Both the position numbers and the translations under genes were made by a program. From Curtobacterium sp. VKM Ac-2922 (GTDB lineage: Bacteria > Actinomycetota > Actinomycetes > Actinomycetales > Microbacteriaceae), in the NCBI RefSeq assembly GCF_022815645.1, contig NZ_JALGRO010000004.1, forward strand, positions 127,436-191,435: a stretch of 64,000 bases of DNA, read 5' to 3'. Position 1 is the stretch's first letter; each line of letters opens with the position of its first letter. A model generated the notes under the pieces. It was not told where the DNA came from. It ran no database searches and saw only the letters and a list, made by a program, of their open reading frames with translations. Below are positions 1 through 64,000 of this stretch, one piece after another.

Positions 1-21
1 CCCGCCGGCGCGTCGTCGAGT

Positions 22-68
22 GGTCGCAGATCGTCGCTCGCGGCGCTGCGGGACGACGATCTGCGACC
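22..68. terminator. Strong hairpin downstream of the ABC ATPase gene
   Basis: A perfect 15-base inverted repeat (22-36 with 54-68, arms GGTCGCAGATCGTCG and its complement) encloses a 17-base loop. It lies 3' of the minus-strand transporter operon and has no T-run, as is usual for actinobacterial hairpins. Its outer bases (CGAGTGGTC on the left, CTGCGACCGGTCG on the right) resemble the repeat element at 8227-8372, so it may be a dispersed palindromic repeat acting as a terminator. Confidence 0.6.
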
Positions 69-108
69 GGTCGGCGGACCTGAGCGGGGTGTTGCGACCG
101 GTCGGCGC

Positions 109-198
109 CTCCGGCAGGGTCGGCGCCTCCGGCAGGGTCGGGGCCTCCGGCAGCGTCGGGGCCTCCGGCAGCGTCGGCGCCTACGGCAGCGTCGGCGC
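109..198. repeat. 18-bp tandem repeat, five copies, at the 3' end of the ABC ATPase gene
   Basis: Five 18-bp units run from 109 to 198. Read on the minus strand in the frame of the ATPase each encodes A-P-T-L-P-E. The most upstream unit (181-198) has CTA where the others have CTC, so its glutamate codon reads TAG and ends the protein after APTLP. The other four units are therefore just past the stop. The frame stays open to the window edge. Confidence 0.85.
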
Positions 199-960
199 CG
201 CCTCGACCAACGCCCGCGTGACCGGATGCTGCGGCGCATCGAGCAGGGACACCGGCCCGTGCTCGACGATCCGGCCCGCCGACATCACCGCGACCGTGTC
301 GCACAGCCGCTGCACCACGCCGATGTCGTGCGACACGAGCACCATCGTCAACCCGAGCGTCGACGCCAGCGACTCGAGCAGCTCGATCACCCGCGCCCGC
401 ACCACGACGTCGAGGGCGCTCATCGGCTCGTCCCCGAACAGGATCCGCGGACCGTGCACGACCGCCCGCGCGATCGCGATGCGCTGCCGTTGCCCGCCGG
501 AGAACTCGTGCGGGTACCGGTCCACCGCGTCGGCCGGCAGGTCCACCCGCGCGAGCGCCGACGCGACCATCGACGGATGTGACCCGGGGATGCGGAGTGC
601 CCGCAGCGGCTCGGCGACGATCGCGCCGACGCGCATCCGTGGGTCGAGCGACCCGTACGGGTCCTGGAAGACCACCCCGATCTCGTGACGGAACCAACGC
701 ATCCGTGCCGCGGACCCGGACGCGACCACGGGGCGGCCGTCAGCGGTGACGGTGCCGGCGGTGGGGGCCTCCAGTCCGGCCAGCAGGCGGACGAGCGTCG
801 ACTTGCCGGAGCCGGACTCGCCGACGATCCCGAGCCGGGCGCCGGTGGCGACCGTCAGGTCGACGCAGTCGACGGCGGTGCGCACCGGCCCGGGTTCGAA
901 CGGTCCGCGGCGGGGGAGCCGGTAGGTGCGGTGCAGGCCGACGGCCTCGAGCGCGGTCAC
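181..960 (-). CDS. Peptide/nickel-type ABC transporter ATPase (DppF/OppF-like)
   Basis: Cytoplasmic ATPase of an oligopeptide/dipeptide/nickel importer, 259 residues. Visible motifs: Walker A GESGSGKST (residues 47-55), Q-loop FQD (98-100), signature SGGQRQR (154-160), Walker B ILFGDEP (173-179) and a switch His in VSHD. It is the last gene of a five-gene operon (solute-binding protein, two permeases, two ATPases). It starts with GTG overlapping the stop of the preceding ATPase gene by 4 bases. The C-terminus stops inside a hexapeptide-coding tandem repeat, so the ancestral protein may have been longer. It lacks the usual Cys-rich OppF C-terminal region, and the substrate cannot be told from sequence. 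Family call is confident; substrate is open. Confidence 0.92.
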   Translation of the reverse strand: MTALEAVGLHRTYRLPRRGPFEPGPVRTAVDCVDLTVATGARLGIVGESGSGKSTLVRLLAGLEAPTAGTVTADGRPVVASGSAARMRWFRHEIGVVFQDPYGSLDPRMRVGAIVAEPLRALRIPGSHPSMVASALARVDLPADAVDRYPHEFSGGQRQRIAIARAVVHGPRILFGDEPMSALDVVVRARVIELLESLASTLGLTMVLVSHDIGVVQRLCDTVAVMSAGRIVEHGPVSLLDAPQHPVTRALVEAAPTLP

Positions 961-1736
961 GGGGTCCTCCGGGCGGTGGCGCGGGCGGCGTCGACGAGCG
1001 CGCGGGTCGTCGGGTGCTGCGGGGCGGCCAGCAGGTCGGTGACGGTGCCGGTCTCGACCACGCGGCCGGCGTCGAGCACCACGACGGTGTCGGCGATCCG
1101 GGCCAGGACGGCCAGGTCGTGCGTGACGAACACGAGCGACACGTCGAGCCCGTCGAGCAGGTCGAGGATGCGCGCCTCGGTCGTGACGTCCAGCGCGGTG
1201 GTGGGTTCGTCGGCGATCAGCAGCCCGGGTTGCCCGGCCAGTGCCATCGCGATGCAGATGCGCTGCCGCTGCCCGCCGGAGAGCTGGTGCGGGTACTGCC
1301 GCAGCAGCGAGGCCGGGTCCGGCAGGCCGACCGCGTGCGCCAGGTCGACCGCCGCGGCGTCGGCAGCACGACGGTCCATGCCCCGGTGCAGGCGCAGCGG
1401 CTCGGCGATCTGCCGGCCGACGCGGCGCAGGGGGTCGAGTGCGGTGCCGGGCTCCTGGAACACCATGCCCAGCCGTGCGCCACGGAACGGCGCGCGCTGC
1501 CGGTCGGCGAGTCCGACCAGCTCGTGGCCGTCGAGCCGGATGCTGCCCGACACGTCGGCTCCGGTGGGCTCGAGCCCCATCAGGGCGAGCGAGGTCATCG
1601 ACTTGCCGGAACCGGAGGCGCCGATGACGCCGACACGACCGCCGGGAGGCACGGTGAAGCTGACGTCGTCGAGCACCGTCCGCCCCGTGATGCGGACCGA
1701 CAGGCCGTGGACCTCGAGCGTGCTGGCTTCGGTCAT
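957..1736 (-). CDS. Peptide/nickel-type ABC transporter ATPase (DppD/OppD-like)
   Basis: Second ATPase subunit of the importer, 259 residues, expected to pair with the downstream ATPase under the two permeases. Walker A is GASGSGKSM, the Q-loop is FQE, the signature is LSGGQRQR, Walker B is LLIADEPTTALD, and the switch His lies in FVTHD. It is shorter than classical OppD (about 330 residues) and lacks the C-terminal extension that carries an Fe-S cluster in some members. ATG start; its first bases overlap the stop of the upstream permease gene (ATGA), and its stop overlaps the next GTG start, so the operon looks translationally coupled. Confidence 0.93.
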   Translation of the reverse strand: MTEASTLEVHGLSVRITGRTVLDDVSFTVPPGGRVGVIGASGSGKSMTSLALMGLEPTGADVSGSIRLDGHELVGLADRQRAPFRGARLGMVFQEPGTALDPLRRVGRQIAEPLRLHRGMDRRAADAAAVDLAHAVGLPDPASLLRQYPHQLSGGQRQRICIAMALAGQPGLLIADEPTTALDVTTEARILDLLDGLDVSLVFVTHDLAVLARIADTVVVLDAGRVVETGTVTDLLAAPQHPTTRALVDAARATARRTP

Positions 1737-2701
1737 GCGGTCACCTCGGTCTCGCCCGCGGTGCGGGCGTCACGCGGGGCGCCGTCGACGGGACCGCGCG
1801 GGGTGCCGTCGCCCGGGCCGCGGTCGGCGGGGTCGCGTGGGCCGCGGTCGGCGTCGCGGGCACGGTCGCCCGTCGTCAGGCGTGGGTCCGAGGCATCGCG
1901 GATCGCGTCTCCGAGCAGCGACAGCGCCATGACGACGAGCGCGATCGCGGCGCCCGGCCAGGTCGCGCTCCACGGGTGCACGCCGATGTACGTCTGCAGG
2001 TCGGACAGCAGGCTGCCCCACGACGCCGTGCCCGACCCGGCGCCGTAGCCCAGGTAGGACAGCCCGGCCTCGGCAAGCACCGCCGTGGCCATCGCGAGTG
2101 ACAGCTGCACGGTGAACACCGGCGCCGCGTTCGGCACCAGGTGGCGCAGCAGCACGCCGCCGGGGCCGACGCCCGACGCACGGGCCGCGGTGACGTAGTC
2201 GCTCCGGGCGATGCGGCGGATCTCGCCGCGGGCGACGCGGGCGATCGTCACGCCGAACGTCAGCCCGACGGACACGATGACGACGCCGAGCGACCCGCCG
2301 AACACCGCGGTGAGCAGCATCGCGGTCAGCAGGGTGGGGAAGGCGACCAGGATGTCGAGCAGCACGGCGGTGCCCTCGCGCACCCAGCGCGCCGTGAGCG
2401 AGCCGACCGCGGTCAGCACCATGCCGACCACGCTGGCGATCACCCCGGAGCCGACGGCGACCAGCACGGTGGTCCGGGTGCCGGCGAGCAGGTAGCTGGC
2501 GATGTCGCGGCCGACGGCGTCGGTCCCGAACCAGTGCGCGGCACTCGGCGGCGCCCACTGCCCGGCGGGGTCGGTGCGGAAGGGGTCCTGGGGGGTCCAG
2601 ACGAGCGACACGGCGGCGAGCACCACGAGCAGGCCGAGGACGACCACGGCGAAGGCCCCGGTCGGCCGGGCGACGACGCGGCGGATGCCGGCTCCGGCCA
2701 T
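1733..2701 (-). CDS. ABC transporter permease (DppC/OppC-like)
   Basis: Inner-membrane permease of the peptide/nickel importer, 322 residues. An N-terminal transmembrane helix and a periplasmic segment with the family-typical HWFGTDxxGRD motif are followed by about five more helices. The EAA-type loop that contacts the ATPase is around ARASGVGPGGVLLRHLVPN. After the last helix comes an unusual hydrophilic tail of roughly 50 residues rich in D, R, G and P with repeated DRGP/DGxP motifs; it looks low-complexity and is probably disordered in the cytoplasm. ATG start shares one base with the stop of the upstream permease gene (TGATG). Confidence 0.92.
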   Translation of the reverse strand: MAGAGIRRVVARPTGAFAVVVLGLLVVLAAVSLVWTPQDPFRTDPAGQWAPPSAAHWFGTDAVGRDIASYLLAGTRTTVLVAVGSGVIASVVGMVLTAVGSLTARWVREGTAVLLDILVAFPTLLTAMLLTAVFGGSLGVVIVSVGLTFGVTIARVARGEIRRIARSDYVTAARASGVGPGGVLLRHLVPNAAPVFTVQLSLAMATAVLAEAGLSYLGYGAGSGTASWGSLLSDLQTYIGVHPWSATWPGAAIALVVMALSLLGDAIRDASDPRLTTGDRARDADRGPRDPADRGPGDGTPRGPVDGAPRDARTAGETEVTA

Positions 2702-3651
2702 CAGACGGCCTCCCGTTGCCGGGGGTCGAGTGCGCGGTGTGCGACGTCGACGGCGAACCCGACCAGCAGCACCAGGCCGGTCAGCACGAGCAGCTCGGAC
2801 TGCACCTTGGTGATGTCGCGGCGCCCGACGTCGGTGACGAGCATCCGCCCGACACCCGGCAACGAGAACACCTGCTCGACGACGACGGCGCCGACCAGCA
2901 GACCCGCGATCTGCACGCCGAGCACCGCCAGCACCGTGAGCGCGACCGAGCCCAGCCCGTGCCGCAGCAGCGCCTGGGTGCGGGTCAGTCCGACGGCGGC
3001 GGCGGTGCGCAGGTGGTCGGCGTCGAGCACGGACAGCGTGGCGGACCGGGTGAAGCGCAGGATGACGGCCCCCTCGACGGCGCCGATCGTCAGGGCCGGC
3101 AGCACGAGCGACGAGAACGCCCGGCCCGGCTCGGACCAGCCGTCGAGCGGGAAGCCCTGGGTCGGCAACCAGTGCAGTGTGACGGCGAACAGCGCGACGA
3201 GCAGCATGCCGGCCCAGACGACCGGCACGGCGGCGACCGCCTGTGCGACGAACGCGATGACCGCTCCGCCCGCGCGTCGTCGCAGCACGGCGGCGACGAT
3301 CCCGAGCGGGACGCCGAGCACCAGGGCCGCGACGAGTGACATGCCAGCCAGGGGGAGCGTGACGCCGAGCTTCTGGACGATCTCGGGCGCCACCGGGCCG
3401 CGGGTCACCAGCGACCGGCCGAGGTCACCGCGGAACACCCCGCCGATCCAGTCGAGGTACTGCACGACGACGGGGCGGTCGAGTCCGAGCTGCTGTCGGA
3501 GTTCGGCGACCGTGGCGGGCGTCGCCTGGGTGCCGGCGACGACCTGGGCAACGTCGCCCGGCAGCACGCGCAGCGTCGCGAAGACGATGATGCTCGCGAC
3601 GAGCAGGCCGACGACGAGCAGTAGCAGTCGCCCGACGAAGAAGCGGGTCAC
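2701..3651 (-). CDS. ABC transporter permease (DppB/OppB-like)
   Basis: Partner permease of the importer, 316 residues, with the usual plan: N-terminal helix ([20 protein letters not shown]), an extracytoplasmic segment containing LGLDRPVVVQYLDW and FRGDLGRSL, then about five more helices. The ATPase-contact loop is near RTAAAVGLTRTQALLRHGL. GTG start, chosen because it precedes the membrane segment by only three residues. It lies 37 bases after the solute-binding protein gene and shares one base with the next permease gene, consistent with one operon. Confidence 0.92.
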   Translation of the reverse strand: MTRFFVGRLLLLVVGLLVASIIVFATLRVLPGDVAQVVAGTQATPATVAELRQQLGLDRPVVVQYLDWIGGVFRGDLGRSLVTRGPVAPEIVQKLGVTLPLAGMSLVAALVLGVPLGIVAAVLRRRAGGAVIAFVAQAVAAVPVVWAGMLLVALFAVTLHWLPTQGFPLDGWSEPGRAFSSLVLPALTIGAVEGAVILRFTRSATLSVLDADHLRTAAAVGLTRTQALLRHGLGSVALTVLAVLGVQIAGLLVGAVVVEQVFSLPGVGRMLVTDVGRRDITKVQSELLVLTGLVLLVGFAVDVAHRALDPRQREAV

Positions 3652-3688
3652 GAGACGATGCTAGTCGGCGGCCGGTGGTGGTCCGGCG

Positions 3689-5266
3689 CTACCGCATCGC
3701 CAGCTTCGCCAGGTCGAGGCGGGAGTTGCCGCCGTCGACCGGGAAGCCGGTGACCCCCTTGCGGACCGCGGTGATCGCGGTGGCGGTGTACAGCCACTCA
3801 CCGGCGGCGTCCTCGCTGACGATGCGCGCGGCCTTCCGCAGGTCGGCCTCCTTCTCAGCGGTCGACGTGGTCGCGATCGACGCCGCGTACAGGTCCTGCA
3901 CCTGCTGGTTGTCGTACCCGAAGTAGTAGTCCGGGTTCGCCCAGTTGCCGAAGTCGCGGGCCTCGACGTGGTCGACCATCGACATGTCGAAGTCGCGGGT
4001 GCCGCTGGCCGGCTTCTGGAAGACCTGCGACAGCCAGGTGGCGAAGTCGACGCGCTTGACCGTCAGCGTGATGCCGACGTCGGCGAGCTGCGAGGTCAGG
4101 ACGTCGCCGATCGTCGTCGGGTACACGTTGGCGTACGTCAGGGTGAGCTTCAGGTCCTTCTGACCGGCCGCGGCGAGCAGCTTCTTCGCGTTCGACGGGT
4201 CGTACGCGTCGATGTCCGTCAGGTCCTGGTACCCGGGGTCGAGTTCGGGGATCGGGCCGCCCTGCTCGACGCCCGTGCCGCCGACGGCCTTGATGAGCGC
4301 CTTCGGGTCGATGGCCTGGCGGATGGCCTGGCGCACCCGCTTGTCGGTGAAGGGGGCCTTCTGGTCGTTGAACGCCAGCGTGTACTTGTCGGTCGTCTTG
4401 CCGGAGTGCAGCGCGATGTCGCTGTTGCCCTGCAGCTGGCTCTTCAGCGTGCCGTCGACGGGGTTGAGCACGTCGAGGTCGCCGTTGGCCATCGCGTTGA
4501 CGGCGGTCGACGGGTCCGTGATGTACCGGAACACGATCTTCGCGACCTTCGGCTTCGTGCCCCAGTAGTCCGCGTTGCGCGAGAACGTCAGCGAGTCGCC
4601 CTGCTTCCACGACGCGACCTCGAACGGGCCGGTGCCGTTCGCGGTGTCGGACAGGTCGTTCTTCGCGGCCTGCTCGAGCACCAGGCCGGAGCGTCCGGTC
4701 AGGGTGAACAGCAGGTCGGAGTCGGGCTTGGCGAGCGTCAGCCGGACGACGCCGTCCGAGGGCGACGTGATCGCGGTCACGCCGGCGAGCTTGGCGGAGT
4801 CGACGTAGCTGGCGTTGTCCTTGACCTGCTGCAGCGACCAGACGACGTCCGACGCCGTCACCGGCTTGCCGTCCTGGAACGTGATGCCCTTGCGCAACGT
4901 GAACGTGTACGTCAGGCCGTCGCTCGAGACCTCGTGCGAGGACGCCAGCACGTCGCGGATGTCCCCCTCGGCGGTGCGCCCGACGAGCCCCTGGTACACG
5001 TTGTCGATGAGCACCTGGTCGAGTGCGGCACCGGATTGCGTGCGGATGTCCAGGCTGGTCGGTTCGAGCACCAGGCCGACGCGCACGGTCGCGTCGTCAC
5101 CGCCCTTGGGCGCGGACGATCCGCTGCACCCGGTCAGGGCGATCGCCGCGGCGACGACGACCGCGGTGGCGGCCAGCGCCGTGCGGCCGAGGCGCGGACG
5201 GGCCCCGCTGGTGGCGGATCGACGGGCCCCGCCGGTGGCGGGTCGACGGGCGAGGAGGGGGCTCAT
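3689..5266 (-). CDS. Extracellular solute-binding lipoprotein, family 5
   Basis: Substrate-capturing lipoprotein of the importer (SBP_bac_5 family), 525 residues. I prefer the ATG at 5266 over an in-frame codon 36 bases upstream because GGAAGGAA lies about nine bases before it. The N-terminus has an Arg-rich stretch, a hydrophobic segment (about 28-44) and lipobox LTGC with Cys47 as the lipidation site. Family-typical segments follow, such as YTFTLRKGITFQDGKPVTASDVVWS and a later NGTGPFEVASW region. First gene of the five-gene operon, so probably transcribed from the short gap before it. Ligand unknown: peptides, nickel and opines are all possible in this family. Confidence 0.92.
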   Translation of the reverse strand: MSPLLARRPATGGARRSATSGARPRLGRTALAATAVVVAAAIALTGCSGSSAPKGGDDATVRVGLVLEPTSLDIRTQSGAALDQVLIDNVYQGLVGRTAEGDIRDVLASSHEVSSDGLTYTFTLRKGITFQDGKPVTASDVVWSLQQVKDNASYVDSAKLAGVTAITSPSDGVVRLTLAKPDSDLLFTLTGRSGLVLEQAAKNDLSDTANGTGPFEVASWKQGDSLTFSRNADYWGTKPKVAKIVFRYITDPSTAVNAMANGDLDVLNPVDGTLKSQLQGNSDIALHSGKTTDKYTLAFNDQKAPFTDKRVRQAIRQAIDPKALIKAVGGTGVEQGGPIPELDPGYQDLTDIDAYDPSNAKKLLAAAGQKDLKLTLTYANVYPTTIGDVLTSQLADVGITLTVKRVDFATWLSQVFQKPASGTRDFDMSMVDHVEARDFGNWANPDYYFGYDNQQVQDLYAASIATTSTAEKEADLRKAARIVSEDAAGEWLYTATAITAVRKGVTGFPVDGGNSRLDLAKLAMR

Positions 5267-5323
5267 GGGTGCTGGGTTCCTTCCGGCGGGGAGCGACGGC
5301 ACGTCGCGCGCGCTCGGGAGAAT

Positions 5324-6265
5324 CTACCGGCGCACTGCGGTTTCTCCGCCCCCGTGCAACAAATCGTGACGCGACGCCCATTCCCGGATCGCGGCGGCCA
5401 GCGCGAGCGGTGCCTGTGTCTGCACGGCGTGCCGCGCGGTGACCGTGACGATCTCGGCGTCCGGCATCCGCTCGCCGAACGTCGTCACGAGCTTCGGGGA
5501 GACGTACCCGCGGTCGCCCCGGACCAGCAGCAGCGGCACGTCGAGCGACTCCAGGTCCGGCCACGCATCGGCGAACCGGCCGACCGAGGACGTCCGACCG
5601 GCCGGCAGGTGCGGGAAGTGGTGGCGCCGGACCAGACGACCGTCCGCACCCAGACGGGTGGTGTGCCGGGCTTCGCGCAGCAGCACCTGGCGGTCGTCCC
5701 CGACGCGGGCCTCGATCGCGCGCTCGACGACCTCGTCCAGGTCGGCGAACGGTTCCTCGGTCTCCAGCGCCCGGGCGATGCGGTCGACGGCACGCTGGGC
5801 GAAGTCCGGGGACATGTCGACGAGCACCAGGCCGGTCACGCGCTCGGGCGCCGTCGCGGCGATCCGGGCGGCCAGGATCGCGCCGAGGGAGTGCCCGACC
5901 AGCAGCCCGGGCGGCACCGCGAGGGCGTCGAGCGCCGCCAGCACCGCGGGTGCCGTGGCCGACGCGGCGTAGTCCGCATCGTCCCGCCACGCGGACCGGC
6001 CGTGGCCGGGCAGGTCGAGGGCGACCGCCGGCTCGCCGACGGCCAGGGCCGTGACGTCGAAGCTGTGGGCGTCGATGCCGAGCCCGTGCAGGTAGGTGAC
6101 CCGGGCCTCCTGGCCGGGGTCCGTCGGATCCTGCCAGCGGATGGCGGAGATCGCGCCGTGACCGGCGTCGGGCAGGTCCGTCCTGGAGGCCCGCAGCGGC
6201 TCCGTCACGCCGCTCGCGTGGGCGAGGTCGGCCAGGTCGCGGAATTCGTCGTCGGCTTCGAGCAC
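5324..6265 (-). CDS. Alpha/beta hydrolase fold protein
   Basis: Predicted cytoplasmic hydrolase, 313 residues. It has the oxyanion-side motif YLHGLG, the family segment LDLPGHGRS, a nucleophile elbow GHSLG (Ser), and a C-terminal segment with ARHAVQTQAP whose His is the likely catalytic base; an Asp in LLVRGDRG could complete the triad. The substrate cannot be inferred. GTG start, facing the siderophore-interacting protein gene across 65 bases, so both promoters must lie in or near that gap, and iron regulation could reach this gene as well. It runs toward the transporter operon on the same strand, 57 bases from it. Confidence 0.85.
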   Translation of the reverse strand: MLEADDEFRDLADLAHASGVTEPLRASRTDLPDAGHGAISAIRWQDPTDPGQEARVTYLHGLGIDAHSFDVTALAVGEPAVALDLPGHGRSAWRDDADYAASATAPAVLAALDALAVPPGLLVGHSLGAILAARIAATAPERVTGLVLVDMSPDFAQRAVDRIARALETEEPFADLDEVVERAIEARVGDDRQVLLREARHTTRLGADGRLVRRHHFPHLPAGRTSSVGRFADAWPDLESLDVPLLLVRGDRGYVSPKLVTTFGERMPDAEIVTVTARHAVQTQAPLALAAAIREWASRHDLLHGGGETAVRR

Positions 6266-6302
6266 GGTGCCCAGTCTCGCACCGTGGGATTCCCGGCAAG
6301 GG

Positions 6303-6321
6303 TTAGGTGAGGCATGCCATA
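6303..6321 (+). promoter_or_regulatory. DtxR/IdeR-like iron box overlapping the -10 of the siderophore gene
   Basis: TTAGGTGAGGCATGCCATA matches the DtxR/IdeR operator consensus TTAGGTTAGSCTAACCTAA at about 13 of 19 positions; the left half-site is nearly perfect. A -10-like CATACT occupies 6318-6323, seven bases before the chosen GTG at 6331, so a bound repressor would cover the promoter of a probably leaderless transcript. Inference from sequence; metal-dependent repression is known for this family of boxes. Confidence 0.6.
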
Positions 6322-6330
6322 CTCGGGGTC

Positions 6331-7257
6331 GTGGCAGCCCGGTACCGTGTGTTCTCCGTCCGCGTGGCGGCCGTGACCGCGCTCACGCCGGCCTTCGTGC
6401 GGGTGACCCTGTCCGGTCCGGACCTGGCGGCGTTCGCGTCGGTCGGGCTCGACCAGCGGATCAAGGTCGTGCTGCCGATCCCCGGGCACGGGTTCACCGA
6501 CCTGCCCGACGGCTCCGACTGGTACGCCGCGTGGCGTGCCCTGCCGGACGCCACTCGCAACCCGCTGCGCACCTACACGGTCCGTTCGTTCCGCCCGGAC
6601 GCACACGAGCTCGACATCGACTTCGTCGCCCACGGCGACGCCGGGCCCGCGTCGCGCTGGGTGTCGTCGTGCGTCGTCGGCGACGAGCTCCGCATCGTCG
6701 GACCGGCCGTGCCGTCTTCGCCCGCCGAGCTGCCCTCGGGTGCGGCGGAGTTCGCGCCGGGCGCGGCCAACCGGATCCTGCTCGCAGGGGACGAGACCGC
6801 CGCGCCGGCGATCTGCGCGATCCTCGAAGCGCTCGACGTCACCACCGTCGGCCACGTCTTCATCGAGGTCCCGACCGACGCCGACCGGCTGCCGGTCGCT
6901 GCGCCCGCCGGGGTCGAGGTGCGCTGGATCGCCCGGAACGGCGCGTCGCACGGGGCGCGGATGACGGACCACGTGCACGCGTGGGCGTCGACGGCGGTCA
7001 GTGCTGCCGGTGCTGCTGGTGCTGGTGCTGCTGGGGTCTCCGGTCCAGCATCGGACGTCGAGCTCGTTGACGTGGACGTCGACCGCGAGACCCTGTGGGA
7101 CGTCCCGCCCGTCACCGACGCGCAGCTGTACGCCTGGATCGCGGGCGAGGCCGCCTGTGTCAAGGAACTCCGCCGGCACCTGGTGCGCCGGGTCGGGCTC
7201 GACCGCAAGCAGGTGGCCTTCATGGGCTACTGGCGGCACGGCAAGGCCGAGAACTGA
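6331..7257 (+). CDS. Siderophore-interacting protein (FAD-dependent ferric-siderophore reductase)
   Basis: Cytoplasmic flavoprotein of the SIP/ViuB family, 308 residues, that reduces ferric siderophores to release iron. The FAD-binding motif RTYTVR (80-85) and the following RPDxxELDIDFVxHG segment are clear, and the C-terminus carries the family-typical AWIAGEAxxVKxLRRHL and YWRxGxAE motifs. An Ala/Gly-rich insertion precedes the C-terminal part. I chose GTG at 6331 (MAARYRVFSV) because the upstream GTG at 6307 lies inside the iron box. It is followed closely by an ATPase gene of siderophore-uptake type, so the pair probably serves iron acquisition under iron limitation. Confidence 0.92.
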   Translation: MAARYRVFSVRVAAVTALTPAFVRVTLSGPDLAAFASVGLDQRIKVVLPIPGHGFTDLPDGSDWYAAWRALPDATRNPLRTYTVRSFRPDAHELDIDFVAHGDAGPASRWVSSCVVGDELRIVGPAVPSSPAELPSGAAEFAPGAANRILLAGDETAAPAICAILEALDVTTVGHVFIEVPTDADRLPVAAPAGVEVRWIARNGASHGARMTDHVHAWASTAVSAAGAAGAGAAGVSGPASDVELVDVDVDRETLWDVPPVTDAQLYAWIAGEAACVKELRRHLVRRVGLDRKQVAFMGYWRHGKAEN

Positions 7258-7313
7258 ACACGGCAGGGGCTGCAGCCGGGCCGGCTGCCGACACACCCGT
7301 CGGGTTCTCCGCC

Positions 7314-8099
7314 GTGCCGATCACGGCGCTCGGGGCGCGCGGACTCACCCTGGGCTACGACGACCGTGTCGTCGTGGACCACCTGGACGTCGACGTCCCG
7401 GACGGCGAGCTGACCGTCATCGTCGGCCCGAACGCCTGCGGCAAGTCGACGCTCCTCAAGGCGTTCGCCCGCACCCTGAAGCCCAGCGCCGGCACCGTGT
7501 ACCTGGACGGCGCACCGCTGTCCACGTACCGCCCGAAGGCCGTCGCCCGCCGGGTCGCGATGCTGCCGCAGACCCCGATCGCCCCCGACGGCATCACCGT
7601 GCGCGACCTGGTCTCGCGCGGACGGTTCCCACACCAGGACCTGTTGCACCCGACCAGCGGGAACGACCGTTCGGCGGTGCAGCGTGCGCTCGTGCAGACC
7701 GACACGCTGGCGCTGGCCGACCGTGGCGTCGACGAGCTGTCGGGTGGGCAGCGGCAGCGGGTGTGGATCGCGATGGTGCTGGCGCAGGAGACCGACATCG
7801 TGCTGCTCGACGAGCCCACCACGTTCCTGGACATCGCCCACCAGTACGACGTGCTCGAACTGGCGGCGTCGTTGCACGCGGCCGGACGCACCGTGGTCGC
7901 CGTGCTGCACGACCTGAACCAGGCGGCGCGCTACGCGACCCATGTCATCGCGATGCGTGCGGGCGAGGTCGTGGCGCAGGGGCCGCCGTCGCAGGTGCTG
8001 ACCGCGTCGTTGATCGAGGACGTCTTCGGGCTGCCCTGCGTCGTCGTCGCCGACCCCGAGACGGGCACCCCGCTCGTCGTGCCGCGTCGCGCGCGCTGA
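7314..8099 (+). CDS. Siderophore ABC transporter ATPase (FepC/FecE-like)
   Basis: Cytoplasmic ATPase of an iron-siderophore importer, 261 residues from GTG 7314. Walker A GPNACGKST (38-46), a Q-loop in MLPQTP, signature LSGGQRQR, Walker B IVLLDEPTTFLDIAHQ and switch motif VLHDLNQAARY are diagnostic for the FecE/FepC subfamily. No permease or binding protein is in the window, so it must work with components encoded elsewhere. The start is uncertain: GTG 7314 gives a normal N-terminus without a visible ribosome site, while an in-frame CTG at 7254 overlaps the previous stop as CTGA and has AAGG seven bases before it but would add 20 residues unlike the family. Confidence 0.9.
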   Translation: MPITALGARGLTLGYDDRVVVDHLDVDVPDGELTVIVGPNACGKSTLLKAFARTLKPSAGTVYLDGAPLSTYRPKAVARRVAMLPQTPIAPDGITVRDLVSRGRFPHQDLLHPTSGNDRSAVQRALVQTDTLALADRGVDELSGGQRQRVWIAMVLAQETDIVLLDEPTTFLDIAHQYDVLELAASLHAAGRTVVAVLHDLNQAARYATHVIAMRAGEVVAQGPPSQVLTASLIEDVFGLPCVVVADPETGTPLVVPRRAR

Positions 8100-8225
8100 C
8101 CCGCCCGCGCTGCCCCCGCGGTGCCCCGCCCGCGCCGCCCCGCCCGCCGTCCCGCTCCAGCCGTCCCGCTCGCGCTGCCCCGCTGGCGCTGCCCCGCCCG
8201 GGCCGCCCCGCCCCGCCGTCCCTGT
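8100..8225. repeat. C-rich low-complexity tract
   Basis: About 125 bases of almost pure C/G with strong C bias on the plus strand, built from irregular copies of GCCCCGCCCGC and GCTGCCCCGC. It is non-coding by position, following the ATPase stop, and precedes the palindromic repeat element. Its strand-biased, G-poor transcript is the kind of RNA Rho loads on, so a role in termination is possible but unproven. Confidence 0.6.
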
Positions 8226-8226
8226 C

Positions 8227-8372
8227 CGAGTGGTCACGACTCCCCGCTCAGGTTCGCCGAGTGGTCACGAACTGTCGCGAGTTCGGCGCCCGATCGACGG
8301 ATTGTGACCACTCGGTATGATCGGCACGGGGTGTCGTGACCACTCGCGAACGACGGACTGTGACCGGTCGAG
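8227..8372. repeat. Palindromic repeat element with four copies of CGAGTGGTCACGA
   Basis: Two direct copies (8227-8239, 8258-8270) and two inverted copies (8303-8314 ending at CA, and 8334-8346 exact) of CGAGTGGTCACGA, plus a diverged inverted end (CTGTGACCGGTCG, about 8358-8370). They can fold into nested stems between two convergent genes. Together with the C-rich tract this fills the 308-base gene-free stretch 8100-8407. The ends match the hairpin at 22-68, suggesting a dispersed family. Confidence 0.75.
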
Positions 8373-8407
8373 CGAGCCGGCAGAGCGCAGAGCGCTGCGC
8401 GTCGGGG

Positions 8408-8764
8408 TCAGCGGTAGCCGCCGTCCTCCAGCCCGGCCTCGACCTCGAAGCGGTTGCGCAGCGGATCCCGACCGGCGACCGCGTAGAGCAGGGGCATGAG
8501 CATGCCGTACCGGCGCCACTGCGTGACGTGCACCCGCTCGTGTCGCAGCACGCGGTCGCCGTCGTTGTCGCGCGTCAGGTACACCGACCCGACACAGGTG
8601 CCGCCACGCCGGAACACCCACCGTGGCAGGCCGGAGCACACGATCAGACCGTCGACGACCCGCACGGGACCGGTCGACAGCGGGACGCCGACCGCGAGCC
8701 CGACCCCGGTGGCGAAGAGCCACCCGAGCCGGGACACGGGGGAGTCGAGGAGCGGGTTCCGCAC
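8408..8764 (-). CDS. Small protein with an HExxH-like motif, unknown function
   Basis: 118 residues from a GTG at 8764. The N-terminal third has a hydrophobic segment (LGWLFATGVGLAVGVPLS) that may be a membrane helix. The middle carries HERVHVTQW, an HExxH-type motif that could bind metal, followed by a conserved-looking RRYGMLMPLLYAVAG and a final ENRFEVEA-like NRFEVEAGLEDGGYR. I do not recognise a named function; similar actinobacterial proteins have been labelled vaguely in databases. It begins two bases after the flavoprotein gene on the same strand, so they are probably cotranscribed. A longer open frame upstream is overlap with that gene and was not used. Confidence 0.7.
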   Translation of the reverse strand: MRNPLLDSPVSRLGWLFATGVGLAVGVPLSTGPVRVVDGLIVCSGLPRWVFRRGGTCVGSVYLTRDNDGDRVLRHERVHVTQWRRYGMLMPLLYAVAGRDPLRNRFEVEAGLEDGGYR

Positions 8765-8766
8765 GG

Positions 8767-10185
8767 CTACTCGGGGCGGCCGTAGGTCTCGAGCAGGCGC
8801 AGCCAGATCTCGTTCATCGTGGGGTACGCGGGGACGGCGTGCCACAGGCGGTAGATCGGGACCTCGGCGACGACGGCGATCGTCGCGGCCTGCAGCATCT
8901 CGGCGACGTCCTGCCCGACGAAGGTCATGCCGACGACGACCTTGCGGTCCTCGTCCACGACCATGTTCGCGCGGCCGACGTACCCGTCCGCCTGCAGTGA
9001 GGCGCCGGCGATGTTGCCGAGCTCGTACTCGACCACGCGCACGTGCAGCCCCTGCTGCCGGGCCTTCGCCGCGGTCAGGCCGACGCTGGCGACCTCGGGG
9101 TCGGTGAAGGTGACCTGCGGTGCGGCGGCGTGGTCGGCCGTGGCGACGTGCGCACCCCACGGCTCGGTGTGCAGCGGCGTGTCCTGGAACCGTGCAGCGA
9201 TCGCCTCGCCGGCGGCGCGGGCCTGGTACTTGCCCTGGTGGGTCAGCAGCACACGGTGGTTCACGTCGCCCACGGCGTACAGCCAGTCGGTGCCCGTGAC
9301 CAGCATGGTGTCGTCGACGTCGAGCCAGTCGCCCGCGGTCAGCCCGACGCTCTCGAGCCCGAGGTCCTTGGTGTGGGCGGCACGCCCGGTCGCGGCGAGC
9401 ACCTCGCTGGTGATCACGGTCGTGCCGTCGTCCAGGGTCGTCGTGACCAGGCCGTGCTCGTCGCGGTCGACGCGCGTGGGGTTGACGCCCAGTCGCACGT
9501 CGATGCCGGACGCGCGCATGGCGTCGGCGACGAGTTCACCGGCGAACGGTTCCATCCCGCCCAGCAGACCGTGGCGAGCGACGATCGTGACCTTCGCGCC
9601 GAGGGAGGCCCAGGCGGTGGCGAGCTCGGTGCCGGCCACCCCGCCACCGATGACCAGCAGGCTCTCGGGGACCGACTTCGCGCTGGTGCCCTCACGGGTG
9701 CCCCACGGCTCGGCCTCCACGAGACCCGGGACGTCTGGCAGCGTGTGCAGCGAGCCGGTCACGACAGCGATCGCGGCACGGGCGGTGTGAGTCGTGGTCT
9801 GTCCGTCGGGACCGGTGACCTGGATGGTCTTCGGTGCGGTGATGCGGGCGTGTCCGCGCAGCAGGGCGATGTCGGCGGACTCGAGCCACGCGACCTGGCC
9901 CGCGTCGTCCCAGTCGCTCGTGAACGACGTCCGGCGGGCCAGCACCGCGGCGGCGTCGAGCTCACCGGTGACCGCCTGCTTCGCTCCGTCGAGCCGCTTC
10001 GCGGCAGCGAGTGCGTGGCCGCTCCGGAGCAGCGCCTTCGAGGGCATGCACGCCCAGTACGAGCACTCACCGCCGACGAGTTCCGCTTCGACGACCGCGA
10101 CCGACAGGCCGCGCTTGTGGGCGTAGTCCGCCACGTTCTCGCCGACTGCGCCGGCGCCGATCACGATGAGGTCGTAGTCCGTCAT
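8767..10185 (-). CDS. FAD-dependent pyridine nucleotide-disulfide oxidoreductase
   Basis: Flavoprotein of the class I disulfide reductase family, 472 residues, the usual length. FAD-binding GAGAVG (10-15), redox disulfide in GGECSYWACMPSK (Cys41 and Cys46), NAD(P)-binding LVIGGGVAGTELA, and the second FAD segment YAVGDVN are all present. At the C-terminus, where lipoamide dehydrogenase and glutathione reductase have the His-Pro-Thr catalytic base, this protein has AYPTMNE, so the base is Tyr. That argues against a true lipoamide dehydrogenase; mercuric-reductase-like relatives of unknown substrate fit better. Start ATG. The 54-base gap before it separates it from the arginase-like gene on the same strand. 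Confidence 0.88.
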   Translation of the reverse strand: MTDYDLIVIGAGAVGENVADYAHKRGLSVAVVEAELVGGECSYWACMPSKALLRSGHALAAAKRLDGAKQAVTGELDAAAVLARRTSFTSDWDDAGQVAWLESADIALLRGHARITAPKTIQVTGPDGQTTTHTARAAIAVVTGSLHTLPDVPGLVEAEPWGTREGTSAKSVPESLLVIGGGVAGTELATAWASLGAKVTIVARHGLLGGMEPFAGELVADAMRASGIDVRLGVNPTRVDRDEHGLVTTTLDDGTTVITSEVLAATGRAAHTKDLGLESVGLTAGDWLDVDDTMLVTGTDWLYAVGDVNHRVLLTHQGKYQARAAGEAIAARFQDTPLHTEPWGAHVATADHAAAPQVTFTDPEVASVGLTAAKARQQGLHVRVVEYELGNIAGASLQADGYVGRANMVVDEDRKVVVGMTFVGQDVAEMLQAATIAVVAEVPIYRLWHAVPAYPTMNEIWLRLLETYGRPE

Positions 10186-10239
10186 GCGCCCGAGCGTACG
10201 CGGACCGGCATGGACCGCGCCGAGCAGCAGTCCGGCGGT

Positions 10240-11061
10240 TCAGGCCACGCGGGACGCGGCGGACAGGGCTCCCACGGCACGGAGGATGACGCCCATGTCG
10301 TCGACGGCGCGGGCCGGGTCGACGGGGGCGAACCCGGTCAGGGCGGCACCGACCAGCCGGCGTCCACGGGTCGCGGCCTGGATGCGCTCGACGAGCGCTG
10401 CGCCGTCGAGCCCGAACGGCACGGGCTCGAGCAGACCGTCGACCTCGGACGGGTCGAGCACGTCCAGGTCGACGTGGACGTACACGGAGTCCGCGCCGGT
10501 GGCCTCGACCGCGGCGGCGATCGCGTCCGGGGTGGCGGCGTCGACGTCGAGGTGGTGGATGCCCGCGCGCTCGACGGCGTTCGTCTCCGCCGGCTCGACG
10601 CCGCGGGTCCCAGCGAGGACGACCGACGAGGCGGGCACCACGGGGAGGCCCGGGAACAGGTCGCTCGCCCGGTCCACCAGGATCCGCAGTGCCGCGGTCT
10701 CGGCTGCGACGGGCTGCGCGCGGTTGAGGGACCGGTAGCCACTCGACCCGGCGATGCGGACGAAGGCGGTCGAGGGTCCGAGGGCGACGCTGCCGCCCAG
10801 GGCACTGGCGCCGTCGCCGCCGATGACCAGGACCGGCTCGGACGCGATCGAGACCTCTTCTGCCACGCGCTCGGCGACCTGCAGCACCGAGGTGTAGCGG
10901 GCGACCGCGGTCTCGAGCCGGTCGCCTGCGCCGGCCGGGACGTCCACCACGGTGGTCGCGGTGCGGGGGAGATCGGCTGCTATCGCGGCGGCGCCGTCGC
11001 CGAGGCGCATCGCACGCGACGACGCCGAACCCTGCCACTGACCGACGACGAGGAACTGCAT
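10240..11061 (-). CDS. Arginase/agmatinase-fold protein with degenerate metal site
   Basis: 273 residues with the ureohydrolase plan: GGDGA (81-85) at the place of GGDHS, and VHVDLDVLDPSEV for the second metal motif DxDxxDP, followed by segments matching the family C-terminus. The DAHxD motif is replaced (RIAGSSGYRSLN), the His of GGDHS is Gly, and the Glu-containing final motif reads ALTGFAPVDP. Arginases need these residues for the binuclear Mn site, so hydrolysis of arginine is unlikely; a binding or regulatory role is my inference. ATG start, alone between the flavoprotein and pspA genes on the same strand. Confidence 0.82.
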   Translation of the reverse strand: MQFLVVGQWQGSASSRAMRLGDGAAAIAADLPRTATTVVDVPAGAGDRLETAVARYTSVLQVAERVAEEVSIASEPVLVIGGDGASALGGSVALGPSTAFVRIAGSSGYRSLNRAQPVAAETAALRILVDRASDLFPGLPVVPASSVVLAGTRGVEPAETNAVERAGIHHLDVDAATPDAIAAAVEATGADSVYVHVDLDVLDPSEVDGLLEPVPFGLDGAALVERIQAATRGRRLVGAALTGFAPVDPARAVDDMGVILRAVGALSAASRVA

Positions 11062-11107
11062 GTCCTCATCTTGTCAGGGTGGGCCCGGCGTCGTCGTGTG
11101 TCGGGGG

Positions 11108-11833
11108 TCAGATCGAGGACGACCCGCCGGACTTCAGGGCAGCGAGTCGCGCTTCGACCTCGGCGTCCTTGCCGACGTCCTCGAGCGACTCGAACTGGGC
11201 GTCGAGGCTCGACGACTGCAGTTCCTGCTGCCCGATGACCTTCGCCTCTTCGCGACGCACCTTCTCCTCGAAGCGGTTCAGGTCGCTCGTCGGGTCGGTG
11301 ATGTCGATGTTGCCGATGGCGTCGTTCACCTTGGACTGGGCCTCGGCGGTCTTCGCGCGCGCGACCAGGCTGTCGCGCTTGGACTTGAGCTGCCCGAGCT
11401 TCTCCTCCATGCCGGCCAGGCCCTGCTTGAGCTTCTCGACCTGCTCGTTCTGGGTGGCGAGCGGCGTGGCGTTGTCCTTGACCTCTTGCTCGGCGGCGAT
11501 CTGCTTGCCCAGGGCGATCTTGGCGAGGTTGTCGAACTTGTCGGCATCGGCCGCCTTGCCCTCGGCGCGGTACTTGTCGGCCGCGGTCGACGCGTTCGCG
11601 GCCTTCTGGCCCCACTCCTGCGCAGCACGGACGTCTTCCTCGTTGTCCTGCTCGAGCAGGCGGAGGTTGCCGATGGTCTGCGCGATGGCGCTCTTGGCGT
11701 CCGCGATGTTGTTCGTGTAGTCGCGCACGAGCTGGTCCAGCATCAGCTGCGGGTCCTCGGCGTTGTCGATGAGCTGGTTGACGTTCGCCCGGACGAGCGA
11801 GGAGATGCGACCGAAGATCGTCTGCTTTGCCAT
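11108..11833 (-). CDS. PspA/IM30 family envelope-stress protein
   Basis: Membrane-associated coiled-coil protein, 241 residues, that protects or remodels the cytoplasmic membrane under stress. The N-terminus (MAKQTIFGRISSLVRANVNQ) is the amphipathic helix, followed by EDPQLMLDQLVRDY typical of the family and long heptad-like helices up to about residue 220. I chose ATG at 11833 because GGAAGGGAA lies just upstream; a further in-frame ATG at 11860 has no such site. It lies 77 bases after the TPM-domain gene on the same strand, a common actinobacterial pairing, and the two probably act together at the membrane. Confidence 0.92.
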   Translation of the reverse strand: MAKQTIFGRISSLVRANVNQLIDNAEDPQLMLDQLVRDYTNNIADAKSAIAQTIGNLRLLEQDNEEDVRAAQEWGQKAANASTAADKYRAEGKAADADKFDNLAKIALGKQIAAEQEVKDNATPLATQNEQVEKLKQGLAGMEEKLGQLKSKRDSLVARAKTAEAQSKVNDAIGNIDITDPTSDLNRFEEKVRREEAKVIGQQELQSSSLDAQFESLEDVGKDAEVEARLAALKSGGSSSI

Positions 11834-11910
11834 TGCGGTTCCCTTCCTGGGGATGGTCATGGTGGTGAGTGCTGTCGTCAGTGGAGTCGTTCGGGGTCAG
11901 GGGCGTCGGG

Positions 11911-13926
11911 TCAGAAGCGACCACCGCCCGAGAAGCCGCCGCCCCCGCCGCCCCCTCCGCCGAAGCCGCCCCCTCCGCCGAAGCCGCCGCCGCCTCCACC
12001 GAAGGAGCCGCCACCGAACGACCCGCCGCGTCCGCCCAGCAGCCCGCCGAGCACGATGCCGGTGACGAGTCCGCCGAGCTGGGCACCGCCGCTGTTGCCC
12101 CCGCCGCCGCCGGGCCAGCCGCCCATGTCGTTGCCGGCTTCGTCCATCGCCGCCGCGGCGTACTGCTCGGCGGCCCGGGCTGCCTGCAGGGCGCGCTGTG
12201 GGTCGGTCGTGGCGAGGTCGACGGCGTCGTCCAGCGCCCGTTCGGCTTCGGACAGCCGCGTGCGGGCGGTCGTCCCGACGGCACCACGGCGCAGGGAGAT
12301 GAACTCCCGTGCCTGGCTGATGCGCGAGCGGGCGTCGCGCAGTGCGGAGTCCAGCGCCCGTTGGGCTCGTTCCTGCTGTTCCTGTGCACCCCGTGCAGAG
12401 GCCAGGGCGGTGTCGATCGCGGTGTTCGCCTTGGTCAGGGCGTCGACCGCGGCGATCGGGTCCGTCGGGTCGAGGCGTTCGCGCAGGACGGTCTCGGCGG
12501 TCGTGACGGCCGAGGCCAGGTCGGGCGTCTGCGCGCGCATCGCCCGCGCGGCGGCGACGTCGCCCTCGATGTCCAGACGCATCGCGTCCACGCGGGCCGA
12601 GGCCTCGCGGAAGGTCGCGTCGGCGCCCGTCGCCGAACCGGTCAGTTGCTGGACCTGTGCCAGTGCGTGCTGACCGTCGCGGACGGCGACGACGGCTTCG
12701 CCCTTGTCGCCGGCGGCGATCGCGGCGTCGGCAGCCTGCGAGCGTTCCGTCGCGAAGGCGAGCACCTGGCGCGCCTGGTCGACGTTGTCCGACACGGTGG
12801 CGAGGGTCCGGCCGCTGTACGACGCGCGGACCTGCTCGAGCGCGGCCGCCGCCTGGTCGACCGACGGCGGTGCGGCCTGCACACTGGACCGCAGCGCGGT
12901 GGCAGCGTCCTCGACCCCGTCCTCGAGCGACCGGAGCTGGTCGAAGGCCTCGGTCTGCTGCTCGATCGCCGCGTGGGCCTGTTCGCAGATCGCGATGATC
13001 TGGTTCGACCAGTCGGCGCGCTGCTGGGGGGAGTCGGGGACCTCGTCGTCGAGCTGCTGCTGGAACGTGAAGGCCTTGCGGACGTTCGCCTTGGCAGCGT
13101 CGACGGTGTCGGCGAACGGCTTGGCCGCGTCGGCGCCGAACTGTGCCGCGGCGAACCCGACCTCTTGTTCGGCGGTGCGGAGTTCGTCGTCGATCGTCAC
13201 CAGGGCGGCCCCGGCGGTGCGCTCGAGGTCGGCGAGCGAGGCTTCCTGGGCCCGGGTGGCCGCGGCGGTGCGACGTTTGTTGCGGGTGCGGATGACGAGC
13301 ACCACCACGACGACGGCGATCACCACGACGAGCAGCAGGATCCACAGCCAGGTCAGGTTCGGCGGGTCCTGCGACGAGGACAGGCCGCCGGCGAACGCGG
13401 TGGCGGCACCGGACCAGTCACCGTTCCGCAGCTGCGGCAGCAGGTCGTCGTTGACGGCGTTCTCGACGTCGGACTTGCTGATCGAGGTGGTGTTGGTCTG
13501 CTGCACGTCGTACGTGCGTGCCTGGGTCGCGATCGACAGCAGGATGCCGTTCGAGTCGATCTGGTTCTGCGACAGCGTGGCAGCGCCCCACGCGGTGTGG
13601 TCGCTCGGGTCCGTGAACGAGTCGACGTACACGACGTAGAGCTGCGTGTTCGTCTTGTCGGCGAGGTCGCTGACCGCGCGTTCGACGCTGCGCTGCTGGG
13701 ACGTGGTGAGGGCGCCGGCGTCGTCGAGCACGTAGGCGCCGTCGAGCTGCACGGGCGCGGTGGCGCTGGCGGCGGTCGCGGGGGCGATCACCAGCAGGGC
13801 GGCGATGACCGCCGCAGCCAGCCGTGCCGCCCAGCGACCGGACGTCGGCCGCCCCGACGTACCCCGCTCGGCGTGGCAGTCCGTGCCCGACCCCCTGGTG
13901 TGCGATCCACGCTGGACCGTTCGCAT
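11911..13926 (-). CDS. TPM-domain membrane protein with coiled-coil region and Gly-rich tail
   Basis: 671 residues. An N-terminal signal or anchor helix (about 33-56) precedes an extracytoplasmic TPM domain (about 57-185; YVLDDAGALT start and NTQLYVVYVDSF core), then a transmembrane helix (about 187-212). A long cytoplasmic alpha-helical region follows (about 215-620; many Ala, Gln, Arg and Asp, coiled-coil-like), and the protein ends in a strongly Gly-rich tail with GGGF/GGGR repeats, as in other TPM proteins. TPM domains occur in membrane repair and stress proteins. Start ATG 13926 is preceded by GGAG; the frame continues upstream but without a ribosome site. Cotranscribed with pspA is likely. 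A TAGACT -10 sits at 14014-14009. Confidence 0.88.
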   Translation of the reverse strand: MRTVQRGSHTRGSGTDCHAERGTSGRPTSGRWAARLAAAVIAALLVIAPATAASATAPVQLDGAYVLDDAGALTTSQQRSVERAVSDLADKTNTQLYVVYVDSFTDPSDHTAWGAATLSQNQIDSNGILLSIATQARTYDVQQTNTTSISKSDVENAVNDDLLPQLRNGDWSGAATAFAGGLSSSQDPPNLTWLWILLLVVVIAVVVVVLVIRTRNKRRTAAATRAQEASLADLERTAGAALVTIDDELRTAEQEVGFAAAQFGADAAKPFADTVDAAKANVRKAFTFQQQLDDEVPDSPQQRADWSNQIIAICEQAHAAIEQQTEAFDQLRSLEDGVEDAATALRSSVQAAPPSVDQAAAALEQVRASYSGRTLATVSDNVDQARQVLAFATERSQAADAAIAAGDKGEAVVAVRDGQHALAQVQQLTGSATGADATFREASARVDAMRLDIEGDVAAARAMRAQTPDLASAVTTAETVLRERLDPTDPIAAVDALTKANTAIDTALASARGAQEQQERAQRALDSALRDARSRISQAREFISLRRGAVGTTARTRLSEAERALDDAVDLATTDPQRALQAARAAEQYAAAAMDEAGNDMGGWPGGGGGNSGGAQLGGLVTGIVLGGLLGGRGGSFGGGSFGGGGGGFGGGGGFGGGGGGGGGFSGGGRF

Positions 13927-14008
13927 CCGTTCTCCGTCCGTCCGGCAGCGCACCCCGTCTGGACCCGTGATTCCCGGGTTCGCCGCGTCGGGAGCGCCGT
14001 CGTTCCGG

Positions 14009-14014
14009 AGTCTA
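14009..14014 (-). promoter_or_regulatory. -10 box TAGACT for the TPM-pspA operon
   Basis: On the minus strand TAGACT reads from 14014 to 14009, 83 bases before the TPM gene start. The same hexamer is seen before argS and the kinase gene. No good -35 is visible, as is common in actinobacteria. Confidence 0.45.
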
Positions 14015-14069
14015 TCCAGGGGGCGCACGGTTCCGGCGGATTCCCCCAGCACCTGTGGAGAGAGCGGCC

Positions 14070-14105
14070 CGGGGGACGGATTCTGTCCCCCGTCGGGAGT
14101 ATGGT
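14070..14105 (+). promoter_or_regulatory. Hairpin and -10 box upstream of the 67-residue protein gene
   Basis: A perfect 8-base stem (14070-14077 with 14085-14092, CGGGGGAC and complement, 7-base loop) lies just before TATGGT (14100-14105), a -10-like box about 37 bases before the ATG at 14143. The palindrome would sit in the -35/-10 region, as an operator might, or simply be a hairpin between divergent genes. Confidence 0.4.
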
Positions 14106-14142
14106 TCGACGTGACCGTTTCGACGACGAAAGGGGTCGACAG

Positions 14143-14346
14143 ATGGAACGAACCATGAACACAGAGGTGGTCCCGCTCGAGGACGGCTTCCACCGGGTGT
14201 CAACGCCCGCCAGCGGTGTGATCGGCTTCGTGCGTGAGCACGATGGTCGGTACGAGGTCCTGCGTGGCCGTGTCCGCCAGGCCACCCGGTCCGAAGGGCT
14301 CTACTCCACGATGAACGTGGCACTGATCGCCCTGACGCACGCGTGA
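14143..14346 (+). CDS. Small conserved-looking protein, unknown function
   Basis: 67 residues, acidic N-terminus, no membrane segment, with the phrase GVIGFVREHDGRYEVLRG in the middle and a hydrophobic C-terminus (YSTMNVALIALTHA). ATG 14143 is supported by AAAGGGG eight bases upstream; another ATG lies four codons later. The compact beta-rich look suggests a small folded domain. It is divergent from the PspA/TPM operon, from which it is separated by 216 bases containing promoter-like boxes for both directions, and ends before a strong hairpin, so it is its own transcription unit. I do not recognise the family. Confidence 0.75.
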   Translation: MERTMNTEVVPLEDGFHRVSTPASGVIGFVREHDGRYEVLRGRVRQATRSEGLYSTMNVALIALTHA

Positions 14347-14375
14347 GACGAGCACCGCACCACGAACGACCCGAC

Positions 14376-14406
14376 CGAGACGCCGCCGGACCCCGGCGGC
14401 GTCTCG
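14376..14406. terminator. Hairpin terminator after the 67-residue protein gene
   Basis: Perfect 14-base inverted repeat, CGAGACGCCGCCGG at 14376-14389 and its complement at 14393-14406, with a 3-base loop. No T-run follows. Confidence 0.75.
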
Positions 14407-14451
14407 TCGTCCACCGGACACACCCGATCGCGCCACCCGTACGCTGACGGC

Positions 14452-15021
14452 ATGGGCGCACCAAGAGCACGGGTCCGCGTCACGCGACGTGGTCCCACCG
14501 CCCAGTCCGACCGGGAGGCCCTCCTCGCCTTCGCCGCGCACGTCACCGGGTCTGACCCGTCGTCCACGATCCTCGGCCGCCGGTGTCCGCACTGCCGCGG
14601 CACCGACCACGGCCGACCCTGGGCCGTCGCGAGCGGACGACCCGTCGGCGTGAGCCTCGCCCGGACCCCCGACGTCCTCGCACTGGCGGTCGCACCGGGA
14701 CCGGTCGGCATCGACATCGAGCGCCGCAGTCGGGTCGTCACCGCACCGCTCGACGTGCAGAGCCCGGGGGAACGCGCCCGGTACGGTGACGACCCCGATG
14801 CCCTCGCCGCGTGCTGGGCCGCCACGGAAGCCGTCCTCAAGCGCGACGGTCGCGGTCTGCGGGTCGAGCCGGCCCTGGTCGACGTCGACCTTCAGGCCGG
14901 GGTCGCGCACCTGGACGGCACCGGGCACCCCATGATGGTCCGCTGGCTCGACGACGACCTGGTGCTGGCGGTCAGCGTCGACGGCCCCGTGGTGGTGGAC
15001 GACGCCCGGGCCCGGTCGTGA
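14452..15021 (+). CDS. 4'-phosphopantetheinyl transferase superfamily protein
   Basis: 189 residues. Enzymes of this family move phosphopantetheine from CoA to a carrier-protein Ser. The Mg-binding motif GIDIE is clear, and the second motif reads WAATEAVLK, where the consensus is W-x-x-K-E-A-x-x-K: the first Lys is Thr, but the Glu and second Lys remain. An RRCPHCRGTDHGRP segment matches the P-loop-side region of Sfp-type enzymes (CxxCGxxxHGRP). The only carrier domain in the window is that of the NRPS at 16941-20870, the probable client. ATG start; its stop overlaps the GNAT gene start (GTGA). Confidence 0.85.
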   Translation: MGAPRARVRVTRRGPTAQSDREALLAFAAHVTGSDPSSTILGRRCPHCRGTDHGRPWAVASGRPVGVSLARTPDVLALAVAPGPVGIDIERRSRVVTAPLDVQSPGERARYGDDPDALAACWAATEAVLKRDGRGLRVEPALVDVDLQAGVAHLDGTGHPMMVRWLDDDLVLAVSVDGPVVVDDARARS

Positions 15022-15527
15022 CCCGCACGCTGCGCGACCTCGACGGTGACGACGTCGCGGCGCTGCAGGAACTGATCGAGTCCGACCCCGCGTACGCGGA
15101 ACACCTCACCGGGTACCCGCCCGGTCCGACCGATGCCCTGTCGGCGCTGGTGGGCGTCCCCGAGGGCTTCGACCCGAGTGGCAAGCGTGGCGTCGGGCTG
15201 TGGGACGGGCCCGTGCTGGTGGCGTTCGCGGACGTGCTGCTCGGGTACCCCGACCTCGATGCGGTGACGATCGGGCTGCTCATGGTGCACCGGTCGCACC
15301 GCGGTCGCGGTGTCGGCAGGGAGCTCCACGCGGGTGTCCTGGAGCGTGTGCGCACCGAGTCCGGGGCCGCGCGCATGCGTGTCGGGGTCGTCGCGACGGT
15401 CGCCGACACCGCCGGGGCGTTCTGGTCGGCGATCGGGTACGCGCCGACCGGCGAGGTCCGTCCGTACCGGTACGACCGACTGACCAGTGAGGTGGCGATC
15501 TGGGAACGGGCCGTCGACCGACGCTGA
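15018..15527 (+). CDS. GNAT family N-acetyltransferase
   Basis: 169 residues, starting at GTG 15018, which overlaps the phosphopantetheinyl transferase stop by 4 bases. The acetyl-CoA pyrophosphate-binding motif is visible as HRGRGVGRELH after a strand that reads VTIGLLMV, and the late GNAT element ending FWSAIGYAPTGE is present. Acceptor substrate unknown: small molecules and protein N-termini or lysines are all possible. Translational coupling to the transferase suggests joint expression, perhaps for modifying the NRPS product, though that is only context. Confidence 0.85.
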   Translation: MTRTLRDLDGDDVAALQELIESDPAYAEHLTGYPPGPTDALSALVGVPEGFDPSGKRGVGLWDGPVLVAFADVLLGYPDLDAVTIGLLMVHRSHRGRGVGRELHAGVLERVRTESGAARMRVGVVATVADTAGAFWSAIGYAPTGEVRPYRYDRLTSEVAIWERAVDRR

Positions 15528-15548
15528 GCACCGCCGAGAGCGATGGGT

Positions 15549-15600
15549 CCGGCCAGGTCCGGGCCGGCCAGGTCCGGTCCGGCCAGCTCCGGTCCGGTCA
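15549..15600. repeat. 15-bp tandem repeat between convergent genes
   Basis: Three copies of CCGGCCAGGTCCGGT-like units start at 15549, 15564 and 15579 with a fourth partial unit ending at the aminopeptidase stop codon. It fills the gap between the GNAT and aminopeptidase 3' ends. Confidence 0.75.
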
Positions 15601-16932
15601 GGGCAGCGCCGGCACGGACGGTTCGTCGATCCAGGGCGCGATGACCTGCCGGACAGCCGAGGCGTCGCGCGCCGAGGCCTCGGCGAACGCGGCGACGACG
15701 TCCGAAGGTGTCACGGTGCCGTGGCGGTGCCGTTCGGTGACGGTCCAGAGCCCGGAGAAGAACGCCTCGTCGCCGATCGTCCGTCGCAACGCGTGCAGGG
15801 CGAGGGCGCCGCGCTTGTAGACCCGGTCGTCGAACATGTCCTTCGCGCCGGGGTCCCCGACGACCAGGTCTTCGGGCTGCTCGAGCAGTCCGTCCCGGTA
15901 CTGCGCTGCCAGGGTGTCGGCGCTGTCGCCGCCGCGGTGTTCGGACCACAGCCACTCGGCGTAGCAGGCGAAGCCCTCGTGCAGCCAGATGTCCCGCCAG
16001 TGGGCCAGGGTGACGGAGTTGCCGAACCACTGGTGCGCGAGCTCGTGCGCGATGAGCCGGTCGGTGCCGTGTTCGCCGTCGACGTGGTTCCGGCCGAACA
16101 CCGCCAGACCGTGCGCCTCGAGCGGGATCTCGAGCTCGTCGTCCGTCACCACGACCCCGTACGCGGGGAACGGGTACGGGCCGAACCGGTCGGCGTACAG
16201 GGCGATCATCTCGGGCACCTGCCCGAAGTCCGTCTTCGCCGCGGTGGTCAGGTCGACCGGGTGGTGCAGCGTGACGGGGACCGGTGCACCGCGGAGGGTC
16301 GTGGTGCGGTACCGGCCGATCTGCACGGTCGCCAGGTAGGTCGCCATCGGGTCGGTCGTGGCGTAGGTCCAGCGCACACCGCGGCCGTCGCGTTCCTTGG
16401 CGAGCAGGTCGCCGTTCGCGACGACGTCGTACCCGGCCTCGCAGGTGATCTCGAAGCGGTACGTCGCCTTGTCGTCGGGTCGGTCGTTGCAGGGGAACCA
16501 GGACGGTGCACCGGTGGGCTGTGCGGCGACGATGACGCCGTCGGTCAGTTCCTCCCAGCCGATCTGTCCCCACGGGCTGCGCAGGGGGCGGGGTGTGCCG
16601 CGGTAGCGGACGTGCACCGTGAACTCGGTGCCGGCCTGGATCGGGGCGGGTGGCGTGACGGTGAGCTTGTGGATGCCGGACGAGACCTTCTTGGCGCGGA
16701 CCCCGTCGACGTCGACCCGCTCGACCGACATGCCGTGCAGGTCGAGCACGATCCGGTCGAGGCGCGTCAACGCGGTCGCGGTGATCGTCGCCGTGCCGCT
16801 GAACCGGTTCGTGGCGACGCGGTAGTCGATCCGCAGCTCGTAGTGGCTCGCGCGCCAGCGACGGTCCCCGCTGTGCGGCGTGTACGGGTCGGGGTCGGCG
16901 GTGGTCGGTTCGGCGTCGGTCGTCGGCTTCAC
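15598..16932 (-). CDS. M1 family zinc metallopeptidase (aminopeptidase N-like)
   Basis: 444 residues, the short actinobacterial form with only the N-terminal beta domain and the catalytic domain. Zinc site HELAHQWFG followed 18 residues later by Glu in LHEGFACY (HExxH-x18-E), about residues 293-316. The GxMEN exopeptidase motif is not present as such; the matching region reads EIPLEAHGLAVF, as in other members of this short subfamily. No signal peptide. GTG start at 16932 lies 8 bases after the NRPS stop, so they share a transcript. Cleaves N-terminal residues from peptides by family knowledge; a link with the NRPS is unproven. Confidence 0.88.
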   Translation of the reverse strand: MKPTTDAEPTTADPDPYTPHSGDRRWRASHYELRIDYRVATNRFSGTATITATALTRLDRIVLDLHGMSVERVDVDGVRAKKVSSGIHKLTVTPPAPIQAGTEFTVHVRYRGTPRPLRSPWGQIGWEELTDGVIVAAQPTGAPSWFPCNDRPDDKATYRFEITCEAGYDVVANGDLLAKERDGRGVRWTYATTDPMATYLATVQIGRYRTTTLRGAPVPVTLHHPVDLTTAAKTDFGQVPEMIALYADRFGPYPFPAYGVVVTDDELEIPLEAHGLAVFGRNHVDGEHGTDRLIAHELAHQWFGNSVTLAHWRDIWLHEGFACYAEWLWSEHRGGDSADTLAAQYRDGLLEQPEDLVVGDPGAKDMFDDRVYKRGALALHALRRTIGDEAFFSGLWTVTERHRHGTVTPSDVVAAFAEASARDASAVRQVIAPWIDEPSVPALP

Positions 16933-16940
16933 GGTGCCGG

Positions 16941-19900
16941 TCAGTCTGCCACGGCGGCGGACGCCCGGTCCGGCTCGGCGGCACCAGCTGTCCACGGGGC
17001 GCTGTCCCACGGCGAGATCGGGTTGCCCGCCCACGAGGTGCCGGCGGGCACCTGCTCGCCGCGCATCACGAGCGACGCGGGTGCGATGGTAGCCCCGGCG
17101 CCGATGCCCGCAGCGGGCAGGATCACGCTGTGCGGCCCGAGCGTGCCGCCGGCGTCGACCGTGACGGCATCGAGCTGCATCACCCGGTCGTGGAACAGGT
17201 GTGTCTGCACGACGGTGCCGCGGGCGATCGTCGCACCGTCGCCGATGGTCACCAGGTCGGCCTCGGGCAGCCAGTACGTCTCGCACCAGACCCCGCGACC
17301 GATCGTGGCCCCCAGGCTGCGCAGCCACACGGCGAGCGCCGGCGTGCCGGTGGCCTGCTCGGCGAACCACGGTCGGGCGACGGTCTCGACGAAGGTGTCC
17401 TGCACCTCGTTGCGCCAGACGAACGACGACCACAGCGGGTGCTCGCGCGCGGTGATCCGGCCGACGAACGACCACTTGGCGACGGTCGACACGACGGCTG
17501 CGACGGCTCCGGCGACGACGAGGATCGGTGCGGCGAGCAGCACGGTCCACCCGAGCCCGACGGCGGACCAGGACGCCAGCAGGGTCCCGCCGACTCCGAG
17601 CGCGATCGCGCCGGACACCATGGGGGCGATCAGGCGCAGGACCTCCCAGCTGCCGCGGGCGACACGGAGTCGGCGCGGCGGGCGGAAGGTGCGCTCCTCG
17701 TCGAACGTCGTCGCGGCACGGCGCAGGCGCACGGGCGGGGAGCCGAGCCACGAGGACCCGCGCTTGGCCTTCTTGGGGACGGCGGAGAGCACCGCGACCA
17801 GGGCCTCACGCGGGACGGACCGTCCGGCGCCGGTCATGCCGCTGTTGCCGAGGAACGCCCGGCGACCGACCTTCGACCTGCCGATGGTCACCCGACCGCC
17901 GCCGAGCTCGTACGTGGCGACCATCGTGTCGTCGGCCAGGAACGCCCCCGATGCGATCTGGGTCAGCGACGGCAGCAGCAGCACGGTGGAGATCTCGGTG
18001 TTCCGCCCGACCCGCGCCCCGAGCAACCGGAGCCACAGCGGCGTGACCAGGCTGGCGTAGAGCGGGAACAGCAGCGTCCGGGCGGCGTCGAGCACCCGCT
18101 CGGTGCACCACGCCTGCCACCCGATCCGCGACCGGACCGGGTGCCGGCCCTCGTGCAGGCCGATCCCGAGCAGCCGGACGACCCCGACCACCAGGCCGGC
18201 GTAGACCACACCGGCGACCACCGTCGCGAGCGGGACGAGCGCCAGCGCGTGCCCGACGGCCGTGCCCAAGGACGGTGCACGACCGACCAGGGCAGCGGTG
18301 ACCAGCAGACCCACCGCGACCCCGACCACCGGCAGCCCGGCCACGGCAACGGAGCCGGCCCCGTACGCGACCAGCCACCGACGGCCGGGCGCGGGGCGTT
18401 CCTCCCGTCCGTGTCGGGCCGACCCGACGCGTTCCGCGGGGGATCCCGCCCAGCGTTCGCCGTCCGGCACTGTTCCGGTGACGGCGGACCCGGGCTCGAT
18501 CTCCGCGTCCGCGCCGACGACCGCTCCGGGCAGCAGCGTGGTGCGGCTGCGCACGACGGCGTCCGGGCCGACCTTCACCCGGCCCAGCCGGAAGACGTCG
18601 CCGTCCACCCAGTGCCCGGCCAGGTCGACCTCGGGTTCGATCGACGCACGCTTGCCGATGGTGAGCATGCCGGTCACCGGGGGCAGCGTGTGCAGGTCGA
18701 CGCCCTGCCCGATCCGGGCGCCGAGGGCACGGGCGTAGTAGCTGATCCACGGCGCGCCCGCGGTCGAGGGGCCGTCGATGGCCTCGGCGATGCGCTCCGC
18801 CAGCCACACCCGCACGTGCACCGACCCGCCGCGGGGGTGGTCGCCCGGACGGACCCCAGCCAGCACGAGCCGCACCAGGACGACCGTCACGGCCATCTTG
18901 CCGATCGGCGTCACGAACACCAGCAGCGCGAGCACCAGCGCCGGCCAGGGCAGCGTCGGCAGGAACGGCAGCGTCGTCGCGTGCAGCACCTCGGCGACCA
19001 GCGCCGTCCACGTCAGGACCCGCAGACCGCGCAGCACCTGCACCGGCAGGCCCAGCAACGTCATCGAGAGCCCGGTCGCCGGCGGTGTGGGCCGGACGTC
19101 CCGGTGCCGAGCGGCCACCGGGCCCGAGGCGTCGAGCGCATCGGCGAGCGCACCGATCCGCGGGTGGTCGTACACGTCCGCCACGGTCGTCGCGGGGTAG
19201 CGCTCTCGGATGGCGGACACCAGCTGCGCCGCCGTCAGCGAACCGCCGCCGTGCGCGAAGAAGTCGTCGTCCTCGCTCGCCACCGGCACCCCGAGGATCG
19301 CCGCCCAGCGCTCCGCGATCCACGCCACAGTCGGGGGGAGCGCGACCGAAGCGCCGTCGCCCGTCAGCGGCCAGGGGAGCGCCGCCCGGTCGACCTTGCC
19401 CGACGTCCGCGTCGGCAGGGCGTCCACCACCGCCAGCAGGGGCACGAGCGCCGCTGGCAGCTCCTCGCGCAGACGGGCGTTCGCCACCGCCGTGTCGATC
19501 GTCGCCCCCGCGACCGGCGCCACGTACCCGACCAGCACCTGGTTGCCCGCAGGGGTGCGCTGCACCACGGCCGCCCCACCCGCCACGTCGTCGAGCGCCT
19601 GCAGCGCCGCGTCGATCTCACCCAGCTCGATCCGCCGCCCGCCGAGCTTGATCTGGTCGTCCGCCCGCCCCTGGAACACCAGCCCCTCGGGGTCGTACCG
19701 CACCAGGTCACCGCTCCGGTACGCCCGCGCCCACCCGAGCTCCGGGAACGGCGCGTACTTCTCCGCGTCCTTCGCCGGGTCCAGGTACCGACCGAGCCCC
19801 ACACCGCCGATCACCAGCTCACCCACGTCGCCCGGCGCGACCCGCACCCCGGCAGCATCCACGACCGCCAGGTCCCACCCGTCCAACGGCAGGCCGATGC

Positions 19901-20870
19901 GCACCGGCGCCGACCCGTCCATCAGCGCGCCACACGCGACCACAGTCGCCTCGGTCGGACCGTACGTGTTCCACAGCTCACGGTCACGGCTCGCGATCCG
20001 CGCGGCGAGCTCCGGCGGGCAGGCCTCACCACCGAAGATCACCAGCCGCACTTGCTCGAGCGCGTCGTCCGGCCACAGCGCCGCCAGCGTCGGCACCGTC
20101 GACACCACGGTGATCCCGTGCACGATCAGCCACGGCCCCAGGTCCACTCCCGTCCGCACCAGCGACCGCGGCGCCGGCACCAGGCACGCCCCGTGCCCCC
20201 ACGCCAGCCACATCTCCTCGCACGACGCGTCGAACGCCACGCTGAGCCCGGCCAGCACCCGGTCGCCCGGCCCGATCGGTGCGGACTGCAGGAACATCCG
20301 CGCCTCGGCGTCCACGAACGCGGCAGCCGACCGGTGCGTCACGGCGACGCCCTTCGGCACACCGGTCGACCCCGACGTGAAGATGATCCACGCGCCGTCG
20401 TCGGTCGTGGGGGCGGTGGCGCTCGCCGTGGGGTCGACGACCGGCACAGCGGCCGCGTCGGCGTCGCCCGAGGTCCGCAGCACGCCGCCCGCGCCGATGA
20501 CGCCGGCCACGTGGGCTTCGCCGAACACCAGGGTCGCCCGTTCCTCGGGGTCGTCCGCGTCGACGGGCACGTAGGCGGCTCCGGCGGCCAGCACCGCCAG
20601 GATCGAGACGTAGAGCTCGCGGCTGCCCGAGGGGATCCGGATGCCCACCCGGTCGCCAGGGTGCACGCCCCGCCGGGCCAGGTCGTCGGCCCGTTCCTCG
20701 ACGAGCCGCACGAGTGACCGGTAGTCGACCGCGCCGTCGGCGTCCTCGAGCGCGAACGCCTCGGGGTGCGCCTCCGCCGTCGAACGGAGCACGTCGAGCA
20801 GGGTGCGCGCGTCGGGCGCGGCCCCACCGCGGGCGAGCTCGGTCTGCGGGTTCCCGGTGGCGAGCGTCAT
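16941..20870 (-). CDS. Pls/PosA-type non-ribosomal peptide synthetase
   Basis: 1309 residues, close to epsilon-polylysine synthetase Pls (about 1319). Order: adenylation domain (about 15-510) with FTSGSTGVPKG, FDASCEEMW, NTYGPTEATVV, YRSGDLVRYD and the TSGKVDR Lys; carrier domain with HGGGSL (Ser near 539, phosphopantetheine site); then three blocks of transmembrane helices (about 600-665, 830-905, 1075-1125), each followed by a left-handed beta-helix hexapeptide-repeat domain (about 720-800, 940-1015, 1190-1280) in place of condensation domains. Such enzymes polymerise a single amino acid on the membrane; the residue used cannot be read safely. ATG 20870 has GAGG upstream. Partner transferase gene is 2 kb away. 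Confidence 0.9.
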   Translation of the reverse strand: MTLATGNPQTELARGGAAPDARTLLDVLRSTAEAHPEAFALEDADGAVDYRSLVRLVEERADDLARRGVHPGDRVGIRIPSGSRELYVSILAVLAAGAAYVPVDADDPEERATLVFGEAHVAGVIGAGGVLRTSGDADAAAVPVVDPTASATAPTTDDGAWIIFTSGSTGVPKGVAVTHRSAAAFVDAEARMFLQSAPIGPGDRVLAGLSVAFDASCEEMWLAWGHGACLVPAPRSLVRTGVDLGPWLIVHGITVVSTVPTLAALWPDDALEQVRLVIFGGEACPPELAARIASRDRELWNTYGPTEATVVACGALMDGSAPVRIGLPLDGWDLAVVDAAGVRVAPGDVGELVIGGVGLGRYLDPAKDAEKYAPFPELGWARAYRSGDLVRYDPEGLVFQGRADDQIKLGGRRIELGEIDAALQALDDVAGGAAVVQRTPAGNQVLVGYVAPVAGATIDTAVANARLREELPAALVPLLAVVDALPTRTSGKVDRAALPWPLTGDGASVALPPTVAWIAERWAAILGVPVASEDDDFFAHGGGSLTAAQLVSAIRERYPATTVADVYDHPRIGALADALDASGPVAARHRDVRPTPPATGLSMTLLGLPVQVLRGLRVLTWTALVAEVLHATTLPFLPTLPWPALVLALLVFVTPIGKMAVTVVLVRLVLAGVRPGDHPRGGSVHVRVWLAERIAEAIDGPSTAGAPWISYYARALGARIGQGVDLHTLPPVTGMLTIGKRASIEPEVDLAGHWVDGDVFRLGRVKVGPDAVVRSRTTLLPGAVVGADAEIEPGSAVTGTVPDGERWAGSPAERVGSARHGREERPAPGRRWLVAYGAGSVAVAGLPVVGVAVGLLVTAALVGRAPSLGTAVGHALALVPLATVVAGVVYAGLVVGVVRLLGIGLHEGRHPVRSRIGWQAWCTERVLDAARTLLFPLYASLVTPLWLRLLGARVGRNTEISTVLLLPSLTQIASGAFLADDTMVATYELGGGRVTIGRSKVGRRAFLGNSGMTGAGRSVPREALVAVLSAVPKKAKRGSSWLGSPPVRLRRAATTFDEERTFRPPRRLRVARGSWEVLRLIAPMVSGAIALGVGGTLLASWSAVGLGWTVLLAAPILVVAGAVAAVVSTVAKWSFVGRITAREHPLWSSFVWRNEVQDTFVETVARPWFAEQATGTPALAVWLRSLGATIGRGVWCETYWLPEADLVTIGDGATIARGTVVQTHLFHDRVMQLDAVTVDAGGTLGPHSVILPAAGIGAGATIAPASLVMRGEQVPAGTSWAGNPISPWDSAPWTAGAAEPDRASAAVAD

Positions 20871-20914
20871 CGAGTCCTCTTCCCGGTCGTGTGCAGGTCG
20901 ACCGGCCCGTGATC

Positions 20915-21958
20915 CTAGGGGGCCGAGGTGTCCTGCTGGGGAACGTCGAGTGCCGCGCGGGCCGCGTCGAGCGCCTCGGCGACCCCGATCGCGTCGTCGA
21001 GCGAGTGCACCGGCGAGTCCGTCCGGCCGTCGGCGACGTACCGCGCGAGCGCCGCTGCCTGCCACACGAGGCCCTGCCGGCCGCGCAGGCCGTTCGGCTC
21101 CGACCACCGGTCCGCGTCGCCGCCACGGTGCACCGTGAACGAGGCCGGGAACACGAAGTGGTCGGTGTACTTCACGGTCGCCGCGGTGCCGGCGATCATC
21201 GCCAGGCCCGGGGTCCACGCGGTGATCGACGTGGTCACCACCGCCTGGGCGCCACCGGTCCCGGTGGACACCGTGACGGACTGGAGGTCCACCCCACGGT
21301 GCGACACCGCTCCCGTCGTGCGGCTGGTCACCGGGGCGCCGGTGGCGAACCGTGCGAACCAGTGGCCGTAGACGCCGGCGTCCAGCAGGGCGCCCCCGCC
21401 TGCGGCGGGGTCGAACATGCGGTCGGTCGTGTCGGCGGGGTCGTGCGGCCAGCCGACGTCGACGGTCGCCAGTTGCACGTCACCCAGCACGCCGTCGGCC
21501 AGCAGCCGGGCGATCACGGTGGTGCCCGGCAGGTAGCGGGTCCACATGGCCTCCATCGCCAGGACGCCGGCGTCGCGGGCGGCGGTCGCCAGGCGTCGGG
21601 TGTCGGCCGCAGACGTGGTCATCGGCTTCTCGACCAGGACGTGCTTGCCGGCCGCGATCGCGAGCAGGGCGTGGTCGAGGTGCTGCGGGTGGGGCGAGGC
21701 GACGTAGACCACGTCGACGTCGGGGTCGCCGACCAGGGCCTCGTACGAGCCGTGCGCGGTCGGGATGCCGTGGCGTGCGGCGAAGGCGGCGGCGCGGTCG
21801 GCCGAACGCGAGCCGACCGCGACGACGCGCTGGTCGGAGTCGGCGTGCAGGGTGCTCGTGAAGTCGTTCGCGATCACGCCCGGGCCGAGGACGCCCCAGC
21901 GCAGGACGGGACCGCCGCGCAGTGGTTCGACCTGGGCCGCAGGGAACGCGAACGTCAT
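20915..21958 (-). CDS. Gfo/Idh/MocA family NAD(P)-dependent oxidoreductase
   Basis: 347 residues. Rossmann motif near the N-terminus (WGVLGPGVIANDF), DPDVDVVYVASPHPQHLDHALLA, and the signature KHVLVEKP with the catalytic-site Lys at about residue 108; the C-terminal half is the beta-sheet substrate domain (GGGALLDAGVYGHWFARFATG). Members oxidise or reduce sugars, inositols and related polyols; the substrate here is not evident. ATG at 21958 chosen; a GTG nine bases upstream is possible. The NRPS gene follows 44 bases later on the same strand, so they may be cotranscribed. Confidence 0.88.
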   Translation of the reverse strand: MTFAFPAAQVEPLRGGPVLRWGVLGPGVIANDFTSTLHADSDQRVVAVGSRSADRAAAFAARHGIPTAHGSYEALVGDPDVDVVYVASPHPQHLDHALLAIAAGKHVLVEKPMTTSAADTRRLATAARDAGVLAMEAMWTRYLPGTTVIARLLADGVLGDVQLATVDVGWPHDPADTTDRMFDPAAGGGALLDAGVYGHWFARFATGAPVTSRTTGAVSHRGVDLQSVTVSTGTGGAQAVVTTSITAWTPGLAMIAGTAATVKYTDHFVFPASFTVHRGGDADRWSEPNGLRGRQGLVWQAAALARYVADGRTDSPVHSLDDAIGVAEALDAARAALDVPQQDTSAP

Positions 21959-22103
21959 GCTCCGCACGCTACTCGCGCGGCGCCGGCCCGAGTGGCACCT
22001 GGTCCGCCGGAGCCAACCACGGGGGAAGGTCGCGGCCTGCCGCGATGTCGATCGCCGCCGATCGAGCGCAGCGAGAACGACTGCCTGATCGGGAATGTCT
22101 CTG

Positions 22104-22175
22104 TGCCCCCAGGAGGATTCGAACCTCCGCCCCTGCCTCCGGAGGGCAGTGCTCTATCCCCTGAGCTATGGGGGC
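22104..22175 (-). tRNA. tRNA-Arg, anticodon CCG
   Basis: Folds as a 72-base cloverleaf on the minus strand: acceptor stem GCCCCCA with TGGGGGC and discriminator A, D arm GCTC...GAGC, anticodon stem CTGCC/GGCAG with loop CTCCGGA (anticodon CCG), a 4-base variable region, and T arm GGAGG-TTCGAAT-CCTCC. CCA is not encoded. It reads CGG arginine codons and lies about 700 bases from argS, on the opposite strand. Confidence 0.95.
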
Positions 22176-22274
22176 CCTGGGTGCTGACAACCGTAGCAGG
22201 TCCGCACACGCCTTCTGGACCACGGGGCGGGCCGGTGCCGGCGGTGCGGGGGTGTGCCGGGCCTCCTGTCCGGG

Positions 22275-22856
22275 TCAACCGGCGGGGGTGGCGGATGCGC
22301 TCGGGGTGAGGGCCTGGCGGACCGCGTCGACGACCGGCTGTGCGGTGCCCGGTTCGGTGAACAGCGTCGACGAGGTGGTGATCCAGTACGGGTCGGCGAA
22401 GGCGTCGGCGCGGCCCGTGCCGTCGGTCAGGGCGAAGTAGCCCTCGACCGTGTAGGTCGGGACCGAGCCACCGCGCTCGAACAGCGCGTCCTTCAGGTTC
22501 GTGAGCGACTTCTCAGGCAGGTGGGCGACGGCGAGCGTGACGGTGACCGAGGGGTCCGCGTCCTCGTGGAACACGCACACCCGGCCGCGCTGCTGGGCGA
22601 TCCGGGCTGCGGGGGAGCCCTTCGCGGGCTTCGCGGACCGGTCGAGTGTGAACGGCTTGCCGTAGACGTCGAACGTCGCGGCCGGCAGCAGCTGGGCGCA
22701 CGTCTGGTCGACCCGTTGGCCGACGACGCCGGCCGTCGTGCTCGGGGTCGGGGTGGGCGAGCCGCCGCCGCTGCCGGAGCAGGCGGCGAGCACGAGGAGT
22801 GCGGGGACGGCGAGCGCGGCGACGCTGATCGCCCGGGCGGGTCGTCGGGTTCTCAT
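22275..22856 (-). CDS. Putative lipoprotein, unknown function
   Basis: 193 residues from ATG 22856 (another in-frame ATG lies at 22865). Arg-rich N-terminus, hydrophobic segment and lipobox LAAC give a type II signal peptide with lipidated Cys near residue 26, followed by a Ser/Gly/Thr/Pro linker. The mature part has two further Cys residues (QTCAQLLP and GRVCVFHED) that could form a disulfide, and looks like a small globular domain; it ends in a Pro/Ala/Ser tail. No family recognised. It is divergent from argS across 41 bases and runs toward tRNA-Arg. Confidence 0.78.
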   Translation of the reverse strand: MRTRRPARAISVAALAVPALLVLAACSGSGGGSPTPTPSTTAGVVGQRVDQTCAQLLPAATFDVYGKPFTLDRSAKPAKGSPAARIAQQRGRVCVFHEDADPSVTVTLAVAHLPEKSLTNLKDALFERGGSVPTYTVEGYFALTDGTGRADAFADPYWITTSSTLFTEPGTAQPVVDAVRQALTPSASATPAG

Positions 22857-22883
22857 GCGGCCCATGATGGTGCATGTCCCCGG

Positions 22884-22889
22884 TAGACT
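22884..22889 (+). promoter_or_regulatory. -10 box TAGACT of argS, leaderless transcript
   Basis: TAGACT ends eight bases before the GTG at 22898, the spacing at which transcription would begin at the start codon itself. No ribosome site precedes the GTG, consistent with a leaderless mRNA. Confidence 0.6.
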
Positions 22890-22897
22890 CGTCTGCC

Positions 22898-24562
22898 GTG
22901 ACTCCTGCCGAACTCTCCGCCGCGTACCTGTCGATCCTGACCGGGATCGTCGAACGACGAGGGGCCTCGGACGCTGTGACGGTCGACGACTCGCACGTCG
23001 CGCTCGAGCGGCCGAAGAACCGGGCGCACGGCGACTGGGCCTCGAACGCGGCGATGCAGCTCGCGAAGCGCCTCGGGACGAACCCGCGCGAGCTCGCGAC
23101 CGAGATCGCCGGCGAGCTGACCGAGCTGGACGGGGTGGACTCCGTCGACGTCGCCGGCCCGGGCTTCATCAACATCACGCTCGAGGTCGCTGCTGCGGGC
23201 GAGATCGCGCGCACGATCGTCGACACCGGCAGCGCGTTCGGTCACGGCGACCTGTACCAGGACGTCCGCATCGACCTGGAGTTCGTCTCGGCGAACCCGA
23301 CGGGCCCGATCCACATGGGCGGCGTCCGCTGGGCGGCCGTCGGTGACAGCCTGGCCCGGGTGTTCCAGGCCCAGGGCGGTCTGGTCACCCGCGAGTACTA
23401 CTTCAACGACCACGGCAACCAGATCGACCGCTTCGCCCGGTCCCTGGTGGCCTCGGCGCTCGGCGAGCCCACGCCGGACGACGGCTACGGCGGCGCCTAC
23501 ATCGCCGAGATCGCCGCGCGGGTGATGGCAACGTACGACGGCGACGTGCGCGACCTGCCCCGTGCCGAGGCGCAAGAGCTGTTCCGCCGCGAGGGCGTCG
23601 ACTTCATGTTCACGGACATCAAGCAGTCGCTGCACGAGTTCGGCGTCGACTTCGACGTCTACTTCCACGAGAACGCGCTGCACGAGTCCAAGGCCGTCGA
23701 GCGCGCCATCGACCGGCTGCGCTCGCTCGGCATGATGTACGAGGCCGACGGGGCACTGTGGCTCCGCACGACCGACTTCGGCGACGACCGGGACCGCGTG
23801 GTCATCAAGTCCGACGGTGAGCCCGCGTACATCGCCGGCGACCTGGCGTACTACCTCGACAAGCGCGAGCGCGGGTTCGAGCGCAACCTGATCATGCTCG
23901 GCGCGGACCACCACGGGTACGTCGGCCGGATGATGGCGATGTGCGCGGCGTTCGGCGACGAGCCGGGCACGAACCTCGAGATCCTGATCGGCCAGATGGT
24001 GAACCTGCTGAAGGACGGCGAGCCGATGCGCATGTCCAAGCGCAACGGCACGGTCGTCACGATGGAGGACCTGGTCGACGCCGTGGGTGTCGACGCGGGG
24101 CGCTACGCGCTCGTGCGGTTCGCCAGCGACACCGCGATCGACATCGACCTCGACGTGCTCACCAAGCGCACGAACGACAACCCCGTCTTCACCGTGCAGT
24201 ACGCGCACGCCCGCACGCACTCCGTCGCGCGGAACGCCGCCGCGTCGGGTGTCGACCGGTCGGTGTTCGACGCCTCGCTGCTGACGCACGACACCGAGGG
24301 TGCGCTGCTCGGCGCCCTGGCGGAGTACCCGCGCGTGGTGCGCCAGGCCGCCGAACTCCGCGAGCCGCACCGGATCGCGCGGTACATCGAGCAGCTCGCG
24401 GGCCTGTACCACCGCTGGTACGACGCCTGCCGGGTCACCCCGCTCGGCGACGAGCCCGTGACGGACCTGCACCGCACCCGCCTGTGGCTGAACGACGCCA
24501 CCGGGCAGGTCGTGCGGAACGGTCTCGGCCTGCTGGGCGTGAGCGCACCCGACCGCATGTAG
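22898..24562 (+). CDS. argS: Arginyl-tRNA synthetase
   Basis: Class I synthetase charging tRNA-Arg, 554 residues from GTG 22898 ([10 protein letters not shown]). N-terminal Add-1 domain, then the ATP motif [12 protein letters not shown] (about 133-143; the HIGH-equivalent reads HMGG, as in many actinobacteria), a [11 protein letters not shown] segment, and MSKR (about residue 378) in place of KMSKS, followed by the helical anticodon-binding domain ending [10 protein letters not shown]. An in-frame ATG at 22874 exists but lies before the -10 box, so would be untranscribed. It starts the biosynthetic gene run; a strong hairpin follows it. Confidence 0.97.
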
Positions 24563-24662
24563 CTGCCGCGGCCGGCCGGCCGGCCGGCCGCCGGGCCGGG
24601 CCGGCCCGGCCGCGTCGCACCCGTCTGCGCACATCGCGCCCCGTTCCCACGGGGCGCGATGT
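24563..24662. terminator. GC palindrome and strong hairpin after argS
   Basis: Just past the stop is a block of alternating GGCC units (about 24568-24614), then a perfect 14-base inverted repeat ACATCGCGCCCCGT (24631-24644) with complement at 24649-24662, loop TCCC. It should end argS transcription. The gap 24563-24793 holds nothing else I can support. Confidence 0.75.
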
Positions 24663-24793
24663 TCGTACGGGGGTGCGAACCCGTGCGAACCGCGCCGCGC
24701 CGCACCCCGCACCACGTGCGCGCCGCACCCGCCCTGCGGACGTACGCCGGGCCTCCAGGCAGCCTGACGGTGGGCGCTGGCACAGTGGGTCCC

Positions 24794-25549
24794 ATGTCCT
24801 CCGCACCCGCCAGACCGCGCCGTCCCGGCCGCACCGCCACGATCGTCGTGCTCGTCATCGTCGTGGTCCTCGCCGTGCTGGTCGTCGTGGCCGAGTTCGT
24901 CCTTCGCGGCGTGGTCGACCGGATCATCGCGCAGCAGGTCGAGCAGTCGCTGCCCGAGGGCACGGACGGCACGGTGCAGGCCCACGCCGACGGCATCGTC
25001 ATCCCGCAGCTCATCAGCGGCACGCTCGACCAGGTCGAGATCGCGTCGAAGCGCATCACCGTCGACGGGGTGCCGCTCGCCGCCGACGTCACGGTGCACG
25101 ACGTCCCGGTCGACGGCAAGGGGAACGTGCACGACGTCGACGGCACGGTCACGCTGGCCTCGTCGAGCATCAAGGACCTGGCGAAGTACAGCCCGCTGTT
25201 CGACCGGTTGACCCTGGTCGACGGCGGCGTGCAGCTGTCCGGGTCGACCGCGGTGCTCGGGTACGACATCTCGTACCTGGCGAAGGGCTCGGTCGTCGCA
25301 CAGAGCGACGGCAAGGGCATCACGATCACCCCGAAGACCGTCCGGATCACGAACTCGGCGCTCGACCTGAAGGTGGACAGCATCCCTGGGGTGACCAACA
25401 CCCCGGTGCCGGTCTGCACGGCGCAGTTCCTGCCCGAAGCGTTGCGCGTGCGCTCGCTCGACGTCACGGCCGCCCACGCCGAGGTCCGCATCACCGCGGA
25501 CGAACTCCCGCTCAGCGAGCAGGGGTTGCGCACCGTCGGCACCTGCTGA
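24794..25549 (+). CDS. DUF2993 / LmeA-like membrane-anchored protein
   Basis: 251 residues. Arg/Pro-rich start, one transmembrane helix (about 16-38; IVVLVIVVVLAVLVVVAEFVL), then an extracytoplasmic domain with paired beta-strand repeats such as IVIPQLISGTLDQVEIASKRI that match the DUF2993 fold. In mycobacteria the family member LmeA trims mannose in envelope glycolipid synthesis; whether that holds here is unknown. Start ATG 24794 lies seven bases after CACAGT, a -10-like hexamer, so a leaderless transcript is possible. It sits between argS and lysA, which are adjacent in mycobacteria. Confidence 0.82.
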   Translation: MSSAPARPRRPGRTATIVVLVIVVVLAVLVVVAEFVLRGVVDRIIAQQVEQSLPEGTDGTVQAHADGIVIPQLISGTLDQVEIASKRITVDGVPLAADVTVHDVPVDGKGNVHDVDGTVTLASSSIKDLAKYSPLFDRLTLVDGGVQLSGSTAVLGYDISYLAKGSVVAQSDGKGITITPKTVRITNSALDLKVDSIPGVTNTPVPVCTAQFLPEALRVRSLDVTAAHAEVRITADELPLSEQGLRTVGTC

Positions 25550-25550
25550 G

Positions 25551-25589
25551 CTGTCCACAGGCGGCACGTGGCCGGTCGAGCTGTCCACA
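25551..25589 (+). repeat. Pair of DnaA-box-like sites
   Basis: CTGTCCACA occurs at 25551-25559 and 25581-25589, each within GAGCTGTCCACAGG, 30 bases apart. It differs by one base from the actinobacterial DnaA box TTGTCCACA. The pair lies between the LmeA-like gene and the lysA promoter. Confidence 0.4.
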
Positions 25590-25629
25590 GGGCGGCGTAA
25601 CACCGGACAGGAGGCCCGGCTCGGCTCGC

Positions 25630-25635
25630 TAGGAT
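25630..25635 (+). promoter_or_regulatory. -10 box TAGGAT of lysA, leaderless transcript
   Basis: TAGGAT is followed by eight bases and then the GTG at 25644, the same layout as argS. No ribosome site is present, so the mRNA probably starts at the initiation codon. Confidence 0.55.
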
Positions 25636-25643
25636 CGGGTCCC

Positions 25644-27065
25644 GTGAGCGAGAACCCCCTTGCCCCGCCGCGGCTGCGGTCCCCGGCCGACCCGTCCGCG
25701 CTGACCGCGCGGATCTGGCCGGCCTCTGCCACGCGGACCGCCGACGGCGCACTGGCCGTGGGCGGCATCAGCGCCGACGACCTGGTGGCGCAGTTCGGCA
25801 CACCGCTCTACGTGGTCGACGAGCACGACGTGCTGTCGCGGGCGGTCCGGGTGCGCAACGCCTTCACCGAGGCGTTCGGGCGTATCGGCACCCATGCGCA
25901 CGTGTACTACGCGGCCAAGGCGTTCCTGACCACCCAGGTCGCCGCGTGGATGGCCGAGGCCGACCTGCGCGTCGATGTGTGCACCGGGGGCGAGCTGGCG
26001 GTGGCACTGGCCGGCGGGGTCGACCCGGGGCGGCTCGGGTTCCACGGCAACGACAAGTCCGACGCCGAGATCGCCCGCGCGGTGCAGGTGGGTGTCGGCA
26101 CGATCGTGCTCGACTCCCACGAAGAAGTGCAGCGCGTCGCCGATGCCGCCGCTGCCGCCGGCGTCGTGCAGCGCGTCCGCATCCGGATCAACAGCGGGGT
26201 GCACGCCTCGACCCACGAGTACCTGGCCACGGCGCGCGAAGACCAGAAGTTCGGCATCCCCCTGACCGAAGCCGTGCAGGCAGCCCAGGCGATCCGCGCC
26301 CGGCCGTCGCTGGCGTTCGTCGGGCTGCACTCGCACATCGGCTCGCAGATCTTCGACGAGTCCGGCTTCCGCGAGGCCGCACGTCGCCTGATGGACGTCC
26401 ACGCGACGCTGGTGCGGTCGGGCCCGGTCCCCGAGCTCAACCTCGGCGGCGGGTGGGGGATCGACTACACCGAAGCCGATTCCGCCTTCGCTCCCGAGGA
26501 CATCGCCGACGCACTGGCGGGCATCGTGGCCGAGGCCTGCGCCGAGCGCGACATCCCCGTGCCCGAGATCGCCGTCGAACCCGGGCGCTACATCGTCGGA
26601 CCAGCCGGCCTGACGCTCTACCGGGTCGGCACGATCAAGCCGGTCCAGCTCGAGGTGGACGGCGGTGGCAGTGCCACCCGCACGTACGTCTCGGTCGACG
26701 GCGGCATGAGCGACAACGCCCGCCCGGCGCTGTACGGCGCCGAGTACACCGCCCGGCTCGCACGCACGTCGGACGCCGCCCCGGTCCTGATCCGCGTCGT
26801 CGGCAAGCACTGCGAGAGCGGCGACGTCGTCGTGCACGACGAGTACCTGCCCGGTGACGTGCACCGTGGCGACCTGCTCGCCGTCGCCGCCACGGGCGCC
26901 TACTGCTGGAGCCTGGCGAGCAACTACAACCACGTCGGACGCCCGCCGGTCGTCGCGGTCGCCGACGGCCGAGCCCGTATCCTCGTCCGGGGCGAGAGCG
27001 TCGACGACCTCCTCGCCCGCGACACCGGGGTGTCGCCCGTGGCCGTCACCGGTGCCACGCGGTGA
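25644..27065 (+). CDS. lysA: Diaminopimelate decarboxylase
   Basis: PLP enzyme making lysine from meso-diaminopimelate, 473 residues, slightly long because of an N-terminal extension of about 30. PLP lysine in YYAAKAF (about residue 91), HSHIGSQ, the glycine-rich phosphate motif NLGGGWGIDY, EPGRYIVG, and the CESGDV motif that supplies an active-site Cys across the dimer are all present. GTG start. Its stop overlaps hom (GTGA), so lysine and threonine branches of the aspartate family are made from one mRNA. Confidence 0.97.
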   Translation: MSENPLAPPRLRSPADPSALTARIWPASATRTADGALAVGGISADDLVAQFGTPLYVVDEHDVLSRAVRVRNAFTEAFGRIGTHAHVYYAAKAFLTTQVAAWMAEADLRVDVCTGGELAVALAGGVDPGRLGFHGNDKSDAEIARAVQVGVGTIVLDSHEEVQRVADAAAAAGVVQRVRIRINSGVHASTHEYLATAREDQKFGIPLTEAVQAAQAIRARPSLAFVGLHSHIGSQIFDESGFREAARRLMDVHATLVRSGPVPELNLGGGWGIDYTEADSAFAPEDIADALAGIVAEACAERDIPVPEIAVEPGRYIVGPAGLTLYRVGTIKPVQLEVDGGGSATRTYVSVDGGMSDNARPALYGAEYTARLARTSDAAPVLIRVVGKHCESGDVVVHDEYLPGDVHRGDLLAVAATGAYCWSLASNYNHVGRPPVVAVADGRARILVRGESVDDLLARDTGVSPVAVTGATR

Positions 27066-28402
27066 ACCCCGACCTCCCGAAAGACGCGCACCACATGATC
27101 GAATACCGCAACGTCCGCGTCGCCCTGCTCGGAGCCGGCTCGGTCGGCTCGCAGGTCGCACGCCTGCTGCTCGAGCACGGCGACGAGCTGGCCTCGCGTG
27201 CCGGCGCCGGGCTCGAGCTCGTCGGCATCGCCGTCCGCGACCTCGACGCGCAGCGCGACGTCGAGCTGCCGCGCGAGCTGTACACGACCGACGCCGAGTC
27301 GCTCATCCTGGGCGCGGACATCGTCGTCGAGCTCATCGGGGGCATCGAGCCCGCGCGCACCCTGGTGCTGCAGGCACTGCAGTCCGGTGCCGACGTCGTC
27401 ACGGGCAACAAGGCCCTGCTGGCCACGCACGGTCCCGAGCTCTTCGCCGCCGCGGAGCAGGTCGGCGCCCAGCTGTACTACGAAGCCGCCGTCGCCGGTG
27501 CCATCCCGATCATCCGTCCGCTGCACGACTCGCTCGCCGGTGACCGGATCGTCCGGATCATGGGCATCGTGAACGGCACCACGAACTTCATCCTCGACCT
27601 GATGGACCGCGAAGGAGCGACCTTCGAGGACGCCCTGGCCACCGCCACCGAGCTCGGGTACGCCGAGGCCGACCCGACCGCCGACATCGAGGGCTACGAC
27701 GCCGCGCAGAAGGCCGCCATCCTGGCGTCCATCGCGTTCCACACCTCGGTGCCCCTGGCCGCCGTGCACCGTGAGGGCATCACCTCGGTGACCATCGAGC
27801 AGGTCCGCGCCGCACGCAAGGCCGGCTACGTCGTGAAGATCCTGGCGACGTGCGAGCGTCTGACCGACGCCGACGGGCGCGAGGGCGTGAGTGCACGCGT
27901 CTACCCGGCGCTCGTGCCCGAGTCGCACCCGCTCGCCACCGTCCACGGCGCCAAGAACGCCGTCTTCGTCGAAGCCGAGGCCGCTGGCGACCTGATGTTC
28001 TACGGTGCCGGTGCCGGTGGCGTCGAGACGGCCTCGGCGGTCCTCGGCGACCTGGTCTCCGCTGCCCGTCGGCACGTCATCGGCGGCCCGGGCATCGCGG
28101 AGTCGACGCAGTCCGACCTTCCCGTCTTCCCGATCGGCACCGTGCGCACGAGCTACCAGATCACGCTGCTCGTGACCGACGCCCCCGGGGTGCTGTCCAC
28201 GGTCGCCGGCATCCTGGCCGCGCACGGCGTCAGCGTCGAGACCGTCGAGCAGTCCAGCGCGCACGGCGACGGCGGCACTGCGACGCTCGTCATCGGCACG
28301 CACCAGGCCCGCGAATCCGACCTCGCCGACACGGTCGTCGCCCTGCGCGGCGAGTCGACCGTCACCCAGGTCACGAGCGTCCTGCGCGTCGTCGGGGCCT
28401 GA
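27062..28402 (+). CDS. hom: Homoserine dehydrogenase
   Basis: Reduces aspartate semialdehyde to homoserine with NAD(P)H, 446 residues. Rossmann motif LLGAGSVGSQVA, GNKALLATHG, the family signature GIVNGTTNFIL, the substrate-site Lys-Asp region around YAEADPTADIEGYDAAQK, and a C-terminal ACT domain (about 355-435; YQITLLVTDAPGVLSTVAGI) that usually gives threonine feedback control. GTG start 27062 overlaps lysA; an ATG at 27095 is a later alternative that would still keep the Rossmann motif. 88 bases separate it from thrC. Confidence 0.97.
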   Translation: MNPDLPKDAHHMIEYRNVRVALLGAGSVGSQVARLLLEHGDELASRAGAGLELVGIAVRDLDAQRDVELPRELYTTDAESLILGADIVVELIGGIEPARTLVLQALQSGADVVTGNKALLATHGPELFAAAEQVGAQLYYEAAVAGAIPIIRPLHDSLAGDRIVRIMGIVNGTTNFILDLMDREGATFEDALATATELGYAEADPTADIEGYDAAQKAAILASIAFHTSVPLAAVHREGITSVTIEQVRAARKAGYVVKILATCERLTDADGREGVSARVYPALVPESHPLATVHGAKNAVFVEAEAAGDLMFYGAGAGGVETASAVLGDLVSAARRHVIGGPGIAESTQSDLPVFPIGTVRTSYQITLLVTDAPGVLSTVAGILAAHGVSVETVEQSSAHGDGGTATLVIGTHQARESDLADTVVALRGESTVTQVTSVLRVVGA

Positions 28403-28490
28403 CCCCGCCGGCATGCGCCCGGCCGCCCGCGTCTGAGCGCCCATCGACCACCTGAGCACCCACCCGAGCACCGACAGAGAGAGAACCCTG

Positions 28491-29570
28491 ATGGCCCACC
28501 AGTGGCAGGGAGTCCTGCGCGAGTACGCCGACCGACTCGACGTGACCGAGGCGACGCCCATCGTCACCCTGGGCGAGGGCGGCACGCCCCTGATCCCCGC
28601 GCGCCGGCTGTCCGAGCGCACCGGTGCCGACGTCTGGATCAAGTTCGAGGGCATGAACCCGACGGGCTCGTTCAAGGACCGCGGCATGACGATGGCGATC
28701 TCCAAGGCGGTCGAGCACGGCGCCAAGGCGGTCATCTGTGCCTCGACGGGCAACACGAGCGCCTCGGCCGCCGCCTACGCCACGCACGCCGGCATCACCG
28801 CGGCCGTGTTGGTGCCCGAGGGCAAGATCGCGATGGGCAAGCTCAGCCAGGCCGTCGCGCACGACGCCCAGCTGCTGCAGGTGCAGGGCAACTTCGACGA
28901 CTGCCTGGACATCGCACGCGACCTGGCCGCCAACTACCCGGTGCACCTGGTCAACTCGGTCAACAACGACCGCATCGAGGGGCAGAAGACCGCCGCGTTC
29001 GAGGTCGTCGACGTCCTGGGCGACGCCCCGGACTTCCACTTCCTGCCCGTCGGCAACGCCGGCAACTACACGGCGTACTCCCGCGGCTACCGCGAGGACG
29101 TCGCGGCCGGGCGCTCGACCCGGATGCCGCGCATGTTCGGCTTCCAGGCCGCCGGCGCAGCACCGATCGTCTCCGGCGAGGTCGTCCCGCACCCCGAGAC
29201 CATCGCGTCGGCGATCCGCATCGGCAACCCCGCCTCGTGGAAGTACGCGTTGGAAGCGCGCGAGGAGACCGACGGCTACTTCGGTGCGATCAGCGACGCC
29301 GGCATCCTGGCCGCGCACCGCATCCTGTCGGCCGAGGTCGGCGTGTTCGTCGAGCCCGCATCGGCGATCGGTGTCGCCGGTCTGCTCGAACGTGCCGACG
29401 CCGGACAGGTGCCGAAGGGTGCGACGGTCGTCATCACGGTGACCGGCCACGGCCTCAAGGACCCGCAGTGGGCCCTGAAGACCGAGGACGGCACCGACGT
29501 CACCCCGACGAGCGTCCCCGTCGACACCGCTGCGGTCGCCGACGTGCTCGGACTGGTCGGCGCCGAGTGA
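28491..29570 (+). CDS. thrC: Threonine synthase
   Basis: PLP enzyme converting O-phosphohomoserine to threonine, 359 residues. Short actinobacterial type starting with the [24 protein letters not shown] segment; PLP-binding lysine in GSFKDRGM (about residue 61), [14 protein letters not shown] phosphate-binding loop region, and [16 protein letters not shown] with a purine-rich GAGAGAGAA upstream. Its stop overlaps thrB by four bases (GTGA), giving coupled expression. Confidence 0.97.
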
Positions 29571-30559
29571 GCCTCGACCGCGCGTCCGGACCGGAGCGGG
29601 GCACGACCGCCCGCAGCGCTGTACCGGCCGGACGGGCGGTCCGTGTCCGCGTGCCGGCGACGTCCGCCAACCTGGGCCCGGGGTTCGACTCCCTGGGGCT
29701 CGCGCTGTCGCTCTACGACGAGGTCGAGGTGCGGGTCCGACCGGAGCCGGGTTCGACGGTCACCGTGCAGGGTGTCGGCGCGGGCGAGGTCCCGACCGAC
29801 GACACCAACCTGGTCGTGCGTGCAGTCCGTCGCGGGCTCGAGCACGCCGGTGTCGACCAGCCGGGTCTCGCGCTCACCGCGGTCAACGCGATCCCGCACG
29901 GTCGCGGCCTGGGGTCGTCGGCCGCGGCGATCGTCGCCGGGCTGATGGCCGCGCGGGGGCTGCTCGAGGGCATCGTCGACCTCGACGCATCGACCCTGCT
30001 GACCCTGGCCACCGAGATGGAAGGCCACCCGGACAACGTCGCACCGGCCCTGTTCGGTGGTCTGACCATCGCGTGGATGACGGCCGAGGGCCCCGCGTAC
30101 AAGCGGCTCCTGGTGCACCGCGGTGTCTCGCCGGTGGTGTTCGTGCCCACCTCGACGCTGTCGACCAAGCTCGCGCGGTCCCTGCAGCCCGCCAGCGTCC
30201 CGCACGCCGACGCGGCCTTCAACGTGTCGCGGTCGGCGCTCTTGGTGGCCGCGCTCATCCAGAGCCCGGAGCTGCTGCTCGCCGCGACCGAGGACCGTCT
30301 GCACCAGACGTACCGCGCCAGCGCGATGCCCGAGACCGACGTGCTGATCCGCCTGCTCCGGCAGCACGGCCTGGCCGCGGTGGTGTCCGGCGCCGGCCCG
30401 AGTCTGCTCGTGCTGGGGTCGGATCCCGCGCAACGCCTGACGGCCGCGTCGCTGGTGGAACGACACGCCCAGACCACGTGGAAGCCGCTCATGCTGGCCG
30501 TCGATCTCGGTGGTGCTACAGTGAACCCGCACCCGGCAGACCACGCAGGACGCCCGTAG
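29567..30559 (+). CDS. thrB: Homoserine kinase
   Basis: GHMP-family kinase phosphorylating homoserine, 330 residues. Substrate segment [23 protein letters not shown]-binding [16 protein letters not shown], and the late GHMP motif [13 protein letters not shown] are clear. GTG start at 29567 gives about 22 extra residues before the conserved core. It ends the threonine genes; a -10-like TACAGT at 30517-30522 inside its 3' end and a small hairpin after it may serve rho. Confidence 0.96.
30517..30522 (+). promoter_or_regulatory. Possible -10 box for rho
   Basis: TACAGT inside the thrB 3' end would give rho a leader of about 230 bases. No -35 is convincing; listed as a candidate only. Confidence 0.3.
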
Positions 30560-30628
30560 CGCGGCTCCGCGCCGGCATGAACACCGTGCCAGCACGAACC
30601 AGCCAGCACGAGCTCCCGGTCCGCAGGT

Positions 30629-30647
30629 GTGATCTCCCTCAGATCAC
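30629..30647 (+). terminator. Small hairpin in the thrB-rho gap
   Basis: GTGATCT (30629-30635) pairs with AGATCAC (30641-30647) across a 5-base loop, followed by CGTTT. It is A/T-richer than its surroundings and may be a weak terminator or a leader structure for rho, a gene known in other bacteria to control its own leader. Confidence 0.45.
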
Positions 30648-30761
30648 CGTTTCCCGGTCCGTCGTCTGAACGGCGGCCGTCGCATCGTGATGCCGAACGC
30701 ATCCGCGCGGGAAGTCGGTGGAAACTCTCCGCGCTCTGCGGTTCGGAAGGAACACAGCACT

Positions 30762-33089
30762 GTGACCAACGTCAACACCTCCACCTCGGTGGAGATCCCC
30801 AGCGACCTGCGCGCACTCCGTCTGCCGGAGCTGCAGCGGATCGCCTCCGCCCTCGGCATCACCGGGCTCTCGAAGCTCCGCAAGGGTGACCTCATCGCGT
30901 CGATCGAGGACAAGCGCCCCGCCGACACCGCCGCCGCGCCGTCCGACACCCTGACGCTGCCGGAGCCCGAGGCCCCGGCCGCCGCGGCTCCCGTCGCGGC
31001 TGCGGCTCCCGAGGCTGCCGCGGTTCCCGCTGCTGCTCCCGCCGCCGCTGCTCCGGCCGCGCAGGCGACCGACGCAGCACCGGCTGCCACCGAAGCCCCG
31101 TCGCGTGCCCGTCGCTCGCGTCGCGCCACGTCCGGCGGCACCGTCACCACGGCCCCGACCACCGCGGCCGAGCACACCAACCACGGCCAGACCGGCACCG
31201 AGGACCTGCTGGCAGGCCTCGACCAGGTCCGCGCCGAGAAGGACGCGCAAGAGGCGCAGTCCGGCGGGAACCGTCGCCGTCGTGGCCAGAAGAACAGCGC
31301 GCAGCAGAACGGCGCGCAGCAGAACGGCGCCGCGCAGCAGGACGACGCACGGAACGACGCCGCGCAGCCGAACGCCGCGCAGCAGCAGGACGACGCGCAG
31401 CAGCAGGGCCAGGCCGCCCAGCCGACGTCGACCGACCAGCCCGCCTCCGCCGTGACGGCCGGTCGCGACGAGCAGTCCGACGACCAGCAGCACGGCACCG
31501 ACCAGACCGACGGCGCCGACCAGCAGGGTGACGACAACGGCCCGCGTCGCGGTCGTCGCAGCCGTGGACGCGGTCGTGGCCGCGGCCAGGGCGCCGAGCA
31601 GTCGGGCGACCAGCAGGACCAGCAGCAGAACGGCCGTCAGAACGGCCGGGGCAACCAGCAGGCCCAGGCCGACACCGAGCAGGACGGTGCCGACGACCAG
31701 GCCGACGCGCCGAAGCAGAACCAGCAGAACGGCCGCCAGAAGCAGCAGCCGAAGCAGTCGCAGAACCAGAACCAGCAGCAGAACGGCCAGGCGCAGGCCC
31801 AGGCCCAGCGCGAGGACGGTCAGCGCCGGCAAGAGGACGAGGCCGAGAACGGCCGCAGCCGCCGCCAGCGTGACCGCAAGCGCGGCCGTGGCGGGCAGAA
31901 CGACGAGTTCGAGCCGGAGATCACCGAGGACGACGTCCTGATCCCCGTCGCGGGCATCCTCGACGTGCTCGACAACTACGCCTTCGTGCGGACGACCGGG
32001 TACCTGCCGGGACCGAGCGACGTGTACGTGTCCCTCGGCCAGGTGAAGAAGTACCACCTGCGCAAGGGCGACGCCGTCGTCGGTGCGATCAAGCAGCCGC
32101 GCGACAACGAGCAGCAGAGCCGTCAGAAGTACAACGCGCTGGTCAAGATCGACACGATCAACGGCCAGACCGCGGACGAGGCCGGCGCGCGCGTCGACTT
32201 CCAGGACCTCACGCCGCTGTACCCGAACGAGCGCCTGCGACTCGAGACCGAGTCCACGAAGCTGTCCACGCGGATCATCGACCTGGTGTCGCCGATCGGC
32301 AAGGGCCAGCGTGGGCTGATCGTCTCGCCGCCCAAGGCCGGCAAGACCGTCGTCCTGCAGGCGATCGCGAACGCGGTCTCGAAGAACAATCCCGAGGCGC
32401 ACCTGATGGTCGTGCTGGTCGACGAGCGGCCCGAAGAGGTCACCGACATGCAGCGCACGGTGAAGGGCGAGGTCATCGCCTCGACCTTCGACCGCCCCGC
32501 CGAGGACCACACGACGGTCGCCGAGCTCGCCATCGAGCGTGCCAAGCGCCTGGTCGAGCTGGGCCACGACGTGGTCCTGCTGCTCGACTCGATCACCCGT
32601 CTGGGCCGCGCGTACAACCTGTCGACCCCGCCGTCGGGCCGCGTGCTCTCCGGTGGCGTCGACTCGGCCGCGCTCTACCCCGCCAAGCGCTTCTTCGGCG
32701 CTGCGCGCAACATCGAGAACGGTGGCTCGCTGACCATCCTCGCCACGGCGCTCGTCGAGACCGGGTCGAAGATGGACGAGGTGATCTTCGAGGAGTTCAA
32801 GGGCACCGGCAACATGGAGCTCCGCCTGAACCGTCACCTGGCGGACAAGCGGATCTTCCCGGCGGTCGACGTGAACGCCTCCGGCACGCGTCGCGAGGAG
32901 CAGCTGCTCTCTGCCGACGAGGTCAAGATCACCTGGCGTCTGCGCCGCGCCCTCGCCGGGCTCGACCCGCAGCAGGCCCTCGAGATCGTGCTGCGGAACC
33001 TCAAGGAGACGCAGTCGAACGTCGAGTTCCTGGTGCAGGTGCAGAAGTCGGTCCCCGCGACCGGGCACCACACCGGACACCAGGAGTAA
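30762..33089 (+). CDS. rho: Transcription termination factor Rho with long disordered N-terminal region
   Basis: Hexameric RNA helicase ending transcription, 775 residues against 419 in E. coli. Residues about 15-50 form the N-terminal helical (SAP-like) part ([30 protein letters not shown]); about 50-380 are low complexity, first Ala/Pro-rich then packed with Gln, Asn, Asp, Arg and Gly; the RNA-binding fold follows ([20 protein letters not shown]), then the ATPase with P-loop [10 protein letters not shown] (about 522-531) and the Q/R-loop region [13 protein letters not shown]. Actinobacterial Rho proteins often carry such inserts, which bind structured or GC-rich RNA. GTG 30762 has GGAAGGAAC upstream. 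Confidence 0.96.
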
Positions 33090-33092
33090 CGC

Positions 33093-34175
33093 GTGTTCGA
33101 GTCGGTGGCTGGGCTGCTGGCGGAACACGAGGACCTGACGCAGCAGCTGTCGGACCCCGCGCTCCACGCTGACGCGGCCCGCGCGAAGAAGGTCAACCGG
33201 CGGTACGCCGAGCTGAACCGGATCAAGTCCGCCTACGAGTCCTGGACGGCGGCGGGGGAGGACCTCGCCGCCGCCCGGGAGCTCGCGAAGGAGGACGCGG
33301 CGTTCGCGGACGAGGTCCCGGGGCTCGAGGAGCACCTCGCCGAGCGTCAGGAGCGCCTGCGTCGTCTGCTCGTCCCGCGGGACCCGGACGACGGTCGTGA
33401 CGTGATCATGGAGATCAAGGGCGGCGAGGGCGGCGAGGAATCGGCGCTGTTCGCCGCGGACCTGCTGCGCATGTACTCGCACTACGCCGAGTCCAAGGGC
33501 TGGAAGATCGAGCTGCTCGAGCGCACCGAGAGCGACCTGGGCGGCTACAAGGACGTCCAGGTCGCGATCAAGTCGAACTCGACCGACCCCGCGCAGGGGG
33601 TCTGGGCGCACCTGAAGTACGAGGGCGGCGTGCACCGCGTGCAGCGCGTGCCGGCGACCGAGTCGCAGGGGCGCATCCACACCTCGACGACGGGCGTGCT
33701 CGTCTTCCCCGAGGTGGACGAGCCCGAAGAGGTCGAGATCAACCAGAACGACCTGAAGATCGACGTGTACCGCTCGTCGGGGCCCGGCGGCCAGTCCGTC
33801 AACACGACGGACTCCGCGGTCCGCATCACCCACCTGCCCACGGGCATCACGGTGGCGATGCAGAACGAGAAGTCCCAACTGCAGAACCGAGAAGCCGGCA
33901 TGCGCGTGCTGCGTGCCCGCATCCTGGCGAAGCAGCAGGAGGAGCTCGACGCCCTGGCGTCGGACGCCCGTCGTTCGCAGATCCGGGGCATGGACCGCTC
34001 GGAGCGCATCCGCACGTACAACTTCCCGGAGAACCGCATCGCGGACCACCGCACCGGGTACAAGGCGTACGACCTGGACCGCGTGATGAACGGTGCGCTC
34101 GAGCCCGTCATCGAGTCCGCCATCCGCGCGGACGAAGAGGCACGTCTGGCCGCCGTCGGCGACCAGGCCGTCTAG
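33093..34175 (+). CDS. prfA: Peptide chain release factor 1
   Basis: Reads UAA and UAG stops and triggers peptide release, 360 residues. The codon-recognition tripeptide PAT ([14 protein letters not shown]) identifies RF1 rather than RF2, and GGQ lies in [17 protein letters not shown] (about residues 231-233). GTG start three bases after the rho stop. In mycobacteria rpmE lies between these two genes; here there is no room for it. Followed by prmC, whose product methylates the GGQ glutamine. Confidence 0.97.
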
Positions 34176-34194
34176 ACCCGTCCTGGAGGCCCGG

Positions 34195-35085
34195 ATCACC
34201 TCCGACAGTCGGCCCACGTCCGACGCGTCCACGTTCGCAGCGGATCGCCTCCTCGACGAGGCGACCGCTGCGCTCGGCGCACACGGCGTCCCGACGCCCC
34301 GCGTGGACGCCGAGCTGCTGCTCGCCTGGGCGACGGACACCTCGCGCGGTGCGGTGCAGGTGCGGGCGATGACCGGCGGCGCGATCGCCCCGGAGCACGT
34401 CGACCGCTTCCGACAGGCCGTCGCGCGGCGGTCGACCCGTGTGCCGCTGCAGCACATCACCGGTCAGGCGTACTTCCGCGCCCTGACCCTGGCGGTCGGC
34501 CCCGGGGTCTTCGTGCCACGGCCGGAGACCGAGGGCGTCGTGCAGTTCGGCATCGACGCGCTGCGGGCGACCGCGGTGCCCGAGCCGATCGCCGTCGACC
34601 TGGGGTCGGGGAGTGGTGCCATCGCGATCGCCATGGACACCGAGGTGCCGAACGCACTGGTCTACGCGGTGGAACGCTCACCGGACGCCCTGCCGTGGAC
34701 CCGCCGCAACGTCGACGCGTACGGCGGCACGGTGCGCCTGATCGAGGGTGACCTGGCCGATGCGTTCGCCGAACTCGACGGCACCGTCTCGGTCGTCGTG
34801 TCGAACCCGCCGTACGTGCCGGACGACGCCGTACCGGTCGACCCCGAGGTCCGTGACCACGACCCGGCGCTCGCGCTGTACGGGGGAGCGGACGGCCTGG
34901 ACGCCGTGCGCGCCCTCACCGAGACGGCCTGGCGCCTGCTCGTGCCCGGCGGGTTGCTGGTGGTCGAGCACGCCGAACCGCAGGGCGCAGCCGTGCGCCA
35001 GGTGCTGGCGCGCCGGGGGTTCCGCTCCCCGGAGACGCACGTCGACCTGACGGGCCGCGACCGCACGACCACCGCGACCCGCTAG
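34195..35085 (+). CDS. prmC: Peptide chain release factor glutamine methyltransferase
   Basis: S-adenosylmethionine-dependent N5-glutamine methylase of RF1/RF2. N-terminal helical domain (HGVPTPRVDAELLLAW), SAM motif VDLGSGSGAIAI, and the catalytic NPPY (about 204-207) are all present. The start is puzzling. No ATG, GTG or TTG is well placed: the nearest GTG upstream (34093) is 80 bases inside prfA and adds an unlikely Ser/Pro/Arg stretch, and the next ones downstream delete the N-terminal domain. A strong GGAGG (34185-34189) ends five bases before ATC at 34195, giving 296 residues; CTG at 34183 is a second choice. Tail-to-tail with the HAD gene, sharing CTAG. Confidence 0.93.
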   Translation: MTSDSRPTSDASTFAADRLLDEATAALGAHGVPTPRVDAELLLAWATDTSRGAVQVRAMTGGAIAPEHVDRFRQAVARRSTRVPLQHITGQAYFRALTLAVGPGVFVPRPETEGVVQFGIDALRATAVPEPIAVDLGSGSGAIAIAMDTEVPNALVYAVERSPDALPWTRRNVDAYGGTVRLIEGDLADAFAELDGTVSVVVSNPPYVPDDAVPVDPEVRDHDPALALYGGADGLDAVRALTETAWRLLVPGGLLVVEHAEPQGAAVRQVLARRGFRSPETHVDLTGRDRTTTATR

Positions 35086-35753
35086 CTCGTGGTGAGCCGG
35101 GCCTCCTGGCCGTGCTTGCTCGCGACGAAGGCGCGGACCGCGTCGCGCAGGTCGGTGTCGTGCTCCACCAGGACCGCGTGGATGCCGACGCTCCGGGCGC
35201 CCGCGACGTTCTCGGGCATGTCGTCGGCGAAGAAGGTGTCCTCGGCCACGGCCCCGTGGTGGGCCAGTGCCCGCTCGAAGACCTCGGGCTCGGGCTTGCG
35301 CGCACCGAAGTTGCTGGTCGTGTCGAGGTGCTCGCCGAACAGCGGCGGCAGCGACGGCGCCCACCGGTGGATCCAGCGGCCGGCCAGCGGACCGTTGTTG
35401 GTCAGCAGTGCGACACGCCCGTGCTGGGCGGCGATCCGGACGGCCTCGATGCGCTCGGGCAGCTCGGTCATCGCCTCGCCGCGGACGCGGGCCCATTCGG
35501 CTTCGGGCACGGAGCAGCCCATCGCCCGCTCGAACTCGGCCAGGTAGGTGTCCGCGTCGGGGAAGCCACCGGCCTCGGCCCGCTGCTCGTTGCCGGAGAG
35601 CCACCAGCGCCGCCGGAGCTCGCCCAGGTCGTGCCCGGTGATCGCGGTGAGGCCCGCCATGCGGGTCTCCCAGTCGTAGCGGACGAGGACGTCGTCCATG
35701 TCGAAGAGGAACAGGAGTCGGGGCGCAGGCGTCGAGTTCACGATGTCCACCAT
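35082..35753 (-). CDS. HAD superfamily hydrolase
   Basis: Predicted small-molecule phosphatase, 223 residues, cytoplasmic. HAD motif I FLFDMDDVLV, motif II LLTNNG, motif III Lys in ARKPEPEVF, motif IV FFADDMPENV; the alpha-helical cap lies between motifs I and II (subclass I, type beta-PGM/HAD-like). Substrate unknown. It is antisense inside an otherwise plus-strand core operon, its stop codon overlapping that of prmC in the palindrome CTAG, and its ATG lies 27 bases from tsaC, with which it shares a divergent promoter gap. Confidence 0.9.
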   Translation of the reverse strand: MVDIVNSTPAPRLLFLFDMDDVLVRYDWETRMAGLTAITGHDLGELRRRWWLSGNEQRAEAGGFPDADTYLAEFERAMGCSVPEAEWARVRGEAMTELPERIEAVRIAAQHGRVALLTNNGPLAGRWIHRWAPSLPPLFGEHLDTTSNFGARKPEPEVFERALAHHGAVAEDTFFADDMPENVAGARSVGIHAVLVEHDTDLRDAVRAFVASKHGQEARLTTS

Positions 35754-35763
35754 TGTGTCGCAC

Positions 35764-35769
35764 TATCAT
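35764..35769 (+). promoter_or_regulatory. -10 box TATCAT upstream of tsaC
   Basis: TATCAT lies ten bases before the tsaC ATG, so the mRNA would have a leader of only a few bases. It gives the tsaC-wecA-atp genes a promoter of their own after the antisense HAD gene. Confidence 0.45.
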
Positions 35770-35779
35770 CGTGCGAGTC

Positions 35780-36454
35780 ATGGCATCCCGATACGACTGC
35801 ACCGACCCCGACGGGCTCCTGACCGGGATGCGGCTCGCACGTGCCGCACTCGGACGGGGTGAGCTCGTCGTGGTCCCCACCGACACCGTCTACGGTCTGG
35901 CGGCCGACGCGTTCAACGCGCCCGCGGTCCAGCGCCTGCTCGACGCGAAGGGCCGCACGCGCCAGTCGCCGCCGCCCGTGCTCGTCCCCGGTCCGCCGAC
36001 GCTCGAGGCGCTCGCCAGCGACGTGCCGCAGCAGGTCCGCGACCTGGTGGCCGAGTTCTGGCCCGGGGGACTCACCGTCATCCTGCACGCACAGCCGTCG
36101 CTCGACTGGGACCTGGGGGAGACCCGGGGCACCGTCGCGCTCCGCATGCCCGACTCCCGCATCGCGCTCGAGCTGCTGCAGGAAGTGGGGCCGCTCGCGG
36201 TCTCGTCCGCCAACAGCACCGGCGACCCGGCCGCGATGGACGTCGACGCCGCCGAGTCGATGCTCGGTGACAGCGTCGCGATCTACCTCGACGGTGGCGC
36301 GCTCGCCCCGCACGACGGGTTCGCGGCGTCGACCGGGTCCACCATCGTCGACGCCACCGGGCTGGCCACGGGCGACGGTCTGCGGATCGTCCGGCACGGG
36401 GTGATCCCCGACTCCGAGATCGAACGGGTCGTGGGGGCCGACCTCGTCACGTGA
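35780..36454 (+). CDS. tsaC: L-threonylcarbamoyladenylate synthase (YrdC/Sua5 family)
   Basis: Makes threonylcarbamoyl-AMP from threonine, bicarbonate and ATP for the t6A37 modification of ANN-decoding tRNAs. 224 residues. The YrdC fold is shown by VVPTDTVYGLAADA, the KGR motif (KGRTRQSPPPVLV, about residues 56-68) and AVSSANSTGDP. Short YrdC-type form without the Sua5 C-terminal domain. ATG 35780 chosen; a GTG nine bases upstream in the same frame is possible. Threonine, its substrate, is made by the genes just upstream. Its stop overlaps the wecA-like gene (GTGA). Confidence 0.93.
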   Translation: MASRYDCTDPDGLLTGMRLARAALGRGELVVVPTDTVYGLAADAFNAPAVQRLLDAKGRTRQSPPPVLVPGPPTLEALASDVPQQVRDLVAEFWPGGLTVILHAQPSLDWDLGETRGTVALRMPDSRIALELLQEVGPLAVSSANSTGDPAAMDVDAAESMLGDSVAIYLDGGALAPHDGFAASTGSTIVDATGLATGDGLRIVRHGVIPDSEIERVVGADLVT

Positions 36455-37719
36455 AGTACTACCTGCTCGCGGGGGCGATCTCCGCGGTCGTGAGCTTCCT
36501 GGTCAGCTGGGTGCTCTGGAAGGCGGGCGTCAAGTACAAGTGGTACCCGCAGGTCCGCGAGCGTGACGTGCACCGCACGCCGGTGCCGCGGCTCGGGGGC
36601 ATCGCGATGTTCCTCGGCGTGGTCGTCTCGTTGCTCTGCGCGTGGTTCGTCTTCCCCGAGATCCAGGGGATCGACTTCTTCCGGCTCGTGTTCGCAGAGC
36701 CGCAGCGCGTGCTCGCCGTCCTGGCCGGGGCGACCATCATCGTGGTGCTCGGTGTCGCCGACGACATCTGGGACCTCGACTGGATGACGAAGCTGGCGGG
36801 GCAGATCATCGCGGCGGGGATCCTCGCGTGGCAGGGCGTGGCGATCGTCTCCCTGCCGATCGGCAACACGCTCGGCGTCGGCTCGTCCTACATGAGCCTG
36901 ATCTTCACCGTGCTGGCCGTGGTCCTGGTGATGAACGCGGTCAACTTCATCGACGGGCTGGACGGCCTGGTCGCGGGTGTCGCGATCATCGCCGGCGGCG
37001 TGTTCTTCCTGTACACGTTCTTCATCAACCGCGTGGTGGTGCAGACCGAGTTCTTCTTCAACCTGCCGTCGCTGCTCACCGCCGTGCTGGTCGGGGCGTG
37101 CTTCGGGTTCCTCATCCTGAACTGGCACCCGGCCAAGCTCTTCATGGGCGACGCCGGCGCGCTGCTGGTGGGCTTCCTGATGGCCACGAGTGCCGTCTCG
37201 ATCACGGGCAACATCGACCCGGCGGCCGTCCGGACCCGCACCGACCTGCTGCCGGCGTTCATCCCGATCCTGCTGCCGTTCGCGATCCTGATCGTGCCGA
37301 TGCTCGACTTCGGTCTGGCGGTGGTACGCCGGCTCAGCGCGGGCAAGTCGCCGTTCTCGGCCGACCGCAAGCACCTGCACCACCGGCTGCTCGACATGGG
37401 CCACTCGCACTTCCACGCCGTGCTGATCTTCTACGCGTGGACCGCCACCGTCGCCGTGGGCTGCCTGCTGTTCCTGTTCGTGCAGTGGTGGTGGGTCGTC
37501 GCGTTCGTCGCGGTCGGCTTCACGGTCTGCGCGATCGCCACGTTCGCGCCGCTCGGCCGGAAACGCACCGAGATCGCGGCGCAGGTCGCCGCCCGTGCCG
37601 GCGGCCGCGTCGACGCCAGTCTCGACCCACTCGACCGTGCCGCAGCCGGGCGTGAGCGTCCCGCCACCGGTGTGGCCCGCCCGGGCCCGAACCGTCCCAC
37701 TCCTGGAGAACCCTCGTGA
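36451..37719 (+). CDS. wecA: Undecaprenyl-phosphate glycosyl-1-phosphate transferase (WecA/Rfe-like)
   Basis: Integral membrane enzyme of the MraY/WecA family, 422 residues, about ten or eleven transmembrane helices. It transfers a sugar-1-phosphate (GlcNAc-1-P in characterised relatives) to the lipid carrier, starting arabinogalactan, teichoic or other glycan synthesis. Catalytic motifs: HRTPVPRLGG, VADDIWDLDW (Mg-binding Asp pair about 103-104), NFIDGLDG (about 164-171), and the His-rich loop KHLHHRLLDMGHSH that marks WecA rather than MraY. A hydrophilic C-terminal tail of about 50 residues follows. GTG overlaps tsaC; its stop overlaps the next gene. Same position as rfe in mycobacteria. 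Confidence 0.92.
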   Translation: MKYYLLAGAISAVVSFLVSWVLWKAGVKYKWYPQVRERDVHRTPVPRLGGIAMFLGVVVSLLCAWFVFPEIQGIDFFRLVFAEPQRVLAVLAGATIIVVLGVADDIWDLDWMTKLAGQIIAAGILAWQGVAIVSLPIGNTLGVGSSYMSLIFTVLAVVLVMNAVNFIDGLDGLVAGVAIIAGGVFFLYTFFINRVVVQTEFFFNLPSLLTAVLVGACFGFLILNWHPAKLFMGDAGALLVGFLMATSAVSITGNIDPAAVRTRTDLLPAFIPILLPFAILIVPMLDFGLAVVRRLSAGKSPFSADRKHLHHRLLDMGHSHFHAVLIFYAWTATVAVGCLLFLFVQWWWVVAFVAVGFTVCAIATFAPLGRKRTEIAAQVAARAGGRVDASLDPLDRAAAGRERPATGVARPGPNRPTPGEPS

Positions 37720-38192
37720 CCACGCCGCACGGCCTCGACCACGTCCGCCCGATCTTCCGACGGATCCTGGTGCAGGGGGCCGTCCTCGCGCTCGCCCTGG
37801 CCGTGGTCGGCGGTGTCGTCGGCTTCCTGGTCGCCGGGGGACCGGGGCTGACCGGGGGGCTCATCGGCGCCGTGATGAGCGTCGTGTTCTGCGGGCTGAC
37901 CGCGGTGAGCGTCCTGCTGGCGATCCGGTTCTCGGGCGGGCAGATGATCTCGGGCGCGTTCTTCGGCACGATCATGGGGATGTTCCTGGTCAAGTTCGTG
38001 CTGTTCATCGTCGTGCTGGTGCTGCTGAAGGACCGCGACTGGGTGAGCACGCCGGTCCTCGCGATCGCGATCATCGTCGGCGTCATCGGCTCGCTCGTCA
38101 TCGACGTCACCGTCATCGCCCGGGGCCGTGTGCCGATCGACGTCCCGCTGCCCGGCGCCGGCGAAGCTGAGAAGTCCGACCCGCAGCCCTGA
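37716..38192 (+). CDS. AtpI-like membrane protein of the ATP synthase operon
   Basis: 158 residues, four predicted transmembrane helices (about 17-40, 45-70, 80-105, 118-142) separated by short loops, with a hydrophilic C-terminal tail. By position, directly before atpB and after wecA, it matches the actinobacterial AtpI/Rv1303-type protein, thought to help c-ring assembly or ion supply; sequence similarity to enterobacterial AtpI is weak. GTG start overlaps the wecA stop (GTGA). A 6-base hairpin (38192-38209) lies just past its stop. Confidence 0.8.
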   Translation: MTTPHGLDHVRPIFRRILVQGAVLALALAVVGGVVGFLVAGGPGLTGGLIGAVMSVVFCGLTAVSVLLAIRFSGGQMISGAFFGTIMGMFLVKFVLFIVVLVLLKDRDWVSTPVLAIAIIVGVIGSLVIDVTVIARGRVPIDVPLPGAGEAEKSDPQP

Positions 38193-38323
38193 GAGCCCGA
38201 GAAGGCTCTGTCACCTGATAGGGTTTGTTGCGTCCGCGTCCGGAGCCTCGCTCGGAGCGGACAGCCTCCACACAGTCCACCATCGCGTGCCATGACGTGC
38301 GCGCGCCGACACAGGAGACAGCG

Positions 38324-39157
38324 CTGCTATCCCACGCTCTTCCCCTGTCCCTCACCGCTGCGGCCAACACCGTTGCGGCGGGGAGCAGTAAGGCCGCCGA
38401 GTTCCATGGCCCGTCGATCAACGAGTTCTTCCCGGAGGCGATCTTCTTCGCCGGGACCCCCTTCGAGATCGATCGTGTCGTCATCATCCGCTTCATCGCG
38501 GTCGCAGTACTGCTCGTCTTCGCGTTCGTCGGGACCCGCGCACTGAAGCTCGTCCCGAACCGGGGTCAGGCGTTCATCGAGTACGGCTTCGACGTCGTGC
38601 GCCGGAACACCTTCGACAACCTGGGCGAGAAGGACGGCAAGCGCTTCCTGCCGCTCCTGGCGACCATCTTCTTCGGCGTGCTGTTCATGAACCTGACGGG
38701 TCTGATCCCCGGGTTGAACCTCGCCGGCACCAGCCGCATCGCGATGCCGCTCATCCTGGCCGTCGTGGCGTACGTCGCCTTCATCTACGCCGGTCTCCGC
38801 AAGCACCCGGGCACGTTCCTCCGGAACTCGCTCTTCCCGCCCGGGGTGCCCTGGTTCCTGTACATCATCGTGACGCCGATCGAGCTCGTCTCGACCTTCG
38901 TGCTCCGGCCCGTCACGCTGACGCTCCGACTCCTGATGAACATGGTCGTCGGGCACCTGCTGCTCGTCCTGTTCTTCTCGGCCACGCAGTTCTTCTTCTT
39001 CGACGCCTCGCTCGGTTTCAAGGCCTTCGGCATCGGAACGATCGCCTTCGGCATCGCGTTCAGCTTCTTCGAGATCCTCGTCGCGCTGCTGCAGGCCTAC
39101 GTCTTCATGCTCCTCACCGCCGTCTACATCCAGCTGGCGCTGGCCGACGAGCACTGA
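38324..39157 (+). CDS. atpB: ATP synthase Fo subunit a
   Basis: Proton half-channel subunit, 277 residues from CTG 38324. Family features: FHGPSINEFFPE, aH4-type helix with LFMNLTGLIPG, and the essential Arg in TLTLRLLMNMVVGH (about residue 205) opposite the c-ring. Start choice: no ATG, GTG or TTG follows a ribosome site. AGGAGA (38313-38318) is ideally placed for CTG 38324, giving MLSHALPLSL with a hydrophobic N-terminus; the only nearby standard codon, GTG 38297, has no ribosome site and would add MRAPTQETA. I favour CTG. First gene of atpBEFHAGDC. Confidence 0.95.
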   Translation: MLSHALPLSLTAAANTVAAGSSKAAEFHGPSINEFFPEAIFFAGTPFEIDRVVIIRFIAVAVLLVFAFVGTRALKLVPNRGQAFIEYGFDVVRRNTFDNLGEKDGKRFLPLLATIFFGVLFMNLTGLIPGLNLAGTSRIAMPLILAVVAYVAFIYAGLRKHPGTFLRNSLFPPGVPWFLYIIVTPIELVSTFVLRPVTLTLRLLMNMVVGHLLLVLFFSATQFFFFDASLGFKAFGIGTIAFGIAFSFFEILVALLQAYVFMLLTAVYIQLALADEH

Positions 39158-40059
<902 letters not shown>

Positions 40060-40061
40060 GC

Positions 40062-40856
40062 ATGCGGAGCGCCACCCGATCAGCACTCTCGTCCACGCAG
40101 GCGGTGCTCGCCGACCTCGGCGGCAGCGCCGACCTGGCGAGCGGTACTGAGATCCTCGCCGCAGGGCGCGTGATCGCCGGTGCGCCGCAGCTGCTCACGC
40201 TGCTGGCCGACCCGACTGCCGACGTCGTCGGCAAGAAGTCGGTCATCGACCGCGTGTTCGCCGGGCAGTCCCAGGCGACGCGCGCCGTGCTGACCGCGGT
40301 CGCCGGATCGCGCTGGTCCTCGCAGCAGGACCTGCTCGCCGGCATCGAGGACGCGGGCATCCGCGCCGTCGCTGCCACGGCCGAAGCCACCACCTCGATC
40401 GAGGCGGAACTGTTCGCCTTCGAGACCGCCGTCCGTTCGGACGCCGGCCTCGAACTGGCACTCGGCACCAAGCTCGGCAGTCCGCAGCAGAAGAGCGCGC
40501 TCGTCGAGCGCCTCATCGGCAGCAAGTCGTCGCAGCAGACCGTGGCGATCCTGTCGGCGCTGGTCCAGCAGCCGCGTGGTCGCCGGATCGGTGAGCTCGT
40601 CCGCGATGCCTCGCGCATCGTGGCCGACCAGGCAGCGAAGGTCGTCGCGACGGTCATCACCGCCGTGCCGCTGTCCGACGCCCAGGCGGCTCGCGTCGCC
40701 CGCGGGCTGTCGGAGCGCTACGACCGGGACATCATCGTCAACCACGTCGTCGACCCCGCGGTCGTCGGCGGGGTCCGGGTGCAGGTCGGCGGCGACGTCA
40801 TCGACGGCACCGTGTCCACGCGCCTCGCTGACCTCCGCGTCCAGCTCGCCGGCTGA
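40062..40856 (+). CDS. atpH: ATP synthase F1 subunit delta
   Basis: Connects the peripheral stalk to the top of F1, 264 residues, longer than the E. coli protein (177), with an N-terminal half that is diverged. In mycobacteria this gene is fused to a second b-like subunit; here there is no transmembrane helix and no clear b-like coiled coil, so it is a plain but long delta. The C-terminal signature reads GGVRVQVGGDVIDGTVSTRLADLR. ATG two bases after atpF. A 107-base gap follows. Confidence 0.94.
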   Translation: MRSATRSALSSTQAVLADLGGSADLASGTEILAAGRVIAGAPQLLTLLADPTADVVGKKSVIDRVFAGQSQATRAVLTAVAGSRWSSQQDLLAGIEDAGIRAVAATAEATTSIEAELFAFETAVRSDAGLELALGTKLGSPQQKSALVERLIGSKSSQQTVAILSALVQQPRGRRIGELVRDASRIVADQAAKVVATVITAVPLSDAQAARVARGLSERYDRDIIVNHVVDPAVVGGVRVQVGGDVIDGTVSTRLADLRVQLAG

Positions 40857-40963
40857 GCGTACGGTAAGTACCCGTCACCCCAAGTCCACAACGGGATCTG
40901 TCCCACCGGGCAGCATCACCCTCTCGGAGCCGCAGGGCCCCGGAAACCAACAAGGAAAATCCC

Positions 40964-42592
40964 ATGGCAGACATCACCATCAGCCCCGATGAGATCCGTG
41001 ATGCCCTGAAGGACTTCGTCTCGAACTACGAGCCGACGAAGGCCTCCACGGCCGAGGTCGGGCACGTCACCGACGCCGGTGACGGCATCGCCCACGTCGA
41101 AGGCCTCCCCGGCGTCATGGCCAACGAGCTCATCCGCTTCGCGGACGGCACGCTCGGCCTCGCGCAGAACCTCGACGAAGACTCGATCGGTGCGATCGTG
41201 CTCGGCGAGTTCGCCGGCGTCGAAGAAGGCCAGGAAGTCACCCGTACCGGCGAGGTCCTCTCGGCCCCGGTCGGCGACGGCTTCCTCGGTCGTGTCGTCG
41301 ACCCGCTCGGCGCCCCGATCGACGGTCTCGGCGAGATCCCGGCCGAGGGCCGTCGTGCCCTCGAGCTGCAGGCGCCCGGCGTCATGTCGCGCAAGTCGGT
41401 GCACGAGCCGCTGCAGACCGGCATCAAGGCGATCGACGCGATGATCCCGATCGGCCGTGGCCAGCGTCAGTTGATCATCGGTGACCGCCAGACCGGCAAG
41501 ACGGCGATCGCGATCGACACGATCATCAACCAGAAGGCCAACTGGGAGTCGGGTGACGAGGACAAGCAGGTCCGCTGCATCTACGTCGCCATCGGCCAGA
41601 AGGGCTCCACGATCGCCTCGGTCAAGGGTGCGCTCGAGGACGCCGGCGCGATGGAGTACACCACCATCGTCGCCGCCCCGGCCTCCGACCCGGCCGGCTT
41701 CAAGTACCTCGCCCCGTACACCGGTTCGGCCATCGGCCAGCACTGGATGTACCAGGGCAAGCACGTCCTGATCATCTTCGACGACCTGTCCAAGCAGGCC
41801 GAGGCCTACCGCGCCGTGTCGCTGCTGCTGCGTCGTCCGCCGGGGCGCGAGGCCTACCCGGGTGACGTCTTCTACCTGCACTCCCGTCTGCTGGAGCGTT
41901 GCGCGAAGCTGTCCGACGAGCTCGGCGCCGGTTCGATGACGGGTCTGCCGATCATCGAGACCAAGGCGAACGACGTCTCGGCGTACATCCCGACCAACGT
42001 GATCTCGATCACCGACGGCCAGATCTTCCTGCAGTCGGACCTGTTCAACGCGAACCAGCGTCCGGCCGTCGACGTGGGCATCTCGGTGTCCCGCGTCGGT
42101 GGTGACGCCCAGGTGAAGTCGATCAAGAAGGTCTCCGGCACGCTCAAGCTCGAGCTGGCGCAGTACCGCTCGCTCGAGGCGTTCGCGATGTTCGCGTCCG
42201 ACCTCGACCAGGCGTCCCGTCGTCAGCTGGACCGCGGCGCCCGCCTGACCGAGCTGCTCAAGCAGCCGCAGTACTCGCCGTACCCGGTCGAAGAGCAGGT
42301 CGTCTCGATCTGGGCCGGCACCAACGGCAAGCTCGACACCGTCCCGGTGAACGACGTGCTGCGCTTCGAGTCCGAACTCCTCGACCACCTGCGTCGCAAC
42401 TCGGACGTCCTGACCACCCTGCGTGAGACCAACCAGCTCAGCGACGACACCGTCGCCGAGATGGCCAAGCAGATCGACGAGTTCACCAAGAGCTTCCAGA
42501 CGAGCGACGGCAAGACGCTCGGGGCCGAGAACGTCCAGGCGGCTGACGCCGAGGACGTCGACCAGGAGCAGATCGTCAAGGGTCGTCGCTAG
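40964..42592 (+). CDS. atpA: ATP synthase F1 subunit alpha
   Basis: Non-catalytic nucleotide-binding subunit, 542 residues. P-loop GDRQTGKT (about 172-179), LVSPIG-type hinge at [13 protein letters not shown], the arginine-finger region ending [10 protein letters not shown] ([10 protein letters not shown] signature), and the C-terminal helical domain. It ends with an acidic tail of about 25 residues ([17 protein letters not shown]). ATG with AAGGAAAA upstream; the 107-base gap before it contains TACGGT, a possible internal -10, and no other feature. The next gene starts immediately after its stop. Confidence 0.98.
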
Positions 42593-44997
<2,405 letters not shown>

Positions 44998-44998
44998 C

Positions 44999-45262
44999 AT
45001 GGCGGGTCTCACCGTGAGTGTCGTCTCGGCGGACCGCGAGGTCTGGACGGGCGACACGACCATGGTCGTCGCACGCACGACCGAGGGCCAGATCGGCATC
45101 CTCGCGGGGCACGAGCCGATGCTCGCGATCCTCGCGCAGGGTCAGGTCCGCATCACGCGGGCCGACGGGTCGACCGTCGCGGTCGACGCCGAGGACGGCT
45201 TCCTGTCGGTCGAGCACGACACGGTCACGATCGTGGCGCGGCAGGCCGCGCTGGCGTCCTGA
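44999..45262 (+). CDS. atpC: ATP synthase F1 subunit epsilon
   Basis: Rotor subunit at the foot of gamma, 87 residues. It consists of the N-terminal beta-sandwich only (LTVSVVSADREVWTGDTTMV, QIGILAGHEPML); the C-terminal pair of helices that inhibits rotation in E. coli (about 138 residues) is missing. ATG one base after the atpD stop. Its stop overlaps a CTG that appears to start the next gene (CTGA at 45259-45262). Confidence 0.95.
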   Translation: MAGLTVSVVSADREVWTGDTTMVVARTTEGQIGILAGHEPMLAILAQGQVRITRADGSTVAVDAEDGFLSVEHDTVTIVARQAALAS

Positions 45263-46029
45263 CCGGACTGACCGTCCTGCTCCCGCCTTCGGAGACGAAG
45301 CGGGAGGGCGGGGACCCGAGCAGCACCCTCGACCTGGGTGCCCTCTCGTTCCCGGAACTGGCTGCAGAGCGGGCCGCGGTGATCACCGCGGCCCGCTCCG
45401 TCAGTTCCGAGGAGTCCACCGCGCGGACGGCGCTCAAGCTCGGGCCGAAGTCGATCGCCGAGCGGTACCGCAACCTGGTGCTCGACACGGCCCCGACGAT
45501 GCCGGCGATCGACCGGTACACGGGTGTGCTCTACGACCCGCTGGACTCGCGGTCGGCGTCGTCCGTCACCCGGTCCTGGTGGTACCGCCACGTCGTCGTG
45601 CAGTCAGCGATGTTCGGTCCGATCGGCGGTGGTGATCTGATCCCGGCGTACCGCCTGTCGCACGACTCGCGCCTGGGGTCGCTGCGGCTCGCGTCGCACT
45701 GGCCGGTGCGCGCATCGCGCGCGCTGTCGTCGCGGTCGAGCGGGCTGGTGCTGGACCTGCGGTCCGAGGGCTACCGCGCGCTCGGTCCGGTCGACGATGC
45801 GGTCGTGCTCCGCGTGGTGAGTGTGGACGGCAGCGGCCGCCGGAAGGCCCTGAACCACTGGAACAAGACCGCGAAGGGCCGCCTGGTGGCACTGCTGGCC
45901 AGGACGGGCGCCGACGTCCGGTCGATGGACGACCTGGTGGACTGGGCTCGCCTGAACGGTGTCGTCGTCGACCGGGTCGACGGCACGTGGGAACTGGTCG
46001 CCGAGAGCCTGCAACCCGTCACGGCCTGA
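45259..46029 (+). CDS. yaaA: YaaA family peroxide-response protein
   Basis: Cytoplasmic protein of the YaaA/DUF328 family, 256 residues by the start used. YaaA lowers free iron and protects DNA during hydrogen peroxide stress in E. coli. The defining N-terminal LLPPSETKR lies at the very start, TGVLYDPLD and GGGDLIPAYRL in the middle and the conserved KALNHWNKTAKGRL near the end. No ATG, GTG or TTG precedes the first motif in this frame; the first standard codon (GTG 45379) would delete it. CTG 45259 overlaps the atpC stop as CTGA and is taken as the start; CTG 45268 is an alternative. Confidence 0.88.
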   Translation: MTGLTVLLPPSETKREGGDPSSTLDLGALSFPELAAERAAVITAARSVSSEESTARTALKLGPKSIAERYRNLVLDTAPTMPAIDRYTGVLYDPLDSRSASSVTRSWWYRHVVVQSAMFGPIGGGDLIPAYRLSHDSRLGSLRLASHWPVRASRALSSRSSGLVLDLRSEGYRALGPVDDAVVLRVVSVDGSGRRKALNHWNKTAKGRLVALLARTGADVRSMDDLVDWARLNGVVVDRVDGTWELVAESLQPVTA

Positions 46030-46124
46030 CGGCCGCCCCTCCACATCCTGCGTCGATCGGTGCGGTTCTCCACAGGGCGGGACGATGACCGATCGGGAGG
46101 CTCCGATCACGGTTCGATGTCGGC

Positions 46125-46679
46125 ATGAACCCAGTCACACTCCGATCGGACACCGACCAGTACGTGCGCTACCCGCGCGAGATCGCGGCCGCGGTCACCC
46201 TCCCCGCTGCAGCCGTCGCGCTCGTCGCGCCCGGCCCGCCGACCGTCACGACCGCGACCGCCGCGGCTGTCGCCACGGCGTGCGGGGCGCTCGCCACCAG
46301 GATGGCGTTGGTTCGCGTGCTCGCCGGGCACGACGTCGTCACCGCACGGACCGTCCAGCCGTACGACGCGCTGCGCGATGCCCCACCGCAGGCACTGCGT
46401 GGCCTCGGACCGAAGCCGGACGCGGACCGCGTCCGTGTCGCGGGCGACCGGTGTGCGGCGGTGTGGCACACCTGGAAGGCCGAGGGGTCGCCTCGCGACG
46501 AACGCGTCGGGGTCGCCGGCGCACTCGCGCTCGGGGCGTGGTGCGCCTGGGCTCTCGGTTCCGCCCCACGCGCCCAGGTGCGCGCCGAGTACGCGCTCGA
46601 CGCCGTTCCGTCGGACCCGATGGCGGCACTGGTGCTGCGATCGGTCCTCGCCGGCAGCGCGCCGACCTGGGACGAGTGA
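46125..46679 (+). CDS. Hypothetical protein with two hydrophobic segments
   Basis: 184 residues. A short polar start (SDTDQYVRYPREI) precedes an Ala/Val/Thr-rich hydrophobic region (about 22-70) that could be two membrane helices, and another hydrophobic stretch lies near residues 125-140 (VAGALALGAWCAWALGSAP). The C-terminus is soluble (DPMAALVLRSVLAGSAPTWDE). No family recognised. ATG start; a 6-base palindrome (46091-46108, GATCGG and complement) lies in the 95-base gap after yaaA. Just upstream of the FHA gene and possibly cotranscribed with the signalling cluster. Confidence 0.7.
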   Translation: MNPVTLRSDTDQYVRYPREIAAAVTLPAAAVALVAPGPPTVTTATAAAVATACGALATRMALVRVLAGHDVVTARTVQPYDALRDAPPQALRGLGPKPDADRVRVAGDRCAAVWHTWKAEGSPRDERVGVAGALALGAWCAWALGSAPRAQVRAEYALDAVPSDPMAALVLRSVLAGSAPTWDE

Positions 46680-46735
46680 CGCCGTGCGCACCACATCGTC
46701 TACGCTCGTCGGAACACCGCGAGAAGGGGCAGCGC

Positions 46736-47401
46736 GTGCGCGACGACGACGACACGGTCATCCGTCGCGCGTCGCAACCCACCGTGGCCTCGACGGACCA
46801 GACCGACGACACCGTGCTGCGAGTGGCTCCCGCGGCAGCCCCGGACCCGTTGGGGGACACCGTCATCCGCCACGCCGGGGCGGTGCGACCCCCGACCGGA
46901 CGTCGGGCCGCCGGTGTGCCGGACGGCCCCCCGGTCCTCCCCGCCCAGGGCGAACCGGTGCGGGAACGCGTGCCGTCCATCCGCGTGGCCGACCGACGCT
47001 TCCGACTCGACCGACCGGTCGTGATCGGTCGGCGACCCGCGCTGCCACGGATCGTCCGCGGACCGGAACCCGTCCTGGTGACGGTGCCGTCAGCGCTCGG
47101 GCAGGTGTCGTCGTCGCACGTGCTCGTCCACGCCGAGGGCGAAGCGGTCGTCGTCCAGGACCTGCGGTCGACCAACGGCACCGTGGTCCGTCCCGCCGGC
47201 GCGCCGCCGTACCGGATGGCGGCAGGCGCGTCGATCGTCGCACTGACGGGTACGGTAGTCGAGATCGGGGACGGCATCGCCATCGAGATCCTCTCGCCGC
47301 ACCTCCGAGCGACTCCACCTGTGGACGGCTTCCCACCGCCCCGTGTGGCGCCCCCGACGCAGTTGACCGGCACGCCCCGAACCACCAGAGAGCGATCCTG
47401 A
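46736..47401 (+). CDS. FHA domain protein
   Basis: 221 residues. FHA domains bind phosphothreonine. The domain (about 85-190) shows IGRRP at its start, SSSH in VSSSHVLVHAEG, and DLRSTNGT, the phosphopeptide-contact residues. The first 50 residues are a disordered lead with three repeats of D-T-V-I/L-R (Thr7, Thr26, Thr42), likely phosphorylation sites or intramolecular FHA ligands, as in mycobacterial GarA where N-terminal Thr phosphorylation switches the protein. GTG start with AAGGGG seven bases before. Opens the phosphatase-kinase genes; the phosphatase starts 3 bases after its stop. Confidence 0.88.
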   Translation: MRDDDDTVIRRASQPTVASTDQTDDTVLRVAPAAAPDPLGDTVIRHAGAVRPPTGRRAAGVPDGPPVLPAQGEPVRERVPSIRVADRRFRLDRPVVIGRRPALPRIVRGPEPVLVTVPSALGQVSSSHVLVHAEGEAVVVQDLRSTNGTVVRPAGAPPYRMAAGASIVALTGTVVEIGDGIAIEILSPHLRATPPVDGFPPPRVAPPTQLTGTPRTTRERS

Positions 47402-47404
47402 CAC

Positions 47405-48226
47405 GTGACCGAACTCGGCCGAGCCGCCGCCGCCCACACCATCGACGTCCCCGGAGCGGGCGGCGCCACGCTCACCCTCTCGTGGGGTGCCGCGACCGAC
47501 ATCGGTCGTCGTCGTGACCACAACGAGGACAGCTACATCGTCGAAGCGCCGTTCTTCGTCGTCGCGGACGGCATGGGCGGGCACCTCGCCGGTGACCGCG
47601 CCAGTGACGCGGTCGTGCGCCGGCTCGGTGACGCAGCGGACGGGCCCTTCGGGTCGCGGCAGTCGATCCAGCACGCCCTCCTGCTCGCCACCGCCGACAT
47701 CGAACGCGCCGCGGGCGGCAACGCGATCGGCGCCGGTACGACCGTCACCGGGCTCGCGCTCGTGGCGGCCGAGGGGCAGCCGGCCGCGCTCGTCTTCAAC
47801 GTGGGCGACTCGCGCACCTACCGGGTCGAGAACGGCACGCTCCGCCGGATCACCGTCGACCACTCCGTCGTCCAGGAGATGGTGGACGCCGGCGTGCTGC
47901 GTGCCGAGGACGCCGAGGCCCACCCGGACAGCAACGTGATCACGCGGGCCGTCGGGTTCGGGGAGCCGCCGGAGCCCGACTGGTGGACGCTGCCGCTCCG
48001 GACCGGAGACCGGTACATCATCTGCTCCGACGGACTCACCAAGGAGATCGGCGACGCCGGCATCAGCCGCATCGCCGCCAAGGTCGACGACCCGCAGGAG
48101 CTCGCCGAACGCCTGGTCGGTGACGCCCTCGTCGCCGGGGGACGCGACAACGTGACCGTCGTGGTCCTGCAGGTCGAGGGAGCACCCGCCGACACCGACC
48201 TCGAGGACACGCTTCCTCGACCCTGA
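47405..48226 (+). CDS. PP2C family protein Ser/Thr phosphatase
   Basis: Cytoplasmic Mn/Mg-dependent phosphatase, 273 residues, catalytic domain only. Metal motifs are RDHNEDSY, VADGMGGHLAGD, VGDSRTYR, CSDGLTKE and GRDNVTVVVL, all present. It would reverse the neighbouring kinase. Unlike mycobacterial PstP it has no transmembrane helix or extracellular part. GTG start. It is followed by an 8-base GC hairpin and a separate -10 box for the kinase gene, so dosage of phosphatase and kinase may differ. Confidence 0.93.
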   Translation: MTELGRAAAAHTIDVPGAGGATLTLSWGAATDIGRRRDHNEDSYIVEAPFFVVADGMGGHLAGDRASDAVVRRLGDAADGPFGSRQSIQHALLLATADIERAAGGNAIGAGTTVTGLALVAAEGQPAALVFNVGDSRTYRVENGTLRRITVDHSVVQEMVDAGVLRAEDAEAHPDSNVITRAVGFGEPPEPDWWTLPLRTGDRYIICSDGLTKEIGDAGISRIAAKVDDPQELAERLVGDALVAGGRDNVTVVVLQVEGAPADTDLEDTLPRP

Positions 48227-48229
48227 CCA

Positions 48230-48260
48230 GGGCCCCCGAACTGGGGGACCCAGGGGGCCC
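48230..48260. terminator. GC hairpin between phosphatase and kinase genes
   Basis: GGGCCCCC (48230-48237) pairs with GGGGGCCC (48253-48260) across a 15-base loop just after the phosphatase stop. Probably a partial terminator. Confidence 0.5.
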
Positions 48261-48301
48261 CTCGTGCCGGTGGGCACGACGGTCCCGCCGAGCGTGGCTC
48301 G

Positions 48302-48307
48302 TAGACT
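48302..48307 (+). promoter_or_regulatory. -10 box TAGACT of the kinase operon
   Basis: TAGACT 51 bases before the kinase ATG, identical to the argS -10. The leader then holds GGAGGAAGG five to seven bases before the ATG. Confidence 0.5.
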
Positions 48308-48357
48308 GGGATGCCGCGACGAACGACTGGCCGTGCCGGCCGGGGAGGAAGGGCACC

Positions 48358-49770
48358 ATGGCGCGACGCCTGCCGTCCACGCCTCCGGTCATCGCCGGCT
48401 TCAGCCCCGTCCACGTCCTCGGGTCCGGCGGTTTCGCCGACGTGTTCCTCTACGAACAGGACATGCCCCGCCGCCAGGTCGCGGTGAAGGTGCTGCTGGA
48501 CGAGGTCGTCGACGACCGGGTCCGGCAGATGTTCCAGTCCGAGGCCAACCTGATGGCCCGGCTCAGCACGCACCCCTCGATCCTGACCGTGTTCCAGGCC
48601 AGTGTCGCGTCGGACGGTCGACCGTACCTGGTCATGGAGCTCTGCTCGTCCTCGCTCAGCGAACGGTACCGCCGCACACCCGTCCCGGTGTCCGAGGTCC
48701 TGTCGATCGGCATCCGCATCGGTTCCGCGCTCGAGACGGCGCACCGAGAGGGCGTCCTGCACCGCGACATCAAGCCGTCGAACATCCTGCTCACGGCCTA
48801 CGGCAACCCGGTGCTCTCCGACTTCGGCATCGCCGCCACCATCGGCGAGGCCGACCCCGACGAGCCCATCGGCATGTCCATCCCGTGGTCCGCACCCGAG
48901 GTCCTGATCGACGAGTCCCGCGGCACGATCCAGTCCGAGGTCTACTCGCTGGCGGCGACGGTGTTCTCGCTCGTCGCCGGTCGGTCTCCCTTCGAGGTGC
49001 CCGGCGGCAAGAACGGCGCGTCCGACCTGATGAGCCGGATCGACAAGGGCGGCGTCAAGCCCACCGGTCGGACCGACGTACCGCCGTCGCTCGAGCGCCT
49101 GCTCGCGACGGCGATGTCGCGGAAGGTCCAGCAGCGTCCGGCCACCGTGATGGAACTCGTCCGTGGGTTCCAGCAGGTGCAGGCCGAACTCGGCGTCCCG
49201 CAGACGCCCGCTGACGTCGCCGTCGAGTCGTGGGCCGTCGCGATGCCGACCCCCGACGGTGACCGCACGGTCGTGCGCGAGCTGCAGCCCCCGTCGCGGG
49301 TGGGCCGGCGGCGCCGGACCCGTCGCGCGGTGCAGGGTGGCGTCGCGGCGACCGGGTCCCGCAGCGTCGGGACCGTGCACCGCACGGGTTCGATGACGAT
49401 GAGCCGCCGACGGTCACGTCGCACCATCGTGTGGGTGTCGACGGCCGCGGCCGTGGTCGTCGCCGCCCTCGCAGTGACGACGGTCATCGCGGTGACCCGG
49501 GTGGGCACGGGCGCCATCCCGACCGTCTCCGACATCCGCGCGTCCTCCACGACGCAGTCCGTCACCTTCCGGTGGTCCGACCCGGGGATCGAGTCCGGCG
49601 ACACCTACGTGATCACCTCGAACGGCTCGTCGAGCCAGCAGTCCGGCACCTCGTTCGTGGTCTCGGGTGCCCGAGGTGACGAGGAGTGCATCTCCGTCGC
49701 CGTCAACCGCGACGGCAAGACCGGGGTGGCGAGCGCCCAACGGTGCGCCACGATCGGCAGCGGATCGTGA
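48358..49770 (+). CDS. Transmembrane Ser/Thr protein kinase
   Basis: 470 residues. Kinase domain about 10-275: Gly-loop GSGGFADVF, VAVK (Lys44), catalytic HRDIKPSN (135-142), DFG (155-157), APE (179-181). The activation loop (IAATIGEADPDEPIGMSIPWS) lacks the TxT autophosphorylation pair typical of PknB. A juxtamembrane part with DGDRTVVRE (Thr304) and many Arg precedes one transmembrane helix (about 356-380). Outside is a single domain of about 85 residues that looks like FN3 (SVTFRWSDPGIESGDTYVI) with one Cys pair. No PASTA repeats, so not a PknB orthologue. Its stop overlaps the giant surface-protein gene. Confidence 0.93.
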   Translation: MARRLPSTPPVIAGFSPVHVLGSGGFADVFLYEQDMPRRQVAVKVLLDEVVDDRVRQMFQSEANLMARLSTHPSILTVFQASVASDGRPYLVMELCSSSLSERYRRTPVPVSEVLSIGIRIGSALETAHREGVLHRDIKPSNILLTAYGNPVLSDFGIAATIGEADPDEPIGMSIPWSAPEVLIDESRGTIQSEVYSLAATVFSLVAGRSPFEVPGGKNGASDLMSRIDKGGVKPTGRTDVPPSLERLLATAMSRKVQQRPATVMELVRGFQQVQAELGVPQTPADVAVESWAVAMPTPDGDRTVVRELQPPSRVGRRRRTRRAVQGGVAATGSRSVGTVHRTGSMTMSRRRSRRTIVWVSTAAAVVVAALAVTTVIAVTRVGTGAIPTVSDIRASSTTQSVTFRWSDPGIESGDTYVITSNGSSSQQSGTSFVVSGARGDEECISVAVNRDGKTGVASAQRCATIGSGS

Positions 49771-52700
49771 TCCGCCGACTCCTCGCCCAGCACCGGTCGG
49801 CCGCGGTCACGGTGGGCGCGTCGGTGCTCGTCGCCGCGCTGGTCACCGGCGCGGCGGTCGTCTCGAGCGGCTACCACACGCAGCGCGTCGACCTCGGTGA
49901 CGGCACGGTGTGGGTGCCTTCGGCGCAGTACGGTGCCGTCGGCCGGGCGAACACCGCGGTCCTGCAGCTGAACACCGCCATCGAGGCCTCCACCGACACG
50001 TTGTCGGTCCTGCAGCGCGGCTCCACCGTCTACAGCGTCGACGAGACCAAGGGCACGATCGCCAAGGTGGACGTGGCCGATGCGACCGTCGGCGACGCGG
50101 TCACGCTGCCGTCCGGGTCACCCACTGTCTTCTTCGCCGGCAACACTGCGGTCATCGGCAACCAGGAGACCGGTGAACTGTGGACCACCCCGACCGACCG
50201 ATTCGAGGAGTTCGACGCCTCGACGAAGGCCGACCTCACGCTCGGCGCCGACGCGGTGTTCGATGCGTCGGACGACCACGTGGCGGTCTACTCACCGAAG
50301 ACGGCGACCGCGTCGCTGGTCCAGCTCGGCACGACACCGTCCGTGGTGCGCAAGTGGCCCGTGCGGATGGACCGTGCGGACGACTTCCAGGTGGCGACCG
50401 TCGGCGGGCACGTGGCGGTGCTCGACCGCACCGACGGCCGACTCGCGATCGACGGCGACACGGTCGACCTCGGTGACCGTGTGGGCAGCTCCCCGGCACT
50501 GCAGCACTCGTCCGGCTCCGGCGATGACGTCGTCGTCGCCGGTGCCGCTGGCATGGTGCGGGTGACGCCGTCGGGTTCGGTGGCTGCCACCCAGCTGGCC
50601 GTCTCCGGCCGTGCGGCGCGGCCGTACGTCGACGGGACCTGCACCTACGGCGCGTGGAGCGGTGGGCAAGCCGTCGACACCTGCGACGGCAGGGCCCTGC
50701 AGCAGCTCGACCGGGTGCCGGGCGCCGCCGCGTTGACGATCGTGCACAACGGCGACACCGTCGTCGCCAACGACCCCGCGACGGGTCGGTCGTGGGCGAT
50801 CGACCGCAGCGGTCAGCTCATCGACAACTGGTCCGACCTGATCAAGCGGGACGACGACCAGCAGCGCGAGCAGGTCTCCGACGACGACCCGCAGGTCGAG
50901 AAGGACCAGAAGCCGCCGGTGGCGGTCGACGACGACCTGGGCGCGCGTCCCGGACGCACCACGAGCCTCCCGGTCCTGCTCAACGACTACGACCCCAACG
51001 GTGACCCGATCGTGATCAGCGAGGTCGACGGCGTCGACCGTGCCGACGGCTCGGTCGCGATCGTCGACGACGGCCAGCGCCTGCAGATCGCGCTGGCCGA
51101 CAGCGCGACCGGCACCGTCTCGTTCCGGTACACCATCACGGACGGCAACGGCGGTTCGGCCAGCGCCGCCGTCCGGGTGTCGGTCCGACCGGAGTCCGAG
51201 AACTCCGCGCCGCGACAGGTCCGCGACACCAGCGCCGACGTCGTGCGCAACGGGCACGTCTCGAGCAACGTCCTGGGGGACTGGGTCGACCCCGACGGCG
51301 ACCCCGTCTACCTGAAGTCGGCCTCCGCGGCGGACGGCGACCAGGTGTCGACCACACCCGACGGGTTGCTGGACTTCCGGAACACCAGCGGCCGCACCGG
51401 CGACCGCAGCGTGCAGCTCGTGGTGAGCGACGGGCGTGCCGACGGTCGGGGTTCGCTGACCGTGCACGTCGCCGCGCAGGGCAACGTGCCCCTGCGTGCG
51501 GACGCCTTCGCCGTGCAGGGGTACGCCGGCAAGGGCTTCTCGGTCGGCCCGCTCGACCACGTGCGGGGCGGGAACGGCACCGTCACGCTCACGAGCGTGT
51601 CCTCGACCAACGGGGTCACGATCGCGCCGAGCTACGACGCCGGGACCTTCCGGGTCGACAGTTCCGCCCTCGGCGACCACCAGGTCGAGTACACCGTGAC
51701 CGACGGCACGAAGACCGCCAGTGGCGTCGTCCGCATCACGATCCTGCGTCCACCGGACGCGTCGACGGCGCCCATCACCACGCCGAAGACCGTGTTCGTC
51801 ACGACGCTGTCGACCAAGGACACCGACGTCACCGCGACCGACATCGACCCGGCCGGCGGCGTGCTGCTGGTCACCGCGCTCGACGGACCGGACCGCGCGT
51901 CGGGGGTGCAGACGAGCATCCTCGACCAGCACACGGTCCGCACCACCCTGACCGCGCCGCTCGACGGCCCGGTCACCTTCACGTACACCGAGACGAACGG
52001 ACTGGCGTCGTCGACCGGCACGGTCACGGTCGTCGAGATCCCGAAGCCGGACCGCATCCAGCCCCCGGTCGCGCAGCCGGACTCCGCCACGGTGCGCGTG
52101 GGCGACGTGGCCGACATCGACGTCCTGGCGAACGACACCCAGCCCGAGGGTGAGCCCCTGACGCTCGAGCCGAACCTGGTGCAGAACGTCCCGGGCGACG
52201 GTGGCCTGCTCTTCGTCTCCGGCGACCACCTGCGGTACCTGGCACCGACGACGCCGGGCAACTACACCGCCGTCTACCGCGTGGCCGGCCCCGACGGGCA
52301 GTCCGCCGACGCAGCGGTGTCCATCTCCGTCAGAGAGAAGGACAACGCCACGAACAACCCGCCCGTCCCGCAGACGGTCACCGCACGGGTCGTCGCCGGG
52401 CAGTCCGTCCGTGTCTCGATCCCGTTGAACGGGATCGACCCCGATGGTGACTCCGTGCAGCTGGTCGGGGTCGCGTCGAACCCGGACAAGGGCTCGGTCA
52501 GCGACGTCGGGTCCGACGCCCTCACCTACGACGCAGGCGACTACTCGGCCGGTACCGACGAGTTCACCTACACCGTCGTCGACGCACTCGGCGCCCGGGC
52601 CACCGGCACCGTCCGGGTCGGGATCGCGCCGCGGGCCGAACAGGCGTCCAACCCGGTCGCCGAAGCCGACCACGTCACGATCCGCCCCGGGGGATCCGTC

Positions 52701-55568
52701 ACGGTGCGGGTCCTGCAGAACGACTCCGATCCCGAGGGCGGACAGCTCACCGTGTCGAAGGCCGAGCCCACCGCGCAGGGTGTCCGGGCGAAGGTGCTCC
52801 GCGGGCAGGAGATCCGTGTCACCCCGCCGAAGAGCGCCACCAGCGGGGACTTCGCGGTGCTGTACACCGCGTCCAACCAGAACGGTGGTGCGAGCACGGC
52901 GTTCCTGACCGTCACCGTGGACGAGGATGCCCAACCCCTCCGGCCGGAGGTCGACGACACCACCCTCGACCTGCAGGACATCCTGCACCGCCAGAACGTC
53001 ACGGTGGACGTGCTGAAGAACGTCTTCTTCGCCGAGGGCTCGACCTCGCAGCTGACCGTCGGCGTGGTCGACGGCTACGGCGAGGACGCGCGGGCCACCA
53101 GCGACGGCAGGATCGTCGTCACGCTGACGGACGACTCGCAGGTCATCCCGTTCTCCGTCGCCCGCAAGGACCACCCCGACATCGTGTCGTACGGGTTCAT
53201 CCACGTTCCCGGCTTCGACGACGCCCTTCCGCAGGTCAACCGATCCGCGGGCGCCATCACCGTCAAGAGCGAAGCGACGGTCCGGATCCCGCTGTCCGAG
53301 TACGTCGTCACGGCGAACGGCCAGACCGCTCGCGTCACCGACACCGGTTCGGTCAAGGCGACCCACGCCAACGGAGACGCGCTGACCGCGGACCGTTCGA
53401 CGTTGGTGTTCACCTCCGCGAAGCTCTACTACGGCAACGCGTCGATCTCGTTCGAGGTCACCGACGGGTCCAGCGCGAACGGCGGCAAGGGCCGAGTCGC
53501 GACGCTCGTGCTGCCGATCAAGGTCGAACCACGATCGAACCAGCCGCCGGCGTTCACCGGTTCGTCCATCGAGCTGCAGCCGGGTGACTCGCGCACCGTC
53601 GACCTGACGCGCCTGACGGACTACCCGTACCCGAAGGACCTGCCGGAACTCAAGTACTCCGTGGTCAGCCAGCCGGCCTCGGGCACCACCGCGACGGTCT
53701 CCGGGCAGCGTCTGACGATCTCGGTCGCCGACACCGCGCAGAAGAACACCACCGCCTCGATCGGCATCGGTGTCGCCGACGCCACGAACGCCGGACGCTC
53801 CGGGGTGGTCTCGGTGGGGATCGTCGCCTCGAACCGTCCGCTCGTGCAGCCGGGTGCCGACAGCGCGGTCGCGAAGCGTGGACAGTCCACGACGATCGAC
53901 GTCCTGGCGAACGACCAGCCGACGAACCCGTTCCCGGACGAACGCCTGCGGGTCGTCGCCATCCGCGGGCTCGCCGGCGGTCTGCCGTCCGGTGTGACCA
54001 TCACGCCCAGCGCGGACAAGTCCCGACTGCAGGTCGCCGTGTCCGACTCGGCGAAACCCGTCAACACCAACCTGCAGTACCAGGTCGCCGATGCCACCAA
54101 CGACCCGGACCGGTACGTCTGGGGCGACGTCACGATCTCGGTGCAGGACGTCCCCGACGCGCCCGGAGCGCCGACGCGCACCGGTTCCTACGACGGCGGC
54201 CAGGTGACGCTCACGTGGTCCTCGCCCCAGGCGAACAACTCGGCGATCACGGGGTACCGGGTCACGGGGACCAACGGCATCGCGAAGGACTGCGGACTCG
54301 CGACGGTGTGCACGATCACCGGCCTGGACCCGAAGGCGACCTACCGGTTCACCGTCGTGGCGGTCAACGGGATCGGCCAGTCGGCCGCGTCGCAGCAGTC
54401 TGCGCCCATGAGTGCCGACTTCGTGCCCGCGCCGCCGAAGGGCATCACGGTGTCGGCGGACAAGTCGACGCCGAACCAGCTCGACGTCTCGTGGGACCCC
54501 GTCGCCACCCCGAACAACGGCACCCCGGTGTCGAACTACGTCGTGAGCATCCAGGGCCCGGGGCTGTCCACCACCAGGAACACCGGCACCGCCACGAGCA
54601 CCACGTTCCAGGGGGCGCAGAGCGCGGCGCAATACACCGTCACGGTCTCGGCGCGGAACGGTGCCGACCGCGACAACACGGTCGTGCAGTGGAACGCCGC
54701 GTCCGCCAGCGGTACCGCCGTCGGATCGCCTGCGAAGCCTGTGTTGTCCGCCACGGGCAACCCGCAAGGCGGCCGCACCGCTGTGAACCTCACCGCGTCG
54801 GAGTCCGACTGGGGCGGGGGCGGGACCTCGATGCGCATCGTGAAGTACCGAGCGGACGCCCCGATCCCACCCGGGTGCTCGACGTCGGGTTCCGAGTACG
54901 TCTGGAACGCCACCACGGCGACGGATCTGATCTCGAGCCAGTACCGCTACGTCGCACTTGCGGACAACGGGCTGTTCTGCACGTCCTCCGACGTCGCGAG
55001 CGTCCAGGGGTACCAGACGCCCGATGCTCCGACGGGCACCGCGACGGTTCCGACCGATGGTCTGCCCAAGCAGGACTACGGCATCACCCTCACCGGTTCT
55101 GGCGACGGCGACTACCTGTACTACTCCGTCAACGGAGGCCCGCGGGTCGGCTTCGACGGCTCCGCAGACCTCGGCTCCGGCGCTGGCTTCGGCGTACCGA
55201 CGAACGTCGTCCTCACGACCTGCGCGACCGCGGACGACTACTGCGCCTCGACGACGCTGCCTGGATCCACTGCGTTCACGACGCGGGCTTCGATCGCAAG
55301 TGCTGTCGAGGGCCAGGCGCCGGTCATCAACGCGCCGAACAACGGCAATGCCGAATTCGCTCCCAGCGCCTACCGCATCGTCTACTGCACGCCTGGGCTC
55401 CTCGGCATCGTCAGCTGCACGGACCAGAAGCCGGACAACGGCGGCGCGTACGGTCCATCCGATGCCGTGCCGGTCGGAGCGGTTGAGGTGCGCGTGAGCG
55501 CTACCGTCGACGGACACACCGACCCTGGGTACGCCAGTCGCGATGTCACCCCGGCAAACGGCAACTAA
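49767..55568 (+). CDS. Giant Ig-like/FN3 surface protein
   Basis: 1933 residues, one membrane helix near the N-terminus (11-33) with about ten cytoplasmic residues, the rest outside. Region 1 (about 40-370) has repeats like VYSVDETKGTIAKVDVADA, resembling a beta-propeller. Region 2 (about 382-1465) carries about ten Ig-like domains marked by V-L-x-N-D-x-D-P-x-G motifs (LPVLLNDYDPNGDPI, IDVLANDTQPEGEPL, VRVLQNDSDPEGG). Region 3 (about 1465-1700) has FN3 domains (TITGLDPKATYRFTVVAVNG). The last 230 residues have several Cys pairs and no recognised fold. No sortase motif or second anchor. GTG overlaps the kinase stop. A sensor, adhesin or wall scaffold is plausible. Confidence 0.9.
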   Translation: MIRRLLAQHRSAAVTVGASVLVAALVTGAAVVSSGYHTQRVDLGDGTVWVPSAQYGAVGRANTAVLQLNTAIEASTDTLSVLQRGSTVYSVDETKGTIAKVDVADATVGDAVTLPSGSPTVFFAGNTAVIGNQETGELWTTPTDRFEEFDASTKADLTLGADAVFDASDDHVAVYSPKTATASLVQLGTTPSVVRKWPVRMDRADDFQVATVGGHVAVLDRTDGRLAIDGDTVDLGDRVGSSPALQHSSGSGDDVVVAGAAGMVRVTPSGSVAATQLAVSGRAARPYVDGTCTYGAWSGGQAVDTCDGRALQQLDRVPGAAALTIVHNGDTVVANDPATGRSWAIDRSGQLIDNWSDLIKRDDDQQREQVSDDDPQVEKDQKPPVAVDDDLGARPGRTTSLPVLLNDYDPNGDPIVISEVDGVDRADGSVAIVDDGQRLQIALADSATGTVSFRYTITDGNGGSASAAVRVSVRPESENSAPRQVRDTSADVVRNGHVSSNVLGDWVDPDGDPVYLKSASAADGDQVSTTPDGLLDFRNTSGRTGDRSVQLVVSDGRADGRGSLTVHVAAQGNVPLRADAFAVQGYAGKGFSVGPLDHVRGGNGTVTLTSVSSTNGVTIAPSYDAGTFRVDSSALGDHQVEYTVTDGTKTASGVVRITILRPPDASTAPITTPKTVFVTTLSTKDTDVTATDIDPAGGVLLVTALDGPDRASGVQTSILDQHTVRTTLTAPLDGPVTFTYTETNGLASSTGTVTVVEIPKPDRIQPPVAQPDSATVRVGDVADIDVLANDTQPEGEPLTLEPNLVQNVPGDGGLLFVSGDHLRYLAPTTPGNYTAVYRVAGPDGQSADAAVSISVREKDNATNNPPVPQTVTARVVAGQSVRVSIPLNGIDPDGDSVQLVGVASNPDKGSVSDVGSDALTYDAGDYSAGTDEFTYTVVDALGARATGTVRVGIAPRAEQASNPVAEADHVTIRPGGSVTVRVLQNDSDPEGGQLTVSKAEPTAQGVRAKVLRGQEIRVTPPKSATSGDFAVLYTASNQNGGASTAFLTVTVDEDAQPLRPEVDDTTLDLQDILHRQNVTVDVLKNVFFAEGSTSQLTVGVVDGYGEDARATSDGRIVVTLTDDSQVIPFSVARKDHPDIVSYGFIHVPGFDDALPQVNRSAGAITVKSEATVRIPLSEYVVTANGQTARVTDTGSVKATHANGDALTADRSTLVFTSAKLYYGNASISFEVTDGSSANGGKGRVATLVLPIKVEPRSNQPPAFTGSSIELQPGDSRTVDLTRLTDYPYPKDLPELKYSVVSQPASGTTATVSGQRLTISVADTAQKNTTASIGIGVADATNAGRSGVVSVGIVASNRPLVQPGADSAVAKRGQSTTIDVLANDQPTNPFPDERLRVVAIRGLAGGLPSGVTITPSADKSRLQVAVSDSAKPVNTNLQYQVADATNDPDRYVWGDVTISVQDVPDAPGAPTRTGSYDGGQVTLTWSSPQANNSAITGYRVTGTNGIAKDCGLATVCTITGLDPKATYRFTVVAVNGIGQSAASQQSAPMSADFVPAPPKGITVSADKSTPNQLDVSWDPVATPNNGTPVSNYVVSIQGPGLSTTRNTGTATSTTFQGAQSAAQYTVTVSARNGADRDNTVVQWNAASASGTAVGSPAKPVLSATGNPQGGRTAVNLTASESDWGGGGTSMRIVKYRADAPIPPGCSTSGSEYVWNATTATDLISSQYRYVALADNGLFCTSSDVASVQGYQTPDAPTGTATVPTDGLPKQDYGITLTGSGDGDYLYYSVNGGPRVGFDGSADLGSGAGFGVPTNVVLTTCATADDYCASTTLPGSTAFTTRASIASAVEGQAPVINAPNNGNAEFAPSAYRIVYCTPGLLGIVSCTDQKPDNGGAYGPSDAVPVGAVEVRVSATVDGHTDPGYASRDVTPANGN

Positions 55569-55590
55569 CCGAACGAGGAGAACTCCCCGC

Positions 55591-56562
55591 ATGAGCATGT
55601 CCCCCGAGCAGGCCACCTGGTTCGCCGACGTCGCCGGCCGCATCGTGACCAACGTCGAGCAGGTGCTCCTCGGGAAGACCTTCGTGATCCGTCTGGCGGT
55701 CACGTCGATGCTGAGCGAGGGGCACCTGCTGCTCGAGGACGTCCCCGGTACGGGCAAGACGAGCATGGCGCGGGCGCTCGCCCAGAGCGTGCAGGGCTCG
55801 ACCAACCGCATCCAGTTCACGCCCGACCTGCTGCCCGGCGACATCACCGGCATCAGTGTCTACGACCAGCGCAACCAGGAGTTCGAGTTCCACCGCGGTC
55901 CGGTGTTCGCGAACATCGTGCTGGCGGACGAGATCAACCGCGCGAGCCCGAAGACGCAGTCGGCCCTGCTCGAGGCCATGGAGGAGTCCGCGATCACCGT
56001 CGACGGCGTCAACCACCGTCTGGCGGCGCCGTTCATGGTCATCGCGACGCAGAACCCGATCGAGCAGGCCGGCACCTACCGCCTGCCCGAGGCGCAGCTG
56101 GACCGCTTCCTCATGAAGACCTCGATCGGCTACCCGGACCACGCCGCGACGGTGAAGATCCTCGAGACCTCGTCAGCTCCGTCGTCGTCCGTGCCCCTGG
56201 CGAGCGTCGTCCCCGCGGCCACGATCACCGAGATGGCCGCCCTGGCCCGGACGGTGCACGTCGACCCGACGATCGCCGACTACGTGGCCCGGCTCGTCGA
56301 CGCGACGCGGTCGGCCAACGAGGTCCGCCTGGGCGTCAGCGTGCGCGGCGCGATGGGGCTCATGCGCGCCAGCCGGGTCTTCGCAGCGCTGAGCGGCCGC
56401 CACTACGTGACACCGGACGACGTCAAGGCCCTGGCCGAGCCGGTCCTGGCGCACCGCATGGTGCTCGACGCCGAAGCCGAGTTCGACGGGGTCTCCACCT
56501 CGAGCGTGGTGTCGCAGCTCCTGGTCGAGACCCCGCCGCCAGCCGACCGGGTCGCGCCGTGA
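55591..56562 (+). CDS. MoxR family AAA+ ATPase
   Basis: 323 residues. AAA+ chaperone-like ATPase: Walker A EDVPGTGKTSMA (about 47-58), Walker B VLADEINRASPKTQ with Asp-Glu, sensor 1 ATQNPIE, then the lid with the GxSxRG sensor 2 region (VSVRGAMGLMRASR). MoxR proteins activate client proteins, usually through a partner with a von Willebrand or DUF58 domain, which is the next gene. ATG with GAGGAG upstream; an in-frame start further upstream lies in the giant gene and is not used. Stop overlaps the DUF58 gene. Confidence 0.95.
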   Translation: MSMSPEQATWFADVAGRIVTNVEQVLLGKTFVIRLAVTSMLSEGHLLLEDVPGTGKTSMARALAQSVQGSTNRIQFTPDLLPGDITGISVYDQRNQEFEFHRGPVFANIVLADEINRASPKTQSALLEAMEESAITVDGVNHRLAAPFMVIATQNPIEQAGTYRLPEAQLDRFLMKTSIGYPDHAATVKILETSSAPSSSVPLASVVPAATITEMAALARTVHVDPTIADYVARLVDATRSANEVRLGVSVRGAMGLMRASRVFAALSGRHYVTPDDVKALAEPVLAHRMVLDAEAEFDGVSTSSVVSQLLVETPPPADRVAP

Positions 56563-57971
56563 CCGACCGGCGACCGGTCTCCACGCGTTCGCGCCGTCCC
56601 TCGTCGACGCGGTCGCGTCGGTCGAGCACCGCGTACGAGCGCACCGGGACGGTCGCCGGCCTGACGAACGTGCGGAGCCGCCTGGTGGGGGACCGGGACG
56701 GGGTCGCGGCCGACGCGGTCGTCGGCATCGTGCGCCTGTGGCGGACGGCCTGGAGGACCGTGGCACGTGCCTGGGACGAGGTCTCGTCCGTGGTCACCGG
56801 CCTGGGCTGGACGGTGACCGCGCTCACGCTGGTCGCGTTGGTGCTCGGGTACCGCTTCGGCCTGCGCGAGGTCGTGGTCGTCGGGTTCGCGGGCGTCCTG
56901 CTCGTCGTCGTCGCCGCGATCGCCCTGGTCGGGCACTCGCGTCTGCTGATCCGGATGAGCCCTCCTGCCCGACGTGTCGCGGTCGGTGACGAGGCCGGCG
57001 TCACGGTGACCGCCGAGAACCCCACGCGCCTGCCGTCGGTGCCGATCACGGTCGAGGTCCCGATCGGCTCCGGCCTGGTCGACGTGGCGATCCCGACGAT
57101 CGCGCCGCGGGGCACGTTCGAACGTGCGGTGCCCGTCCCCACGCTCCGGCGCGGAGTGCTGGACGTGGGCCCGGTGACGGGCATCCGCGCCGACCCGGTC
57201 GGCCTGGTCCGCCGGGAACTCGTCTGGACCGCCCGCGAACAGGTGATCGTGCACCCGCGGACGGTCGCGATCCCCTCGACGAGCACCGGCTTGGTGCGCG
57301 ACCTCGAAGGCCAGGCGACGACGGACCTGTCGCCAGCAGACATCTCGTTCCACGCGATCCGTGAGTACATGCCCGGAGACGACCCGCGGAACGTGCACTG
57401 GAAGTCGACGGCGAAGACCGGGGCACTCATGGTGCGCCAGTTCGAGGACACCCGTCGCTCGCACCTGGTGGTGGCGCTGGGGTTGGCCCGCACGGAGTTC
57501 GCCGACGACGACGAGTTCGAGCTCGCCGTCAGTGCGGCGGCGTCGCTCGGCGCGCGGGCGATCCGCGACGGCCGCGAGGTCACGGTCGTCGTGTCCGAGC
57601 GGACCCCGGAGTTCGCCAAGCGCCCGGTCTACGCGGTGCACCGGCTGCCGACCGTCACCCCGACCCGCCTGCTCGACGACTTCGCGTCCGTCGCCCTGGC
57701 GGACGCCTGCCTGCCCGTGGCCGAGGTCGCCCGGATCGTGGGCACCGACACCGCCGGCATCTCCGTCGCGTTCCTGGTCGTCGGGTCGACGGTCGAGCTG
57801 CCCGCGCTCCGCCTGGCCGCGACACGGTTCCCGATCGGGGTCGAGGTCGTCGCGGTCATCTGCGAACCCGAGTCCGTCCCGCGCTTCGTCCGGGTACCCG
57901 GCCTGACGGTGATGACGATCGGGTACCTCGACGACCTGAGGATCGCGCTGCACCGATCGGCGGCCGCGTGA
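56559..57971 (+). CDS. DUF58 domain membrane protein
   Basis: 470 residues. Basic, Arg/Ser-rich cytoplasmic start (about 1-60), two transmembrane helices (about 85-130), and a large domain with the DUF58 signature DISFHAIREYMPGDDPRNVHW, which is the usual SxYxPGDDxRxIDW type, followed by a von-Willebrand-like fold. DUF58 proteins form units with MoxR ATPases and transglutaminase-fold proteins. Coupled by GTGA overlaps at both ends, so MoxR, DUF58 and the transglutaminase-like protein are made together. Confidence 0.92.
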   Translation: MTDRRPVSTRSRRPSSTRSRRSSTAYERTGTVAGLTNVRSRLVGDRDGVAADAVVGIVRLWRTAWRTVARAWDEVSSVVTGLGWTVTALTLVALVLGYRFGLREVVVVGFAGVLLVVVAAIALVGHSRLLIRMSPPARRVAVGDEAGVTVTAENPTRLPSVPITVEVPIGSGLVDVAIPTIAPRGTFERAVPVPTLRRGVLDVGPVTGIRADPVGLVRRELVWTAREQVIVHPRTVAIPSTSTGLVRDLEGQATTDLSPADISFHAIREYMPGDDPRNVHWKSTAKTGALMVRQFEDTRRSHLVVALGLARTEFADDDEFELAVSAAASLGARAIRDGREVTVVVSERTPEFAKRPVYAVHRLPTVTPTRLLDDFASVALADACLPVAEVARIVGTDTAGISVAFLVVGSTVELPALRLAATRFPIGVEVVAVICEPESVPRFVRVPGLTVMTIGYLDDLRIALHRSAAA

Positions 57972-60445
57972 GCGCCCCGCCCGTCGCACCCCCGCGCCCG
58001 CGGCGGGACACCCGCCGGCAGGCGCGCCGTGACGCTCGCCGGGTCTCTCCCGTCCGACTCGTCGGTGGCACCGTCGTCGTCTGGGTCCTGCTCGCGATCG
58101 CCAGTGTCGCGTGGTGGCCGGTCTACCGCGACCAGGGGATGATCGTCGCCGCGGTCACGGCCGTCGTCGCGGGCACCGCCATCGCCCTCGTCGGCGCCGT
58201 GTACCGGCTCCCGACCGCCGCGGTCGCCGTGGCCACGATCGCGGCCTTCGTGGTGACCGGTGTGCCCGCCGCCGTGCCGAGCGAGGCCGCCGGCCTGCTG
58301 CCCACCGGGCAGGGGCTGCTGGACCTGTTCTCCGGCGTGGCCCTGGGCTGGAAGCGCCTGGTCACCATCAGTCTGCCGGTCGGCACCTACGAGGCGTTGC
58401 TGGTGCCGTTCTTCCTGACGCTCCTGGTGGCCACGGTCACCGGTGTCAGCTGCGCGACCAGGGCCTCCCGGCAGGAACTCGCGAGCATCCCGGCTCTGGT
58501 CCTGTTCGCGGCCGGTGTGGTGGTCGGATCGACGCGGCTCGAGACGTCCATCGCCGTCGCGGTGGCCCTGACCGGGGTCGCACTCGTGTGGGCGCTGACC
58601 GTCCGGCACGTCCGGCGGGCGGCCGCGGTCGCGCGCACCATCGGTGCGCCCGTGGCCGTGCGCCGCTCGGTCCTGCGGCCGGCGCTCGTGGGCACCGGGA
58701 CCATCCTGGCGGCCGCCGTCGTCGCCACGGGCCTGGGACTCGTCGCCCCGCCCACGACGGCCCGCACGGTCGCACGGACCGACGTCGTGAAGCCGTTCGA
58801 CCCTCGCGACTACGTCAGCCCGCTCAGCGGCTTCCGCGCCTACGAGGAGTCGACCGAGGCCGACGCGGCGCAGCTGCAGGTGACGGGCCTGCCGCGCAAC
58901 GGGTTCGTGCGGATCGCGACCCTGGACACGTACGACGGCGTGACCTACCGGGTCGGCGGGACGGACGGCTCCTCGCCCTCGGGCACGTTCGAGCGCGTCC
59001 CGACCTCGGTGGACGTGCGCAACGTCACGGGACGGTCGATCGACGTCGGCGTGCGCATCGACGGGTACCGCGGGGTGTGGCTGCCCACGGTGGGCGACCT
59101 CGAGCAGGTCGACTTCCGGGGGAGCGCTGCCGATCGCACCCGTGGCGCCTTCTTCTACAACGCCTCGACCGCCACGGGCGCCGTGGTCGGAGGTGTGCAG
59201 GACGGCACACGGTACGACCTGCGCGCGGTCGTCCCGGACCAGCCGACCGACGAACAGCTCGCTGCAGCACGGCCGGGGGACGCCACGGTCCCGACGGCGA
59301 CCAACGTGCCGGACGCCGTCCGTGACACCGTCGAGTCGACCGCCGGCGACGTGCAGTCGGACGGTGCGAAGCTCGTGGCCGTCATCAAGGCCCTCAAACG
59401 GAACGGGTACGTCAGCCACGGAGTCGGGGACGACCGGGTCAGCCGGTCCGGCCACGGCGCCGACCGCATCCAGGAGCTGCTGACGTCGCCGCTCATGCTC
59501 GGCGACCAAGAGCAGTACGCCGTGGCCGCCGCGCTGATGTCCGAGGAGATCGGGTTCCCGACGCGGGTCGTGATGGGCTTCGCGGCCGGCGGCGACTCGG
59601 GGACCGGCAGCACCACTGCCGGCGGGTCGGGGACCACCACGTTCCGCGGATCGGACGTCACTGCCCGGATCGAGGTCGACACGGCGCAGTGGGGCTGGGT
59701 GACGGTCAACCCCAACCCGACGGTGCGGACGATCCCCGACGAGCAGCAGCAGACCCCGAAGCCGGTCACACGGCCTCAGACGGTCGTGCCGCCGCCCCCC
59801 GCCGAACAGCAGGACCAGGACACCCAGGCACCACCGCAGAGCGACCGGAACACCCCGGACCAGCCGCCGCTCTGGCTGCAGGTCCTGCTCGCAGCGCTGC
59901 CGTGGATCCTCGGCACACTGGGGTTCGTCGCGCTCGTGCTCCTGCCGTTCGGCGTGATCGTGGCGATCAAGGCGGTCCGTCGTCGCCGACGTCGCCGGGC
60001 CACGACCGCCAGGGGACGGATCATCGGCGCGTGGGACGAGTACCGCGACGCCCTGCTGGACCGCGGACAGGACGTCCCGGTCACCGCCACCCGGCGCGAG
60101 GTCGCCGTGGGAGCCCCCGGCGACCGGGGGAGCGGCCTGGCGGCGCTGGCGGACCGCGCGGTCTTCGGGCCGAGCGACGCCGACGACCACGCCGCTGACC
60201 GGATGTGGGACGCGACCGAGTCCGCGATCGCGCACCTCGGTGCCGGACGCACTCGGCGCGAGCGCTGGCGGACGGCGGTGTCGACGCGGTCCCTGCGGAG
60301 TCCGGTCCACGTCGCGCGCCTGCACCGGGCGCTCGACCGCCGAGCCGCGCGGGTGTCAGCCGGACTCGGAGCGGACGGTGGCTACGATGTTGCAAGGCCC
60401 GCCGAGCGACGCAGCGGGTCGGATGAGGACAGAGGCAACCAGTGA
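57968..60445 (+). CDS. TgpA-type transglutaminase-fold membrane protein, catalytic triad lost
   Basis: 825 residues. Six or so N-terminal transmembrane helices (about 35-265), an extracytoplasmic region with the transglutaminase core (about 450-590), a Pro/Gln-rich linker, a final helix (about 637-660) and a basic cytoplasmic tail of about 160 residues. The core is easy to align (ADRIQELL, GFPTRVVMGF, WGWVTVNPNP), but the catalytic Cys is Gln514 (GDQEQ for GDCEQ), the His is Thr565 (VTARIEV for AHAWVEV) and the Asp is Asn581. It should be inactive and may bind substrate or hold the complex. GTGA overlaps both neighbours. Confidence 0.9.
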   Translation: MSAPPVAPPRPRRDTRRQARRDARRVSPVRLVGGTVVVWVLLAIASVAWWPVYRDQGMIVAAVTAVVAGTAIALVGAVYRLPTAAVAVATIAAFVVTGVPAAVPSEAAGLLPTGQGLLDLFSGVALGWKRLVTISLPVGTYEALLVPFFLTLLVATVTGVSCATRASRQELASIPALVLFAAGVVVGSTRLETSIAVAVALTGVALVWALTVRHVRRAAAVARTIGAPVAVRRSVLRPALVGTGTILAAAVVATGLGLVAPPTTARTVARTDVVKPFDPRDYVSPLSGFRAYEESTEADAAQLQVTGLPRNGFVRIATLDTYDGVTYRVGGTDGSSPSGTFERVPTSVDVRNVTGRSIDVGVRIDGYRGVWLPTVGDLEQVDFRGSAADRTRGAFFYNASTATGAVVGGVQDGTRYDLRAVVPDQPTDEQLAAARPGDATVPTATNVPDAVRDTVESTAGDVQSDGAKLVAVIKALKRNGYVSHGVGDDRVSRSGHGADRIQELLTSPLMLGDQEQYAVAAALMSEEIGFPTRVVMGFAAGGDSGTGSTTAGGSGTTTFRGSDVTARIEVDTAQWGWVTVNPNPTVRTIPDEQQQTPKPVTRPQTVVPPPPAEQQDQDTQAPPQSDRNTPDQPPLWLQVLLAALPWILGTLGFVALVLLPFGVIVAIKAVRRRRRRRATTARGRIIGAWDEYRDALLDRGQDVPVTATRREVAVGAPGDRGSGLAALADRAVFGPSDADDHAADRMWDATESAIAHLGAGRTRRERWRTAVSTRSLRSPVHVARLHRALDRRAARVSAGLGADGGYDVARPAERRSGSDEDRGNQ

Positions 60446-62247
60446 TCAGATGCGAACACTGCGGATCGGTGCTGCCCGACGGAGCGATCTTCTGTGGTGA
60501 GTGCGGTCGAGCCGTGAACACCGCTGCCAGCCGACGGGCCGTCGCTCCCGAGCAGGCCGACCGTGCGACCCCGCCGCCACTCCAGCAGCCCGACCAGCAC
60601 GGACGACGTCAGGACCCCGCGGCCGAAGCCTGGTTGCCGGAGTCCACGCTCGACCCGGCGACGCGCGCCTGGCTCACCGGTGAGGACCGCCGCCGCTCCG
60701 AGCCCGTCGCACCCGTGCCGGTGCAGACCCCGGACACGTTCGCGCCCCGGTCGGCCCCCACGCACGTGCACGGTGCCGGCAGCGGGCTCGGTGAGTGGAC
60801 CGGCGCCGGCGAACCACCCAGGACGGACCGGTCGGGTGCGCAGCAAGGGCACGAGCCGACCCTCGATCCCGACGCGTTCCCCGCGGAGCCCCTGCAGCCC
60901 GAGGACGACCCCGAGGTCACCCGTCTGGCACCACGGACCGGGGCCCCGGCACCCGACGTGGTCGCCCCGCCGGCCGTCGCTGCCGAGCCGTCGGCGCCGT
61001 TCTGGGCCGCACCGCAGGACCCGACGCCGGCGCCGAGCGCTCCGTCGTGGTGGATCGGCCGTCCCGGCGATGACGCCCCGACGACGACCGATGCTCACTC
61101 CGGCGACGGCGACGGTGCTGGTCCGGTCGAGGGTGCATCGGCACCGCCCGCAGGACCGTCGATCCCGGCGTCGCCCGGGAACGGAGCTCCGCCGGCACCG
61201 GACGCGGGTCCGCAGGACGCCAGCGCACCCGTCGATGACGTCCCGGTCGATGCCGACCCCGTCGCGGAAACACCGCGCGCCGGCGACACCGCGGTGGTCG
61301 AACCACTCGTCGAGCGCCGTGCGCCGCGCCCCACGCCCCTGGTCCAGCCCGCGACCCACCCCACGACGTGTCACGTCTGCGGCCACCACCTCGAGCCCGA
61401 CGACATCTTCTGCAACGAGTGCGGCGCGGTCCGGCCAGCGGTGACCGCGGCGTTCACCGGACCGGTCGTGCCGCTGCCGCTCGCGCGGCCGGACTGGGCA
61501 GCGACGGCCGCATCGACCGCCGACGACGCGGTGCTCGACGAGCCGAACTCCGACGAAGCGGTCGAGCCCGACGACGAGGTGTCCGAGCCCGGTGTCGCCG
61601 GCCGTCCTGACGTCGACCAGCTGCGCGTGCCTCCGATGCCGACGTCACCCGCGCCCTCGTCCACCGACCCGCTCGACGACGAGCCCGCGGCCTGGGCTCC
61701 GACGGCGGCGCCGCTGCCGCCAGTGCCGGGCATGCCCGGTCCGGCCCTCCCGACGCGTTCCGCTGACGCGTACCCGTCGAGTTCCGACGCGGACGAGGCC
61801 GCACAGCTCGACGAAGACGAAGTCGAAGACGCGGACGAAGTCGAAGGCGAAGACGCGGATGTGGACGCAGACGCGGACGAGGACGTCGACCAGACCCGGA
61901 TCGTCACGAAGACCCCGGCCCGGGCCCCCTTCATGCTGCACTTCAGCACCGGCGAGCGGATCGGTGTGCACGGCACCGGGCTGCTCGGCCGACTGCCGCG
62001 CGCCGAGCCCGGCGAACGGTTCGACGACCTGCTGACGATCCACGACCCCGGCAAGTCGGTGTCCAAGACCCACCTGGAGATCGGTCGGGACGGGAACGAC
62101 CTGTGGGTGTCCGACCGGTTCTCCGGGAACGGCTCGGTCATCCGCCACATCGACGGCTCGATCCGTCGGTGCGAACCCGGACGCCGCTACCGCGTCGAAC
62201 GCGGCGCGCGGGTGGACATCGGCGAGCAGTTCTTCCTCGTGCAGTAG
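60442..62247 (+). CDS. Zinc-ribbon and FHA domain protein
   Basis: 601 residues. Zinc ribbon 1 at the start (Cys4, Cys7, Cys18, Cys21; CEHCGSV and FCGECGR), then about 270 residues of Pro/Ala/Asp-rich sequence that should be disordered, zinc ribbon 2 (TCHVCGHHL and FCNECGA), another disordered acidic part with an Asp/Glu run (about 450-480), and a C-terminal FHA domain (about 500-601) with LLGRLPRAEPGE, VSKTHLEIG and SGNGS where STNGT is usual. DQTRIVTK just before the FHA domain is a candidate phosphothreonine site. Phospho-dependent adaptor of the cluster by inference. GTG start overlaps the previous stop. Confidence 0.88.
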   Translation: MIRCEHCGSVLPDGAIFCGECGRAVNTAASRRAVAPEQADRATPPPLQQPDQHGRRQDPAAEAWLPESTLDPATRAWLTGEDRRRSEPVAPVPVQTPDTFAPRSAPTHVHGAGSGLGEWTGAGEPPRTDRSGAQQGHEPTLDPDAFPAEPLQPEDDPEVTRLAPRTGAPAPDVVAPPAVAAEPSAPFWAAPQDPTPAPSAPSWWIGRPGDDAPTTTDAHSGDGDGAGPVEGASAPPAGPSIPASPGNGAPPAPDAGPQDASAPVDDVPVDADPVAETPRAGDTAVVEPLVERRAPRPTPLVQPATHPTTCHVCGHHLEPDDIFCNECGAVRPAVTAAFTGPVVPLPLARPDWAATAASTADDAVLDEPNSDEAVEPDDEVSEPGVAGRPDVDQLRVPPMPTSPAPSSTDPLDDEPAAWAPTAAPLPPVPGMPGPALPTRSADAYPSSSDADEAAQLDEDEVEDADEVEGEDADVDADADEDVDQTRIVTKTPARAPFMLHFSTGERIGVHGTGLLGRLPRAEPGERFDDLLTIHDPGKSVSKTHLEIGRDGNDLWVSDRFSGNGSVIRHIDGSIRRCEPGRRYRVERGARVDIGEQFFLVQ

Positions 62248-62266
62248 GTCTTCCTCCACAGGCCGT

Positions 62267-62299
62267 CCGGCGTCCGCGGTCATCCACCGTGGACGCCGG
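62267..62299. terminator. Hairpin after the zinc-ribbon/FHA gene
   Basis: CCGGCGTCC (62267-62275) pairs with GGACGCCGG (62291-62299); inside, GGT and ACC can pair too. It lies 20 bases past the stop and before the last gene. Confidence 0.6.
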
Positions 62300-62339
62300 T
62301 GTCCTGCCCCGGGATGTGACGCTGCGCTGAGATCGTCCC

Positions 62340-63131
62340 GTGTCGACCCTGATCCTCCGCGTGGCCCTCGTCGTGGTCGCGGTCCTGCTCGCATTCGCGC
62401 CGAGCATCGTCGCGACCACGACCGGCGTGACCCGCACCGCGGGCGCTGCGCACGGCGGGGTGATCGCCTGCGCCGTCGTCCTCGGGCTCGTCGCCCTGGT
62501 CGTGCGGACCGACGACCAGGACCGGTCGCCACCGGTGGTCGACACCGTCGACCCGGTGCCGTGGTTCGACCCCGTCGACCCGGTGCCGTGGGTCGACCCC
62601 ATCGACGATCCGGACACGCCCAGCGAGCCCTGGGACCCATCGGACCGTGCCAGGGCCAGCGTGTCCAGCACGCCGTGGTCGGTCCCGGTCGGGCTCGAGC
62701 ACGACGGCACGCCGGTCACCCTCGACAGCACGACGGGCATCGTGGTGATCGGACACGGGGCCCTGGCCGTGGCGGTCTTCTCCGCGGTGGTGATCGCCGT
62801 GGCGCGGTGCGCCTCGGCCGCAGACGACGTCCGGACGGCCCTGGCGGACGACCTGCCCTCGCCGGACGACGGCCGAGTCCTGCCGGGTGCCGTCCGTCGT
62901 GCGGCGACCGGACTCGGCCCGGGCACGGCTGTGGCGGTGCTGCTCGACGACCGGGGGGTGCGGATCGGTTCCGTGGTCCTGGTGCCTGATCTGGGCTCCG
63001 TCCCGCGGCAGGCCGGCCCCACGCTCGACGTCACGCGGTACGGGTGTTCGGCACGGCCAGACCCCCGGTCAGCACGAGGACAGCGCATCGCGCCCGCGCT
63101 GCCCGCCCTCGAACGACCAGGCGCCACGTGA
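62340..63131 (+). CDS. Membrane protein of unknown function with VDPVPW repeat
   Basis: 263 residues. Two N-terminal hydrophobic segments (about 4-27 and 36-56), a polar acidic stretch with repeats of VDPVPWxDP (about 68-86), a further hydrophobic segment (about 127-152; TGIVVIGHGALAVAVFSAVVIAVA) and a soluble C-terminal part. The tryptophan repeat is unlike anything I recognise. It follows the FHA gene after a hairpin, and TGAGAT six bases before the GTG at 62340 may be a -10 box of a leaderless transcript, so it may be its own unit. Convergent with the asparaginase gene. Confidence 0.72.
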   Translation: MSTLILRVALVVVAVLLAFAPSIVATTTGVTRTAGAAHGGVIACAVVLGLVALVVRTDDQDRSPPVVDTVDPVPWFDPVDPVPWVDPIDDPDTPSEPWDPSDRARASVSSTPWSVPVGLEHDGTPVTLDSTTGIVVIGHGALAVAVFSAVVIAVARCASAADDVRTALADDLPSPDDGRVLPGAVRRAATGLGPGTAVAVLLDDRGVRIGSVVLVPDLGSVPRQAGPTLDVTRYGCSARPDPRSARGQRIAPALPALERPGAT

Positions 63132-63137
63132 CGCCTG

Positions 63138-63191
63138 CAGCGCCGGCGGCCCCCAACGGGCACACAGCGCCGGCGACCGCCAACGGGCCCA
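63138..63191. repeat. 27-bp tandem repeat, two copies
   Basis: CAGCGCCGGCGGCCCCCAAC-type units start at 63138 and 63165, differing at about three positions, between two convergent genes. Confidence 0.7.
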
Positions 63192-63217
63192 CACCGCCGG
63201 CCGAACCGTGGCGCCGC

Positions 63218-64000
63218 TCAGCGCAGCCCGGCCCCGATCCGTACGGCGCCGACGGGTACGCCCCCACCCAGCACCTTCTCGCCCGTGGCGTCCATGACGT
63301 CCGCCACCCCCTCGGCTGCGACGACGCCGTTCCGCTCCAGCAGCGTCAGCGCAGCGAGCGTGCCAGCTCGCAGGGCCCCGTCCAGCACCTTCACCACGAC
63401 GGCCGCTCCGCCCGGCATCGCCATCATCATGACGCCCTCGGCGCCGAGCTTGGCCACCAGACCGAGCCGCTCGATCGTGACGGTGTTCGCGCGTCCGACG
63501 CCGTCGATCGCCCACGGGTGCGCGAGCACGGCGTCCGTCAGCGCGGCGGTGTCAGCGTCACGACGCTGCACGACGGTGGCGATGCCGCGCGCCATGGCGC
63601 CGAAGGTCAAGGGGAACACCGGCGCCCCGCACCCGTCGATGCCGACCACGTCGACGGTCTCGCCGGTCAGGTCCTCGACCGTGGCACGCACGGCCTGCTG
63701 CATCGGGTGGTCGATCTCCAGGTACGTCGACTCGTCCCAGCCGTTCACCCGGCACGCGGCGAGCATGCCCGCGTGCTTGCCCGAGCAGTTCATGGTCAGG
63801 CGCCGTGGCCCGGTCATCCCCCGCGCTGTCGCGCGGTCGTACGGCATGTCCGGCGGGCACCCCAGGTCGTCCTCGACGTGGTCGTAGGCGTGCAGCATGT
63901 GCTCGACCACTGCCTGGTGCGAGGGCGTGCCCGCATGGCTCGCCGTCGTCAGGACCAGCTCTTCGGCCTGGAACACCGCGCCGCTGCGACGGATCGCCAG
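63218..64000 (-). CDS. Asparaginase (bacterial type II-like, PF06089), 5' end outside window
   Basis: Partial: 260 residues to the stop at 63218, open past the window end on the minus strand; the true start lies beyond 64000. Family marks: MNCSGKHAGMLAACRVNGW, IDGCGAPVFPLTFGAMARG and the late GVMMMAMPGGAAVVVKVLDG. This thermolabile-type asparaginase family hydrolyses asparagine to aspartate. An internal Met at 63976 is not the start, since codons before it continue in frame (LAIRRSGAV). Convergent with the last cluster gene; the 86-base gap holds a 27-bp repeat. Confidence 0.9.
   Translation of the reverse strand: MAIRRSGAVFQAEELVLTTASHAGTPSHQAVVEHMLHAYDHVEDDLGCPPDMPYDRATARGMTGPRRLTMNCSGKHAGMLAACRVNGWDESTYLEIDHPMQQAVRATVEDLTGETVDVVGIDGCGAPVFPLTFGAMARGIATVVQRRDADTAALTDAVLAHPWAIDGVGRANTVTIERLGLVAKLGAEGVMMMAMPGGAAVVVKVLDGALRAGTLAALTLLERNGVVAAEGVADVMDATGEKVLGGGVPVGAVRIGAGLR

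Follow-up and report, generated by a model that had tools for sequence, protein, structure and literature searches.

Conserved threonine tags in the kinase, phosphatase and FHA proteins of a PFNA-type gene cluster of Curtobacterium

The cluster and its closest described systems

The PFNA cluster of Bifidobacterium consists of pkb2, fn3, aaa-atp, duf58 and tgm, joined in some species by a phosphatase gene (prpC) and an FHA gene (fha). It is reported to be co-transcribed as one operon in B. longum GT15, and the reported substrates of Pkb2 include MoxR (PMC8430577). The window analysed here is a stretch of 64,000 nucleotides from Curtobacterium sp. VKM Ac-2922, and all features described lie on its + strand. 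The five core genes are found in the same order at 48358-60445. They encode a membrane Ser/Thr kinase (48358..49770; Pfam Pkinase, 129 bits), a giant Big_9/cadherin-like/fn3 protein in the fn3 position (49764..55568), a MoxR-type AAA+ ATPase in the aaa-atp position (55543..56562; Pfam AAA_3, 214 bits), a DUF58 protein (56559..57971; Pfam DUF58, 45.7 bits) and a TgpA-like transglutaminase in the tgm position (57968..60445; Pfam TgpA_N and Transglut_core). Unlike the bifidobacterial cluster, that of the window has an FHA gene (FHA1, 46736..47401) and a PP2C-type phosphatase gene (47405..48226; Pfam PP2C_2, 35.3 bits) ahead of the kinase gene, and ends with another FHA gene (FHA2, 60442..62247). 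The threonine tags described below go unmentioned for the bifidobacterial cluster in the sections available (PMC8430577), and no report of them was found in the open-access literature. In 75 of the 102 loci examined, the genes for FHA1, PP2C and the kinase lie side by side; the 27 loci failing this synteny were excluded, some being cut contigs and others possibly lacking FHA1. PFNA-type clusters may be widespread in the order: of 159 genomes, 87 (the window's own and its family relatives included) gave a match to the transglutaminase query, which alone is no proof of a full cluster. Related kinases were present at the order-level loci.

In GarA/OdhI and in DgcB of Bdellovibrio, the FHA domain binds the phosphorylated N-terminal tail of its own protein, as described in the accessible part of PMC6733907. 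FHA1 resembles these proteins in having a predicted disordered N-terminal tail with a conserved threonine ahead of the FHA domain. It differs from all three in carrying several tags per tail, and from DgcB also in having no GGDEF domain. The folds are similar: the FHA1 model aligned well with the FHA domain and tail of DgcB, with OdhI, GarA and FhaA, and with MDC1 and its N-terminal phosphopeptide at Z-scores of 11.8-13.0, values tied with those of many other FHA domains. The GarA/OdhI type is marked by an N-terminal double-threonine site, (E/D)TT. No such site was found in FHA1, whose tags have a single threonine (DTV[IL]R); VDTTLTFSM occurs in a protein encoded elsewhere in the genome (L001), which we take to be a GarA-like protein. 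The FHA1 tail consensus shares a hydrophobic residue at -3, an acidic residue at -2 and a hydrophobic residue at +2 with the self-peptides of GarA, OdhI and DgcB given in the same part of that study (PMC6733907), whereas FHA1 tags have Val at +1, where the known peptides have Ser, and Arg at +3, where they are hydrophobic. This Arg counts against reading the tags as phospho-acceptors bound by FHA domains.

Rv1747 of M. tuberculosis has two FHA domains and a disordered linker, and the published excerpt available describes condensates whose formation PknF promotes and PstP reverses (PMC9312465). For FHA1 it is likewise proposed that a kinase and a phosphatase control a protein made of an FHA domain and a disordered segment. 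In contrast to Rv1747, as far as it is described there, FHA1 has one FHA domain with a tag array and no ABC transporter, and the kinase and phosphatase genes lie in the same cluster; no other Pfam family was found in its 221 aa at E 0.001. In the Hippo SLMAP-MST2-STRIPAK system, the linker of a kinase, once autophosphorylated, is bound by an FHA protein, which brings in a phosphatase complex, according to the part of PMC5663475 available. That system is eukaryotic, and no homology is claimed. SLMAP reportedly binds MST2 through its FHA domain, and the repeated sites are said to sit in the kinase, whereas in the present cluster they sit in the FHA protein. The function of bacterial kinase juxtamembrane segments has been called elusive, and the juxtamembrane threonines of StkP are phosphorylated in S. 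pneumoniae, an organism said in the accessible text to lack FHA proteins (PMC12077195).

Threonine tags of four neighbouring proteins

The kinase, the PP2C phosphatase, FHA1 and FHA2 each carry a short conserved threonine tag of their own, located in segments that are terminal, juxtamembrane or predicted to be disordered. Only FHA1 has several copies. Its gene starts with GTG, preceded by the purine-rich GAGAAGGGG, and its Pfam FHA score is 22.9 bits against a cut-off of 20.7. The protein consists of a tail (about residues 1-77) and an FHA domain (about 81-187). The tail is predicted to be disordered: pLDDT in the AlphaFold2 model is 47-54 at residues 1-60 and mostly 90 or more in the FHA domain. 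It reads VRDDDDTVIRR...TDDTVLRV...LGDTVIRH, which gives three tags, DTVIR at Thr7 (46751..46765), DTVLR at Thr26 (46808..46822) and DTVIR at Thr42 (46856..46870).

Conservation of the FHA1 tag was assessed in a named set of 35 FHA1 proteins, that of the window among them. The pattern [DE]T[VI][VIL]R occurred in 96 copies in 32 of the 35, against a mean of 0.15 in shuffled tails. An alignment was made of 28 of these proteins, leaving out near-duplicates and uncertain starts; it covers all three tags, and there the copy number is 1-5 per protein. Columns D6-T7-V8 of the first copy are nearly invariant (at least 90%), and the top-residue frequency is 0.84 in motif columns against 0.46 in the remaining tail, which is poorly conserved outside the tags. 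Start codons of the aligned proteins were chosen by a script from the 25 residues preceding the first tag, so the near-N-terminal position of that tag is partly built in; the smallest gap between tag and FHA domain (0) is an artefact, because the script misplaced the FHA start of L047. Among 40 one-per-genus loci, the strict form was present in 15 and the relaxed form in 24. In 9 of 75 FHA1 proteins even [DE]T[VI] is absent from the 130 aa nearest the FHA domain. The weaker tag outside Curtobacterium counts against a phospho-acceptor and FHA-docking role.

The phosphothreonine pocket of FHA domains is conserved in the family as G-R, S, H and N-G. The corresponding residues of FHA1 (G98, R99, S125, H128, N147, G148) are intact in 75 of 75 proteins, and those of FHA2 are invariant in 8 of 8 chosen aligned proteins. 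Both proteins are FHA domain proteins by their pocket residues, with putative phosphothreonine binding. FHA2 (601 aa) has two zinc-ribbon stretches, a long acidic linker and a C-terminal FHA domain, which scored 20.0 bits in the 601-aa protein, just below the cut-off of 20.7, and 24.7 bits, above the cut-off, in the genome search. Its tag, DVDQTRIV (Thr485, 61882..61905), lies ahead of the FHA domain. The pattern [DE][VIL][DE]xTR[IVL] is present in 28 of 32 FHA2 proteins and missing in four (shuffle 0.01); nine of the 41 named loci gave no FHA2 match, and L062, lacking the C-terminus, was likewise excluded from the count.

The kinase has the HRDxKPxN motif (as HRDIKPSN), DFG and the AVKV lysine, and is by its sequence a Hanks-type Ser/Thr kinase. 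Its juxtamembrane tag, DRTVVRE (Thr304, 49261..49281), follows the pattern [DE][RK]T[RVMQLI][VILA], which 68 of 74 family kinases retain (shuffle 1.18; one of the 75, being incomplete, was excluded). Other kinases of the genome have loosely similar juxtamembrane threonine stretches, and the kinase tag alone is therefore not cluster-specific. The phosphatase, encoded between FHA1 and the kinase, ends in LEDTLPRP, and the tag EDTLPRP (Thr269, 48203..48223) is a fourth conserved flavour, absent from the initial annotation. A [DEN]T-x-P[RK]-type site is present in 36 of 75 PP2C tails (shuffle 0.09), made up of 29 of 35 in the named set and 7 of 40 in the one-per-genus set; per named locus, the tag is found in 29 of 37. 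The 7 of 40 counts against a phospho-acceptor and FHA-docking role. The part of PMC5845002 available gives a Thr(P)-X-Pro motif for the M. tuberculosis phosphoproteome, and the PP2C tag agrees with it.

The initial annotation had described a recurring motif in FHA1, the kinase and FHA2, and on re-reading the sequence all its motif positions were exact. Lack of conservation in orthologues, named beforehand as a refuting outcome, was not what the comparison gave, the sites being kept across the genus and much of the family. The coordinates assigned to the motif, 46751-49281, span FHA1 to the kinase, and FHA2 lies outside that range.

Specificity and origin of the tags

The motif had been viewed as one short sequence repeated in disordered protein parts. 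The repetition and the predicted disorder hold for the FHA1 tail, but the tags are of four protein-specific flavours: DTV[IVL]R in FHA1, [DE]RTxxR in the kinase, DVDxTRIV in FHA2 and EDTxPR in PP2C. Across the named loci each flavour occurs mostly in its own protein, and a single shared motif was rejected. The FHA1, kinase and PP2C flavours were at 0 or near 0 in MoxR, DUF58, transglutaminase, FN3 and three control proteins. In the named loci, tags were absent from MoxR, DUF58, FN3 and transglutaminase or at about the shuffle level; MoxR has essentially none of the tag types, the FHA2 type occurring in 1 of 37 (shuffle 1.9).

The DNA pattern for D-T-V-(I/L/V/M)-R gave 20 matches on both strands of the 3.73 Mb genome, and the reversed-pattern control gave four. 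Three of the 20 are inside the 666-base FHA1 gene, and every other gene has at most one. The pattern [DE][DE]T[IVLM][IVLM]R gave five matches in the whole genome, two of them in FHA1, and none in the control. A search of the genome with these two DNA patterns gave no second multi-copy carrier. By eye, the remaining 17 matches to the first pattern look like folded proteins or wrong frames.

The family-level patterns for kinase, PP2C and FHA2 were set after viewing the sequences, and the shuffles ignore sequence relatedness. The order-level enrichments are post hoc, since their patterns were chosen after reading the order-level sequences; a script anchor or length limit dropped 3 of 12 PP2C matches (L151, L154, L158) and 4 of 18 kinase matches (L144, L154, L155, L157) there. 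The named and one-per-genus sets are not fully independent, as L082 and L051, lying on equally long contigs, look like the same record.

Tag copies of FHA1 are no more alike within a gene than between genes, at third codon positions (0.651 vs 0.634) or in their flanks (0.398 vs 0.399), which argues against recent DNA duplication. Recent tandem duplication at the DNA level was thus unsupported for the whole set. The tail of at least one orthologue, L044, looks, by eye, locally duplicated in longer tandem units.

A proposed reading and its alternatives

A role of the tags as phospho-acceptor and FHA-docking sites is plausible, and the set looks like built-in plugs and sockets controlled by phosphorylation. 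By analogy with the described systems, the membrane kinase of the cluster probably writes the four tags, FHA1 and FHA2 would bind them once phosphorylated, and PP2C would erase the phosphorylation. All four proteins would in this way assemble reversibly under the membrane, the floppy FHA1 tail providing multivalency through its several tags. An FHA domain bound to its own tail would act as a switch, and one bound to the tail of another molecule would build a chain or cluster, so that assembly size could be set by signal strength. The output would be control of the MoxR, DUF58, transglutaminase and FN3 genes of the cluster. This reading is favoured because the composition-corrected enrichment and the conservation are strong. 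Against it counts the tag-less MoxR, whose bifidobacterial counterpart is the only PFNA protein given as a Pkb2 substrate in the sections available of PMC8430577.

It is rather unlikely that the tags are phosphorylated and yet dock no FHA domain, altering instead the charge or localisation of FHA1 and PP2C while the FHA domains read something else. StkP, phosphorylated in a species said in the accessible text to be without FHA proteins (PMC12077195), offers a precedent, but here the tags share one cluster with two intact FHA domains, and the FHA1 tag is covalently joined to one of them. The writers and readers could also be mainly other kinases of the cell or its FhaA/FhaB/GarA-like FHA proteins: the genome has seven kinases above the Pfam cut-off and seven FHA places, and T-x-[VIL] stretches follow the kinase domains of other kinases by eye. 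Such crosstalk is considered unlikely, since the genes for FHA1, PP2C and the kinase adjoin one another in 75 of 102 loci and no second multi-copy carrier was seen with the two DNA patterns.

Alternatively, the tags could dock in unphosphorylated form to a further partner, for instance the MoxR ATPase or the kinase domain. Some support for this comes from the report of MoxR as a substrate of the kinase in bifidobacteria (the same sections of PMC8430577); with threonine central in all four flavours, and with carriers that coincide with the cluster's phospho-signalling proteins, we regard it as improbable. That a high-GC acidic linker produced the tags merely through its composition or through repeats is very improbable indeed. 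The tail has low complexity, and L044 looks tandemly built, but 96 copies against 0.15 show that the FHA1 motifs at Thr7, 26 and 42, singled out in the initial annotation, are not chance, and two copies from one gene resemble each other no more than copies from different genes do.

Returning to writing by the cluster kinase and reading by its FHA domains, a more elaborate version can be put forward tentatively, as a doubtful extension. The cluster may hold a self-contained phosphothreonine code whose private flavours are read by two FHA domains with different preferences. The FHA1 copy number of 1-5 may be a valence open to evolution, tuning a membrane-associated assembly or condensate of kinase, phosphatase and FHA proteins by which the PFNA surface machinery is controlled. 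Should the tags indeed have the proposed function, they would supply concrete phosphosites and a 2 x 4 FHA-peptide matrix, a natural valence series (1-5 copies) for how repeated phospho-motifs set the size of bacterial assemblies, and a partner logic for the juxtamembrane segments of bacterial kinases. The FHA1 domain column with the top correlation to the +3 residue of the tag was D92, in a ranking uncorrected for column number and phylogeny.

FHA1 tag array and its conservation

The cluster consists of eight genes in a Curtobacterium-like genome, in the order FHA1 (a short FHA protein with an N-terminal tail), PP2C, membrane kinase, giant Big_9/fn3 protein, MoxR ATPase, DUF58, TgpA-like transglutaminase and FHA2 (a zinc-ribbon FHA protein). 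Among named loci the nearest is that of Curtobacterium sp. Leaf183, the giant protein being 90% identical in the best-matching segment. The order from kinase to transglutaminase is the same as that described for the Bifidobacterium PFNA cluster (PMC8430577). FHA1 starts with GTG at 46736 and carries the threonine tags DTVIR, DTVLR and DTVIR at Thr7, Thr26 and Thr42. When the genes were re-read, the positions of these motifs, of kinase Thr304 and of DQTRIV in FHA2 were found to be as reported in the initial annotation. D-T-V-(I/L/V/M)-R has 20 matches genome-wide against 4 for the reversed pattern used as control; three of the 20 lie inside FHA1, and no other gene in the whole genome has at least two. 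The pattern [DE][DE]T[IVLM][IVLM]R has five matches, two of them in FHA1, and none in the control.

Conservation was assessed in 102 loci, namely the window, 41 named loci and 60 taken one per genus. Tags were counted in the 75 that passed a synteny test for FHA1-PP2C-kinase: 35 proteins in set 1 (the window and named loci) and 40 in the one-per-genus set, one of these from the genus of the window. The FHA1 motif of the initial annotation is kept in orthologues. In its strict form, [DE]T[VI][VIL]R, the tag is present in 32/35 proteins of set 1 (96 copies; shuffled-tail mean 0.15) and in 15/40 one-per-genus proteins (20 copies; 0.08), the shuffles correcting for composition and not for kinship of the sequences. 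Without the Arg, the counts are 34/35 (112 copies; 1.6) and 24/40 (47 copies; 0.9), and the minimal form [DE]T[VI] is present in 66 of the 75 proteins, with 181 copies where 12.5 were expected. As the counts of the two sets differ in this way, the tag is strong in Curtobacterium and close relatives and looser farther away. Outside the synteny-passing loci, the FHA1 tails of Okibacterium and Leifsonia (L052, L055) carry multiple tags, ETVIRPRR and ETVLRPD among them.

In 28 aligned FHA1 proteins, [DE]T[VI][VILM] is present in 1-5 copies at a median spacing of 20 residues (range 9-47). The first tag Thr falls at residue 7-13 in 19 of them, a position influenced by the starts, which a script chose close to that tag in all proteins but the window's. 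Over the 115 occurrences of [DE]T[VI] in set 1, the consensus is hydrophobic at -3 (L/I/V, 73/115), acidic at -2 (D/E, 86/115) and D at -1 (112/115), followed by V at +1 (106/115), I/V/L at +2 (112/115) and R at +3 (96/115). The mean frequency of the commonest residue by column, over window positions, is 0.84 in the motif, 0.46 in the rest of the tail and 0.74 in the FHA domain. AlphaFold2 pLDDT is about 50 in the tail and mostly 90 or more in the FHA domain. Recent DNA duplication was considered as the origin of the copies and is not supported for the set as a whole, since copies within a gene are about as alike as copies between genes, both at third codon positions (0.651 vs 0.634) and in the flanks (0.398 vs 0.399); this points to selection acting on the protein sequence of the tag.

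At the other end of FHA1, the C-terminus GTPRTxRERS (47369-47398) is kept in many Curtobacterium orthologues, and its DNA may double as the PP2C ribosome-binding site.

Tags in the kinase, FHA2 and the phosphatase

The kinase tag is DRTVVRE (Thr304, juxtamembrane). Of 74 kinases in the family, 68 have the form [DE][RK]T[RVMQLI][VILA] (shuffle 1.2), mostly as DRT[MV][IV]R in Curtobacterium and as DRTR[VIL][RK] in most other genera. In FHA2 the tag is DVDQTRIV (Thr485), and [DE][VIL][DE]xTR[IVL] is present in 28/32 proteins (shuffle 0.01), missing only at loci L053, L056, L057 and L059. A fourth tag, EDTLPRP at the C-terminal end of the phosphatase (48203-48223), had been overlooked in the initial annotation; it is kept in Curtobacterium, and a [DEN]T-x-P[RK]-type site is seen in 29/35 PP2C tails of set 1 and 7/40 of the one-per-genus set (shuffle 0.09 overall).

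Each of the four tag types was scored in eleven window proteins and in the proteins that match them at the named loci. Tags of the FHA1 type were confined to FHA1 (33/37) and those of the PP2C type to PP2C (29/37), while the kinase type was found in 33/41 kinases and 1/37 transglutaminases. The FHA2 type was found in 29/33 FHA2 proteins and also in 8/41 kinases (shuffle 2.9); elsewhere in the matrix it showed no excess over shuffle (e.g. FN3, 8/42 vs 8.7).

Twenty loci outside the family but within the order were inspected by script and by eye. FHA1-like proteins often have DHDGxT[IV] before the FHA domain, PP2C tails TxPR (three TAPR copies at locus L151), FHA2-like proteins TR[ILMV] and kinases T[RV][VIL]R. 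With patterns set post hoc, after inspection, and only in rows that the script could process, the counts were 8/15 for FHA1 (shuffle 0.55), 7/13 for FHA2 (0.13), 8/9 for PP2C (0.12) and 8/14 for the kinase (0.33), which is suggestive of tag counterparts outside the family.

A putative kinase-FHA-phosphatase assembly

Kinase catalytic motifs are kept. Thr is usual before the APE region of the kinase activation segment; here the segment (48820-48900), DFGIAATIGEADPDEPIGMSIPWSAPE, ends MSIPWSAPE, with Ser instead of Thr preceding PWSAPE, and [ML]S[IV]PWSAPE is found in 31/31 non-empty rows among the 32 of 75 kinase rows listed. With Ser in the usual place of Thr, the juxtamembrane Thr is a natural candidate acceptor. 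FHA pocket residues are intact in 75/75 FHA1 proteins and in all 8 FHA2 proteins aligned.

The FHA1 model aligns with the DgcB FHA domain bound to its own tail or to a tail phosphopeptide (Z 13.0, 12.8), with MDC1 FHA carrying an MDC1 N-terminus peptide (Z 12.3), and with OdhI, GarA and FhaA; Chlamydia CT664 scores highest (13.5), many FHA domains being tied. The self-recognised tails described in the DgcB paper are hydrophobic at -3, +2 and +3, with Glu at -2 and Ser at +1; FHA1 tags are alike at -3, -2 and +2 but unlike at +1 and +3 (PMC6733907). In M. tuberculosis, inhibition of PknA/PknB has been linked to a Thr(P)-X-Pro motif (PMC5845002), and the PP2C tag fits this motif.

Judged from these sequence features, the most likely arrangement is a putative assembly in which the kinase would write phosphate on the tags, the FHA domains would read them and PP2C would erase them, with FHA1 as the multivalent member. 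Single parts of such a system have precedents: FHA tails binding their own FHA domain (PMC6733907), condensates of Rv1747, which PknF promotes and PstP reverses (PMC9312465), a kinase and FHA protein pair in M. ulcerans (PMC4238996) and juxtamembrane phosphothreonines (PMC12077195). The open-access literature searched yielded no account of such a tag array, or of tag flavours specific to single proteins, for PFNA-type clusters.

Other kinases and FHA proteins of the genome

A second membrane kinase of the same genome (L076, contig C27) has ATVVR and QTVIR beyond the kinase domain. It lies about 5 kb from L004, an FHA domain in a long gene named by eye as FtsK/EccC-like, and the two may form another pair of tag and reader. 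Four more kinases (L074, L075, L078, L079) have T-x-(V/I/L) stretches past the kinase domain, e.g. DATRVL and AATALIG, and a general juxtamembrane motif across kinases may exist. The FHA protein L001, presumably GarA/OdhI-like, has the N-terminus VDTTLTFSM, which departs from the ETTSVFR-like site usual in GarA/OdhI.
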